Shown piece after piece: positions 1 to 64,000 of a stretch of DNA of 64,000 bases. Source of the stretch: Norana najaformis. Its lineage: Eukaryota > Annelida > Clitellata > Crassiclitellata > Hormogastridae. The DNA lies in NCBI GenBank assembly GCA_964023275.1, contig OZ029917.1, forward strand, positions 27,966,505 through 28,030,504, written 5' to 3'. The stretch's first letter is position 1; every line of letters begins with the position of its first letter. Under the pieces are notes generated by a model. It was not told the DNA's origin. It did no database searches and saw only the letters and a list, made by a program, of their open reading frames with translations. The translations under genes were made by a program, and so were the position numbers.

Positions 1-39
1 CTGGCAAGAGCTTTTAGCAAGCCGCTAGTGTCCAAATGT

Positions 40-410
40 TTTCAGCCCTGGATGAAACCATGAGAAAGCACAGTATAAATCCACAGAGAGTCTACAATAC
101 GAATGAGTCTGGATTGATTACGGCGCAAAAGACTCAGAAAATACTAGCATCGAGAGGGAAGAAACAAGTTTGAGCAGTGGCCAGTGCGGTGAGAGGTGTA
201 CTTTGTACCGGTGTATGCTGTTTGGGAGCAATAGAATCTTTCATTCCACCTTGTGTTGGAGACTGAATCAACCGATGTGGCTCACCGTCGTAGCAGAACA
301 TCAAAGTTAATAGCAGGCCATAGCTGCATGAAAACTCAACCAACATGTCAGGCTAAGCGTCATATGAAACCTTCAAAGGTCATCTCACAAACTAATAACA
401 TGTTGAAGTC
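40..410 (+). pseudogene. decayed pogo/Tigger-like transposase fragment
   Basis: The + strand reads ALDETMRKHSINPQRVYN, then TNESGL and KILASRGKKQV. This is the region of pogo/jerky-type DDE transposases that normally carries the N-x-D-E-(S/T)-G motif. The catalytic Asp appears replaced by Asn (TNESG), and stops follow shortly after. The fragment is cut by the window edge, so its 5' part is unseen. It is a transposon fossil, not a host gene. Confidence 0.6.
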
Positions 411-449
411 AACAAGCGTCGCGTGTTTCTGAATTGTTGCAAATAAATG

Positions 450-1000
450 CCACTGTTCTGCTTGTCCCGAGTTGTCATTGTAAAATTGTCATGTCATGGT
501 GAAATGTAAAATTCTTGACAATGTACTTCCTAATTTGTGTTGTGATTGCAGCAGCTGTTTAGTCACAGAACCTCTCAAAACTTTTTAAACCTATACCTCG
601 GACGTAATAATTTTGATTTTACTATAAAAAATAACTGGTAGGCTTAACATTTCAATTTAAGTCTTATAGACCTAAATTTGATCATAAATGTGTATGGGTG
701 GCCCAAAATGACATAGACCTAGAATTTATAGAAAACTGCAGGTTTACCCTATTTGTTGTATTTTTATTAACATTCAGACCACTTCATCATGTAAGTACAT
801 TATGTGTCTACTGAACCGTATTGCTAAATCCTACATGTGCCATTAATATTATGCTAAACTTGGAAAAATCCTTAGGTATGTCATTTTGGGCCTCTTTCCC
901 CTATAGCTTTTCCTTTCGCGATCAGGTATCAATCTGATTGAGTTTTTTGTGCGTTTTCTGTTGTTTGAACTGCACTTGTGGTTTTTCCTCATCATTCGTT
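450..1000. other. non-coding spacer, nothing recognised
   Basis: This AT-rich stretch lies between the two pogo-like fragments. I see no open frame with recognisable motifs, no RNA gene and no clear repeat. It may contain untranslated parts of the flanking transposons. Confidence 0.4.
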
Positions 1001-1119
1001 GCCTGTTTAAGTTGTCTTCGAGTTTTCTTTTGTAGTTTGGATTCTAAAAGAGTTCTCTTAAATGGTGATGCTGTCAGCACAGTTGCACTAGACTTGGTCT
1101 TTTCCTGGTTCTTGCCTTG

Positions 1120-2700
1120 TCATCATAAACCTTTTGTGCAATGGTCATAAACACCTATTCTGACACCAGGAGTTTGTGTAACGTCGATGTCTGCTAATAA
1201 AATTACTGCCGTTGAATGATTAGACGACAAAGCGGAAGGATTCACATATTCCATTGTGCTAGGTTTACTGGGTGGTACAATTATTTTGGTTGACCGATCG
1301 TGCGATGATGTTGAAGGCTTCGCAGTCTCTATCATGCTAGATTCTCTCGGTGATAGAACTGTTGCAGATGACTGATCAGGCAGTAAAGTAGAATGGCTCG
1401 CAACCTCTATTATGCTAGATGCACTGGGCAGTAAACAGATGTCGCTAACTGATCATAGAATAAAGTGAAAGGATTCACTGCTACTTTCGTGCTAGATGTG
1501 ATTATCAGTTTAAGTGCGTCTGTATCCAAGCTACTTGATGACCCTCGGCTTGAAAAAGTTTTCTCAGTGACATCAGATGGAGCGATTTCACAGTCTTGGA
1601 TTGTTGTAAGGTCAACTGGCCAGAGTCCGGTTTTTCTAAAACCATTAACTGATAAAACCATTAACTAGTACTTGCTGCTCGGCCATACGATTCTCCAAAC
1701 AATCTGCATATCTGAAAAATCTGTGACTGCCCTTCCTGGATTGGTTCTCATCCAAGTATCAACTTGTTGTGAATAATAAATACTTGTGGTCAAAAGAAGG
1801 TCAAATCTAATGGCTGTAGACGATGAGCAGTAAGTGGGTGGTACGGAAAGCGTTATCAACTTCCGATGCCTTCTGCAATGAAGCAATGCTATGAGTAGGC
1901 TATGTGTAACATGGCCGTCTAAAATCAGAGGAATCTTTTTTCAAGAGTTGGCTTAGATTCAGAAATAAAATGGTCCAACCATGATACAAACAATTCAGTT
2001 GGATTCAAGCCATGTTCTGTTAACAGCAAATATGGACTCTGCTCCATCAGTTATTTCAGCTTTCATTGGCTTTCTAAGGAAAATAGAAAGCGGCGGGATT
2101 TATCACCCAGCAACACTGACACAGCATACAACTGTGGCATTCTTTCCTCTTTCAGAAGTTAATGGAACCTACTTGTTTTCTTGTTTTCCTCTTTTGGCTA
2201 AAATCTTCTGAGACCTCTGAATGGCGCTAAAACCACTTTCATCCATATTATAGAGCCTCTCTGCTACAACTACATTTCAGTTACAATTTTTTCATGAAGG
2301 TCAAAGAATTGATATACTGTAGCTTTGTTGAACCCGGCGGCTCTTGGCAGAAAGGTTGGTTCTGCAGTACGCAGACTTTTACTTGGGTGGCGCTTTAGAA
2401 AACCCTTCAATCATTCTTGTCCAACCATTTACTTTGCCGAATTAAATCGAATTGGAATCTTATTGATTCCTGCAATTTGGAATGCTAGCTTCCTCAGTGA
2501 AGTAGTTTCAACCCATAAAATCGCTCTCCCATTGAAAGAATGCGCTGTTCATCTTCTTCTTCAGCATCCACTGGTAATCGCACGACCTCCCAAAAAATTT
2601 ATGAGATCCAACTGCCAACTTATTTTCCCGTCAAGCCTCCATTATAGCGTTGCTTCTGGCACTCCAGCTCTCTTTCTTGCAGCTTACTGCAGCCTCGAAT
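1120..2700 (-). pseudogene. decayed pogo-like transposase, second copy in opposite orientation
   Basis: Reading the minus strand from about 2700 downwards gives, in several frames, the order expected of a pogo/Tigger transposase. First come a GKVNGWTRMIEGF stretch and an AAGFNKATVYQFFDL-like stretch from the DNA-binding half, then YNMDESGFSAIQ around the catalytic DE motif near 2230. A QQVDTWMRTNPGRAVTDF segment lies near 1700-1760, and a C-terminal GFRKTGLWPVDL segment at about 1590-1640. Many frameshifts and stops separate these pieces. It faces the similar fragment at the left window edge, so the two are separate insertions or an inverted pair. Confidence 0.65.
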
Positions 2701-3348
2701 GACTTTTAAAAGTAGGCCTGTCTCCAAATGCCATATTTAATATTTATTACAAGAAAATACATTTCACAAATGTGCACAGTCAGCACTTTATATATATATA
2801 TATAATATATATATATTGTATAGATATTGTTGCAGTGGCACGTTTGTGAGTGAATGCCAGAATGCTGTCTGTGAGTGCCACGTGCGACAGATGTTGTAGA
2901 GTGGGAGTGTCAGTTGTATGGCGAAAGCAGCTCCAACCTTTAAACAGGTGTGTGCGTGATATTGAGGCAGTCCGGCTTTTGGATTTCGACCTTGACTGTT
3001 TTGATGTGTGGGTCTTTGTCGCGTTGTTTGCCGGATTCATGATATGTCGTTGAAGCTGGCTTCCAGAAATGGGTGAATTGTTATCTTTTTGAAGATAATG
3101 TCTGTTGAACACTTCTCCCGTTGAGATTCTGCCGTTCGTTTGGCCGCCGTAGTCGTTTTACGTGTACACTTGAGTTTTATTTTTGCTTGTAAATAGACTG
3201 GAAATTTATTGCCATTTAACTACGTCTGGTGTTCCTTTTCTGCCCTTGGACAACCTGCAATGTCGATTTCACCATAACTTTTATTATGCAAACCATTATG
3301 CAGGCCTTATAACTATTGTCTTTTATTAGGCAAACTATATATAGGCCT

Positions 3349-3522
<174 letters not shown>

Positions 3523-3559
3523 ATTCCTTCGCTTCTCATTATCTAGTTTGCCGCTTCAA

Positions 3560-3745
3560 ATCCAAACACAATCCACGGCAATGTCTGACTATCTGCCTGC
3601 CTTCCTGATTCTTGGATCTTAACCTGGAACCCAATCCTTCCTGCCTATCAAATTTGTTTGGTTGAGCGCCTGAGAATAAGCTGATCTTCGCTATTTAGCT
3701 CTCACTAGACCCTGTAGAAATTTCGAGCTTACAAGTTCGATTAGA
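3560..3745 (+). mobile_element. 3' end of an L2-group LINE, truncated copy 1
   Basis: This stretch matches, base for base with scattered changes, the 3' untranslated end of the longer LINE at 57560-57735: the CTTGGATCTTAACCTGGA stretch, a GAGCGCCTGAGAATAAGCTG stretch and a CTGTAGAAATTTCGAG stretch. It is severely 5'-truncated, as is normal for target-primed reverse transcription. Confidence 0.7.
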
Positions 3746-4239
3746 GTGAAAGAGCACTAGCCCAAATAAGGACCTGCTTGAACGTGATAGGCCACAGTTT
3801 GTTTATATTAAAATTTCAATAAATTATATATATATATATATGTGCAAAAGTAATGACAATATTATTTGTCAAACTCGACGAATTACTGGAAAGAGTACTC
3901 GATTCTAAAAATACTCGATAGCGACACTTTAAGTCATGTGTATCAGCTGTGCACTCTCTTTAATGCTTACAGGGCAATCAAGACTGTTTATCAATTCACC
4001 TGGGAAAAGCAGAATCTTTGGGGCAACAAAATGGTCGCCGGAAGTTTTGCTATCGACGAGAGATTTAATCGTGTTAAGTCCACGTAGAAGAAAACAACTT
4101 GCGAGTAGATATAAAATATTGTTAGTCGTTTATTTGTCTATAAATGTAATAATTAGACGAGTGTTCTGGTTAAAGAACGATTGTATTCAGTGTTTCCTAT
4201 CGGTTATGGTTCTCAGACCGTCATTTAGTTTTTTCGTAG

Positions 4240-4590
4240 TGCATTATTTCGTGTTTAGCTTTCTGGAGGTTCTACACTTCTCGATCGCCCTACTTAACAC
4301 TTCACGCCTTGCAGTCTCTGCGCATGTCTTTCACTGAAAACTGAAAACACTCCTCTTCCACAAATCCTATTCCGATTCTTCCTCTTTCTCTTATCTCTCT
4401 TTCCGCTCCAGTTCCAAACACTATCCACCGTAGCGGTTTGACTTTGCCTGCTTGACTCTTGGATCTTGACTGAGCACCGAACCCGACCTGCCTATAGATT
4501 TTGTTTTGACTGAGCCTCTGTGAATAAACTGGTTCCCGTGACTTAGCTTTTATTGGACACGGTAGCAATTGCGAGTTTACTATTACGATT
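4240..4590 (+). mobile_element. 3' end of an L2-group LINE, truncated copy 2
   Basis: The left part encodes the C-terminal end of the LINE reverse-transcriptase ORF (LAVSAHVFH, then KLKTLLFHKSYSDSS), matching the same segment of the element at 58846-59562. The conserved 3' UTR follows, with a short TTACGATTAAG tail. The copy is 5'-truncated. Confidence 0.75.
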
Positions 4591-4599
4591 AAGATAACA

Positions 4600-5286
4600 A
4601 TTTAGCCACCCCATACTTTGAGAGAAATCAGAGAACTGCAAGCTACCAGAAGAATTCAAATAAATAAATGAGTCATCCGTGAGTGCCACAGCAACATGCG
4701 CAGCGCAATAAAAACTGTTGAATTACACTCCCGAGTATCATGTTACTAAATTGCTCCAGTCTTTTCAATCCTTTCAAAAGAAATTGCTGCCATGGTATAT
4801 CCTATGGATAGAGTGCTTATTTTATCTGGAGAAGTTAAAAGGCGCCATTTTCATGCATTCTGCTGTTGTGCGTCAAAGTAACTTCATAGATCCGAATGAT
4901 ATTGTAGTACAGAATGTGGAAAATGTGTGGATACGTGCAAGACGCAAATTGAAAAGACAGTTTGGCACAAGTTCAGGTAGCTTGCAGCACTCTAATTTCT
5001 CTCGCAGTAAATTTGCCATGACTGTTCATAATTAAGTATGTTGATGGAACAAAAGAATTAGTAATGTATACAAAATTCAGTTGTGGAACCATCATCTGAA
5101 TTTGCCTTCCTTCTGATCTCTGCTCTTGGGGCTAATCTGACCTCTGGTGCTACTTGCCATGTCTTCACTTCAGCTGGAAGGTTTCTGTTTTGCAGGTGCT
5201 ATGTATTAAATACTAATTATTGAACACTGCTTAGAGTTGCATGAATTGCTGTAACTGTTCTTTTGTCTGTTTCTGTTGTTCATTAG
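4600..5286. other. region upstream of the golgin first coding exon
   Basis: The stretch ends in CATTAG directly before the exon that carries the golgin ATG, so it could be an intron following an untranslated exon. At 4607-4680 there is a short segment (GCCACCCCA, CAGAGAAC, GCAAGCT, then AAATAAATAAATGAG) that recurs near 55425-55490, probably a small repeat. No promoter motif can be assigned with confidence. Confidence 0.35.
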
Positions 5287-5294
5287 GTCCCAAC

Positions 5295-5339
5295 ATGTGG
5301 GAACGGTTCTCTAATTTGGCTTCTGTCGTCACGGGTCAG
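5295..5339 (+). CDS. GOLGB1: golgin exon 1 (start codon)
   Basis: It encodes residues 1-15, MWERFSNLASVVTGQ, and ends at phase 0 on CAG|GTGAGA. The exon may begin at 5287 after CATTAG. Giantin starts with a similar short amphipathic stretch (Met-x-x-Arg-x-Ser-x-Leu-Ala), which is why I chose this ATG rather than any in the next exon. Confidence 0.75.
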
Positions 5340-8300
5340 GTGAGATCTCTCTGTGTACTGCTTTCACTAAATTAAATACACCGTTAAATTTGTTTTTTAA
5401 CAATTCTACAACTGATGTTTCTTATTAATCTCTCCAATATGTAGCTGAGTTTTTGTAGCATCTGCATTTATCTTTTGATGCACTGCACGCTGATCACTGA
5501 CAACAGATCTGTCGAGATCTTGCCCGAGCCCTTGTCTGTCAGTTGTGTTGAAGGTGGAGAATGATCCCAGGGAGTCAGTTAACAACAGCATGAAACCTGT
5601 ACACAGTGCCAATATAGAGTCATTTGGAAAACTCAGAAATGGCCGTAATTGGTGTGCAGATGATTTTGTTTTGTGGGCTCAGATATAAACAATAACACTG
5701 GCCAACAGAAAAAATTTTTTTTCTTGTTGCCTTCGGTTTTAGACCTGTTCTTGGGGTAATTTTGGGCGCTGATTCAGAAAATGTCATTGGATTGAGTGCA
5801 TCAGGTCTAGTTTCTCAGATATCGTCGATTTTGTAAAGAAAACCCAGTCCACTCTTTAAACAATGTCTTTGACAAAACTTAAATGTCATAATAAGCTTTA
5901 TTTATGGCTAATTATAATTCTTGCTGATTCATATAATGCCTACATCCTTATAATGTAAAATCAGCATATCTTGCCGCGTGCTGAGATATTGCTGATTCAA
6001 CGAAATAACTATTCCGTAGCCTACAGCTTACTCAGCACTAAATTCATGGCCTCATTTAGAATTTATTTGTGCTTATACAGCGTTTCATGGTTTCGAACTA
6101 TGTAAATAGATTACGCTGAAGTCAGCATTTATAGCCTATATAAACCGCCTCCTGAAAGCTAGAGCAGCCGCAGTCGTCTTAGGGCATATTAAGAGTTGGT
6201 CGCAAGAACAATCTGTGAATGTGAACATTAAATAACTACATGTTCTTACTATTTTTTAGGTTAGTCACTTAATTCCTCAGATGTGAACATCCTTAAGGTT
6301 ATGGCTACTTCCAGACGGAGCTGCATTAACCATCCAGACATATTCTGCTACATTTGTGGGGAATACACACTAAAAGCAAACAGGAAAGCGATTTCTGAGT
6401 TTGTAAAAAGAGCATATGTATGTTATTTTGGTGTCAAACTTGGAGATCAAGATAAGCAATGGGCTCCTCATACAGTATGCAAAACTTGTATTGAACAATT
6501 GCGCCACTGGACAACTGGAAAGAGAAGCTGCCTGAAATTTGGTGTACCGATGGTTTGGAGGGAACAGATAAACCACTTCGACGACTGTTACTTTTGTATG
6601 GTTAATATCATAGGCATCAATCGAAATAATCGTCACAAGTTGTCTTACCCTGATATACCTTCAGCCAGGAGACCTGTTCCGCATTCGGATATTGTACCAG
6701 TTCCACCTTTTCGCGAACTACCTCAGCTCTCAGACGATGAGACTTGCATGTCCAATATCGGACAAGATGACGAAAGTGAAGAAAGTGGGGGCAGTGACAG
6801 TGATTTCCAATCAACTTCACACAGTGAACGTTTTGACCAAAAAGAGTTGAGTGATCTGATCAGGGACTTAAATCTTTCCAAAGAGTCCTCTGAATGCTTG
6901 CGTCCAGACTAAAGGAAAAGAATGCACTTCAGCCTGGAACGAAAATTACAATTTATAGAAACAGAGAAAAGGATTTGCTGCCATTCTTTACCGAAGACAA
7001 CAACCTAGTATTCTGTAATGACATCAGCAACGTTTTGAAGAAAATTGGTCTGTCGGATTACAGCCCAGATGAGTGGCGTCTTTTTATCGACAGTTCAAAA
7101 CGTAGTCTGAAATGTGTGCTTTTAAATAACGGCAACAAATTTGGTTCTATTCCAATCGGTCACTCCACCAGGATGAAAGAAGAGTACAATGCCATCTCTT
7201 TAGTACTGGAAAAGATAAAATACAAAGAACATCAATGGGTAATTTGTGTAGACTTGAAGATGGTAAATTTCCTCCTTGGTCAACAAAGTGGCTACACAAA
7301 GTATCCCTGCTTTTTGTGTCTTTGGGACAGTAGAGCCAAGCATGAACATTGGACAAGAAAAGATTGGCCTTCGAGGAAAGACATGGTGGTTGGAGCTCAA
7401 AATGTAATCAAGGAATCTTTGGTGGCACGAGATAGGATCATACTGCCACCACTACACATAAAGCTAGGCCTGATGAAACAATTTGTCAGGGCTTTGAATA
7501 AAGAAGGTTCATGCTTCGAATACATAGTACACAAGTTACCAGGAATTACAATGGAAAAATTGAAGGCTGGAATCTTCGATGGTCCACAGATCAGGCAACT
7601 TATGAATGACCCACTTTTCATACCATCAATGAATGAAATCGAATCTTGTGCCTGGTCTTCCTTTGTTCTTGTAACTAAAAATTTTCTTGGCAACAAGAAG
7701 GCAGACAATTATGCACAACTAGTAGAGGATATGCTTCTTCATTTCAACAAGCTTGGCTGCAACATGAGCATTAAAGTCCATTATCTCCACAGTCACTTAG
7801 ATCGCTTTTCAGAGAATCTTGGTGACTTCAGCGAAGAGCAAGGTGAAAGATTTCACCAAGACATCAAAACAATGGAAAATCGATATCAAGGAAGATGGGA
7901 TGCATACATGATGGCAGACTATTGCTGGAATATTATGCGCGATTGTTCCGGCAGATGCCACACTCGGAAATCGTACAAAAGGAGCTTCTTCGATGTCGAA
8001 TGACTTGAAATTTTTATAACAAACTTGTTCTGTTTGGTATCATATAAGTACAGTTTCAGGTACTACCATTTTCTTTTAAGTATTTGTATTATTATGTTTA
8101 TTTAGTGTATCACATAATAAATTGAGCACTACATAATTATAGCTATAGCCTTATGTTTTATGGGTGAGCAGAGGCAAGGACTGGTATATGGCATAATGTT
8201 CTATATCTCGAAAACTAGACCTGCTGGGAGAAAACTGGTGCCTTTTCTGGAATCAGCAGGTCAAATATACCCAGAAACAGTTCTAACATTTGAGGCAACA

Positions 8301-11300
8301 AATTATGTGTTGGCCAGTGTAATGAATCATTTTCCATTGATGAAGGGGTCAGTAGTTCTGACTGTTGCTGATCTTTGTAACTACCATGGTGCATTTGTCG
8401 AGGGTGCGGTTACCATGGTAAGCATTTGGGTGCCGTGTGCTGACCTTATTGTCCTCTTGAAAAAATTTGATCTAGCAAGGAGTGCTGTGATTAGTGCAGG
8501 ACTAGCATGTGAGCATTTGTTTTGAATTTTGTAGGTCTAATGATGCCTTCAGTTTGTCATATTCATGATTGTGGCAGATTGTAAACTTAATAAGAAGGTA
8601 TGTCTTTGGCTGATTGAATGCTGATTTGATTGTTTCATAGCATGTTTTTGCAATACAGGATGATGAGCCAACTGCTTCTGGCCCTGCTGCAGCTGACCAG
8701 GTGGCAAAAGGTAATGATCCCAGTGACCTTCAGATTGAGATGATGGAACAGGAGCGACTGATTATTCAACTCAAGGAAATGATTCGAGAACGAGACAAGA
8801 CTCTTACAGACAAAGATAATGAACTGAAGGTGACCATATTGTTTTAATTGCCTAACTGGTTTTTTGGTGGATTCATCAAGGCTGTGTCTAAGATGACTGA
8901 GGATCCCCTTTGTTTTATTATTTAATGACCTGTAAATCGATGTAATGTAAAACAACTGGTATGGTATTTTTCAGATGCTGAAAAAACAATTATTAAACTG
9001 CTAAAATCAGTTGTGAGTGCTGTTGTACTGCCAGACTTGTCAGCTGAATGGGAATCATGACTATATCACCCTGGCATTTCAATCCCTTCAGTGGCTGCAG
9101 AGTGAAATATAAGCTCTGCCTGCTTGTGCATGTGGCAAGCAACCCACAACTTTTGTCACAGAATGAGCCTTTCATCTCACGGCTTACTGCATTTCATGAG
9201 TGGTCATGGAAACCAACTGCCACAATGAAATTAAAACTGGCAAACAGTGTCTCATCTGCCAGTCTGACTGCCTGAAACTCATTATCACCAGTGCTGCTAG
9301 AGCTGACTGACAGAGGAACCCTTCAATTTAAGTCATCTACTGAATGTGTTTGAATTATTTTCAAACTGTTGAAGGTGTTGTGCATGGTTGACCTGCATCT
9401 CAGAATGTCTTATTTAGCATTTTATGAGAAAATAAATTTTTCGACTTTCTTGTTTTATTTATAAGTAAACATATTTGCTGAACATGCATTATGGCAAGTC
9501 TTTGACTCAAGTTTATTTAGTAAGAAGGCCCTTTTGTGCCTGAAGAACAAGTATTGGATTTGAGCTTTCCTATGTGAAAAGTCTCTACCCTATGCTTGGT
9601 GTGAGATGTCTCATGCAGTGATGGGGCAAGATGGACCCTGAGATTCATCTTGCCTCGTTTGTGTGAATCCTAAATGTGGATAAAAATTTCTCACAGCGCA
9701 ATAAATTGAATCAGAGGTGTTGTTAACAGGATTAATGCATTAAAATGTTAATGCAATTAAAATTTTTAACGCAATTTTCTTTAATGCAGTCATGAAATCT
9801 TGCACTAAATGAATTGTATAAAATGTGGTAAAGGAATCGCCAGTGCTCTTATCCTGTGCAACTTTTCTTTTACTGCAACAGTCAAATGTTTAACAAGTGG
9901 AGAATTTCATTGTTAAAATAAATTTTAGAATTATCTGACAGTGTATGGATGAAAAATGTATGGATGGACAGTTCCTTCTAACAACAAATCTATGGCCTGT
10001 GTAAGTGTCGCAGGAAAGAATTTAAGCATCGCCACACTTCAGTTTCATCTAAAAATAAGCAGTTGTTTGCCCTAGTTTATTCTGTTCTTAAATCTGAAAT
10101 GTTGCCAAATGAGCCATTCAGAAGAAGATGTGCCTGTTAAATTACAAACTTGAATGATGAAGGTGTACCATTATGCTGAAATATTGCAATACAAATCGGA
10201 ACTTGTACATGCAAAGTAACATTTTGGGCTGGTAAAAGTGCCATACTTTGGTGTATCTTTATCCTTATTCACCAGATAGTATCTCTGATGAAAGATCTCG
10301 CCTGATAAATTCACAGAAAATTGAGGAGGTCTAGGACATACTGTAGCTTTATAAACTGGGTACATTTATGGTTACATTTTTCTCAGAGCACCTGCTACAA
10401 CAATGCCATGTGAGCATTTGCTTTCTGTGGCTGACCATTATATTAAAAAAGGTAGTGACTGTTACACTGGAAATGTCAATGACACTTGTTTGAAAATCAA
10501 GTAGAACTTATGGAAACTTCTGAACTGCAAGACATTCTTAAATTTTTTAGCATGGTTTTAAAATACATTATAAAATTGCAAGCAGTTTTGCCAAATTTAT
10601 AATTATACCCAGATTTGGTATTATATTTATTTTACATATGTATAATTTAATTAAGTTACTCAAAAATATCAGTTGTACAGCACACTGAAATTTTCTAATT
10701 AAATTTAATTCATCCATGTTTTCTGCAATTAATCAGATGGGCATTAGCTGCAAAGTTGACTGACCTATTAGTTAATGAAATTTTTATGACATAAGTGCTG
10801 TTACTGTATTTTCAGAAACTTTCGGCTCAATATTCAAAACACAGACTTCAGTCCAAGTCTAAAATTGCCAGCCTTACGTCTCATCTTGACCAGTCACAGA
10901 AATCAATGTCTGAGTCAATGGAATCAGTAAGTCTTTTCAGTTCCTGTAATGATTTTATTTGTTTATAATTGTTATTAACTTTACCAGTACCATTTTACTT
11001 TATGGAATAATTTTTTTGTTAATTTTTGTGGACATATAGCTGACATTGAGGTATAAAAAGCAACAGAGTTTTAAAGTTGGAAGGCTGATGGAAGCTGCAG
11101 AGTAAGTGTTTTAAAGATGGCATCATCATACCAATGCCTGAGGAAATGCACATATTGGAGAGGCTTCATCCTGCTGCAACAGTCGTGGGTACTGGGCTGT
11201 CCGTAACATCATATGAGAGATGTTACAGACAAGGATTAAACAGCAACAGGCAGGTTTCAGTCCAAGAAAATCCTGTTGTGAGCAAATCGTGATACAGAGA

Positions 11301-14300
11301 CACAGCAAAACAACTCAAATTTGGGAGAATCTTAGGTTAAGCAGATATATTGATTTCACGAAAGCTTTTCATATTATGTGCAGAGAGTCTCTGTGGATGA
11401 TTGTGAAGTTCTATGAAATGCTAGCAAAGATAATTGACATCAAAAGCTTCTATGATATCAGTTGGTGTGAAGCGAGACATGGAAGAGAAATGGTTCCAGA
11501 TTGTTACAGGCGTGCAACAGAGATGCAGTCTGTTGTCTATAATTCGTGCATTGGTTTTAGAGGGCTGGGTAATGTGAAGAGGAACAGAAGGTAGCAATAT
11601 GAGAATATGGTGGATAAATGGTGATAGCAATGTGGGAATATGGTGGATAAATGGTGATACGCTTAAACACCTGGACTTCATAGATATATGTATTTATGTA
11701 TGTATATGTAATAATGTATGTATCTGTATGTGTAATTCTAATTGTAATTGCAAATTTATATAACACCGCTTCAAGAGAAACGTATCATGTGTTTGTATGT
11801 AAACTGGAAAACAGTAACAGTAGAGAAGGAGAAGGAAGAACATATTCATTCCACTGTTGGTCAGACTGGCGATGTCTGAAGATCCAAGTAGAAAGAAGAC
11901 CAGTCCCTTAAGATAACCCTGAGATGTAGACATGAGTGTGAAGCATTAGCAGCTTTATATTTCTTAACTTTGGCCTGTGAGGCAGGTGATCAGTCCTCTC
12001 CCTTACTGTCTGATATTCCCATCAACAGTGTGTGGTCAGTGTACTCATTTTATAGATGAGTTCACTAGCTGGCACAAATAGAGCAGAAATCATGAAACAT
12101 CTTTCTGACCTGGCAGTTATTTGAACCCCAACCTCTGGGTGATAGCCAGCAGGCTAACCACTAGACTATAGTGCACCACCAAATTGAATATGCACCACCG
12201 AATTGAATAAGGTAAGCTGTGTCTAGCAGCCATGGTAAAAGACTGGTGAAAACTGGAAAAACTTCTTCAAGTTAAGATCAGGCTAGGTGGTAAGTGCTTG
12301 TGTATAAAGAAAACCTGCTGGAATTGTGATATTCTTGGCCCTACTTTTGAAGTGAATACCCTTTGTCAGGCAGAAAGTAACAGCCATCAGGTACTGTCAG
12401 TTTTGATTGTTTGCCATAACATTAGTTGTGATTTATGCTGAGATCTCTGTATTTGTTGAAAAGTAAATCCTGTTGATTGATGAGTGACTTTACTGTTTAA
12501 TTGATGTTTTAGGCATCTGTCTGTTCTGACGAGAGTACAAGTACTTTGGCTTCAGAGGCGTCTTCGGTTGTCGCAGAGCAGACATCACGTGCTCGTCTGC
12601 TTGTGCTCAAGAAGAGACTGAAAGAGAAGGACCAGCGACTGGCAGAGAAAGATGCCATCGTTCGCCAGAAGCAACAAGAACTTGAGGCTAAAGAGCGAAT
12701 CATTGCAGAGCAAGAGAGTGCAACCAAAGATGTCACAACCCAGCTGACAGAGCAGACCACCTTAGTGGAACATCTGCGCTTACTTATCCGAGAAACAACC
12801 GATGGCTCTGAACTCACGACAAAAAAACAGCTTGAGGTCAGAGGCTAGTTGCACAATTTGGAAGCTGGTCAAGTGGTCTGGTCATTTCATTTTTCATTGT
12901 TCTTGACCCCTTGTTTTCTGTCTGCTTGTCTGTAGAAGTGGTTGAGCAAAGTTTTGCAAGTAATTCAAACTTCCTGTCTATGGTAGTTAGTACTTGTACC
13001 TTATTTAGTCAGAACTTTTTGAGTTGTTAGTTCATGTCCTGCAATAATGGATCAGGGACCTAAGGGACTACATTGTCAGACAAGTGAGGTTTATATCATA
13101 TGTTGGTGTCAGCCAGATCGGAACTTCGTTAATCAGCATTAATGAGCATTTATAATTCGCAACTTCTGAGTGATTGCAACAAAATAATGTGTGCAACTGG
13201 TGATTGCAGTTTCTTGTCTATACAGAGGCAGTATGCAATTGCTGCATTCCTCAACCAACCTGTAATGTTTTAGAACTGTTGCCACGAGATGTAATGTTTA
13301 GAAAGACTTTTGGTGGTCAGTCTGAGACATTTGTTGGTGGCTAGCGGTGTTACTGGCGTCTCTTTGGGGTTTTTCTTGGCGTCTTGGTTCGTTCACGAAG
13401 ATTGTTCAAGCGATGCTTTTATTTCTTTACGACGAGTCTATGTACAGCGTATTTACAGCAACCAGAGTCACGATGTTCTTAGATATACTCTAATTTTACT
13501 CTCCTGCTGCTATCTTGTCTTCTGTTCGTCAGTCGTTGCATCCCAACTTCCTTGTCTGTTCCCTTTTTATCCTTTCCTTCTGGCCCTGGCGGCAGACTTC
13601 AGTCGCATACCATCTCTCCTCTTCCTGCCTCGCAGCATCCTCATAGCTTATATTCCTGTAACCTGCTGGTGGCAGACTTCAGTCCCTTCCATCTTCCCTC
13701 TTTCTTCGCTGCATCATCATGGCTTGCATTCCACTGCTCTGCTATCTTCCCTGCTAATGGCACTGCTTTGAGTTCCCCCTCGCTTGCACACGTTGCACTC
13801 TGGAGCCGTACTTTGTCATGTCTTCATATCTGTGTGCATTTGTCTGTCTCTCTTTCCTCTGTCTGCTCTGTCTGTTGTCCTTTTGTCTTTGGCATAAGTC
13901 ATGCTTAAATATTTCTCTTCTTTATCTATAACTAATTTAATTCTACAATATTACAGTAAATTAAGTGTTCATATAATTATTTGTTCATATAATTATTTAG
14001 TGTTCTTTACTTATGGCTGTATATCATATCGTCTTCTTGGTTCCACTACACAACCATTCCTGTTACTACAATGTTCTGTATACATGATTGTCACACATAA
14101 CTCTGTATTCCAAATCTAATCATGGAGTGAAGTACTAGTTGGCCATAATGGGAGCAGATGGTTCATGATGGCAAGCAAGCTTGAATCACAAGGTTTGCAT
14201 GTTTCAGCAGAAGTAATGTCAGCCTGGGCAGATTAGTGACAAAGATGTTGTTGTTTGGGCACAGATGGAGAATGTCCATATCCAGGGACTTTTTCCCTCA

Positions 14301-17300
14301 AATTGATCTGATTTTGACTTCTGTGACTGGTGGAGAGAAGTAGAGAATTGGAAGAGTTTAGGTGAGCAGTTCATCAACATAGGTCAGATTGGGTTGAATA
14401 ATGACTTTGGTTGGTCTGCAGTTGTCCTGAGTGATGACCAGGTCTAGACAACTGCCTCGAGTGTGTGGGCATACTGTTTTGCTGTCATAACATGAAACAC
14501 AACATTAGCAGAATAAGGACTACTTGGATTCTCTATATGAATGTTAAGATCGTCTGTCGTTACCTACTGGCTGCTGCAGGTGGCCAGGGCTCCATTATTT
14601 CTGCATTTATTAAGCACCACTATCTAATGACAAAGCATCAATCGATGGCGCTGAGCAAATGTGAGCGAAGGACTTGCTCAAGGTCCCTACACAGTAACCA
14701 TCTCAGAGGAGGCTCGAACCTGTATTCTCCACATTACAAGCCAAGTGCTTTTAACCATTTGGCTACCATATTAGCAGAACAGTAAGCTTATGGACAAATA
14801 CCAAGGATGGTGGCAGTGATGCAGACTGGTAGATGGATAATTTGTGAGCTGACCTCAGATTTTTGAGAAAGAACTCGGAAGGACCCCAAAGGTGGTGTGG
14901 GTCTCAGCAAGCTTGATCCATTTCTCCAGTAAATCTGGCTGCTGGAAAATTACCTTTATGGTATGCAGGGAGGAGTGAGTCCTTCCATGGCAGGTACTGA
15001 TCAGTGATCTGGAAATGAGAAGTTGACATAGCAGTGCAACATCTTTCACTATACACTTGTCTGGAGAAAGTGCTGTCTGCCATCAGTCAACTGCAGTTCT
15101 TTTGTTGGAAATATTCTTACCTTGTGCACTTCCCAAAGACTAAACCAATAAAGACTGAATTAAACTTACATATGTATATACATACATTAATCTAGTCTTT
15201 CTAACAGGAGAAAATGGCTCTATTCGAGCTATGCATTGATTTTTGATATGTAAATTTGTTGTCATTCGAGATGTTTTCTAGTCTTGGTAATAGTTCATGA
15301 ATACAACAGGTGTTAGCTTCAGTTAAGATTAATTTTATAGAAGTTGTCCTGCTGTTAAGCATGACATGTTAGCTTTTCCTAATTGGGTTATTTTACTTTG
15401 ACATTGAGACTATATAAAATGAAGTCATTTGTGATAGATTATGTGTAAAGGGATTGATTATTGATAAAGTTTTATATAAATCTGTTGAAACATAATAAGT
15501 GCTTTACATTTATAACAGTCACGACTGGAAGAGATGATTTCACAGATGGTCTACAAAGACAACATGATCATGGATCTAAGCAATCAAATAACGGAGAAAG
15601 ACAAGTCAATCATCGATCTACAGGAACATATTACTGAAAAAGACGAAGTTATTCGTGGACGAGATCAAGCAATCCAAGTCCTGAAGTCTATGGGAAGCCA
15701 TGAGATTGTGATAAGAGCTGAAGATCAGGTAAGGGAAGTCACTGAGAAGCTATTGTTGGCCCAGGATGAGATAGAGCTACTGAAAGGTGAATTGCAGAAG
15801 AAGGAAGCCATTGTAACTGAATCACAAAAGATGACTGAAGTGATGGAGAAAAAGCTACTAGACACTAGCGATCTAATCTCTGCAAAAACCAAACAATCTG
15901 AACAACTTGCAATGGATGTTGAAGAAAGAGACAAGGCTCTGCTGGAGACCAGAAAGACATTGACCCAGACATTGAAGGAATTGGAGTCACTGAAGAGAAG
16001 CTTTATTGATGAGGAGGAAAAATGGAAGACTGAAGGCCTTCGATTAGTTGAGACACAGAAGGACTATGAAGAGGAGAGACGCCAGCGAGAATGTGCAGTT
16101 CTAGCTTTGCGTCAGTTGGAAGCTTCTCATAATTCATTTAGAACCGAGTTTCAGGTGCTGCAGGAGGATCATTCAGCTGTTGTTAAGGCGCTTGAAGCAT
16201 CTGAGAAGGAACGAGAGACGGATTCTTTGAAGACCCAGGAGGAGCTTTCTCTGCGTGACAAGCAAATAGAAGAAATGAAAGCAAAACTGGATCAAGCTGC
16301 AACTGTACCAGACTCAAAGTTTGCGAAGTTCAAGGCACTGGCTGGCTCAAAGATCAAAGCACTTGAGAAGCAGGTGGAAGAGCTACAGCAGGTCAGTGAC
16401 TGAAGGTTAATGAGTCAAAAGTTGGGGACTTCATAATTTAGTGACTAATATTTTTCATGCTATCTTATTTAGTACTTAGTCCTTCCTGTGCAGGTCTGCA
16501 CATCAGGCAATGCAGCTTCTCCATTCATCTCTGTCCATTCATCTCTGTCGACCACCATTCTTCCTGCCTCATCCCACGACATCTCCAAACATCAGAGGTC
16601 GTTTTCTTATGGTCTCTGGCCAGTTCTTCCTTGGTCTTCCCTTCCTCCAATTCCCTTCAGGAATCCGGTTCATAGTTTGATTGGCTTTTCTATTTTTGCT
16701 CATGTAAATTACATGTCCCATCCATTTCAGTCTTTTCTTTCTGATGATATTCTCTGTATCCCCTTGTCTTGGCCTTATAGTTTTATTTGATATCCTATCA
16801 TGCTATGAATGTGCAGAATTCTCCTCAGCTATCTATGATGTGCTGCCTCCAGTCTTTTCTTGTTTGCCAACGTCATTGGCCAAGTTTCTGATCCATATAG
16901 CAGTGTGCTTAATACTATTTGCTTCATATAGACGAAACTTAGTCCTCAACTGCACCCGTTGTTCTTCCATATCTTTTCAAGTCTCCCAAAGCAGCATTTG
17001 CCTTTCCTGTGTGTACCTTTACCTCCCTGTTGCAGCTGCTGTCTGCTGTTATTAAGCTACCGAGATAGCAGAAATCATCCACGATCTCAATCTCCTTGTC
17101 ATCAATCATGATCTTTTCGATTTCATTCCATTTTCCTATTTTCATAATTTTGGTCTTTTTGGGATTGTTAGTAAGTCCAACCTTGGCTGCCTTCTTTTCT
17201 GGGCTTTAGGCATCAGTTCTATCATGCCTTTCCAAGTGCTGTCCAGCAGGACAATATCATCTGCAAAGTCCAGGTCTTTTAACCTATCGCCATTTATCCA

Positions 17301-20300
17301 TTTCAGTCCAGTGTTACTGCCTTCCATCACTAAACTGTCCGGTACCAATAGCACCAACTTCCATCACTTTCGACATTTTCCAGTCCACAACCAGGGCAAA
17401 AATCATCAGTGACAGAACACATCCCTGATGCACTTTTGTTACAATCTATCTCACAGTGCATCAACTGCCATCTTAAAAGCTCTTAGTGGCATCAATTATC
17501 TTTGTTGGAATTCCATAACTCTTCACTATCTTCCACAGTGACTCACTGTGAACGCTGTCAAAGGCTTTTTCTAAATCAGTGAAGTTACTCAGTACAGGAA
17601 CTTACCACATTAGGGTCTTCTCCATTCTGTCTGAGTGTGAAAATTTGCTCACAGCAGGATCACCCTGGTCTAAACCCAGCCTGTATCTGTCTCAGCTTTT
17701 TGTCTACAGCAGCCCTCATATGATTCAGCATCATTATGGCCAAAACCTTTCCAGGAATTGACAGTAGAGTGATGCCTCTCCAATTTGGGCACTCACTCAA
17801 ATCTCCCTTTTTAGGGATTGGAATGATGATGCTGTCGATACTCTGCCCATTGTCCATATGTTGTTGTACAACTTTGTCAGCTCTTTTATCATCGTCTCAC
17901 CCCCTTATTTACTTTTTCTGGCTTTTATTCTGTCAATCCTCTGCAGCCTTTCCATCTTTCAGATTCTTGATTGCCTTTCATATCTCTTCTTCATTAATAT
18001 CTTCTACATCTGTTTTCTAACATCTCAGCTTCCTCTTCCCAGTCCATGCCTGCAAGTTGGTGTTATTGGTACCGGACAGTTTAGGATGCTCTCAAAATGT
18101 TCTGTCCAGGGTCTCATCTGTTCCTTATATGTTCTTTTCATCAGTCGTTTTTTATTGGGAGGTTCTGCATTCCTGTGCTGCCTGAAAGTTCCTTCACTGT
18201 ACGAAACAAATTCTTGGAAACTTCTCTTTTTCCTGCCTCTTCCGCTTCTGTTTTTCTGTATAAGATGTAAGCTATCACAAAACTTTTTGGAAGTTTGACC
18301 ATAGGACCTGTCATATACAGAAAAGTATTTTTTCTGACTGCTCAGATTCATTTTTATAAGTGCTGCTTATCAAACTTTGTGTGTGTTGGAATACTTTTCA
18401 AATTGTAGTAAACCTTTTAAATATTTTTCTCATGAATTTTGTGCAGTCTTTGGATAAACTTTGTTAGTTTTCATCCACACCATTACTGACAAGTCATTAA
18501 TGAGAAATGGACTTAAAAAACGGTTCAGTTTCTTGAGTTTGTTTGGCTCTGCTTGCAACCAGGAAATGATAAGTTTGCTCATACAGCACTGTAGCAGTTA
18601 AGGAGGGAGGTTTGCTCAATTAGTGGTTTTTAGGCCAAGACCATCTGTAGCTTGTTTAGGAGTGCCCGAATACTGTGCATCACTTCCAACTCTGAAGTTT
18701 CTGATGGGGTGCAGTGTTGTATGTTGCAAGGTTCCTGTGGTAGCTGATGTTACCTCAGTATTTTTTGTTTCTTCCTTAGAGTGGTAATTCTTCTGCTTAA
18801 CTTCACCATTGTTATTGTCATCATCATTAGTTTGTGAGTTTCTGTGTCGTGGCTTAAACATAAGCTGATGAATGATAGTTGCTTTGGTTTGTTACAGAAT
18901 GCTGGTCTAGCAGACGAGTTGACATCTCTTCGTAATCATGTTGCTGAACTGGAGGAAGATAAAGGAAATCTCCAGCTCCAGCTTCTGGAAATGGAAGAAA
19001 CAACTTTGAAACAAGGTTCACTTTCCTTATCTGCAGATAGTAATTGTGCTTTAAAACAGTCATGCTAAAATTGTAACTGGGACATCTGGCCTGTTAGCTA
19101 CATTGGTTAACATGTACGTCAAGGCGTCTATGTGCAGGAGGATGCCAGTTCCTGTCTCAGTCGTGGCTTATTTGAACCTCGGAATACCACAGTCCGGACT
19201 TTAAATGGCATGGCACTCATTCAAATGGGCAGCGATAATGAAGAGTCGCACATGATTAATTCACTGAAAATTAGCAGGGTCAAGGCCATATGGTCGCTAC
19301 AGAAAATGAGTACATTTACATTTAGTTTCTTTGAAAATATCAATTAGCACTATAATATTTTGCCTTCCTCTATATTCCTGAGTTTGTGTCTTGACACCAT
19401 AACTTCCGTCAAGAGTTTTAACGTGGAAACTTTTAGTCGGCAATTATATGCAAGAAACTGACATGTGGGAGTTGTTTTATTGTAGTCTGTTAACCTTTAA
19501 AAATTACACAGATTGGTAATTTTAAAGGTAATATTAGACACTGATTGATTAGGGGCAGATTTGTTTTGGATAACACTGAAATTTGGGCAAAGCACGTGTT
19601 CATGCTGCATGTGTGCCCGTCTTAGGGTCTGACTTGATGCCTTTGGTTGGTATTTGAGTGCTGTGAAACATTCAGGTTTATATCGAAACATACTCATCAT
19701 TTAATAGCATTATAAAATATCCAGATTTTTATGTAAAAGTACTAAAGACACACATTGACTTATGTGTGGGTTATAGACTTTTACCCTCTGTGAAGTTGAA
19801 AATGTAGGGGTCAACTTACAGTGCAATTCACTAGAAGACGAAAATGGATAGGACAAAATATCGCTTAGCACGAAATGAAAACTTGGTCCATTCTGATGTA
19901 AATCAATAATAACGTTAAATTATTCTCTTAAGACAAAACTGATAAGACGAAAAGATCGGTTATTACGTAACTGATTTTCGGTCCGTGAATTTATTCCAGT
20001 GCTAAATCTGTCTCATAAGACGAAATGTTGACGGAAACACAACAGCTGCAGCTTGCAGTAAAGTTTCTGGTTTGCATTTCCCTATATGCCTACGATAGTT
20101 TGATAGCATTCGTCTTTGAAGGATGTCACCACTCGAGGAATGAGAAAGCATACATGTTTATATGTTTATACTGTAATTGGGTGATTAACGGTAAGAGACA
20201 CGCAGACCTCAGCATCAGGCTTGTCAAAATGCGTTGGTGCATGAAACTTTTATGGCTGTCTCCAGTAATGTGGCCATTTCATTGTGGGTATATTTTGTCT

Positions 20301-23300
20301 ACACTAAAGGCCATTAAGCTAGTCATGTGGCACATTTATGGTAGTGAGATATATAACCACAGTGGAAATGCCCTACTGCTAGACGCATTAGACAGTTTAA
20401 GTATCTTTGACTACTCTAGCCAGATTAGTGCCTGCTGTTATCAGACATACATGTAACTTTCACAGCTCTTCTCAAGTAGCCTAATATGCTCGTTGACACG
20501 TCTTTGCCATATGGAGAAGACATTGGTCAATGGTCAGAATCTCCTAAGCGCCTTACAAACTACGTAGGCATCCACTGCAAATCAATCAGCACATACATTT
20601 ACATGTACTGTATCCTCAAAGGCTTCTCTCTGTCCGAGACCGATTCGGATTCACTGTCAAAATAGCGTCGTAATGGAATGTATCGGCTTTAGCCCTTCCA
20701 TAAAACCTTAAAATACCCCTCTCTTGCTGCTTCATCGTGAAATAGACTACTGGTTCACTGAAACTCGCATCTAAAAATGGCCGCTAAAGTTCGTAGCCTA
20801 CCGTGATCATCTACGGTTATGCATCATTTGCTGCTGCATAGTTAGTCATGCAGCCATAACGCGTTTTTCGCTGGCATGCTGCCCTTACATTTGCGTAACG
20901 GTTAATACGAAATTCGGTTAAGACAAAATGTGTATGCTGGTACCCTGTCTTTTGTCTTAAACGAACTGCACTGTATATGCAAAGTTGACCTGTATGGGAG
21001 TATCTACAGTACTTGATTTCCTCCTTCTGAAATAATTATTTTAGGTGACTTTAATATTCATCTTGATGTAGCTGGTCATTGTTCTTCATCATTTCTCGAT
21101 ATGTTGACCCAAGGCAGATTGTGACTCAGATTGTCTCTTTGACTAAGCAGCATGAGCAGGATCATGATCAGAAGTGCAGCCATGCGCTTGTGCCATCCTT
21201 GGACCATATGGGATTTCTTTTTGTTGGCTTAGGTCCAATAAAGAAGAAATGAGTGCCTCCAATATGTTGCACTATGGTAAGTGGGCACTGCCTTTGCCAG
21301 AGGATCTAATGCATAAGTCATAGACTGAAGGCATGTTAGAATTCAGTTGCAGAGACTTTACAAAGTCTAAACCACGTTGTCAGTTGTTGATAGTGCAATT
21401 TGCATGATCAAGAACATTGAAATTCATCTAAAAGTACTACATGTAATTGGATCGCTCTTCATTTTCTTATATTTGCTGTTTATTTGGAGCAGCATCTGAT
21501 GGTGAAGTTGTTCGGCTGAAAAAAGAACTTGATGACTTACAAGTGAGTTACAATGATCTCGAACAAGCAAACAGGTCTCTGGAATCAACTATTGCTGAGT
21601 TAAAGGCTTCCATACAAGAGGTACATTATGCTTGTTTGTCATATTTTTTGTTAGATAACAATTCTGTTGTTTATGTTTAGGAAGACTGCCTGGTTTTATT
21701 GGAACTGCAACATATGTAGCCCTCTGAATGCCACTGGTCCATCTATGGGACATTGGATACATTGCTGTGCTAGCCACCTGTACACAGGCTAATAAGAGAA
21801 TCAGCATCCTTTCTGTGTAACTGAGCGCTCAGTAAATTAGGTTAATAAATATCTACATACCAGTAGTGGATATACTTCATAGATTTAAATTTTGGGCTAG
21901 CTAGGTCTGCACATGGGTGCCTTAAGTGACATGGTGCCCATTCAAATGGGCAGCGATCTCATCTGATAAATCATTGGAAAATAAGCAGGGTTGAGGCCAA
22001 ACAGTCTCTACAGAAAAGTGTATACATTTACATTTTTTACTCTTCTTCCATATGAAGTGTGTACTCAGACATTCGATCTTAAACGTAAACAATTTTCTGA
22101 TTTTGTATCTGCATTTTTGACAGTCATGGCAACCAAGCAAGAGATTTTGCATTTGGTTTTTTGAAATACCAAATTGGAAGAAGAGTTTAAAGCAAACAAA
22201 AATTGTAGATTTTTGTGAAAATTGTAAGAAATATGTTTGTCGTAAATGTTTTGAGGCCTTTCATACACGATCCTCTCTAAACTGAGCTACTTTATTTTTA
22301 GTGCCAGAATTGTTTGTTTTATGTTTGTTATATGTGTACCTACTTTTGGTAGTGTTCTCTTACATTTTACGCTATTGATGAAATTTTTTTGAAAATTTTC
22401 AAATGAAAATTTGAATTTCGAATTATTTAAAGTTTGTCATGAATTGTGAGAAATTAAAAAGTATTAAGATGATATATAGTATGTTTATGTGGTGATGATT
22501 TGTAAGCGAAAACTTATTCATAAACTATTTGGGGTTAAATTTTGTGAAAACAACATTGCATGAGTAATCCTCTGAAGTAAATGATGGATTCTGTGATGTG
22601 CACTAATGGTCAAGAAGCCAGTAGCATCACTCTTTATGATGAAAGAAGGAGTGATTCTGCCTTGGCAGCTGAATCCATTCACTGCGGTTTCTTGTGTATT
22701 ACTGTACTTTTGAAACAGTGCTTGGTTCACCTAACCATCCAGCACATTGCTCTGCACTCTGAGTTGAACCGTGGAGTGCGGTGGTTGCATCTGATGCGAA
22801 CAGAAGATGATGGAAGCAGGCGGTTGATGATGGAGCCGAGCATAGATTCGTGGAGGTGGAACTGCTCTCTGTGCTGGAAAGATCGGCCTCTGCAGATAGC
22901 TGATGACGATGACTGGAGGAACAGAAAGTTGTAAATCGCCAGGCCATGATCAGACATGGATGAAGGCTTTAAGCAGCTCGGACAGTTCTGCGGTTATTTC
23001 ATGTGATGATCAAATCAAGACGGCCTCTGTGGGCATATGTGGGCACTGTGATGTACTGTTTCATACCTACGCTGGTGATGAGCCGTGTCAGCTGGTCGGC
23101 CCAAGGGCAACCCATATACTTCACGTGGAACTGGGTGGCTATTGTAGGTGACCAGGTTTTCAAGGAGGACTGTGAACTCCTGGATGAACAATGAGGACAG
23201 AGGTTGAGATCCAGATTGGTAGATTATTTCTGCATTCATTAAGTGCCACAGTCTAATGACTAAGCATCAGTCAGTGTCATTGAGCATTTGCAAGTAAAGG

Positions 23301-26300
23301 ACTTGCTCAAGGTCTCTACACAGTAACCACCTCAAGGGAGGCTCGAACCTGTTCCATCCATATTACAAGCTGAGCACTCTAACCAATCAGTAGATGGCAA
23401 CAATACTGATTGGTCCATGCACTGTTGTGAAGGAACTGAGGTGGTAAAGGTCACATCGAGTTTCTCACATTTTGCATGCAGATCTGCCCGGTTGAAGACT
23501 GCGATCCTGTCGCCCCTACTGAGAGGTGAACAGATCAGAACTGTAAACACTTTAAAACTGCCGTAAATAAGCTTACAGGCTGGTCAGTTATTGAAGTTTC
23601 TACGTCAAAATGTAGGCACATGCAAACAAATAAGTCATATATCTTAAATTTAATCAATTGTCATGTTTATTAATAGCTCTGTCTCCAAATGTTGATGAGA
23701 TATTTCATTTTTACATCGGTAGAGGAAATTTACACAAATGCTGAGAAATGAGGCTGGAGATATGTTGCATTCAGAGGGCTAAACATGAACTGAAATGCTA
23801 TTTGATGCACATTTTCCAGCTGTTTGCATCATCCTAGGGGATTTGGACCTGTGATTTACAGTTTGATTTCTATCTCTCCTCTGACCTCTTTCAGTTTCTC
23901 CTTCTATAGAAATATGGTAAGGATTTCGCTGTGTTTGTTCTACAGGTAGGTTTACTTAGGTAGGTTTGCTTTTATTTGTAGGGCTGGATAAAGGGACTAA
24001 TATGTTTAACTCTGTGTACCAGACGGTCTTGGGGCTTTGTTAATTGCCTTCATATGAGAGGGAATGAGTAAAGGGATTCTATGGCCAACATGCCTTTTTA
24101 GCACAGCTTTAACATAAAAGTCTGAAATGGGAATGATACTGAAGGTTATGGTGTCCATGACATTACGTATGGTGTAAGTTAGTGAGAAGTGATGGCAGTT
24201 ATTCTTTCTTCTAAAAGCATGAGTAACAGGCCTGTAACCAGATGAGAAGCAGAAAAAAAGGCTTAACATATCTCATCAAATTAAAGTAGAGAAGTTCTTT
24301 CCTCATTGTTTCTTTTGTTAAGCTGAACCAGCACTTATCCTGGTTCCATTTGATGTTTATGTCCAGGAACTCTAATTTATGCAAATTACGAGTGAATGGT
24401 ACTTGGCTAGTTTATGTTCATAAGAATCTTTCATTACTGGACAAGACAAATTATTTAACTGTTAGTTATTTTATGCAGGATATTTTGATTATATGATAAA
24501 TCAGTTGATGAGATTTCAAGTTTCAATTTAATGTTTTGCATTACTAATAAGGTAAGGCAAGGGGAAGTAACTGCGTCTATCAATATCAGTCCTTAGAGAT
24601 ATAGCTGTGGGCTTAAGTCTTATATCCGCTGTAGTTCAAACACAGCCACAGCAAGCTAAAAGCTGTCCTTGTGGGTTTCTTAGTTTGACTGCAAATTGTC
24701 AATTCGACATGGTGCACCAGTATTTGAACCCTGGATATGTTGGTGGGAGACAGACACATAAGCATTGGCTGCCATTTCACTCCAGATAGTGAGTAATGCT
24801 TTATTTGATGATTTGAAAATTAGTTATTTGTTTAAGATGTCAGTTGTGTTGTTTCAATTAAAGATCAAGCAAGAAGAAATTGAACGTAGCTTTGCAGCAA
24901 AGAACATGATGGAAGAAGCCACAGAAGAGTTAAAACAAGAACTAGAGGAAGCAAAGAAAACTATCCAAGACAAGGATGCCGAATGCTTTAGTCGTGAAAT
25001 TCTGCTGCAAGAAGAGCGCGGTAGAGCGGAGGCAATGGACTCATTGAAAAAGAAATATGTTGCTGAAATTGAAGATTTAAATCAACAAAATGTAGTGCTA
25101 AATTCTAGTCTAGTAGGACTTGAAAAAGAAATTGAAGACAAAAATCAACACTTGCAGAAGTTAGAATCAGACAGTTTATCGATTTCCAATATGCTGAGGA
25201 CAGAGGAGCAAAAAGTTTTGGATCAGACTAAGACCCTAAAGGAGAAGGATGATGAAATTCAGCATCTTAATGAGACTGTTCAAACTTTCCATGAGCAGCT
25301 ATCAAGATACGAAGAAAAGGCACAGGAACTCGGTGCACAGGCACAGCTTCTGCAGGAAAAGGATCTTGAAATTAGAAAGCTAAACGACACAGTCACAGAT
25401 GCACTGCAACAGCTGTCAAGGTGCAGGCAAAAAGAACAAGATCAGCTTGCAGAGGCAAAGAGTTCTTTAGATAAATCTTCGCAGATTCAGTACTTGAATG
25501 ATGAAGTACGAATTCTGTCAGAGAAACTGATGAGTTATGAAAGGAAGGAGCAGGAATTGGTCAGTCTGGAAGAAATTGCAACAGATAGGGAACGGGAAAT
25601 TCATCGCCTGACTCAGGTGGTTGCAAGTACATCAGAGCAGTTTTCAAATTACGAAAAGAGACTGGACGAACTGGTTCTGATTGAAAAACAGATGCAAACA
25701 GAAAGTGAATCATTAAAACAAAGCCTTATACAGAAGGATCAGAAGATTTTAGATCTTGTAACAGAGAGAGATTCTAGTTTGGCTGAAATTCAGCAGTTGA
25801 GGTCAAACATTGAATTTGGGGAAGAGAATGAAGAACTGATGAAGGCCAAGTTGGTGCAGTTGGAACAGCAAATTGCTGAGAGCAATCTAACTAAATCAAC
25901 CTTAGTAACAAATCTTTGTGAGAAAGATACTGAGTTGGAAAATGTTTTGGTAAAATTAAAAAGTGCAGAAGAGTTATTAGAAAGAAGTAAAGCTGAAAAA
26001 GAAGCATTGCATTTTGAAATTGACCAAAAAACAGAACACTTGAAGACAACATTGATGGAACTGGAAGATACTCAGATTTGCAAGAAACAGGCAGATGAAA
26101 GACTAGGACTTTTAGAAAAAAGTTTGTTAGAAAGGGATGAAGAAGTTCAGAAAGTGAGCTCTGATGAAGAAAGGTTTCAGTTAGAAATTGGGAGTCTGAC
26201 TTCACGACTTAGAGAATCTGAAGACCTTGTTCGGACGTTGGAGAAGAAAGTTACAGATCGTGAACGCAAAGTAGAGTCCCTAGCTCAGAATCTGGAGGAA

Positions 26301-29300
26301 GAGGAGATGCAATTGGTGTCTGTGACAGAAGAACTGGAAACACTTAAGACTCAGTTGACCACAGAACAGGCTATGGAGGAAGAGCTGCACAAGCAGGTGA
26401 TGCAGAAGGATGAGGAAGTTAAGCATCTGTCAGAAGCAATTCAAGAAAAGGAGCTTCAAGCTAAGAAATATCTTACTCTGATAAAGAAATTGAAGCAGAA
26501 ACAGGTGTCAGAAGAAATGTTACAGAGACAGTCTGCATCATTTAGCTCAGAGCTTCAGTCTTGTAAGGATGAACTGGAAGAAAAGCAGTTGGAAATGACA
26601 GGGGTTCGGGAAAGTCTTGATGAGGTGCAGAGGCAATTCAGTGAAGCAATGGAAGAACTTGACCGGCTGAGACCTGTTTCAGAAGAATTAAAAGAAATGA
26701 CGGTAAGGTGCAATAACTTGGCTGAAGAAGTCAGAATTTGCCATCTGGATAAAGAGTGCATGGAAAGGGATATGACCACTATTAGGCTGGCAATAGACCA
26801 TAAAGAGTCAGTTCTGTCCAGCATCCAGGCTGAAGTTCAGGCAAACTGTGAGGAGGAAATTCTGAGCAGAGTTGCTACACTTCAGGAAGAGAGGCAGCAG
26901 CTTCATGTAGAGGTTTCTGAGCAGAGAAAGCAGATTGAAAAGGCTGAAACAGAGTTAGCACACATATCAGGCCAGAGAGAAGAACTAAGTCAAAGGATCT
27001 TATATCTTGAAAGAGACCTATCAATGAAAAGCAAAGAACTGCTTGTGCTGGGAAGCTCTAGGGAAGAACTGAGTCTGACACTGAGTCAGTCACAGTTGGA
27101 GAAGCAGAATCTAGAGGATGAACTGAAAACCTATCAGGAAATTCTTTCAAGTAAAGATGCTTCAATTGCCAACTTAAATACAGAACTGGCACAAATTCAG
27201 TCTGAAATTTCTAAGAACATGTCTCATACAGACTTATCTACTGCTGAGGTTGAATCATTAAGAAAACAAAATTCTTTGCTGTCAGAAACTCTGTCAAAGT
27301 TAAAAGAGGAAAACTTCAACTACACTGTAGCTTTGGAACGGCTAAGGTCAGAAAACTTTGAATTAATTGGTAAACTGGAGACATCTGGTGAGGAGCTGAT
27401 GAAGGTGCAAAGTGAGTTTCAGTCATCCGTGGATTCAGATGAGGTGACTGAGCTAAGGTCACAGTTGAAGGACACAGAAAATCTGATTGACGAACTGAAT
27501 TGCAGACTGGAAAGGATGATGGCTGAGAAACAAGCACTGACTGCAGAGAACTTGTCTCTGAAGAATGCTTTGGAGCAGACGAAATTAGAAATTGACAAAG
27601 AAAAGAGCCACGTTGCTGATCAAGATGTTGAGCTGGATGCACTTTGCCACCGGCTTCAGATGCTGACAACTGAGAAAGACGATATGATGGCAGACCTTGA
27701 GGCAACAAGATCTGCTTTGGCCAGTCTGAAGGTAGAATACAGCCAGCTTTTGACAAAGAATAGTCAGCTGGAGTTATCTGTTGATCAGCTGACCATCAAC
27801 AGTCAGAAATCGATGGACGAGAATTGTAAGTTGAAGCTGTCCTGTGATAATCTGGCAGCAAGACTTGAAGAAGTGGAGGTGGAAAAGTCAGAGATAGTGA
27901 GTCAGTTAAGTCGATTAACATCACGAAGTCTTGAAACAGAATCTTTGGTCAGAGAAAAGGAGAGCCATTGCGAGGCAATAAGAGAAATGCAGCGGGAAAT
28001 TGAGTCTCTTCGAGGCAGTGCTCAAGTGGAGTCTACTCAGCAGGAAGGGGTTACAAAACTGGAAGAGTGGAAACGCCAATGTTCTGACTTAGACGATAAG
28101 TGCAAGACACTCTGTATAAAACTTGAGGCTGCAGCAGCAGAAAATGAAGCATTACTTCATAAAGTAACTGAAAGCAGTGGCAGGTGTGAGCTGGCAGAAA
28201 GCCAAGCAAAGGACTTTGAATTGAAATTAGAGTCATCTGCCAAAGCTTTGGAAGATCTGCATGGCAGACTGGAAGATGAGAAAATGAGGTTAGAGGTGGA
28301 GGCTGGAAAACTCAAGGGAAGAGCGGCTAATGCTGAAGCAGCTGTGCAGCAGTTGCTTATGGATGTGGAGATGGAAAGGCGGCATTTTGCAACAGTGGAG
28401 AGTGAGCTGCAAGGAAGTGTGGAAGAACTGGAACTCCAGGTGGCAAGATTAACACACAAAGTAGAAATACTGGAAGAAGAGAATGAGAAACAGGCAACAG
28501 ATAGGGAGCTGAAGGTCAGCGAACTCTCAACACGTTTGCAAACGTGTCTGGAAGAAAAGAGGCAGTTGGAGTTGACTATGGAATTGGAGAGGAAAAACTG
28601 GAAGCAACAGGAGGAGAGTTTTGTCTCTGACCTGGAGCAATCACAGGCAGAAAGAGTTCGACTGGAGGAGGAGATGGAACGAAAGATGAAAGAATCACAG
28701 GAGCAGTATGACATGTTGGCCGATGATATCAGCCACTACCAGGATCTAGTAGATCAGATGAAAGCAAAGAATTCTGCTCTGGAGCAGAGTGTCAAAGATG
28801 CAAATACCCTCCATGCTCAGGAGAAGCTTAGCCTGGTGAAAGAAGCTGAGCAGGCTGCACAGGAGAAGCATATGATGCAGCAGGAGTTGGATGAGCTGAG
28901 TGCTCTGAGGACTGAGAACTCGTCCCTTGTGGAGGAAATAGAAAGGTTGAGTCGGCAAGTGCAAGCATTCGCTGAAGCAGAGGATAATTTGGAAGAGACT
29001 CAGAGCCAACTTTTCAGTCTGCAGAGCAAAAACGACATTCTCCAACGTGAACTAGAAGATCAGGAGAAGCAGTTGGAACACTGCAAGGCAATGGAGGCCG
29101 AACAGGCTGCGTTGAGTGAAAGATATGAAAAACTGTTACAAGACAACAATGCACTGATCCATCAGTCAGAAGAAATGTATGCACAGATCAGGCGCTACAA
29201 GAACGAAGAGACAGAGTTTCTGTCATTGAAGGAAAGACATGAGAGGCTGCGGAGGGAACAATCTGTCCTGTGTGAGGAAGCTAACAGCCTTCGGTTAGAG

Positions 29301-32300
29301 CTACAAAGATTTGAAGCTGAGAACAAAGGTCTGCGAGATGCACTGCTGGGCGAAAAGCAAGAGAAGAAAAGAGATCAAACAAAGGCAGATGGCAGTCGTG
29401 CTGCTACTGCTGTTCGGTTGAAGGAAGAAGTGCTTGTCACAAAGGCTGCTGCTGTTGGTTACGAACGCCAGCAGCAGGCAGCTCCAACTGGCTTGGATGA
29501 AGATACACCAAGAATCCATGTGCCAGTAACGACTGCGCATCACTCGGACATTAAGCGTTCACTAAGCGAACGAGAGGTGGAATGTGGCCTACTCACCAGT
29601 CAGGTATTATCCAAAGTTGTTTAGCAAATAGCTGATCTGTCTGTTACAAAGAGTTACTGGTGTTTAATTTTATTTTCATTAGAATCATCGCCATCAGCAA
29701 ACACTCAGTTAGTAATCCCAACCTGTGGAGAAATTCTGTTCATTAAGACGAATTTTGTTCTTTCCTTTTGAAGTTATGCTTACTATTTGTCTAGGTAACG
29801 GAACTTTCTACTCAAAGGGACCAGTTACTTTCACATCTCCAGCAGAGGGAGCATGAGTTAACTAGTGTACACCAGCAGTTTCAAGTACTTTATCAGCAGT
29901 ATGCGATATTGCAACAACACTATGCAGCAGCAGTGGCTGAACAGGTTAAGTCTTGTTTAATTAACGATTATGGTTTCTGTTAGAAAACACTAAAGTATCA
30001 ATTGATATCATTACAAAAATCAAGCTGCATCAAGAATTGCTATAATAAACCTTTCAGAGTTGAAAGATTTCAGTGTCTGAAGTTTCAGTTGATACTCTTT
30101 ACTTTGTGTTGTCTTCTTAGCAGTGAAACAAGCTAATTTCTAATTTTGTTTTAACTTTATCTTCACCTTGTCACCTTGTGCTGTCAGCTCTTTGAGCTCT
30201 AGCGACCGTCATGATCAATCTTCTCCATTTCTTTCTTTCCAATGTCACGTCCCTTAGTTGTGCCAAGTTCATTCCAGTTGCTTCGTGTATCTTGTCCATC
30301 CATTTTTTCCTTGGTCTCCCTTGTTTTCTCTTTCCCTCTCCACAAGCCAGCATCATTTCTTTTTCCAATCCATCTGATCTCATAACATGTCCAAAGAACC
30401 TCAGCTTTGATTTTAGCACTGTTTGTTGTAACGTCTCATCTTGCTCAATTCCAATCGCCTTGCGTACCCATTCATTAGTCCTTTTCTCCGTCCATGATGT
30501 TCTCAGCATCTTCCTCCATATCCACATTTCACAAGCATTGATTTTTTTCTCTATTTTCTTGGTCATTGTCCACGTCTCACTGCCGTATGTTACTGTTGGT
30601 ATAATCAAGGCCCTCACCAATCTTTTTTTCGTGTCTGTGCTCACATGTTTGTCTTTCCATATTTTTTCTAGTCCATTCATTGCGGCTTTTCCAATCGCCA
30701 CCCTTCGGTTTATTTCCATATCGCACTTTCCTTCTCTTTCTACTACTGATCCCAAGAATGTAAAGCTTGTTACCGTCTCTAATTCCTCTCCATCCACCAT
30801 AAAACTGCCCTCCTCAGCTGTTGTCATGATCTTCGTTTTCTTTATATTGAAGTATAGTCCTGCTTTCTCGCTCTCTCTCTTCAGCCTTCTTATCAGTTCT
30901 ACCAGATCTGTTTTTTTACCTGCTAATAGTGTTGTGTCATCTGCGTATCTCAGATTATTCAGTGTTCTTCCCGCTATCTTTACTCCCTCTTTTGCTCCAT
31001 CCATTTCCGCCATCCTCATTATCCTTTCTGCATATAGGTTAAATAGGAATGGGGACAGAATGCATCCCTGCCTCACTCCTTTCTTTATTTTGATTCTTTC
31101 AGTATCTCCAAATTCATTTCTTATTACCGCAATCTGTGCTTCGTACAATCCCTTGAGAAGTTGTATCAAGTGCCTTGGTATTCCCATTTCTATTAAGGTT
31201 TTCCACATCAACTCATGATCAATGCAATCGAATGCCTTACTATAGTCAATGAAGCATATGTATAATTTTTGTCCATACTCCTTTTGTCTCTCCATTATCC
31301 ACCGCATGTTGGCGATATGATCACGAGTTCCACGGGATTTCCTAAATCCTGCTTGGTTATCTGGAAGCTCCCTCTCTATTATGTTCTCCATTCTTTTATG
31401 TATTATTTTAAGTAGTATTTTACTTATGTGCGATATCATTGCTATGGTCCTGTAGTTTTCACACTCTCTCGCATCTCCTTTTTTGAATATAGGGATAAAG
31501 ATTGAGCTCTTCCAATCCTCTGGCCATTTTCCGGTTGTCCATATGATATTGCACATTTTTGTTATTGTCTTTGTCATTGTGCCATCTCCTGCTTTTACCA
31601 TTTCTATTGGTATCCCATCCAGACCCGGTGCTTTATTGTCCTTCAGTTGTCTAATTGCCCATTCCACCTCTGCTTCCAAAACGTCTGGTTCCTTTTCATG
31701 TTCTGATGTATCGATTCGTTCTTTCATTACTCTCCTATCTTCACTGTACAGCTCCTCTGTGTATTCTTTCCATCTGTTCTTCATTTCCTCTTCGTCTGCG
31801 ATTATGTGTCCATCCCTTGACCTCATTGATCCCATTCTTGGTGTGAATTTTCTCGTTATTTCCCTCACTTTTGAAAACATTTCTTTAGTTCTTCCTTTCT
31901 TTCCCTCTTCCTCCATTTCCTTGCACATTGCATTTAGATGTTTTTCTTTGTCTATACGTGCTTGCTTTTGGAATGCTCTATTCATTTCTCGTACCTTGTT
32001 TTTGTCTCCTTCTTTTTTTTGCCTCCTTTCTTTCTACAGCTATGTTGATAGCATCCTTCGAGAGCCACGGAGTTGTTGTGACTTTCTTTTTCTTCGGAAT
32101 GTGTTTCTCAGCAGTTTCTAGTATTATTCCCTTCACCTTCTCCCACAGGTGGTTCGTGTCCTCATCTATCATCGTCTCGTCCCTCTCTAATATTTCAAAC
32201 CTATTCCTTATTTCCGTTCTGTATTCCGGTGTAATTCCTTTGCAGTCATACGTGTTCAGTCTTTCTCCTTTTTTCAATTTCTTCAATTTCGTTTGCACTG

Positions 32301-35300
32301 TTGCCACTAATAATTCATGATCAGTTCCACAATCCGCGCCTGGTCTCGTTCTTACATCCCTTATCGTGCTTTTCCATCTTTTGTTTATCAGTATGTAATC
32401 TATCTGATTCCGATATTTCCCATCTGGTGACGTCCAAGTGTACAGTCTTCTTTTTGGCTGTTCAAACCATGTATTCATTATTCCCAAGTTGTTCCCATCG
32501 CAAAACTCTACTAATCTTTCTCCTGCCTCATTTTGTTCTCCTAGTCCATGACCTCCAATCGTATCCCCTGCTCCTTTATCTTACTGCTTAGTAATCTTGT
32601 GGTAATTAGACCTGAGTGATGAAAGATTTTGTAACTGGATGATCATGTGCTTGGTGATCAAACATCACAAGATCATATGGTGGGTGAGCACATTTGGGTG
32701 GTCAGATGGCAGCAGGTGATGTAACAGAAGGGAAGGGATCAGAGTGTATTCTTGTTTTGTCAGGGTGCTTGCTAATAAGTTGTAGCCTGCCGAGGAACTA
32801 GAAGCCGAATAGTGCATACTGCTAGAATCGTTAGCATTCACACTAGTTTTAAATGGAAATGAGAACATCCAAGAAAGTTAGGTAGCTGATTTGGCAAGGT
32901 TTCCTAATAGCTTTTAAAACTGTTTTAGAAAACTGTTACTGACTCGGTCACATCGACTGCTTCTGTCACTACTGCTGGTTCTTGTGCTGACACTGTGGAT
33001 AACAGAACTGCAGAAATGCAGGTTCAGAAGTCTGCATCATGTGGTGACCAAGACATGCAAAATTCTGCCTATTTTGCTCTTAGTAAAAGGTATTAATTTA
33101 GTCTACTCAAAAGTCATTATGACAGGGGCCCCTTCTTGTAAGTGCACGGTTCATTTAGCTCAAAGCAAATCCAACTGGTTTTGGATCAATCGTTCCATGC
33201 GTTGCTTGTCTTCTGTGTTTCTTATGAGCAGCATGTTAACCTGAGATACTGGTTAGCTTGATATCACAGCAGAAGTAGCTTCTGTCAATTCTTCATGATT
33301 CATATGTACCTAATTTATTCACTTACTGTTGTAATTGAATGTAATTAATGTAAAAGCTTAACTGAGAAGCAAGCAGTAAAGGCAGCATAGTATAAATGAT
33401 GAATGTCAGACATTGAAGTTTTTACATTAATATTTGGCTTTTCTGTTTCAAAATTAGACTTGAAGACTCGGAGAGGCTATGTAAAGAGAGGAGTCAGGAG
33501 AACAGTCGTCTGGAACAGCACTTGGAATCAGAGAGGGAAAAACGGCTTCGGCTTGAGGAAATGCTGGGACAGGTCCAGGAACAGCTAAAGCTTCAGGAAC
33601 TTTCCTTGCAGGACTCTGTGAGTTTCTCTGCTTCTTTTTATACTTCATTCACTGACACTCCTTAGTTTGGTTGCTATGCAGGGTGACTGAGTGACTGAAT
33701 ACTTGCCTTGTAATGTGCAGTGACTAGGTCCCAGTTCCCAATGAAACAGTCACTTTGTAGGAATATATAAAAAGTCCTTTATGCATAACTATATGTAACA
33801 TATTTTCATGCATATTTTATCCTATGGGTTATATGAGATTTTACCAACCCTGCACTCTCTTAAGGTGATATTGGTGTGGGGTTATACCATTTTATTTTAA
33901 AAACAGAAGCACTTAGGGCCTAGTTGGAGAGCAGGATTAGACGTAATTGTTTCAAATGAAAGGAAGAGTTGTTGGTTGTCATCAGCATACAAATGGTAGT
34001 TAAGAGAGCTATCAGTAAGTAGTGAACTGATGGGGTCGTATATAATTTAAACTGGAGTGGGCCCAGTACAGAACCTTGTAGAATGCCACAATTCAACACA
34101 GCAGTCGCAGACATGAGTTGGTTGATACAAACTGATTGAGTATGAGGATGCAGGTAAGATGCGAACCAAAGAAGAGCGAGACCAGACAGACCAAACCAGT
34201 GTTTGTGGCCGTGAAGGAGTATGCCATGATCAACAGTATCAAAAGCAGCAGATAGGTCAAGAAGAATAAGAGCAGTTACTTTCCCTGATCCATGGAGTTG
34301 ATTTTGTTGTTGTGAACGGCAAGAAATGTGGTTTCAGTAGAGAGGCATTTGTGCTAGGCAGATTGTAAGGTAAGATACAGATTATGGGACAAAAGGTGAT
34401 TACAGAGGCAAATGGCAACTAAGTGCAAGAACCTGTCAGCAAGGGACGAGTTCAGTGAACAGCTTGGTAATATATATGTTGCATTTGTCACGGCTTAGGA
34501 TCCTGTTTACCATCTGCCATAACAACGTGGGAGAAGAGGAGCATTCAGAGACCAAATGAGACAAGTAGGCATGTTTGACAGCTGACACAAGTTAACGGAC
34601 ATTATGACACTGGTGCCTGAATTTTAGGAGATGAGAAGGTAACTGGGAGCATCACCAACTTATCTCAAGCTGTCTGTGCAGCTTCCTAGCAGTGGCAATA
34701 TCTGAGTTGTACTGTGGCTGGTAAGGGCATGGTGCAACCCTCTTAGACATAGCAGGAATGAGCTTATATAGATAAAGTTGTTGGGCAGCAAGTTTGGTAG
34801 AAGTCTGTGCAGGGCACAACCACAGGGGGAGGCACAGGAACCTTGATCCAGTGCAGAGGGATGTTGTATTCACAGTGTGTTATGTTTCATCTCTGTTCTG
34901 TGAGCACTTTAGGTAAGATTAGGTTGCAGAGAGACTACATTGTTATAAGATGGCACAAGAGATCTAATTTAATCTGAGAACTTCTACAGCACCACTGTAA
35001 CAATGCTCAAGGCATCAGCTTATGGTTGCAACTAAGCAGAATCAATATTTAAGTCAAATTCCAGTTGAACCTGGTTGAAAGCCTAGAAGGGAATTTGAGA
35101 AGACACAGAAACGGCCTCCAGAGAAAATGAGTCCAGGAAGATGAGTTTTCAGTTGAGATCTGAAGACCAAAACAGACTGCAGAGCGAACGTTTGCTGGAA
35201 GGGACGGGTCTGTGGTTACCACCTGTCGAGTTTACCATAGTAAAGTGATTTTTACTGTTTTAACAGTGAATGATATAGATTTATTTTTTAATTGTAAATT

Positions 35301-38300
35301 TATTTTTTAATTCTCTAGCATTCCATTACAATAGTTGAGCCAGAGGAGGAAAAGAAAATATTTCGAACAAAGATTAGTACAGGTTTGTTTCACTATTCAC
35401 AGCTTTCTACCCTTTGTTATTTGAACCGGAGAGAAGTTCAACTGACATGTCCTATATAAGCTTTGGGCAAGCAGTGAACCTCCTGAAGCTTCTTGATAAA
35501 TGGCATGCCTACTAATACAGTGGTGCTCTGTGGCTTTACGTGTAATAATCGGGAAGAATAAATTTTATGTACATGGTATGATACTTATATTAATATTTAT
35601 ATTGAAGGTTAAATGATTGAGTCATTTCATGTCAGAGCAGTTAAATTATTGATTTTGGTCTTAAAATTTTTATTTTTGGGCTAAATTGTCTTCTTGCTGC
35701 TGATATAAGTTTTAATTACTTATTTCTTGTATATATTGATTTATGTATAATTTATGTGTGGCCATCAGCTACGGAAGAGCTTGCCAGCAAATTCGTCTTT
35801 TCTTTGTCTGACAAAGTCTCTCTCCACATCATTCCTACATCTTTTCAGAAAGAGTGCGTGGATATCCTGAGTCCAACCATTACATCTATTATAAATTTCT
35901 CAATGCAAGTGGGATCCTTCCTGTCTGTTTTTGCTTATGCCATAGTTCATCCTCTGCTAAGGGCCCATCCATATATTATGTACACAAAAAAAATATTTTC
36001 ATACTCCCTCCCCTTGTTGCACCTCCTACATTTTGTGGAACCCCCATGTGTACGTACAACCAAGCTTCTCTAACCCCTTTACAAAAGTTAATTAGCTAAA
36101 GTCATCTATAAGACATTTATTTTACCGTGAAACATGATATTTGCTAGCTAAAATTTGTTAACGCTAACAACACTACCAATTACATTTTAAAAAGTTTTAA
36201 TACTACATAAAATTGATAAACCAGGAATATAGTCAGTGATTTCATTTTTAGTTCTGATTTTGATATTCCATAACTTTAGGTCTGAACAATCTGAACTGGT
36301 CCATGAAAGTGTTTTAAGTTGGTGACGACTTCAAATATTCTTGGTGTATTAATAAGTACTAAGGATAATATTACTTGGGAATCATCTGGAAAACATGTAC
36401 TTAATTTTGATTAATAAATCTTTGGGCTGAGATCGATTATGTAAATAGTTTTTATATTGCTACTTTGTCAGTAGGTGGCACTGTAGTGTCTGGTTCACAG
36501 CACAGAATAACTGCACTTGGCTTTTATATAATGTAATAAATGCCATCAGATGACTATAGAATAATACAGTGTTATAAATAGGCTAATGTGGACGTCATAA
36601 TTAGAAATTTATTTTGCGTACGTACGCATTTTGTCGAGACCCACCCCCTCGCCATATGCACTCGTACGCAAAATCGCCTAAATTCGATCATCCTCTCCCC
36701 CTATTGCTTATGTAATATATGGATGCGCCCTAAAGAAACCTCTTGCCCCTGATGACACCTGTCTTATTACAGACCCACCTCAACTTTGAAGTTTGTATCT
36801 AAAATTCTTGAACTGGTAGTTACAGATTGTATGTAAACTCGTTTATCTTCAAACTCACTAATCTCCCGCTTTCAGTCTGCATATCACAAGTTTAATTCAA
36901 CTGAATCCCCCTTCTTGCTATTCATAAAGACATCATTGGCTCCACGGATAAGGGTAGGTGACAACACTCGTTCTTGATTTGTCTGCTGCCTTTTATACTA
37001 TGGGCCATTCTCTCCTTTTGCATCATCGCCAGCACTGGAAGTTTGGTGGTCCTGTCCTGCAGGGATTTGCTACTTATCTCAGCTCATGCATGCACTCAGT
37101 CAGTATATGTAAATGGACATTTAAGGATTTCTAGTGCTTTGTTGACATGCGGTGTACTTGGTCCTCTTTCATTTACACTATACACCACACCACTAGGTAC
37201 AGTGCAGTTTGTTTAAGACGAAAGACAGGGTACCAGCGTAAACATTTCATCAGTGAACCACTAGTCTGTTTCACGATGAAGCAGCAAGAGGGGTATTTTA
37301 AGGTTTTATGGAAGGTTAAGGCTGATACATTCCATTACAAAGCTATTTCAACAGCGAATCCGAATCGGTCTCGGACAGAGAGAAGCCTTTGAACAAGGGT
37401 ACGGTACATGTAAATGTATGTGCGGATTGATTTGTGGCGGATGCCCATGTAGTTTGCAAGGGGCTTGGGAGATTCTGACCATTGACCAATGTCTTCTCCA
37501 TATGGCAGACTTGTCAACGAGGATATTAGGCTACTTGAGAAGAGCTGTGAAAGTTACATATATGATGTCTGATAACAGCAGGCACTAATCTGGCTAGGGT
37601 AGTCAAAGATACTTAAACTGTCTAATGTGTCTAGCAGTAGAGCACTTTCACTGTGGTTACATATCTCACTACCACAAATGTGCCACATGACTAGCTTAAA
37701 GTCTTTTGTTGTCTGACAAAATATACCCACGAATGAAATGGCCACATTACTGGAGACAGCTATAAAAGTTTCATGCACCAACGCATTTTGACAGGCCTGA
37801 TGCTGTGGTCTGCGTGTCTCTTACCGTTAATCACCCAATTACAGTGTAAACATGTATGCTATCTCATCCCTCGAGTGGCGACATTCTTCAAAGACCGACG
37901 CTGTCAAACTATCGTAGGCGTATACGGAAATGCAAACCTGAAACTTTACTGAAAGCTATAGCTGTTGTGTTTCCGTCAACATTTCGTCTTAAGAGACAGA
38001 TTTAGCACTGAAATAAATGCACGGGACCGAAAATCATTTTCGTAATAACCGATCTTTTTGTCTTATCAGTTTTGTCTTAAGAGAATAATTTAACGTTATT
38101 ATTGATTTACATCGGCACGGACTAAGTTTTCATTTCGTACTAAGCGATATTTTGTCCTATCCGTTTTCGTCTTAAGTGAATTGCACTGTACACTGTTGGA
38201 CAATCATTCACCGGGATATCATTTCTATGCAGGTGATACCAAGATCTGCATCTCATTTGACAGTTTGTCTTGTCACTTGTCTGTGCAGCTGTTGTCCAAT

Positions 38301-40750
38301 GCCTTTGAGGAGGTGCAGTCTTGGATGGCAGTTAATAAACCCCTTAACCCATTGGAGACTGAATTTTTACTATTGGACACAACACAGCAACTCAAGAAGT
38401 TTGAATGGCTTAAAGCTGGGTGACTCGTTTGTCGAGTTGACTGATGCATGCTTGTAACTAGGGCATTATTTTTTATTCTACTAGGTCTCCCACCTGACTG
38501 TGTAAATCGCATTTGTAAGTTGTATTTGCATATTCGTGACATAAACAGAATTAGGTGTCATATCACCATGTCTTCAAGGATATCTCTGGCATGGCCTCTA
38601 GTCTTTTTCAAGTGGTTTATCCATCATAGGCTGCCTCTTTGTTTCAGTGGACTGACATTTGGGTATTGACCTTAATGGGGTTGATTTTTGGCAACTATCG
38701 GTTGATGACTTGTGCATTCAGCACCATTGCCAAAAGTTGCTAACTACAGTGCAGTTCGTTTAAGACGAAAGACAGGGTACCAGTGTAAATATTTTGTCTT
38801 AACCGAATTTTGTATTAACCGTTAGGCAAACGTAAGCGCAGCATGCCAACCAGAAACACATAATGGGTGCATTACTTGCCATGCAGCAGCAAATGACGCA
38901 TTACTGCAGATGATCGTAATCATAATTACGAGATTTCTACAGCGCCCAACGAAAGCCGCACCGCGGGGACCAGCTTATTCACAGGCGCTCAGTCAAAATA
39001 AAATCGATAGGCAAAAAGGGTTCGGTTCCAGGTCAAGATCCAAAATCAGGCAGAGAGACAGCTGGCAGCTACGGTGGGTGATGTTTGGGATTGGACAGAG
39101 AGGGAGATAAGAGCAAGAAGAGGTGTCAGAGTAGGATCTTTGAAAGAAGAATGTTTTGAGTTTTGAGTGAAAGGCGGCCGATCACGGTAGGCTACGAACT
39201 TTAGTGGCCATTTTTTAGACACGAAAGTAAACCACTGGTCTGTTTCACGCTGGACCAGCAAGCGAGGGGTATTTTAAGGTTTTATGAAAGGGCTAAGACC
39301 GATACATTCCATTACGACGCTATTTCGACAGCGAATCCTAATCGTTCGTTCTCGGAGAGGGATGGGCGCGTCAGACAGCGAGAAGCCTTTGAACGAGGGT
39401 ACATCGCATGTAAATGTACGTGCTGATTGATTTGGGGCGGATGCCTCTGTAGTTTGCAAGGCTCTGACCATTGACGAACGTCTTCGCCACATGGTAAAGG
39501 CTTGTCAACGAGGATATTAGGTTACTCGAGAAGAATTCTGAAAGTTACATATATGTCTGATAACAGCAGGCACTAATCTGGCTAAGATATTCGAACTATC
39601 TAATGCGTCTAGCTCTAGGGCACTTCCACTGTGGTTACATATCTCAATACCATAAATGTGTCACATGACTGGCTTAATGTCCTTCATTGTTAGACAAAAT
39701 ATACTCACGAATGAAATGGCCACATTAGTGAAGACAGCTATAAAAGTTTACTTCCTATACATAGGCATCATTGTGGTAATTTTGATATCTATTGTCTCAT
39801 GCACCAGCGCATTTTGATGCCTCATGCTATGACCTGCGAGTCTCTTACCGGTAATCAATCACCCAGTTACAGTGTAAACATGTACGCTATCTTATTCCTC
39901 AAATGGTGACATTCATCAAAGACGGACGCTGTCAAGCTATTTTAGGCGAACCCGAAACCTTGCTGCAAGCTGCAGCTGTTGTGTTTCCGTCAACATTTCG
40001 TCTTATGCGACGGACTTGGCACTGAAATAAATTCACGGGACCGAAAACCATTTTCGTAATAACCGATCTTTTCGTCTTATCAGTTTTGTCTTAAGAGAAT
40101 AATTTAACGTTATTATCGATTAATATCGGAACGGACCAATTTGTTATTTCGTACTAAGCGATATTTTGTCCTATCCGTTTTCGTCTTAAGTGAATTGCAC
40201 TGCATAGTAATAATGTTGGATTTTTGGTTAATTTGATATGGGATGACCCTACAGTAGTAGCCTGTGTACATTTATTGATGTTTATTTATATTTATTTATT
40301 TTTACTGCAGTAAAGTTCCTGCCGATTGTTTTGCCAACTGTGAAACCTTACACATTTGAAACAGCTCTATGACTCATTCATGACGCATTTCTTTTCAGCA
40401 CCTCATCATTTGAGTCGCATTCAGTGTCCAGACGTTCAGCGATGGTTTGATGGCTGCAGGTAAACATACTAGCAATTTATATATGAAGCTTAGCAATCAG
40501 ATCATCATGCAAGGGCCTATAACAAAAGCTCCAGGTCTTTATCTTGACATTAGAACAATAAAGGATTATGAAGTTAACCTAAATGTAGCAAAGGGTTACA
40601 GCATCATTTTACAGGTGATACTATTTTGTTGACAGCATTTTACTTGGACGTGTCCTGCGAGGTCAGCCTCAAGTTCGCAAGGCTGTGCTGCTGTACGTAG
40701 CTGCTCTTCATGTCTATGTTATTTTTGGATGCCTGCTGTCAATGTTGTGA
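5295..40750 (+). CDS. GOLGB1: giantin-like golgin, complete 14-exon gene
   Basis: This is a coiled-coil Golgi tether of the giantin (GOLGB1) type. I joined 14 exons (5295-5339, 8659-8829, 10816-10926, 12513-12836, 15519-16391, 18898-19015, 21493-21620, 24864-29603, 29795-29944, 32929-33089, 33458-33617, 35319-35382, 40399-40459, 40636-40750). Every boundary has AG/GT signals and all phases match, giving about 2,406 residues. The N-terminus MWERFSNLASVVTGQ and the following LIIQLKEMIRERDKTLTDKD segment resemble the start of vertebrate giantin. The body is continuous heptad-rich coiled coil. Residues 2385-2406 form a C-terminal membrane anchor after a basic stretch. Giantin in vertebrates is about 3,200 residues, so this form is shorter. 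Cryptic exons inside phase-0 introns cannot be excluded. Other tail-anchored golgins (golgin-84, CASP) fit the N-terminus less well. Confidence 0.85.
5696..5822. repeat. left terminal inverted repeat of the 2.6-kb transposon
   Basis: It pairs with 8203-8319 in inverted orientation. The outer 12 bases are identical and the rest diverges with a few gaps. Confidence 0.8.
6283..8003 (+). pseudogene. transposon-encoded protein with ZAD-like zinc cluster, one frameshift
   Basis: The first frame (6283-6912) probably starts at ATG 6283 or 6301 (MATSRRSCINH). It holds C-x2-C (CYIC), C-x2-C (CKTC, in HTVCKTCIEQL) and C-x2-C (CYFC), a layout like the ZAD zinc domain, then an acidic Ser-rich linker. The second frame (6894-8003) continues with SRLKEKN, a WVICVDLKMVNFL segment, PCFLCLWDSR, LPPLHIKLGLMKQF and FSEEQGERFHQDI. 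The Asp after VICV and a Glu in SEEQGE are candidate RNase H-fold catalytic residues (inference). The two frames join smoothly if one base near 6890-6900 is lost or gained, so this copy probably makes no full-length protein. Confidence 0.75.
8203..8319. repeat. right terminal inverted repeat of the 2.6-kb transposon
   Basis: It pairs with 5696-5822 and reads CACTGGCCAACACATAA from its outer end. Confidence 0.8.
8659..8829 (+). CDS. GOLGB1: golgin exon 2
   Basis: It encodes residues 16-72. An acidic, Ala-rich linker is followed by EQERLIIQLKEMIRERDKTL, the first coiled-coil segment, which aligns with the first coiled coil of giantin. The acceptor is AATACAG and the donor AAG|GTGACC; both ends are phase 0. 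Confidence 0.85.
9710..10760 (+). mobile_element. decayed hAT transposon in golgin intron 2
   Basis: Near 10385-10500 the + strand reads APATTMPCEHLLSVADHYI, then KKGSDCYTGNVNDTCLKIK. This is the C-terminal dimerisation block of hAT transposases (consensus-like P-A-(T/S)-(S/T)-x-P-x-E-x-x-F/L-S). Upstream, TTAATGCATTAAAATGTTAA resembles the A/T-rich subterminal repeats of such elements. Earlier parts of the ORF are too decayed to read. Borders are approximate. Confidence 0.55.
10816..10926 (+). CDS. GOLGB1: golgin exon 3
   Basis: It encodes residues 73-109, including HRLQSKSKIASLTSHLDQSQ. The basic (K/R)-x-x-(S/A)-K-(A/S)-K-(L/I)-x-x-L pattern matches the giantin N-terminal module. The acceptor is TTTTCAG and the donor TCA|GTAAGT, phase 0 to 0. 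Confidence 0.85.
11100..11680 (+). pseudogene. decayed LINE reverse-transcriptase fragment in golgin intron 3
   Basis: The frame 11220-11594 includes QQQAGFSPRKSCCEQI and YIDFTKAFHIMCRESLW, the reverse-transcriptase QAGF and F-x-K-A-F blocks. Before it a broken frame reads DGIIIPMPEE. Near 11640 a further frame reads RINGDTLKHLDF. The same LINE type appears antisense at 16.5-18.4 kb. A segment of about 34 bp (GAATATGGTGGATAAATGGT) is tandemly duplicated at 11590-11660. Confidence 0.65.
12112..12182 (-). repeat. tRNA-derived SINE head in golgin intron 3
   Basis: On the minus strand the segment reads TAGTCTAGTGGTTAGC (A-box-like) followed about 35 bases later by GGGGTTCAAAT (B-box-like), an RNA polymerase III internal promoter. 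It does not fold as a complete tRNA. The SINE body probably continues to about 11950. Confidence 0.55.
12513..12836 (+). CDS. GOLGB1: golgin exon 4
   Basis: It encodes residues 110-217: a Ser/Thr-rich linker, then RLLVLKKRLKEKDQRLAEKD and further heptads. The acceptor is GTTTTAG and the donor GAG|GTCAGA, phase 0 to 0. Frame continuity with exon 5 (SRLEEM) supports the model. Confidence 0.85.
13589..13735. repeat. local direct duplication of about 65 bp
   Basis: GGCGGCAGACTTCAGTC at 13589 and GGTGGCAGACTTCAGTC at about 13671 each begin a pyrimidine-rich stretch of similar order that ends GCTTATATTCC and GCTTGCATTCC. Open frames here are by-products of the pyrimidine-rich composition. Confidence 0.55.
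14600..14772 (-). repeat. tRNA-derived SINE, family A, copy 1
   Basis: On the minus strand it has an A box (TAGCCAAATGG), a B box (GGTTCGAGCC at 14711-14720) and a body containing CTTGAGCAAGTCC, which recalls the core of MIR-type SINEs. About 120 bp match 23225-23405 closely. It lies in golgin intron 4. Confidence 0.75.
15519..16391 (+). CDS. GOLGB1: golgin exon 5
   Basis: It encodes residues 218-508, entirely coiled coil with repeated EKD motifs (ITEKDKSIIDLQEHITEKDE). Near its end, KFAKFKALAGSKIKALEKQV repeats the basic module seen in exon 3. The acceptor is ATAACAG and the donor CAG|GTCAGT, phase 0 to 0. Confidence 0.9.
16480..18351 (-). pseudogene. decayed LINE reverse transcriptase, antisense in golgin intron 5
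   Basis: Minus-strand frames in order from 18351 down: a region with RTYKEQMRPWTEHFESILN, SIIIPIPKKGDLSECPNW and RGITLLSIPGKVLAIMMLNH (17660-17857), then QIQAGFRPG. LKWINGDRLKDLDFADDIVL follows at about 17230-17300, and DDFCYLGSLITADSSCNREV near 17050. The catalytic box reads FADD. Several frameshifts break the ORF. Confidence 0.75.
18898..19015 (+). CDS. GOLGB1: golgin exon 6
   Basis: It encodes residues 509-547 plus one base of codon 548 (NAGLADELTSLRNHVAELEE and more). The acceptor is GTTACAG. The donor CAAG|GTTCAC is weak but gives phase 1, exactly what exon 7 needs. Confidence 0.75.
19085..19330 (+). repeat. tRNA-related SINE, family B, copy 1
   Basis: A tRNA-like head (TTAGCTACATTGGTTAACATG region) is followed by a body whose CATTCAAATGGGCAGCGAT stretch and ATTAGCAGGGTCAAGGCCAT stretch recur at 21905-22030. 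It lies in golgin intron 6. Confidence 0.55.
19819..20973 (-). mobile_element. pogo-type MITE, copy 1 (1,155 bp)
   Basis: Both ends read inward as CAGTGCA(A/G)TTC followed by an AAGACGAAA or AAGACAAAA stretch, and TA flanks each side (19817-19818 and 20974-20975). The ends resemble pogo/Tigger termini. No transposase is visible. Internal sequence matches two other copies in this window in reverse orientation. This copy is the only one of the three without an obvious internal deletion or insertion. Confidence 0.8.
21030..21235 (+). pseudogene. L2-group LINE endonuclease fragment
   Basis: The + strand contains GDFNIHLDVAGHCSSSFLDM, the catalytic G-D-F-N block of the LINE apurinic-type endonuclease, then a decayed LDHMGF-like segment. 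It directly follows the pogo-type MITE in golgin intron 6. Confidence 0.6.
21493..21620 (+). CDS. GOLGB1: golgin exon 7
   Basis: It encodes the remainder of codon 548 to residue 590 (ASDGEVVRLKKELDDLQ and more). The acceptor is GGAGCAG, phase 1, and the donor is GAG|GTACAT, phase 0. Confidence 0.8.
21905..22030 (+). repeat. SINE family B, copy 2 (body only)
   Basis: It shares about 110 bp with 19200-19320, including CCCATTCAAATGGGCAGCGA and GCAGGGTTGAGGCCA. The tRNA-like head is missing. It lies in golgin intron 7. Confidence 0.55.
22550..23220 (-). pseudogene. L2-group LINE endonuclease region, decayed
   Basis: The minus strand reads EFTVLLENLVTYNSH, then TRLITSVGMKQYITVPTYAH with RGRLDLIIT, then SDHGLAIYNFLFLQ. 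This is the order of the C-terminal endonuclease blocks (L-D-L-x-I-T and S-D-H) of L2/CR1 elements. The G-D-F-N block is missing or scrambled. A SINE adjoins it at 23225. Confidence 0.6.
23225..23405 (-). repeat. tRNA-derived SINE, family A, copy 2
   Basis: The B box GGTTCGAGCC (minus strand of 23340-23349) and about 120 bp of body match the copy at 14600-14772. The A box is mutated (ACTGATTGGTTAGAG). Confidence 0.7.
24864..29603 (+). CDS. GOLGB1: golgin exon 8, giant coiled-coil exon
   Basis: One uninterrupted 4,740-bp exon encodes residues 591-2170. It is almost entirely heptad coiled coil rich in Glu, Lys, Gln and Leu, with few Pro or Gly. Residues about 715-867 hold four tandem repeats of 36-40 residues. 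The open frame extends upstream to 24765, but MSVVLFQLK before the TTAAAG acceptor is not coiled-coil-like, so I start at 24864; an alternative in-frame acceptor at 24837 would add nine residues. The donor is CAG|GTATTA, phase 0. Vertebrate giantin also has one very large coiled-coil exon. Confidence 0.95.
29795..29944 (+). CDS. GOLGB1: golgin exon 9
   Basis: It encodes residues 2171-2220 (VTELSTQRDQLLSHLQQREH, then a Gln/Tyr/Ala-rich helix). The acceptor is GTCTAG and the donor CAG|GTTAAG, phase 0 to 0. Confidence 0.85.
30171..31985 (-). CDS. RTE reverse transcriptase, 604-residue open frame
   Basis: The frame is open from ATG 31985 to the stop at 30171. Blocks in order: NKAPGLDGIPIEM, IFIPIFKKGDARECENYRTI, QAGFRKSRGTRDHI, CFIDYSKAFDCIDHELMW, GVRQGCILSPFLFNLYAE, LRYADDTT (catalytic YADD, codons at 30936-30947), KTKIM, FTFLGS, and a C-terminal GRPRKKWMD segment typical of the RTE/BovB clade. 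The endonuclease frame (32487-31978) overlaps it. Protein similarity runs across the junction (TRNE then MNRAF), so a single base shift, perhaps in the A/T homopolymer near 32018, separates what was one ORF. It belongs to the transposon and is not a host gene. Confidence 0.9.
   Translation of the reverse strand: MNRAFQKQARIDKEKHLNAMCKEMEEEGKKGRTKEMFSKVREITRKFTPRMGSMRSRDGHIIADEEEMKNRWKEYTEELYSEDRRVMKERIDTSEHEKEPDVLEAEVEWAIRQLKDNKAPGLDGIPIEMVKAGDGTMTKTITKMCNIIWTTGKWPEDWKSSIFIPIFKKGDARECENYRTIAMISHISKILLKIIHKRMENIIERELPDNQAGFRKSRGTRDHIANMRWIMERQKEYGQKLYICFIDYSKAFDCIDHELMWKTLIEMGIPRHLIQLLKGLYEAQIAVIRNEFGDTERIKIKKGVRQGCILSPFLFNLYAERIMRMAEMDGAKEGVKIAGRTLNNLRYADDTTLLAGKKTDLVELIRRLKRESEKAGLYFNIKKTKIMTTAEEGSFMVDGEELETVTSFTFLGSVVEREGKCDMEINRRVAIGKAAMNGLEKIWKDKHVSTDTKKRLVRALIIPTVTYGSETWTMTKKIEKKINACEMWIWRKMLRTSWTEKRTNEWVRKAIGIEQDETLQQTVLKSKLRFFGHVMRSDGLEKEMMLACGEGKRKQGRPRKKWMDKIHEATGMNLAQLRDVTLERKKWRRLIMTVARAQRADSTR
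31978..32573 (-). pseudogene. RTE endonuclease, 5'-truncated
   Basis: The minus strand reads HGLGEQNEAGERLVEFCDG, then RRLYTWTSPDGKYRNQIDYI and RPGADCGTDHELLVATVQ. These are the C-terminal blocks of the RTE apurinic-type endonuclease, including the S/T-D-H motif. The N-terminal catalytic part is absent because the insertion begins here. Confidence 0.85.
32929..33089 (+). CDS. GOLGB1: golgin exon 10
   Basis: It encodes residues 2221-2273 and two bases of codon 2274. The composition is Ser/Thr-rich and non-helical, a hinge before the last coiled coil. The acceptor is GTTTTAG and the donor AAAAG|GTATTA, phase 2. Confidence 0.8.
33458..33617 (+). CDS. GOLGB1: golgin exon 11
   Basis: It completes codon 2274 and encodes to residue 2327. 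RLEQHLESEREKRLRLEEML followed by a QEQLK helix corresponds to the last coiled coil of giantin just before its membrane anchor. The acceptor is AAATTAG, phase 2, and the donor TCT|GTGAGT, phase 0. Confidence 0.85.
33905..34900 (-). pseudogene. decayed L2-group LINE in golgin intron 11
   Basis: From high to low coordinates the minus strand gives QPQYNSDIATARKLHRQLE (the linker before the RT domain), a DLSAAFDTVDH-like region at about 34200, GILQGSVLGPLQFKLYTTP at about 34050-34090, and a broken YADD region near 33970. Stops and shifts are frequent. Confidence 0.65.
34900..35240 (-). repeat. repeat related to the stretches at 42.5 and 52.9 kb
   Basis: The order of short blocks (GATCTAAT, AACTTCTA, CAAGGCATCAG, ATGGTTGCA, GCAGAGCGAAC) is shared with 42540-42800. 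This suggests the 3' end of an L2-like element on the minus strand. Confidence 0.4.
35319..35382 (+). CDS. GOLGB1: golgin exon 12
   Basis: It encodes residues 2328-2348 plus one base (HSITIVEPEEEKKIFRTKIS), an acidic-then-basic juxtamembrane linker. The acceptor is TTCTCTAG and the donor ACAG|GTTTGT, phase 1. Confidence 0.7.
35961..36730. mobile_element. 770-bp MITE with TAA target duplication
   Basis: Its ends are inverted repeats, GGGC(C/G)CATCCATATATTA read inward from both sides. TAA flanks it at 35958-35960 and 36731-36733. Excising the element with one TAA restores CTG CTA AAG AAA CCT, the Leu-Leu-Lys-Lys-Pro of the LINE it interrupts, which proves the borders. There is no coding capacity. 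The 3-bp TAA duplication fits a PIF/Harbinger-like mobiliser (inference). Confidence 0.85.
37200..38188 (+). mobile_element. pogo-type MITE, copy 2 (989 bp)
   Basis: It has the same termini as copy 1, read in the opposite direction, with TA on both sides (37198-37199 and 38189-38190). Compared with copies 1 and 3 it lacks a block just inside the left end (between GGTACCAGCGTAAACA and the GTGAACCACTAGTCTGTTTC region). It sits inside the L2-group LINE. Confidence 0.8.
38747..40202 (+). mobile_element. pogo-type MITE, copy 3 (1,456 bp, carries an L2 insert)
   Basis: The left end is TA then CAGTGCAGTTCGTTTAAGAC. The right end is TTGCACTG followed by CA, so one TA is mutated. The body is co-linear with copies 1 and 2 except for an inserted L2 3' end at 38916-39179. 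Confidence 0.8.
38916..39179 (-). mobile_element. L2-group LINE 3' end inserted in MITE copy 3
   Basis: The minus strand carries the same 3' UTR as the L2 at 57560-57735, with a tail of TTACGATC-like units. GATC flanks it at 38912-38915 and 39180-39183. MITE copy 1 has the uninterrupted site (ACCGTAGATGATCACGGTAG in reverse), which fixes the borders. Confidence 0.8.
40399..40459 (+). CDS. GOLGB1: golgin exon 13
   Basis: A 61-bp exon enters at phase 1 and leaves at phase 2. It encodes residues 2350-2368, PHHLSRIQCPDVQRWFDGC, plus split codons on both sides. The acceptor is CTTTTCAG and the donor CAG|GTAAAC. The other two frames would break the link to the anchor exon, so phase agreement is the main evidence. 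Confidence 0.75.
40636..40750 (+). CDS. GOLGB1: golgin exon 14, C-terminal membrane anchor and stop
   Basis: It encodes residues 2369-2406: SILLGRVLRGQPQVR, then KAVLLYVAALHVYVIFGCL and LSML before TGA at 40748. The basic stretch followed by about 21 hydrophobic residues and essentially no lumenal tail is the layout of tail-anchored golgins. In giantin the anchor also follows an Arg/Trp-rich segment and contains a His-Val motif. The acceptor is GTTGACAG, phase 2. Confidence 0.85.
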
Positions 40751-41197
40751 TGAAAACCATTCCAGAACTCCTTATGTTTAGTACTGTGCTGTGTTCACCA
40801 TCATCGTGATCTTAAAGTTTTTTCCAAGTTTTATCATCAATGATTCAGGCAAATGCTGTAAACAGACAGATGATGGGAAAAGATGGATGTCAGCTCTCGT
40901 TCTGCCTTCTGCTTCTCATGCATTTGTAGCTAGCCGTCTGACCTGCTTAGTGTAAATATCAATTGCATTAAATTGCTGTGATGGTAAATTTGAGATTTGT
41001 TAAGTTGTAACAAAGTGTCAATGCCTTACAGTGTCAGATGATCAACTTGATCAATTGAGTACATGTCCTTTGGGATTAGGTTTTTTGTCACCAGACAAAT
41101 GCCACAATGTTGCCTGTAAAGTCTATTGGTTATTAATGTTGTTGACTGCATAAATTTTATCACAGTGGGGATGGAAATATGTATCTACAGAATTGTT

Positions 41198-41203
41198 AAT
41201 AAA
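41198..41203 (+). promoter_or_regulatory. probable polyadenylation signal of the golgin
   Basis: AATAAA lies about 450 bp after the golgin stop codon and is the first canonical hexamer on this strand. The 3' UTR would be 40751 to about 41220. Confidence 0.6.
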
Positions 41204-41209
41204 GAATAT

Positions 41210-42480
41210 TTAACAGGCCAACGGTTTTGTTTAGAATAAACGGTTACTTAATTGGTTACACAACCTGAACATCTTGAGCCTCACTGTTCAGAGGTACAAC
41301 TATGTTGCTGGCAATAGCATATGGTTTTGTTGACTAATCAAGGTAAGGTAAGGTAAAACAGGACAAGTGAGAAGGTAAAGAAAATGGTTTTTAACTTTTA
41401 CATACTTCTATGGAAACTCCACAGGAGTGTGATCCAAAAGTATGAAGGATCTTTTGTTTTTTGATAATTTTATGATTTTCAACAGGTTTGCAATTGTACA
41501 AAGTACATTTTATTGGATCAAAATGTGCCCAGTGCTACCCGGGAATATAGACTGAAAGAATTCCATCAGCAAATTATACATTTTGGGTCACATTGGACAC
41601 ATAAGTATAGCACCTTTTCAGAACCACTCAAAAGCGATGCACATAATCATGTAAATATTTTACCTTTCACTATATGTACTGAGTATTTGGGAATTTATTG
41701 CAAAGATCTGAGATGACACAGTCACAAAAGTTGAGTCTGTGTAGTCCATCTATGAAGTCCTTCTCTTCATCAGAACATACATCTGGGGACTTTTGTCTCT
41801 GCACTTTGTTCTGGCTTTGCCTTTCAGTTCATCATTGCCAGGTGTCATTCTCTACTTTTACGCTTTGTTCTCATTTCTCTAAACATTGCTGTCTTCGTTT
41901 CATCTCTATGGCAGATTGCAGTTTTGTCAACTTGGGGTTGTTAAGTTCTAAGCATCATTTTGCCAAGATATAAGTTCAACAGCAACAATCCAACAATGAA
42001 CGAAACATATGAGACACACGTCTAATGTGCAAGATGCCTTTCACTGAGGTCAGCCAAGAGATATTTCATTGCCAAATAATTCAAGTTGCTCTTGGTTGTT
42101 TTACTGCTAGCCTTACTTGAAGACCAAGCTTGACGTGCTTAGCCTAGTTTCGTTTAATTAACTGAAATTGGCAACAATAATTCCAGCAGAATTAAACTAG
42201 TCTTAGGTTACTTATTTCATTGATTTGTTGTTTACAAATACATGAAGTGAAGAACCACTTAAAATTTATGGCTAAATTTCCAACAGTCTGCCAATAAGAC
42301 CTAATAAATTGATTAGAGACCTTTTCAACTGGAAACACAACAATCTATGTGTTAAAACTAGAGTTGCAAAGTAACAACTACAGTTTACAAAACTTGAATC
42401 AATCCACAACAAATTTCACTAAAATGACTTCACTGCTGATTGTGGCCACTGACTTGATCTTTCTGTAAATTTTGTCTGAA
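41210..42480. other. intergenic spacer between the convergent genes
   Basis: I see nothing recognisable here apart from a GGTAAGGTAAGGTAAA run near 41340. The open frame at 41698-41973 has no motif support. Confidence 0.4.
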
Positions 42481-42880
42481 ACCAGGTTAAGGTCACATGA
42501 AAGTACAAAGATGCATTTAGAAGGCAAGTTTCACTCATTTTGTGCCACTGATCTAATCTGACCTAAGCTAATGCAACATGGAAACTTCTATAGTGTGGTT
42601 ATCATAATGCACAAGGTATCAGTCAATGGTTGCATTCCAATCTCAGTTATGTGGACAGAACCAGTCAAGATACATGAAGCCCACACACCGGGAGACAGGT
42701 TGTGGGATAAGCAATCTGGAAAAGATTGGATTTTAGCCCAGATCTAAATTATAGCACAGAACTGGCAGAGCGAACAGGTAGTGAATTCTCGAGCCTTGGA
42801 CCAGCAACCAAGAAAGCACTAGTATCATTTTGGTTTGGTGTACACGATTCAAGTTCATGAAGACCGCAGCATTTAGGAGT
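42480..42880 (-). repeat. L2-like repeat fragment
   Basis: It shares ordered short blocks with 34900-35240, including GCAGAGCGAAC, the ATGGTTGCA region and an AGCAATCTGGAAAAGATTGG stretch that also resembles 53000-53030. It is probably the 3' end of an old LINE. Confidence 0.35.
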
Positions 42881-42900
42881 CTGATGGGTGAGCAATGAAA

Positions 42901-42928
42901 GTAATGCACACTGGCCAGTGTGCATTAC
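42901..42928. repeat. perfect 28-bp palindrome
   Basis: GTAATGCACACTGG is followed directly by its exact reverse complement with no spacer. The centre, CACTGGCCAGTG, contains the first nine bases (CACTGGCCA) of the intron-1 transposon terminus on each strand; this could be coincidence. Confidence 0.95.
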
Positions 42929-43539
42929 CTTTTAAATTATGGGACAATTGATCTGCATTTATTACAGTTTGTAATATGATATACTGACAGAGGCCATCTC
43001 GGCATACAGAAAATTTTGCCAAGTAGGTCAAATAACCAAGGAGACAATTAGAGACATATTACTTAATATAATATGCCATGGGATAGTCACTCAACATCTT
43101 CAATCCATACAGCAATTCACTCAGAATTTGCTCTATCTGGAGTCAAATGCTACAAGGTTCATGTCTGTGCGCAATTCCACTTTAATGAAGCTGTGTCATA
43201 ACTAGGATGATTAATGTTGCCCTCCTCCCTTTGGGTCTGGAACCATCGGAGTACAACAGTGGTGGAGTTGAGGTGTACGTCAGTTATATAAGTACGCATT
43301 CTTAATGGCACAGGCAACTTTCAGTATTGTAAATTATCAGTCAAACCATCTTGTCTTATTTTGTAAATCAGCAGTACATTTGTCATTAGCTTCAGAAAAT
43401 TAGTTTACAACGGGCCATTCTTAAAAGACTTGGCCATCACACTGTGTGTTGCAAAGTGAGCTAAACTACTCGGTATGATGGTGCCATATGCCACCACTAC
43501 AAATTGTCACGAACACTACAGCCAGTCAGTACACCTGCA

Positions 43540-43870
43540 GTCACCACTAAAATTGATTTCCACCCATGCAATAACCACCACTAATGCTAATTACCATCCA
43601 TGCAATCACCACCACTAGAGTTGATTACAACTATGCAGTCGCCACATTTAAAATCGGTTACCATTCATGCAGTCATCATTATAGTTGGTTACAACTTGCT
43701 ATCCACGCACATACCACCACTAAAGTTAGTTACACCTCTGCAGTCAACACCACTAGAGTCAGTCACCACCAGAAAAGCTGCTATCAGCACTGCAACCTTA
43801 ACTTCACCACCACTTAAGCTGGTCACCACCAATGTGATGAGTCACCACTGCCTCCTTCACCACCACCAAC
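43540..43870. repeat. degenerate minisatellite, unit about 33 bp
   Basis: About eight to nine diverged units follow the pattern ACCACCACTA(A/G)AGTTGGTTA then a C(A/T)ATGCAGTC stretch. Period lengths vary from 31 to 38. Two overlapping open frames here simply translate the repeat. It lies just downstream of the CCDC28 stop, probably in its 3' UTR or flank. Confidence 0.8.
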
Positions 43871-43892
43871 AACAATAACAAGAATATTCCAC

Positions 43893-48852
<4,960 letters not shown>

Positions 48853-49249
48853 GCCTCAAAATCTTTACACAGGGAAGCAGATATTTCTTTACAGATGACT
48901 TTAAAGCACCAATGCATCTAATTACCTTTCAGTTGTGATGCAAAGCAAAATGAATCTGAATCAAAATACCCTTTCAGTCAGGGCTAATCAAAACTCTTGG
49001 GTGAAGAAATTTCATCTGGCCAAAGTTTAGGGTCCAAGCCACATTGTCCAGTTTTAAGGAGGTATTTAATTTTCATCATACATCAACAGCCACACACTTT
49101 CAAGAGTTATTTAAGGTTTCACATTTAATGTAACTTTAATTTAAAGCAAAAAGATATTCTTTAAAGTAAAACAAAAATTTTATTCACAACTTGCTTGCTT
49201 AAACTTGAAGCAACATGTATCAGTGATAGCAATTAAACCAGTTTTAAGC

Positions 49250-49480
49250 TTTGTTGCTTTTAAGCTTTTTTTTGTACTCTGGTACATACAGAGTCTACAA
49301 CACTCAGTGCCTAAGGCAAGTACCCATTTTTGAGGGAACTTTGCTTCTTGATTTAATTACATTCATTGCTGAGAATGTTGACTCACAAGTGGATGTTACA
49401 TTGATCCAAACCTCGTCAGAATAGCAACAGCAAGTTGTAGGCTGTTTGGATATTGACAGTTGCTGACAAACTAACACCAG
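49250..49480 (-). pseudogene. hAT transposase C-terminus of ZBED5/EPM2AIP1 type, decayed
   Basis: The minus strand reads TSTCESTFSAMNVIKSRSK, the C-E-S-x-F-S-x-M-N-x-I-K block found at the C-terminus of one hAT family that includes the domesticated EPM2AIP1 and ZBED5 proteins. Flanking sequence is too eroded to read. Confidence 0.6.
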
Positions 49481-49799
49481 AAATCTGTAGTATCTACCTC
49501 CTGAAACTGTGTTCAGCTATCTTCAGCTCGATGCTCGGTGGCTTTATGCTGAAGCACTGCCACTCACACAGCTTCAGCAGTTCTGAATGTAGCCAATAAT
49601 AAAATACAAAAAAAACATCAGCTGCCATAGGAAACAAGCTGCCATAGGAAACAAACTGACCTCTGTTACTCTGGTCTGTGTTGACCAATTTCTGAGGTAT
49701 ATTAGGACTTCTATGCTGGCATCGACTTCAACATTACTTCAGTACTGATGTCGCAATAATCTCAACATGTCTGACAAATATTCGTCCTCAGTCTGTATA

Positions 49800-51000
49800 T
49801 TCTCTAATTTTCTTATAGCCTGGCTAATGAATCTGCCAAAGTAAAAAAAAGATAATCATGTAACAACAAGCACATCATGATAAAAAGACAGCAGACTGGC
49901 ATTATACTAGAAACAGTGATGTCTGGCTTTGAGGTCTGGCCTCGATTTTGACGCCAGATTAGATTACCCTTGTCTCAGCCTTAGCCTGGTAAATCTGGCC
50001 TTGGCTTTGTGGCTTTCGGCCTAATCATTTGTGACATTGGGGATCAAGGGCAGAATTTTGGAGATGCATTTTATTCTGATATTTACTTGTATATTAACTG
50101 ATGCAGTATGCTGCAGCCTAAACAACAGATTGAGGCAAGTTTTACTTGTATTAGGGGCTATTGTATTATTCAAGCCACAGACTCGTAATTTAATACGCCA
50201 GTTCCCTCGCCTCTGGCTCTGAAGCCAGTCACCCCTCCCCCCAATTGTAGTTCAGTCACACTACAGCGTCATTATCAGTAAACAACTTACTGTCTAATGT
50301 AATCTGAGGACAACAATAAATTTGTAATTTTTATCATAGTACACAAGACATTAACTGACAGCTGCTTTTAAGCGAAACCACAGTCCAAAATCATAACCCA
50401 TTTGAGAAACCCAGTCAAAATTCGATAACTGTCATTTGCAGCTGATCCATTGCTATAGAAAGTCCTTTAACTAAAGCTCTTATTCTGACCTATAACTAAG
50501 AGCCTTACATAAACAACCCTTATAATGATTTTACAATCTATGATAAGGTAAGGTGAGATAATCATTCATTTTTCTATTACACGCCTCTTTGAAAGTAGTC
50601 CTTGGAGGTGTGGTTCTGGGTTTGAAGGAACTTTCAGCTTAAGCACGAACACATCCAACAGCAATCCAACAACTAAACAACCTTAATTTTTATGGGATAC
50701 ATGGCAGTTTACCATGATACACACGAATCCTTAAATCAGAATACAGAAATGAATGCCACTGCATTAGAAATAAATCTATGCCACTGTTACAAGTGCATGA
50801 TGGGCTGATAGCAGTTATTACCTGTAGCACAGTACAGGTCAACTCTCAGGCTAGTGAATGTGGTGTCTGTAAGAGATTAACCTTAGGTGCAGCAACCATA
50901 GAGAGAAGAAGAGACATATCAAACTTTAAGCACGTGAAATTCCCTAAATAAGTGCAAACCGGTTCCTCAAGATGGAGATAAGCATTAAACTGCTTACCCA
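49800..51000. other. intergenic, nothing recognised
   Basis: No supported genes. Short open frames lack motifs and composition is AT-rich throughout. Confidence 0.4.
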
Positions 51001-51019
51001 GCAAACATGTTATTCTCAA

Positions 51020-52490
51020 AATAACCACACAAGTAAGTAAGTAAGTAATGCATTTGTTAACACGCCATATGTCCATCGACTGAGCGAGGAATCGTAGACG
51101 TGGGTGGGTTACATGTCAGACAACAAAAGCAAGACGATACAGATAGGTCTTTAGCCGCTTTACAAATGTGTCTAGCGAGATATTGTCGTGAGTAATGTAA
51201 ACAGGAAGGCTATTCCAAATGGCTGGTGCTGAGTTGCTGAATCCGCGTCATGAGAAATCAGACCGAAAGTCTCTGATGTCAGGGAAAGACAGAAGGTTTT
51301 GTGTCGCTGATCGCAGAGACCTGGATGGTAGGTAGCGATGTAAGGATGATGACAGGTAAGCTGGTTGATTGGTTGAGAGTCTTGCGTGTGAGGACAGCTA
51401 TCTTGTAAGTGATTCTGGAGCTGACAGGCAGCCAATGTAGATTTGCCAGTACAGGAGTGACGTGGTCAAACCTTCGGGTTCCTGTCACCAGACGGGCTAA
51501 TGAGTTTTGGACGCGTTGCAGTTTGGCGATGTTAGACTTTGTAGTACCGTACAGCAGCGATTTACAGTAGTCGAGTTTTCGAGTTTTAATCTGACTACAC
51601 TGCAAGCAACTGTCTTCTTAAGCTCTGGCGGTAAGCACGATCTAACGTGATGCATGGCTTTTATATGATAATAAGATGCCTTGCATACAGCGGTGACGTG
51701 CTGATTAAATGTTAGCTTGGAGTCGAGCGTCACACCAAGACTTTTAAATGTTCCTGATAACGAAATGTCCGCACCCGCAATGTTGACTGTTTTTAGGTCT
51801 TCAGTTGATTTTATTAATGAGGAAGTGCCAAGAACAACGACTTCAGACTTCTTTGGATTCAGACAGAGTCCGTTTATTAGGAACCAGCAACGAACTGCTT
51901 CAGTACATCGTGTTAGATTATTGGTGTCGGAAACGATGTGATCGAGTGCTATGTACAGTTGTGTGTCATCGGCATATTGGTGATGGCTGATGCCATGTGC
52001 GGAAATTACACCGGCGACTGGAGCCACATAGAGCGTGAAAAGAATCGGGCCAAGGACCGACCCTGGTGGGATGCCGTATGCATAAGTGGACGGTTGCGAC
52101 CTTGCTGATCCAATGCTGACGTGTTGTGATCGGTCCATCAGGTAACTGCAAATCCAGTCCAGTGCAGCACCACTAATGCCGAACGTCTTCTGCAGCCTCG
52201 CGATGAGGGTTGCTTTGTCGATTGTATCGAAGGCAGCAGACAGATCGAGGCCGATAAGCAGAGTGGGTTGATGTCGTCCTGAAGCAGCATAGACATCATC
52301 TAGGATCTTCAACAAGGCCGTTTCAGTCGAGTGACGCCCACGATAGGCTGACTGACGACTGTTGAAATTACAGGAGCTATTAACGTGGGGCAAGAGACGA
52401 GCAAGGAAGGCACGTTCCAAAATTTTCAACAGTGTATTTAAGTTTGATATTGGCCTATAGCTGGAAGGATCATGTCGATCAAGCCCTTCC
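51020..52490 (-). mobile_element. L2/CR1-group LINE, 5'-truncated
   Basis: The minus strand begins DPSSYRPISNLNTLLKILER and runs as one open frame from 52429 to 51497 through SAYRGRHSTETALLKILDD, GLDLSAAFDTIDKATL, PPGSVLGPILFTLYVAPV, HHQYADDTQLY (YADD codons at 51965-51976), LNPKKSEVVVLG and LGVTLDSKLTF. A shift near 51590 moves the C-terminal part (KLDYCKSLLYG, LQRVQNSLARLVTG, LHWLPVSSRITYKI) into another frame. The 3' end is a (CTTA)n run at about 51030-51048. This lineage differs from the TTACGA-tailed L2 family elsewhere in the window. Confidence 0.9.
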
Positions 52491-52879
52491 TTAGTTTATA
52501 GGGGCCATATATCATACTCCTGGTTGTTATTGTTAATTATTAATTAATAACGTCTATCTTGCCTGTCAACGTTATTTCTTGGGACTGAGATATGAGCATG
52601 TGTGTGGCTTGGGGGTGCAGTCATTGTTAGGTAGGTAGAAGGCTGTATGTTTGTGTGTATATAGGTTTGTGTGTACATAGAGTCTAAGTCAGTCTGTAGT
52701 AGTTCATCAAGGTAGGACAGCACCTGTGTAAATAATAATGGTTTTTGTTCTTTAAAGAAAGAGGATTTAATACAGAATCAAGAAATGAATTGGCATTTGT
52801 CTCTGATGTAGGCCACAATGACTAGGGCAAAACAAAATAGCTAGATTTAAGGAAAGTGTTGTGGATTTAAGAAATAAGG

Positions 52880-53120
52880 TGTGACAGTGCCAGTGTCTAA
52901 TGCACTAGGCACCAACTGATGGCACACCAAAACCAAGCTCGAATCAGGTCAATATCCAGAAGATCACGACACTAAGACAGAGAGGCAGCCTACGGTAGAT
53001 AAGCAATTTGAAAAAGGCAAGTCTTAAGTTGAGAACAAAATTACACAAGCAACTCAGCAGTACGAAGGGATACAGGAAGATCTTTCACAGCTTGCAAGGT
53101 ATAAGAGGTTGCTTGAGAAT
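52880..53120 (-). repeat. possible L2-like 3' fragment
   Basis: GATAAGCAATTTGAAAAAGG and flanking blocks resemble 42700-42730. Weak evidence. Confidence 0.3.
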
Positions 53121-53589
53121 AAGCGTACACATCAGCAAATGGCTTCTAAAATTTGGCTACATTTGTAGTTGGGGCCTATTTCTCACAGAAGCAGAGCTCC
53201 AAACTCAATAGCTGTATTTAAGATTCAACATAAATCTGCTACTACAATTAAACTATCCCAGTAGTCCACATGCTATATAAATTGGTCAGATTTGCTTGTA
53301 AAGTGCATTTTAAAACCCTGCTTTATCTTGATTATGCTTGTTCCTAAAAACATTAAAATCACTAGCTTTAACTAGCTTATAATTGCTACTAAACTGAAGT
53401 TAGTGGAAAACTTCTTAGGCTTACAATAAAATTGTTAAACCCATTTATTCAAAATTGTTTAGCCCTGCTCTTAGACTGGATCTAATTGCTCAAGATTTTT
53501 CTCAAATGCTTCAAAATAATTTGATATAATGTTTCCAATTTTCCCATATGAAAACCAGAATACTGTCTTAGCTTTAATTTCCTCAGATT

Positions 53590-53965
53590 TGCTCCTGCAT
53601 GAAAGCACCTATAATTCTGTAGATTTGCTCCCAACTGCTCTAAATTGATAAGATTTTCTCTTAAATATGAAACAAAATCCTATACCCCCTTATGTTTATC
53701 AGATATGCACCTAAAATGCATCATTACTGGTGACTGAGGCCTCCACCACAAGCCCTTGGGAGCTTATACAAGCCCTCCACCCCAGGTAAGACAGGAAAAG
53801 TTCACCTTCTTGAGATCTAAACGTTCCTGGTTGGCGTCCTTTATGATGGTATTCATTCATAACCTAATGTGTAATGTGCTGCTTGATGACGACTCAATGC
53901 ATCACTGTCTCCTACATGAAAGAACCTATAATTCTGTAGATTTTCTCCCAGCTGTCCTCCAGGCT
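53590..53965. repeat. direct duplication of about 55 bp, 315 bp apart
   Basis: CATGAAAG(C/A)ACCTATAATTCTGTAGATTT occurs near 53598 and again near 53916, followed both times by CTCCCA(A/G)CTG. Confidence 0.7.
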
Positions 53966-54559
53966 GTTTGGTTTTGCTGAAATGACATTGGACTGTGCAG
54001 TGAAATTAAGACTGAGCGAGGTTAGTGCTTGGAAGGGTGGCCGTCCATAGAAACCATGGCATCTAATGCTTTTCATTTTTAATCAGTTGGTAAATGAGTT
54101 ACAGTATGAGTCTGGAAATGTAAAAAGATGTCCTACCATTGGACTGCAAGTGAGCCTTTGACCTCAGAACCACTCTGCTGATCAGTTCCTAAACAGGCAT
54201 ACAAACAAATGTTTTATCTTCATCTTTATTGACCATACCAGAGCTCGCTACGGAAGTTCAGATTACTCTAGTTTTATAAAATCAAGTAGGAGGTGCACAT
54301 TACTCTGGTGGACTGTCAATGCAATAGTCAAGGTTTCAAATCCCCACTAAGGCAGAAAGATCTTTTGAGAGTTCTGCTCCACTTGGACTCCCTAAGGAAC
54401 CCAAGTGAACCCTTGGCATCCCTCCAGGTACCTTCCAAAATCATAGGCCATTTCTTAACACGAAGTTTCTCAAGTGAGAAAAACAAAAAGGACATTACAA
54501 ATCTGGGAAACTGAAAAAGGCAATTAAAAATTCTGGAAAAGATCTGAGGTCAATTTATG

Positions 54560-54930
54560 TTCCAAGATCACACCCAAAATCTTGCAAATAGTTAGGAAGA
54601 CACCACGGAAGCATTGCTGCATATTATGCAAATCAATTTTAGAGACCAGCCCACAACTACCAAGCCCGGGTTCAACCGGAGGCGGCTGAACAATATCTAG
54701 GCAAGAATCACCTCTGATGCCTGAAGCATTTTCTCCACTAAGGAGACAACCTCTATAGCTTAGCCATGGGCATAAGCCAGAGAGTGATCAGTAATGAGCT
54801 GCAACCCCCACAGAGGAAAGGACTGTTTAAATCAGCAGCGAAGAGGATACAGAGTAGGGGGCCCCAAGATGAAACCTTGTATAAGACCACGTGAGGCCAT
54901 TAACCTTCAGATCACGTGGGAACCAAAAAT
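54560..54930 (-). pseudogene. eroded LINE reverse-transcriptase fragment
   Basis: The minus strand reads GLIQGFILGPLLCILFAADL, a decayed version of the G-x-P-Q-G-S-x-L-G-P block, followed by GVILEHKLTS (a decayed L-G-V-x-x-D block) in another frame. Confidence 0.45.
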
Positions 54931-54959
54931 AACTATCCGAGTGTGTCCCATACAAAAAT

Positions 54960-55560
54960 GAACGCAATCAAGACAGAGACCGACCCACAACTCGTTACCC
55001 TTCCCACGTCGCGAAACTTGAGGTCACTGCCACCAGTGATCTCAAGCCGATTCCGTCTGTTGCACGAAGTCCTATACTGCGCCAAACATGTGGAAATGCT
55101 ATTTTTCGTATTTTTTCACTTTACATGTAATGCAATTGTGCAACTGATTGATTCTTATTATTCTGATTTCTGACATCTAACCAACATAAAGGTAGCATCA
55201 AATAGAAAGTTTTGAATATTCTGGCGATCGCCAATGTGGATAACTCTTCGTGGCCAGGGTAGCTGTGAACAATTTCACAAAATGCTTTCTTGTTAGCTTC
55301 ACATGTCAAATATCCAATATTCGATTATGAATATCAAACCAACTTGCTAGAGGAGTGCTTGAATAAGAGGTAAAAGTACGGTTTTGTTTGCCTCAGGCTG
55401 CTAACTTACAAACAACATGGCCACCCCAGATTGCGATAGAGAACAGAGAACAGCAAGCTCCATGCAACATTTGTCCAATAAATAAGTAAGTAATCAGACA
55501 GTGACAAGCAGAGATTCATATTATGTCCGATTGATGGCGAGTTTGGAAAACTTAGAAAAC
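54960..55560. other. intergenic, nothing recognised
   Basis: No coding evidence. A short segment near 55425-55490 resembles 4607-4680. Confidence 0.35.
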
Positions 55561-55589
55561 GGCATTTTATAGTCTGTTGCTGAGCATTA

Positions 55590-57735
55590 ACGGAAATTCG
55601 TAGATCTGAACGACTTTACTCCTCACTAGTTCGTTCTCGATCCTCTAGCCCTCGCCTTCTCTGGAAAACCATAAACCAACTCCTCCATCGGAACTCATCT
55701 AGCCCACTTCCAAATTATCTTCCGTCTTCTCCAATAGCCGACTCGTTCTGTTCTTTCTTTTCGAACAAAATTAGTACCCTCCGTCTCTCTCTTCAATCTC
55801 TCCTCCCCAAAGCCACCAATAACCAGCCTGATGATGCTCCCTCCCCCACTCATGACTCCCCACCCTCCCCACCTCGATCCTCATCATTTGTCTTTCAACC
55901 CACTTCAGAGTCTGAAATATTACACCTGTTAAAATCACTTCCAAACAAACAGTGCGAACTTGACCCCATACCCACCTCCTTACTGAAAGACTGTGCAGCT
56001 GTCCTTGTCCCAATCATTACCAAAACAGTTAATCTCTACTTATCTACGGGTAATTTCCCCCTCCTATTCAAACACTCTCTTGTCACCCCTCTTCTCAAGA
56101 AATCATCTCTCGACAAGGAAATTCTTTCAAACTACCGGCCTGTTTCTAACCTGACTTTCATCTCCAAATTAACTTAACGGATTGTCCTCTCTCGAATCAA
56201 TGACTATTTAGCTTCTAACTCACTCATTAACCCACACCAGTCTGGTTTTAATAAACGCCACTCAACCGAAACTCTGCTGACATCTCTCTACAACAAGCTT
56301 GTTTCTGCCATTTCTCATCAACAGGTTTCTTGCCTCTGTCTCCTTGATATCTCTGCAGCCTTCGACACCATAGATCACAATATCTTACTCCACCGACTTT
56401 CAACCTGGTTTGGTTTTGCTGACACTGCTCTCCTATGGATACAGTCTTATCTCTCCTCCCGCTCTTTCTCTGTTAAAACTTCGGAAGCCTCTTCTAAGTC
56501 ATGCCCTCTCACATGCGGAGTTCCACAAGGCTCCAATCTTGGACCTTTTCTGTTTATTCTCTACACTACCCCACTCAGTTCACTCATTAAAGCATCCCAA
56601 GTTGACCATCACCTCTATGCTGATGACACCCAACTATTCATCTCTTTCTCTCCAAATTGTTTCAATGAGTCTACAGATCATCTTCTTTGTGTGGTTAAAC
56701 AAATCTCCTCTTGGATGACATCTAATCTATTATGCCTGAACCCTTCTAAAACTGAATTCATACTTTTAGGCCTACGTGACCAGCTCAAGAAAATTCCTGA
56801 GCCCTCTATCTCCCTCAGCCTGGACTCTGCCTCCACCCGCACCTTTAATACTAACTCCTCTGTCCGTAATTTAGGTGTTATTTTCGACCAGAACCTTACT
56901 TTTTCTGATCATATCACCCATCTTCCCCGCTCTTGCTTTATGCATATCCGCGACATTCGCAGAATCCGTCCTATGCTTGACTTCAAAACCGCATCTGTCA
57001 TTGCCACATCCATAGTCCATGCAAAACTTGACTACTGCAATTCACTTTTCCTCAATATTGACACAACCCAGATAAATCGCCTACAAGCTATCCAGAATGC
57101 TCTCGCACGTGCTGTCACCAAAACCCCCAAACACCATCACATCACCCCTGTTCTCAAATCACTGCACTGGCTTAAAATACCAGAACGAATAGAGTACAAA
57201 GTCTTATCCCTCACCTACAACACACTTCAATCCTCCCAACCCTCCTATCTTCGTCAATTATTTACTATCCAACCACTCCGTTCAACCCGCTCCTCATCTG
57301 TCCTAACACTTCTTCGCCCTCCCGTCACCTCACCCTTAAAATTTTGAAATCGCTCCATAGCCATAGCTGCCCCACCCCTTTGGAATAAACTCCTGCCAGA
57401 ATTGCGACAGTTGTCAGCCAATCATACGAACTCACCAACACTTCACCTCTTTCAGTTTCTGCACAGGTCTTTCACTCAAGACTGAAAACAGTTTTCCAAA
57501 AATCTTATCCTGATTCTTCCTCTTCCCCTTATCTCTCTTCTCGCTTCAATTTCAAACAGCATCCACCGTAGCCGTCCGACTGTCTGAGTGCCTGACTCCT
57601 GGATCTTGACCTGGAACCGAACCCTTTTGTCTATCGATTTTGTTTTGACTGAGCGCCTGTGAATAAGCTGGTTCCCGCGGCTTAGCTTTTGTTGAGCGCT
57701 GTAGAAATCTCGAGATTACGATTACAAGGTACACA
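55590..57735 (+). mobile_element. L2-group LINE with TTACGA tail, longest copy in the window
   Basis: The + strand encodes a near-complete RT domain. Blocks include SNYRPVSNLTFISKL, HQSGFNKRHSTETLLTSLYN, LDISAAFDTIDHNILLHRL, CGVPQGSNLGPFLFILYTTP, HHLYADDTQLF (YADD codons at 56616-56627), LCLNPSKTEFILLGLRDQ, LGVIFDQNLTFSDHI, KLDYCNSLFLNI and HHITPVLKSLHWLKIPERIE. A TAA near 56173, a frameshift near 56700 and another near 57345 break the ORF. The 3' UTR (57560-57710) ends in GAGATTACGATTACA. The endonuclease part is missing. Confidence 0.9.
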
Positions 57736-57799
57736 CAGAAAACGTGCAGAATATATGAATGTATGCTAAACTCAAACTGAAAACGGTTTGGCACAAGTC

Positions 57800-58230
57800 T
57801 CATTCTTTTTCAACGTATATGCAGGAGTTCATCTGACAAAACGCATTGATTCGTGAGAACATTTTCTCGAACAATCTTATATGCATCATAGAAACCTACG
57901 CAATTTGGAATGGATTGCCGTCTTCTGGCTCAAAGTGCACTGCACGACGCCACAACTAACTTCCGCTGCGTGGTAAATGACCTCGATCCTGTTCACTTTT
58001 CAACGCATTAATCGGATGAGATACTTTACCACCGTTACTCGTTTGAATGGATGCCACCCCATGTAAGGTCCCGTGTACGGACCGTGCTAGTCCGAGATTT
58101 AAATCTCTTAAATAAGCCACGAGAGGGACGGGAACCGGCATCCTCACGCTCAGGGGCGGAGCGTAAGGCTGCCGGTTCGCGTCTGATGCGTCTGATGATG
58201 AACCCGTGCTAAAGAGTCTCATTACATTAA
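57800..58230. other. probable further debris of the decayed transposon, not readable
   Basis: The stretch precedes recognisable transposon sequence and may be its eroded 5' half. I cannot assign any block in it. Confidence 0.3.
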
Positions 58231-58710
58231 AAAGAACAGACCGCTCCATATGCTTGTTGTTCCAGGGCAGAACACTGTGGCACATAAACCACTTGTCGAA
58301 ACAAGAAGGATATTTTTTGCCTCCTATTTAAATAAAACTCGAACTGATGAGAAATTTTACGAAAGCGATGAATAGTGAAAGCGAAGGATTTCGACATGTG
58401 AGAACGGTATTTCCAAGAATAACTGACGCCAAGATTAAAGGAATGCATTTTTGTTGGTCCACAAATCAGACACGTCATCAATGACAGAGCGGTTCGAAGA
58501 TCTGCTAATGGGGCCAGATAAAATCGCATGGGACGCACTTAAGGATGGTGTTGAGAATTTTCTTGTCAACTACAGTGCAACATACTACATCTAGCTGGTT
58601 GAAAACCTGCTTCAAGCATACAAATCCATAAGTGCAACGTGTCGCTGAAGATTCATTTTCTATACTCACACTTGGACTTCTTTCCTGCTAATCTTGATGC
58701 AGTCAATGAC

Positions 58711-60711
58711 GAATCGTAATCGTAATCTCAAGATTTCTACAGCGCCCAACGATAGCTAAGTCGTGGGAACCAGCTTGTTCACAGTGCTTAGTCAAAATAA
58801 AATCGATAGGGGAAAGAGTTCGGTTCCAGGTCAAAATCCAGGGAGTCAGACAGGCAGACAGTTGGATGGCTGCGGTGGATGGTGCTTGAAATTGAAGTGA
58901 GAAGACAGATAAGGGGAAAACAAAGAATTAGGGTAAGATTTTTGGAGAAGTAATGTTTTCAGTTTTGAGTGAAAGACCAGTGCAGAAATTGCAAGAGGTG
59001 AAGTATTGGCGAGTTCGTATGATGGATCAGATAACTGTCGTAATTCTGGCGGGAGTTTATTCCACAGGGGTGCAGCAGCAACGGCTATTGGGCCATTAGG
59101 TCTACCAGATGTTAAGGATGAGGTGATTGGAGGGCAAATAAGAGTTAGGACAGAAGAGGATCGGGTTGAACAGAGTAGTTGGATTGTAAATAACTTACGA
59201 AGATAGGAGGGTTGGAAAGATTGAAGTGTGTTGTATGCAAGGGATAGGACTTTGTACTTTATTCGTTCAGGTATTTTAAGCCAGGGAAGTGATTTGAGAA
59301 CAGGAGTTATGTGATGGTGTTTGGGAATTTTGGTGACAGCACGGGAAAGAGGATTTTGGATAGCTTGAAGGCGGTTCATTTGAGTGCTATCTATATTGAG
59401 GAAAAGTGAATTGCAGTATTCTAGTTTTAAATGGGCTATGGATGTGGCAATAGTTTTGAAGTCAAACATAGGGTGGATTCTGCGAATGTCGCGGATACGC
59501 ATGAAGCAAGAGCGGGAAAGATGGGTGACATGATAAGCAGAGCCGACCCTAGGCATAGGCAAGCAGGCAATTGCCTGAAGCGCTACAATTTAGGAGCGCC
59601 ATTTCCCCCAAAAAGTTATGTTTTATGCTTTTATGTTATCCAATCATTCTTTCAATGATTTTTCATTTGAATTCAAAAATGTTCTTAACCACAATCTGGC
59701 CATGATATCAGCCTATTTAATCACTAATGAAACTGTGACTGAAGGACTTGCTCAAGGTCCTCACAGTAACCGCCTACCATAGCATGTCTCGCGAAACGCG
59801 AGACGAATAAGGACAGGTGGCCTGTGTTGCACTCGACCAGTGCCGGTGTTAGATGTCTGGTCAAGGCTATGAGACCGGGCGATTGCTGGAGATGAATCCG
59901 ATGCCAGAGCAGCCAGATTCCGTGTACATCGGGGCTAGTTTCCGTCGGTGCTCGGGTCTGCAGCTTCGGGCTGTCCAAGTGTCTGTCTGGTAATTATTGA
60001 GTCAATATGGGTACCAACGCACCGGTCCAAAGTTGGCCCAAGGGTGCGCTATCGTACGCGGGCAGCAGGCTGAGTAGAGTGTACGTTGTACGCTTCAAGT
60101 TATCGTTTATAGGCATCTTCTACGCACCGATGGAACAAAACTGTGTGGCACGAGAAAAACGAAGAAAAACACGTTCACCAGAGTAAAACACGCGACTGAC
60201 TGCGGGAAATACGCTAGTTAGGCCTATTCGTATTTTTATACTTTTTGCAGTTAAATTTATAACTTTCTATTATCGATAGAAACTATTCAGAATGATTTCT
60301 CCGATTACATTAACAAATAATTTGGAAACAGGCCTATTTTGAGCATAGCTTGTTTTGCAAGAGTTAAGAAGTAATAAGTCACGTATCGGCCCTCAGATTT
60401 TCAGTGTTTTGGATAGTATAATTAAAATCTAAACATGCTTGTAATTAGGTGGGGTGGGGGCGCTAAAATATATACTTTGCCTGGAGCTTCACTGAGGCGA
60501 AGGCCCGCCCTGATGATCAGAAAAGGTGACGTTTTGGTCGAATATTAGGCCTACACCTAAATTGCGGACAAAAGTGTTGGTATTAAAGGTGTGGGTGGAG
60601 GCAGAGTCCAGGCTGAGGGAGATATAAGGGTTAGGAATTTTGTTAAACTGGTCGCGTAGACCAATAAGTATAAATTCAGTTTTAGATGGATTCAGGCACA
60701 AGAGATTAATT
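58711..60711 (-). mobile_element. L2-group LINE (TTACGA family) inserted into the decayed transposon
   Basis: The minus strand starts at about 60705 with LCLNPSKTEFILIGLRDQ and LGVGLIFDQNVTFSDH. It is interrupted by a hAT-type element, then continues VTHLSRSCFMRIRDIRRIHP, HHITPVLKSLPWLKIPERIK and the family 3' UTR, ending in TTACGATTACGA at 58711-58725. Sequence at the two borders (AATGACGAA and AATTGGCGAA) looks like an aged target duplication. Confidence 0.8.
59538..60512. mobile_element. 975-bp non-autonomous hAT element nested in the L2
   Basis: The ends are CAGAGCCGACCCTAGGC on the left and, reversed, CAGGGCGGGCCTTCGCC on the right, typical hAT-like CAG-GC termini. The flanking 8-mers ATGATAAG (59530-59537) and ATGATCAG (60513-60520) differ by one base, consistent with the 8-bp duplication of hAT elements. 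Removal rejoins SDH and VTHL of the LINE. Inside, at 59742-59775, lies a piece of SINE family A. Confidence 0.8.
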
Positions 60712-61079
60712 GGCGAACATGGTGAAAGGTTTCACCAGGACATTGCGATGACGGAACAAGGGTAGGCCTAATTAGAAGTGGTATCGGTGCAATTGGAAGC
60801 CATCAATGCTGGCCGTCTATTTTTGAACACTGAAACGAAAAGCATGAGATGCTGAGTAGGCCTACAAGCGAAAATCAGCAGCAAAACACTTTTAGCTCAT
60901 TTGAATTAATGCAACATATCAGCATAATTGTGCGATTAAACACGTTAGATTCAATAAAATTTAATTTCATGTTTCTCAAATTCCTACGTGATACAGCTAA
61001 TCTGAAGTTATTGCCTATTGTATTCAACTTGAAGTTGTCAGTCACAATTACAAGAAATTTTCAGGAAGCAAAAATTTTG

Positions 61080-61440
61080 AAAATTTGTGTCCATTCTAGT
61101 AGATGTGGTTTTGAAGTCATGCATAGGGCGGATCTGCGAAGTTCACGGATATGCATGAAGCAAGAGCGGGAGAGATGGGTAATAAAATCGGAGAGGCTGA
61201 AATTTGTCAAACCTCACACTTAAGCCCAATTAAGTTGCGGATAGGAGAATTAGTAGTAAAGGTTTGGCTGGAGGCAGAGTTCATGTTGAGGAAGTTAGAG
61301 GGGTCGGGAATTTTCTTGAGCTGGTCCCACAGTCCTATAAGTATGAATTCGGGTTTTGGTGGGTTTAGCAATGTGAGTGGTCCACATAAAAAATGGTTGA
61401 AGTTACCTTCGCCAAGCCAAGTCATGTCTAGGCAATGACC
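61080..61440 (-). pseudogene. L2-group LINE fragment, decayed
   Basis: The minus strand reads PPKPEFILIGLWDQLKKIPD and NSASSQTFTTNSPIRNL near 61400-61240, then a broken SFDKFQPLRFY and IRPMHDFKT near 61110. It is the same family as the larger copies, truncated at both ends. Confidence 0.65.
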
Positions 61441-61570
61441 GCGACAATCCAACCCAATATTCGAAAACCGCTTCTGACTTCAGGAATTTATCCTATGATT
61501 CAGAAGAGTCCTAAAGACGTAGCCAAAACTTGAATATTGTTTCGTGCAGGACTGAAGTTCGTGCGCAGAC

Positions 61571-61578
61571 GACGTCAC
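61571..61578 (+). promoter_or_regulatory. CRE-like element upstream of the signal-peptide exon
   Basis: GACGTCAC is a CREB/ATF-type half palindrome 12 bases before the ATG at 61591, within a locally CpG-rich stretch (GTGCGCAGACGACGTCACGC). This may be a TATA-less promoter or a short 5' UTR. Functional assignment is inference. Confidence 0.35.
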
Positions 61579-61590
61579 GCAATGCGAAAC

Positions 61591-61720
61591 ATGGCGTCCG
61601 AGGCTTTCAGGTGTGAGGCAGCTATGATGCCATGTATTGTGTGGTTTACTTTCATGAATGTTTTTCTCTTGATTTTTCTTTCAGTTTGCTCAGTAGGGAA
61701 AATACAGACTGCTACTAGTG
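61591..61720 (+). CDS. probable first coding exon with signal peptide or anchor, gene unknown
   Basis: ATG in an AACATGGCG context opens 43 codons plus one base: MASEAFRCEAAMMPC, then the hydrophobic IVWFTFMNVFLLIFLSVCS, then VGKIQTATS, ending at AGTG|GTGAGT (phase 1). The layout fits a signal peptide, or an N-terminal anchor, of a secretory-pathway protein whose other exons lie to the right of the window. The CpG content just upstream exceeds that of the surroundings, as at gene starts. I do not recognise the family. It could also be a chance open frame, but the coincidence of good start context, hydrophobic core and strong donor argues against this. Confidence 0.55.
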
Positions 61721-61729
61721 GTGAGTTAA

Positions 61730-62515
61730 GAAATTAATTGCATGGACATCGAAAAATAGCAGACTCGTAGGCGACGAGGCACGGTCAAGTTTTTATTATT
61801 GTTATGGGACCTAATATTGGTTTATTGGCAATCCTACATATCAGCGGCTTTTATCATTGGCATACATAATCATGTAATAAATAAATCAGTGGTTGTTTCA
61901 GTCACTTTTTGCGGGTGTCCCTGAGTTACCCTGGCTCTTTCCCTTTTTGCTTGACTTTTCGCTCTCTTTGATTGCTCGACTTCTATAGCTTTTCCCGAAC
62001 TTTCACACATTTTCTCGGCCCATGGAGACCTGTTGGTCCCGCTCTCCCGTACGATGATGCGGGCATGCCGTGCTTTCTTGTGTAGGCCTAATGGCCTTCT
62101 TGAACAGCCTTCCTCTGAAAAAAGCGTGTTACTTTTAGAGAGACAGCTCAAGAAACATTTTCAACGCATATGAATTTGGACCTTTTCAGAGTTGTAAGAT
62201 AACCATATTTTTGACAGTGTGAGGTCTTTAAAGGCGCTATGTAAATTGCCAGATAATACATACATGTATGCATGCATGCACTCTAAAATTGGGACATTTG
62301 ATCCAAACATTATGTAGCTATGTTTTATGTACACTTTTGTTGGCATTTTATTGCATTTTATTGTAGCAATAAAATTATAGTTTAAATTTCTCACTTACAT
62401 TTATAGTTATTGATAGTTACTTCTGCCTAGCAAAAGATGTCAGATTTGTTGAATTAATTTGAATTGCTTTTGTTATACCACAGTTTTTAAAAATAATTTT
62501 TACCGTCTTAATTGC
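61730..62515. other. presumed intron 1 of the signal-peptide gene, nothing recognised
   Basis: AT-rich sequence with a TGCATGCATGCA run near 62267. No coding evidence. Confidence 0.4.
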
Positions 62516-62519
62516 TTTT

Positions 62520-64000
62520 GCAAAAACCAAGAACCCAGATGAGTATAAGAAATTACGTAGTGAAGTGCAAAAGATTCTACGAATAGACAAGCAGGCAGAG
62601 ATGGAGAGATTATGCAGCGAGCTGGAGGAGAATGCACCGAAAGGTAATAGTAGGTCAGTTTTTCAAACAGTGAAGAAACTCACCAAGCCGTTCCTACCTC
62701 GTACAACACCCATCAAAGATAGTACTGGCAAGAAACTCGTCGAACCAGAGGGGATGAATGAAAGATGGAAAGAATATTGCAAGGAATTGTACAATGACGG
62801 AAATGTGAACGTAGTGATTAACATCCCAGAAATGGGGCCTCCTCCATTGAAAGAAGAAATCCGACGGTCCCTACTAAAATCAGCTACACTTAAAGCACCT
62901 GGTCCCGATGACATAGCTGCCGAACTGTTAAGGTTTGGTGGGAAATGACACTGGCCAAGCTGCATGAGATCTGTGTGGAAGTGTGGAAGACAGGGGACTG
63001 GCCAGAGGAATGGACACAATCGATCTTCATTCCTCTTCCTAAAAATGGGGACTTGCTCCGTTGCAAGAATTACCGAACTATTGCCTTAGTCTCGCACGCT
63101 AGCAAATTTCTACTGAGAGTTATTCTAGAGAGGATACAAACTAAGCTTGAAGACGAGATTGCTTAAGAGCAGGCTGGGTTTAAACCAAGAAGAGGCACAA
63201 GGGATCAGATTACAAACCTCAGGATCATATTGGAGAAATCTAGAGAAAGACATCAACCACTGTACCTGTGCTTCATTGACTTTACAAAGGCCTTTGACAT
63301 GGTACAACATGATCAGCTATGGCTAACCATGCTTGAAATGGGTTTTCCACCACAACTAGTCCAACTGTTAAGAAACTTCTACAGACAACAACACGCTGCA
63401 GTCAGGACAGATCATCTCGTGTCTGCATGGTTCAGTGTCAAAAAAGGAGTCCGTCAGGGATGTAATCTTTCCCCCTGTCTGTTCAACATATTGGCAGAAC
63501 AAGTGATGCGGAAGGCACTACAAGGATGTAATGGAGGTTTCAGAATCGGTGGCAAGATCATCAGCAACCTCAGGTACGCAGATGACAACGTCTTATTGGC
63601 CACATCACCAGAACAACTGCAGGAGTTAGTAAACCGTGTTGAGAATGCTGCGAATGAGTATCATATGCTGATCAATGCGAAAAAGACAAAAGTGATGGCA
63701 AATACAGGCAAAGCACTTGAGATCAACGTGGTTGATGGAAGACTGGAGAAGGTGGACTACTTCAGGTACTTGGGGAGCAGAGTGGCAGTGGATGCGGACT
63801 GTTCGGTTGAGGTGAAATCGAGACTAGCCATGGGAATGGCAGTCATGGTTAGGCTCACAAAGATGTGGAAAAACAAGTCAGTTGGCATCAAGACCAAATT
63901 ACGCCTGATGAGGGCCTTGGCATGGCCGGTGGCGACATATGGGTGTGAGGCCTGGACATTAAAGAAGGAAGAGGAGAGACGCATTCAGGCTTTTGAAAAC
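62520..64000 (+). mobile_element. RTE-clade LINE, truncated by the window end
   Basis: The element is 5'-truncated within the region before the RT domain (KTKNPDEYKKLR) and continues to the last base of the window. Blocks include LKAPGPDDIAAELLRFGG, SIFIPLPKNGDLLRCKNYRT, EQAGFKPRRGTRDQI, LCFIDFTKAFDMVQHDQLW, GVRQGCNLSPCLFNILAEQ, NLRYADDNVLLA (YADD codons at 63575-63586), FRYLGSRVAVDADCS and YGCEAWTLKKEEERRI. It is distinct from the BovB-like copy at 30-32.6 kb. Confidence 0.9.
62565..64000 (+). pseudogene. RTE reverse-transcriptase ORF with two lesions
   Basis: The frame 62565-62948 ends by a one-base shift near 62945. The second frame reaches a TAA at 63164-63166, directly before the EQAGF block, where the family has a sense codon. 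From 63167 to the window end the frame is open for 278 codons. With one shift and one nonsense change this is an inactive but fairly young copy. Confidence 0.85.

Follow-up and report, generated by a model that had tools for sequence, protein, structure and literature searches.

The window analysed here, a 64,000-nucleotide stretch of contig OZ029917.1 of the annelid Norana najaformis, contains an element at positions 5696–8319 that raises the question of whether it represents an undescribed transposon superfamily or a new family of a known kind. In the window sequence, the element is a real terminal inverted repeat (TIR) transposon of 2,624 bp with TAA on both sides. Its features are as follows (residues of the C-terminal part are numbered on the intact 567-aa protein of locus L011):

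5693..5695, no strand: left copy of the TAA target duplication, preceded by A, from the sequence
5696..5840 (inner limit approximate), + strand: 5' terminal inverted repeat, imperfect, with the tip CACTGGCCAACA; this exact end recurs genome-wide
6304..6912, + strand: N-terminal transposase ORF with a Cys/His cluster followed by an acidic linker, broken near its end
6894..8003, + strand: C-terminal ORF with the presumed catalytic domain
8165..8319 (inner limit approximate), − strand: 3' terminal inverted repeat, imperfect, with the tip TGTTGGCCAGTG
8320..8322, no strand: right copy of the TAA target duplication, followed by T, from the sequence

The termini read 5'-CAC ... GTG-3', and the borders, the tips identical over 12 bases, and the TAA duplication are as a first-pass annotation of the window had described them. 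The TIRs of about 120 bp that it reported are present, but their identity is limited to the 12-base tips, past which the imperfect repeats form a gapped match over ~130–150 bases. It had also proposed a single two-domain protein, which holds for the intact copies, whereas the coding region of the window copy consists of two overlapping ORFs in different frames (6304–6912 and 6894–8003) because of a 1-base deletion near position 6890.

We searched the genome (608 Mb, 17 contigs) for further copies, as the first-pass annotation had suggested. A protein search recovered at least 111 transposase copies, all 98–100% identical (111 scored among 5,508 first-look candidates; a lower bound). Counted by eye, 86 of the 111 matches have an open frame that is exactly 579 codons long, and the other 25 have a frame of another length. 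Thirty loci were cut out around transposase matches and examined, of which 20 have both tips intact. An unbroken, single-exon frame of 567 aa from the first ATG is present in 15 of these two-tipped copies, bearing out the earlier reading of a full-length TIR transposon that encodes a two-part protein; the five that lack this frame include the window copy and an identical twin. Exact 5' ends with a base other than G at position −4 occur 543 times genome-wide (304 + 239; backwards-pattern control, 0). Only 14 matches were obtained with the 3'-end query, far below the 5'-end count. Because the 20 two-tipped copies retain their 3' end, this shortfall is probably due to the search skipping common words.

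The mean pairwise difference among 18 two-tipped copies is 0.58% (153 pairs; window copy and twin left out). This low divergence indicates that the burst was recent, and we conclude from these comparisons that the element has recently multiplied in this genome. The window copy and its twin on another contig (C9) are identical across 2,624 bp, including the 1-base deletion, and have different flanks, each with its own TAA duplication; therefore, a broken-frame copy has moved, probably mobilised by enzyme from intact copies. With so many intact copies, the family is possibly active today, and we consider it an evenly balanced proposition that it is still jumping now by means of an intact autonomous Chapaev3 transposase encoded in dozens of copies.

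In one locus (L077, G000:C1:4020000-4029900), at 209–9870, the element 5' end occurs four times in succession, spaced by ~2.3–2.4 kb. The repeat units start with the first ~590–660 bases of the element, one unit is interrupted, and the last is extended into a longer copy with the element 3' end. Here, the end of a transposon has become part of a tandem repeat.

The genome also harbours sister families. A pattern for the C(2)C motif of the transposase, designed to miss the codons usual in this family (family 1), had 116 matches (61 + 55; control, 0). Thirty loci cut from these matches comprise 28 members of a second family (family 2), one copy of family 1 (L047), and one decayed relative (L040). 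The family-2 protein has 562 aa and is 53% identical to that of family 1, and the element ends are CACAGG...CCTGTG. These ends were readable with probes in 16 of the 28 loci, 14 of which have a TWA duplication (all but L039 and L044). The two families differ at 40, 28, and 66% of first, second, and third codon positions, respectively, a pattern as expected if the protein were under selection. A pattern for the GERFHQD motif had 1,094 exact genome matches (531 + 563; control, 0), with one 21-base version in about nine-tenths of the first 100 matches listed, all on contig C1, and the genome seems, by these pattern counts, to carry a heavy load of such transposons. One locus with this version, L071 ("family 3"), carries a frameshift, and both of its pieces are 44–53% identical to families 1 and 2; L072, L073, and L074 are decayed single copies of three other GERFHQD versions. 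The window itself contains a decayed relic of another transposase relative at 58281–58716 (tblastn E about 1e-14) and a second relic stretch at 60715–60759 (weak match, E 0.4–0.7) that reads GERFHQDI. The two pieces lie ~2 kb apart, as if a later insertion had split them.

Among the 20 two-tipped copies of family 1, 16 have a matching 3-base duplication, which is TWA in 15 and ATA in one (L012); it is absent in L023, L026, L031, and L037. TWA is preceded by A and followed by T in 12 of the 16 duplicated copies. Consistent with a 3-bp TWA target between A and T, ATWA precedes 64 of the 100 first-listed 5' ends (of 543), and A is found at −4 in 94 of these 100, in a pattern that had excluded G there. 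The joined flanks of the 16 duplicated copies were then compared with the loci sampled by that point. Those of L016 match all 28 family-2 loci across the junction with 98.0–99.7% identity, one of them (L068) for only part of the query, and TAA is present once at the junction. By this alignment, the family-2 loci are a paralogous empty site for the L016 insertion; the joined flanks of the other 15 copies found no empty site among the sampled loci. L016 is thus an element of this family nested inside a family-2 element, and the nesting gives the order of that pair of insertions.

PIF/Harbinger elements likewise duplicate a 3-base TWA, which is the point of contact with an assignment of this element to that type. 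We dropped this assignment as having negligible probability, as the CAC tips and the C(2)C/LH/H(4)H arrangement of the transposase speak against it and a Pfam search at E up to 10 gave no Harbinger-type DDE profile match. The first-pass annotation had recognised no motifs of hAT, PIF/Harbinger, Tc1/mariner, piggyBac, or P elements, and Pfam agreed, with no hAT, Harbinger, mariner, piggyBac, or P match.

The C-terminal part of the protein carries, in order, FIDSS (D264), IC-x-DLK (D318), PCFLC (C337 and C340), LPPLHIKLG (LH at 385–386), HYLHSH or HFLNSH (H494 and H499), and GERFHQD (E516). C337-x2-C340 is accompanied by H494-x4-H499, and C(2)C, LH, and H(4)H follow each other at 337, 385, and 494 in family 1 and at 326, 373, and 482 in family 2. 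The spacing from D318 to C337 is 19 residues in both families, probably as in RAG1, and that from H499 to E516 is 17. The cysteine of a YVCYFG string is confined to the window copy and its twin; the intact copies examined read YVGYFG, and the commonest base among the 20 copies differs from the window copy at this site.

D264, D318, and E516 are candidates for a catalytic triad, with E516 as a tentative choice of the glutamate. This residue is present in family 2 and in the window relic at 60715, each found independently, while its presence in L071–L074 is uninformative, as these were selected by a pattern that contains it. E512 and E513 are each missing from at least one of L071–L074 and the window relic, several of which are decayed. 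A single-sequence structural model of low confidence (mean pLDDT 35.8) places D264 on a strand within a b-b-b-a-b-a series, whose fourth strand is closely followed by D318, and E516 in a later helix. At this pLDDT, the predicted order of strands and helices is a weak hint of an RNase H order. Of the 763 matches that Foldseek returned for this model (E up to 10), none had E <= 0.001, and a second single-sequence model was likewise of low confidence (mean pLDDT 34.4).

The N-terminal part contains a cluster of C8, C16-x2-C19, H57, C60-x2-C63, H92, and C96-x2-C99 (family 1 numbering) that is invariant between families 1 and 2 and also seen in L071. The three C-x2-C knuckles of the first-pass annotation are indeed found here, but a fourth pair lies in the C-terminal part. 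The label "ZAD-like" that it attached to them did not survive: proteins with a ZAD (zf-AD) resemble this transposase in the multiple C-x2-C pairs of their N-terminal region, but the zf-AD profile reached 18.6 bits on the family-1 protein, below its cut-off of 28, and had no Pfam match in the two sister-family proteins (families 2 and 3). We therefore dropped a ZAD identity. The cluster is more likely, and probably, a Chapa zinc domain, a complex zinc finger reported in Chapaev3, other Chapaevs, and RAG1 (sections drawn on from PMC4411706).

Taken together, these features match a described group. In the parts of PMC4079192 used here, Chapaev3 elements duplicate TWA between a preceding A and a following T and have CAC/GTG ends; C(2)C, LH, and H(4)H are named there as motifs characteristic of Chapaev. 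The element has this target, these termini, and these motifs in this order, although the motifs are at least partly common to a wider group. According to excerpts of PMC12730594, the CACTA-Mirage-Chapaev-Transib group has C(2)C and H(3-4)H between the second D and the E, CA..TG ends, and 2–5 bp duplications throughout, and the legend of a figure on that group names 2 C and 3 H. The CACTA-Transib group as a whole therefore has C(2)C, H(3-4)H, and probably also the histidine of LH, so these features are not specific to Chapaev3. Excerpts of PMC4411706 put Chapaev3 in the Transib superfamily and describe it as distantly related to other Chapaevs. We are highly confident that the element is a Chapaev3-group DNA transposon of the CACTA-Mirage-Chapaev-Transib group, which is also the group of RAG1, the distantly related enzyme responsible for rearranging human antibody genes. 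This assignment is made by diagnostic features and not by alignment or tree. These group-wide characters are equally those of a different CACTA-Mirage-Chapaev-Transib lineage that is not Chapaev3 proper; we consider such a lineage very unlikely, given that the A/T-flanked TWA target and the zinc-type cluster at the N terminus fit Chapaev3 elements as described.

The first-pass annotation had favoured an unclassified superfamily. An undescribed superfamily of its own, with TWA targets and CAC ends acquired by convergence, would account for the Pfam result, in which neither the family-1 protein nor the sister-family proteins matched any transposase profile (E up to 10), and the likeness to Chapaev3 rests on descriptions and not on alignment. 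DUF1280 (PF06918), which PMC3985635 equates with Chapaev in the section drawn on, was likewise absent from the Pfam results (E up to 10) for the family proteins searched. Family profiles run against the PDB recovered no RAG1 or Transib chain, and a PDB sequence search and one of two PDB profile searches had 0 matches. A beta-lactamase chain found by PDB profile, matching in the acidic linker (E 0.098), was taken as chance. However, the flanked target, the ends, the protein size, the three ordered motifs, and the zinc-type cluster are all in line with Chapaev3 as published, which leaves a new superfamily unsupported and highly improbable, and we dropped that reading. The element is a new family of an already described kind, Chapaev3.

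For the Chapaev3 assignment, a mechanism can be proposed in which the N-terminal zinc-type domain probably recognises the element ends, and the transposase most likely binds the inverted repeats and then excises the element. Insertion would take place at A-TWA-T sites, where a 3-base stagger between the cuts would create the TWA duplication. The duplication and the empty site are observed, and the catalysis is inferred. Hairpins of the flanking DNA may form at excision, by analogy with Transib and RAG1.

Relatives were also sought outside this genome. Protein search and alignment found none in IMG/VR, where three patterns hit 2, 0, and 2 loci; tblastn of these four gave no match below E 0.17, and they were taken as chance. 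In GTDB contigs, 59 stretches matched the patterns, none of which was confirmed as a relative. Literal peptide strings of the transposase were not found in the literature searched. The biology of Chapaev transposons was called largely uncharacterized in 2014 (PMC4079192, in the part drawn on), and the literature searched, judged by titles and abstract starts, yielded no activity assay of a Chapaev3 transposase. The many unbroken, near-identical copies would permit direct tests of how this RAG1-like branch cuts and joins DNA, extending to its use of the N-terminal zinc domain. If the family is still jumping, it would provide convenient material for biochemical work on the branch of RAG1-like transposases that has the Chapa domain; apart from that, the element is an ordinary annotation result.

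Compared with known systems, the element differs from Transib/RAG1 in its 3-base duplication, as opposed to 5 bases. It further differs from RAG1 in the gap between the candidates D264 and D318, which is 54 residues versus about 108 between the corresponding D residues of RAG1, and PDB profile searches gave no sequence match to RAG1 chains. It resembles Transib/RAG1 in having C(2)C and H(3-4)H between the second D and the E (PMC12730594, excerpts) and, through its probable Chapa domain, also RAG1, in which this domain is reported as in Chapaev3 (PMC4411706, excerpts). From the Chapaev3 elements Merrow and Garfield, as far as they are described in the parts of PMC4079192 used, it differs in having one exon instead of two, and most other Chapaev3 transposases are single-exon. 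By the same descriptions, it is like Garfield, Merrow, and Conan in its TWA between A and T, its CAC/GTG ends, its C(2)C, LH, and H(4)H motifs, and its similar protein size (556 aa in Garfield_BM versus 567 aa).
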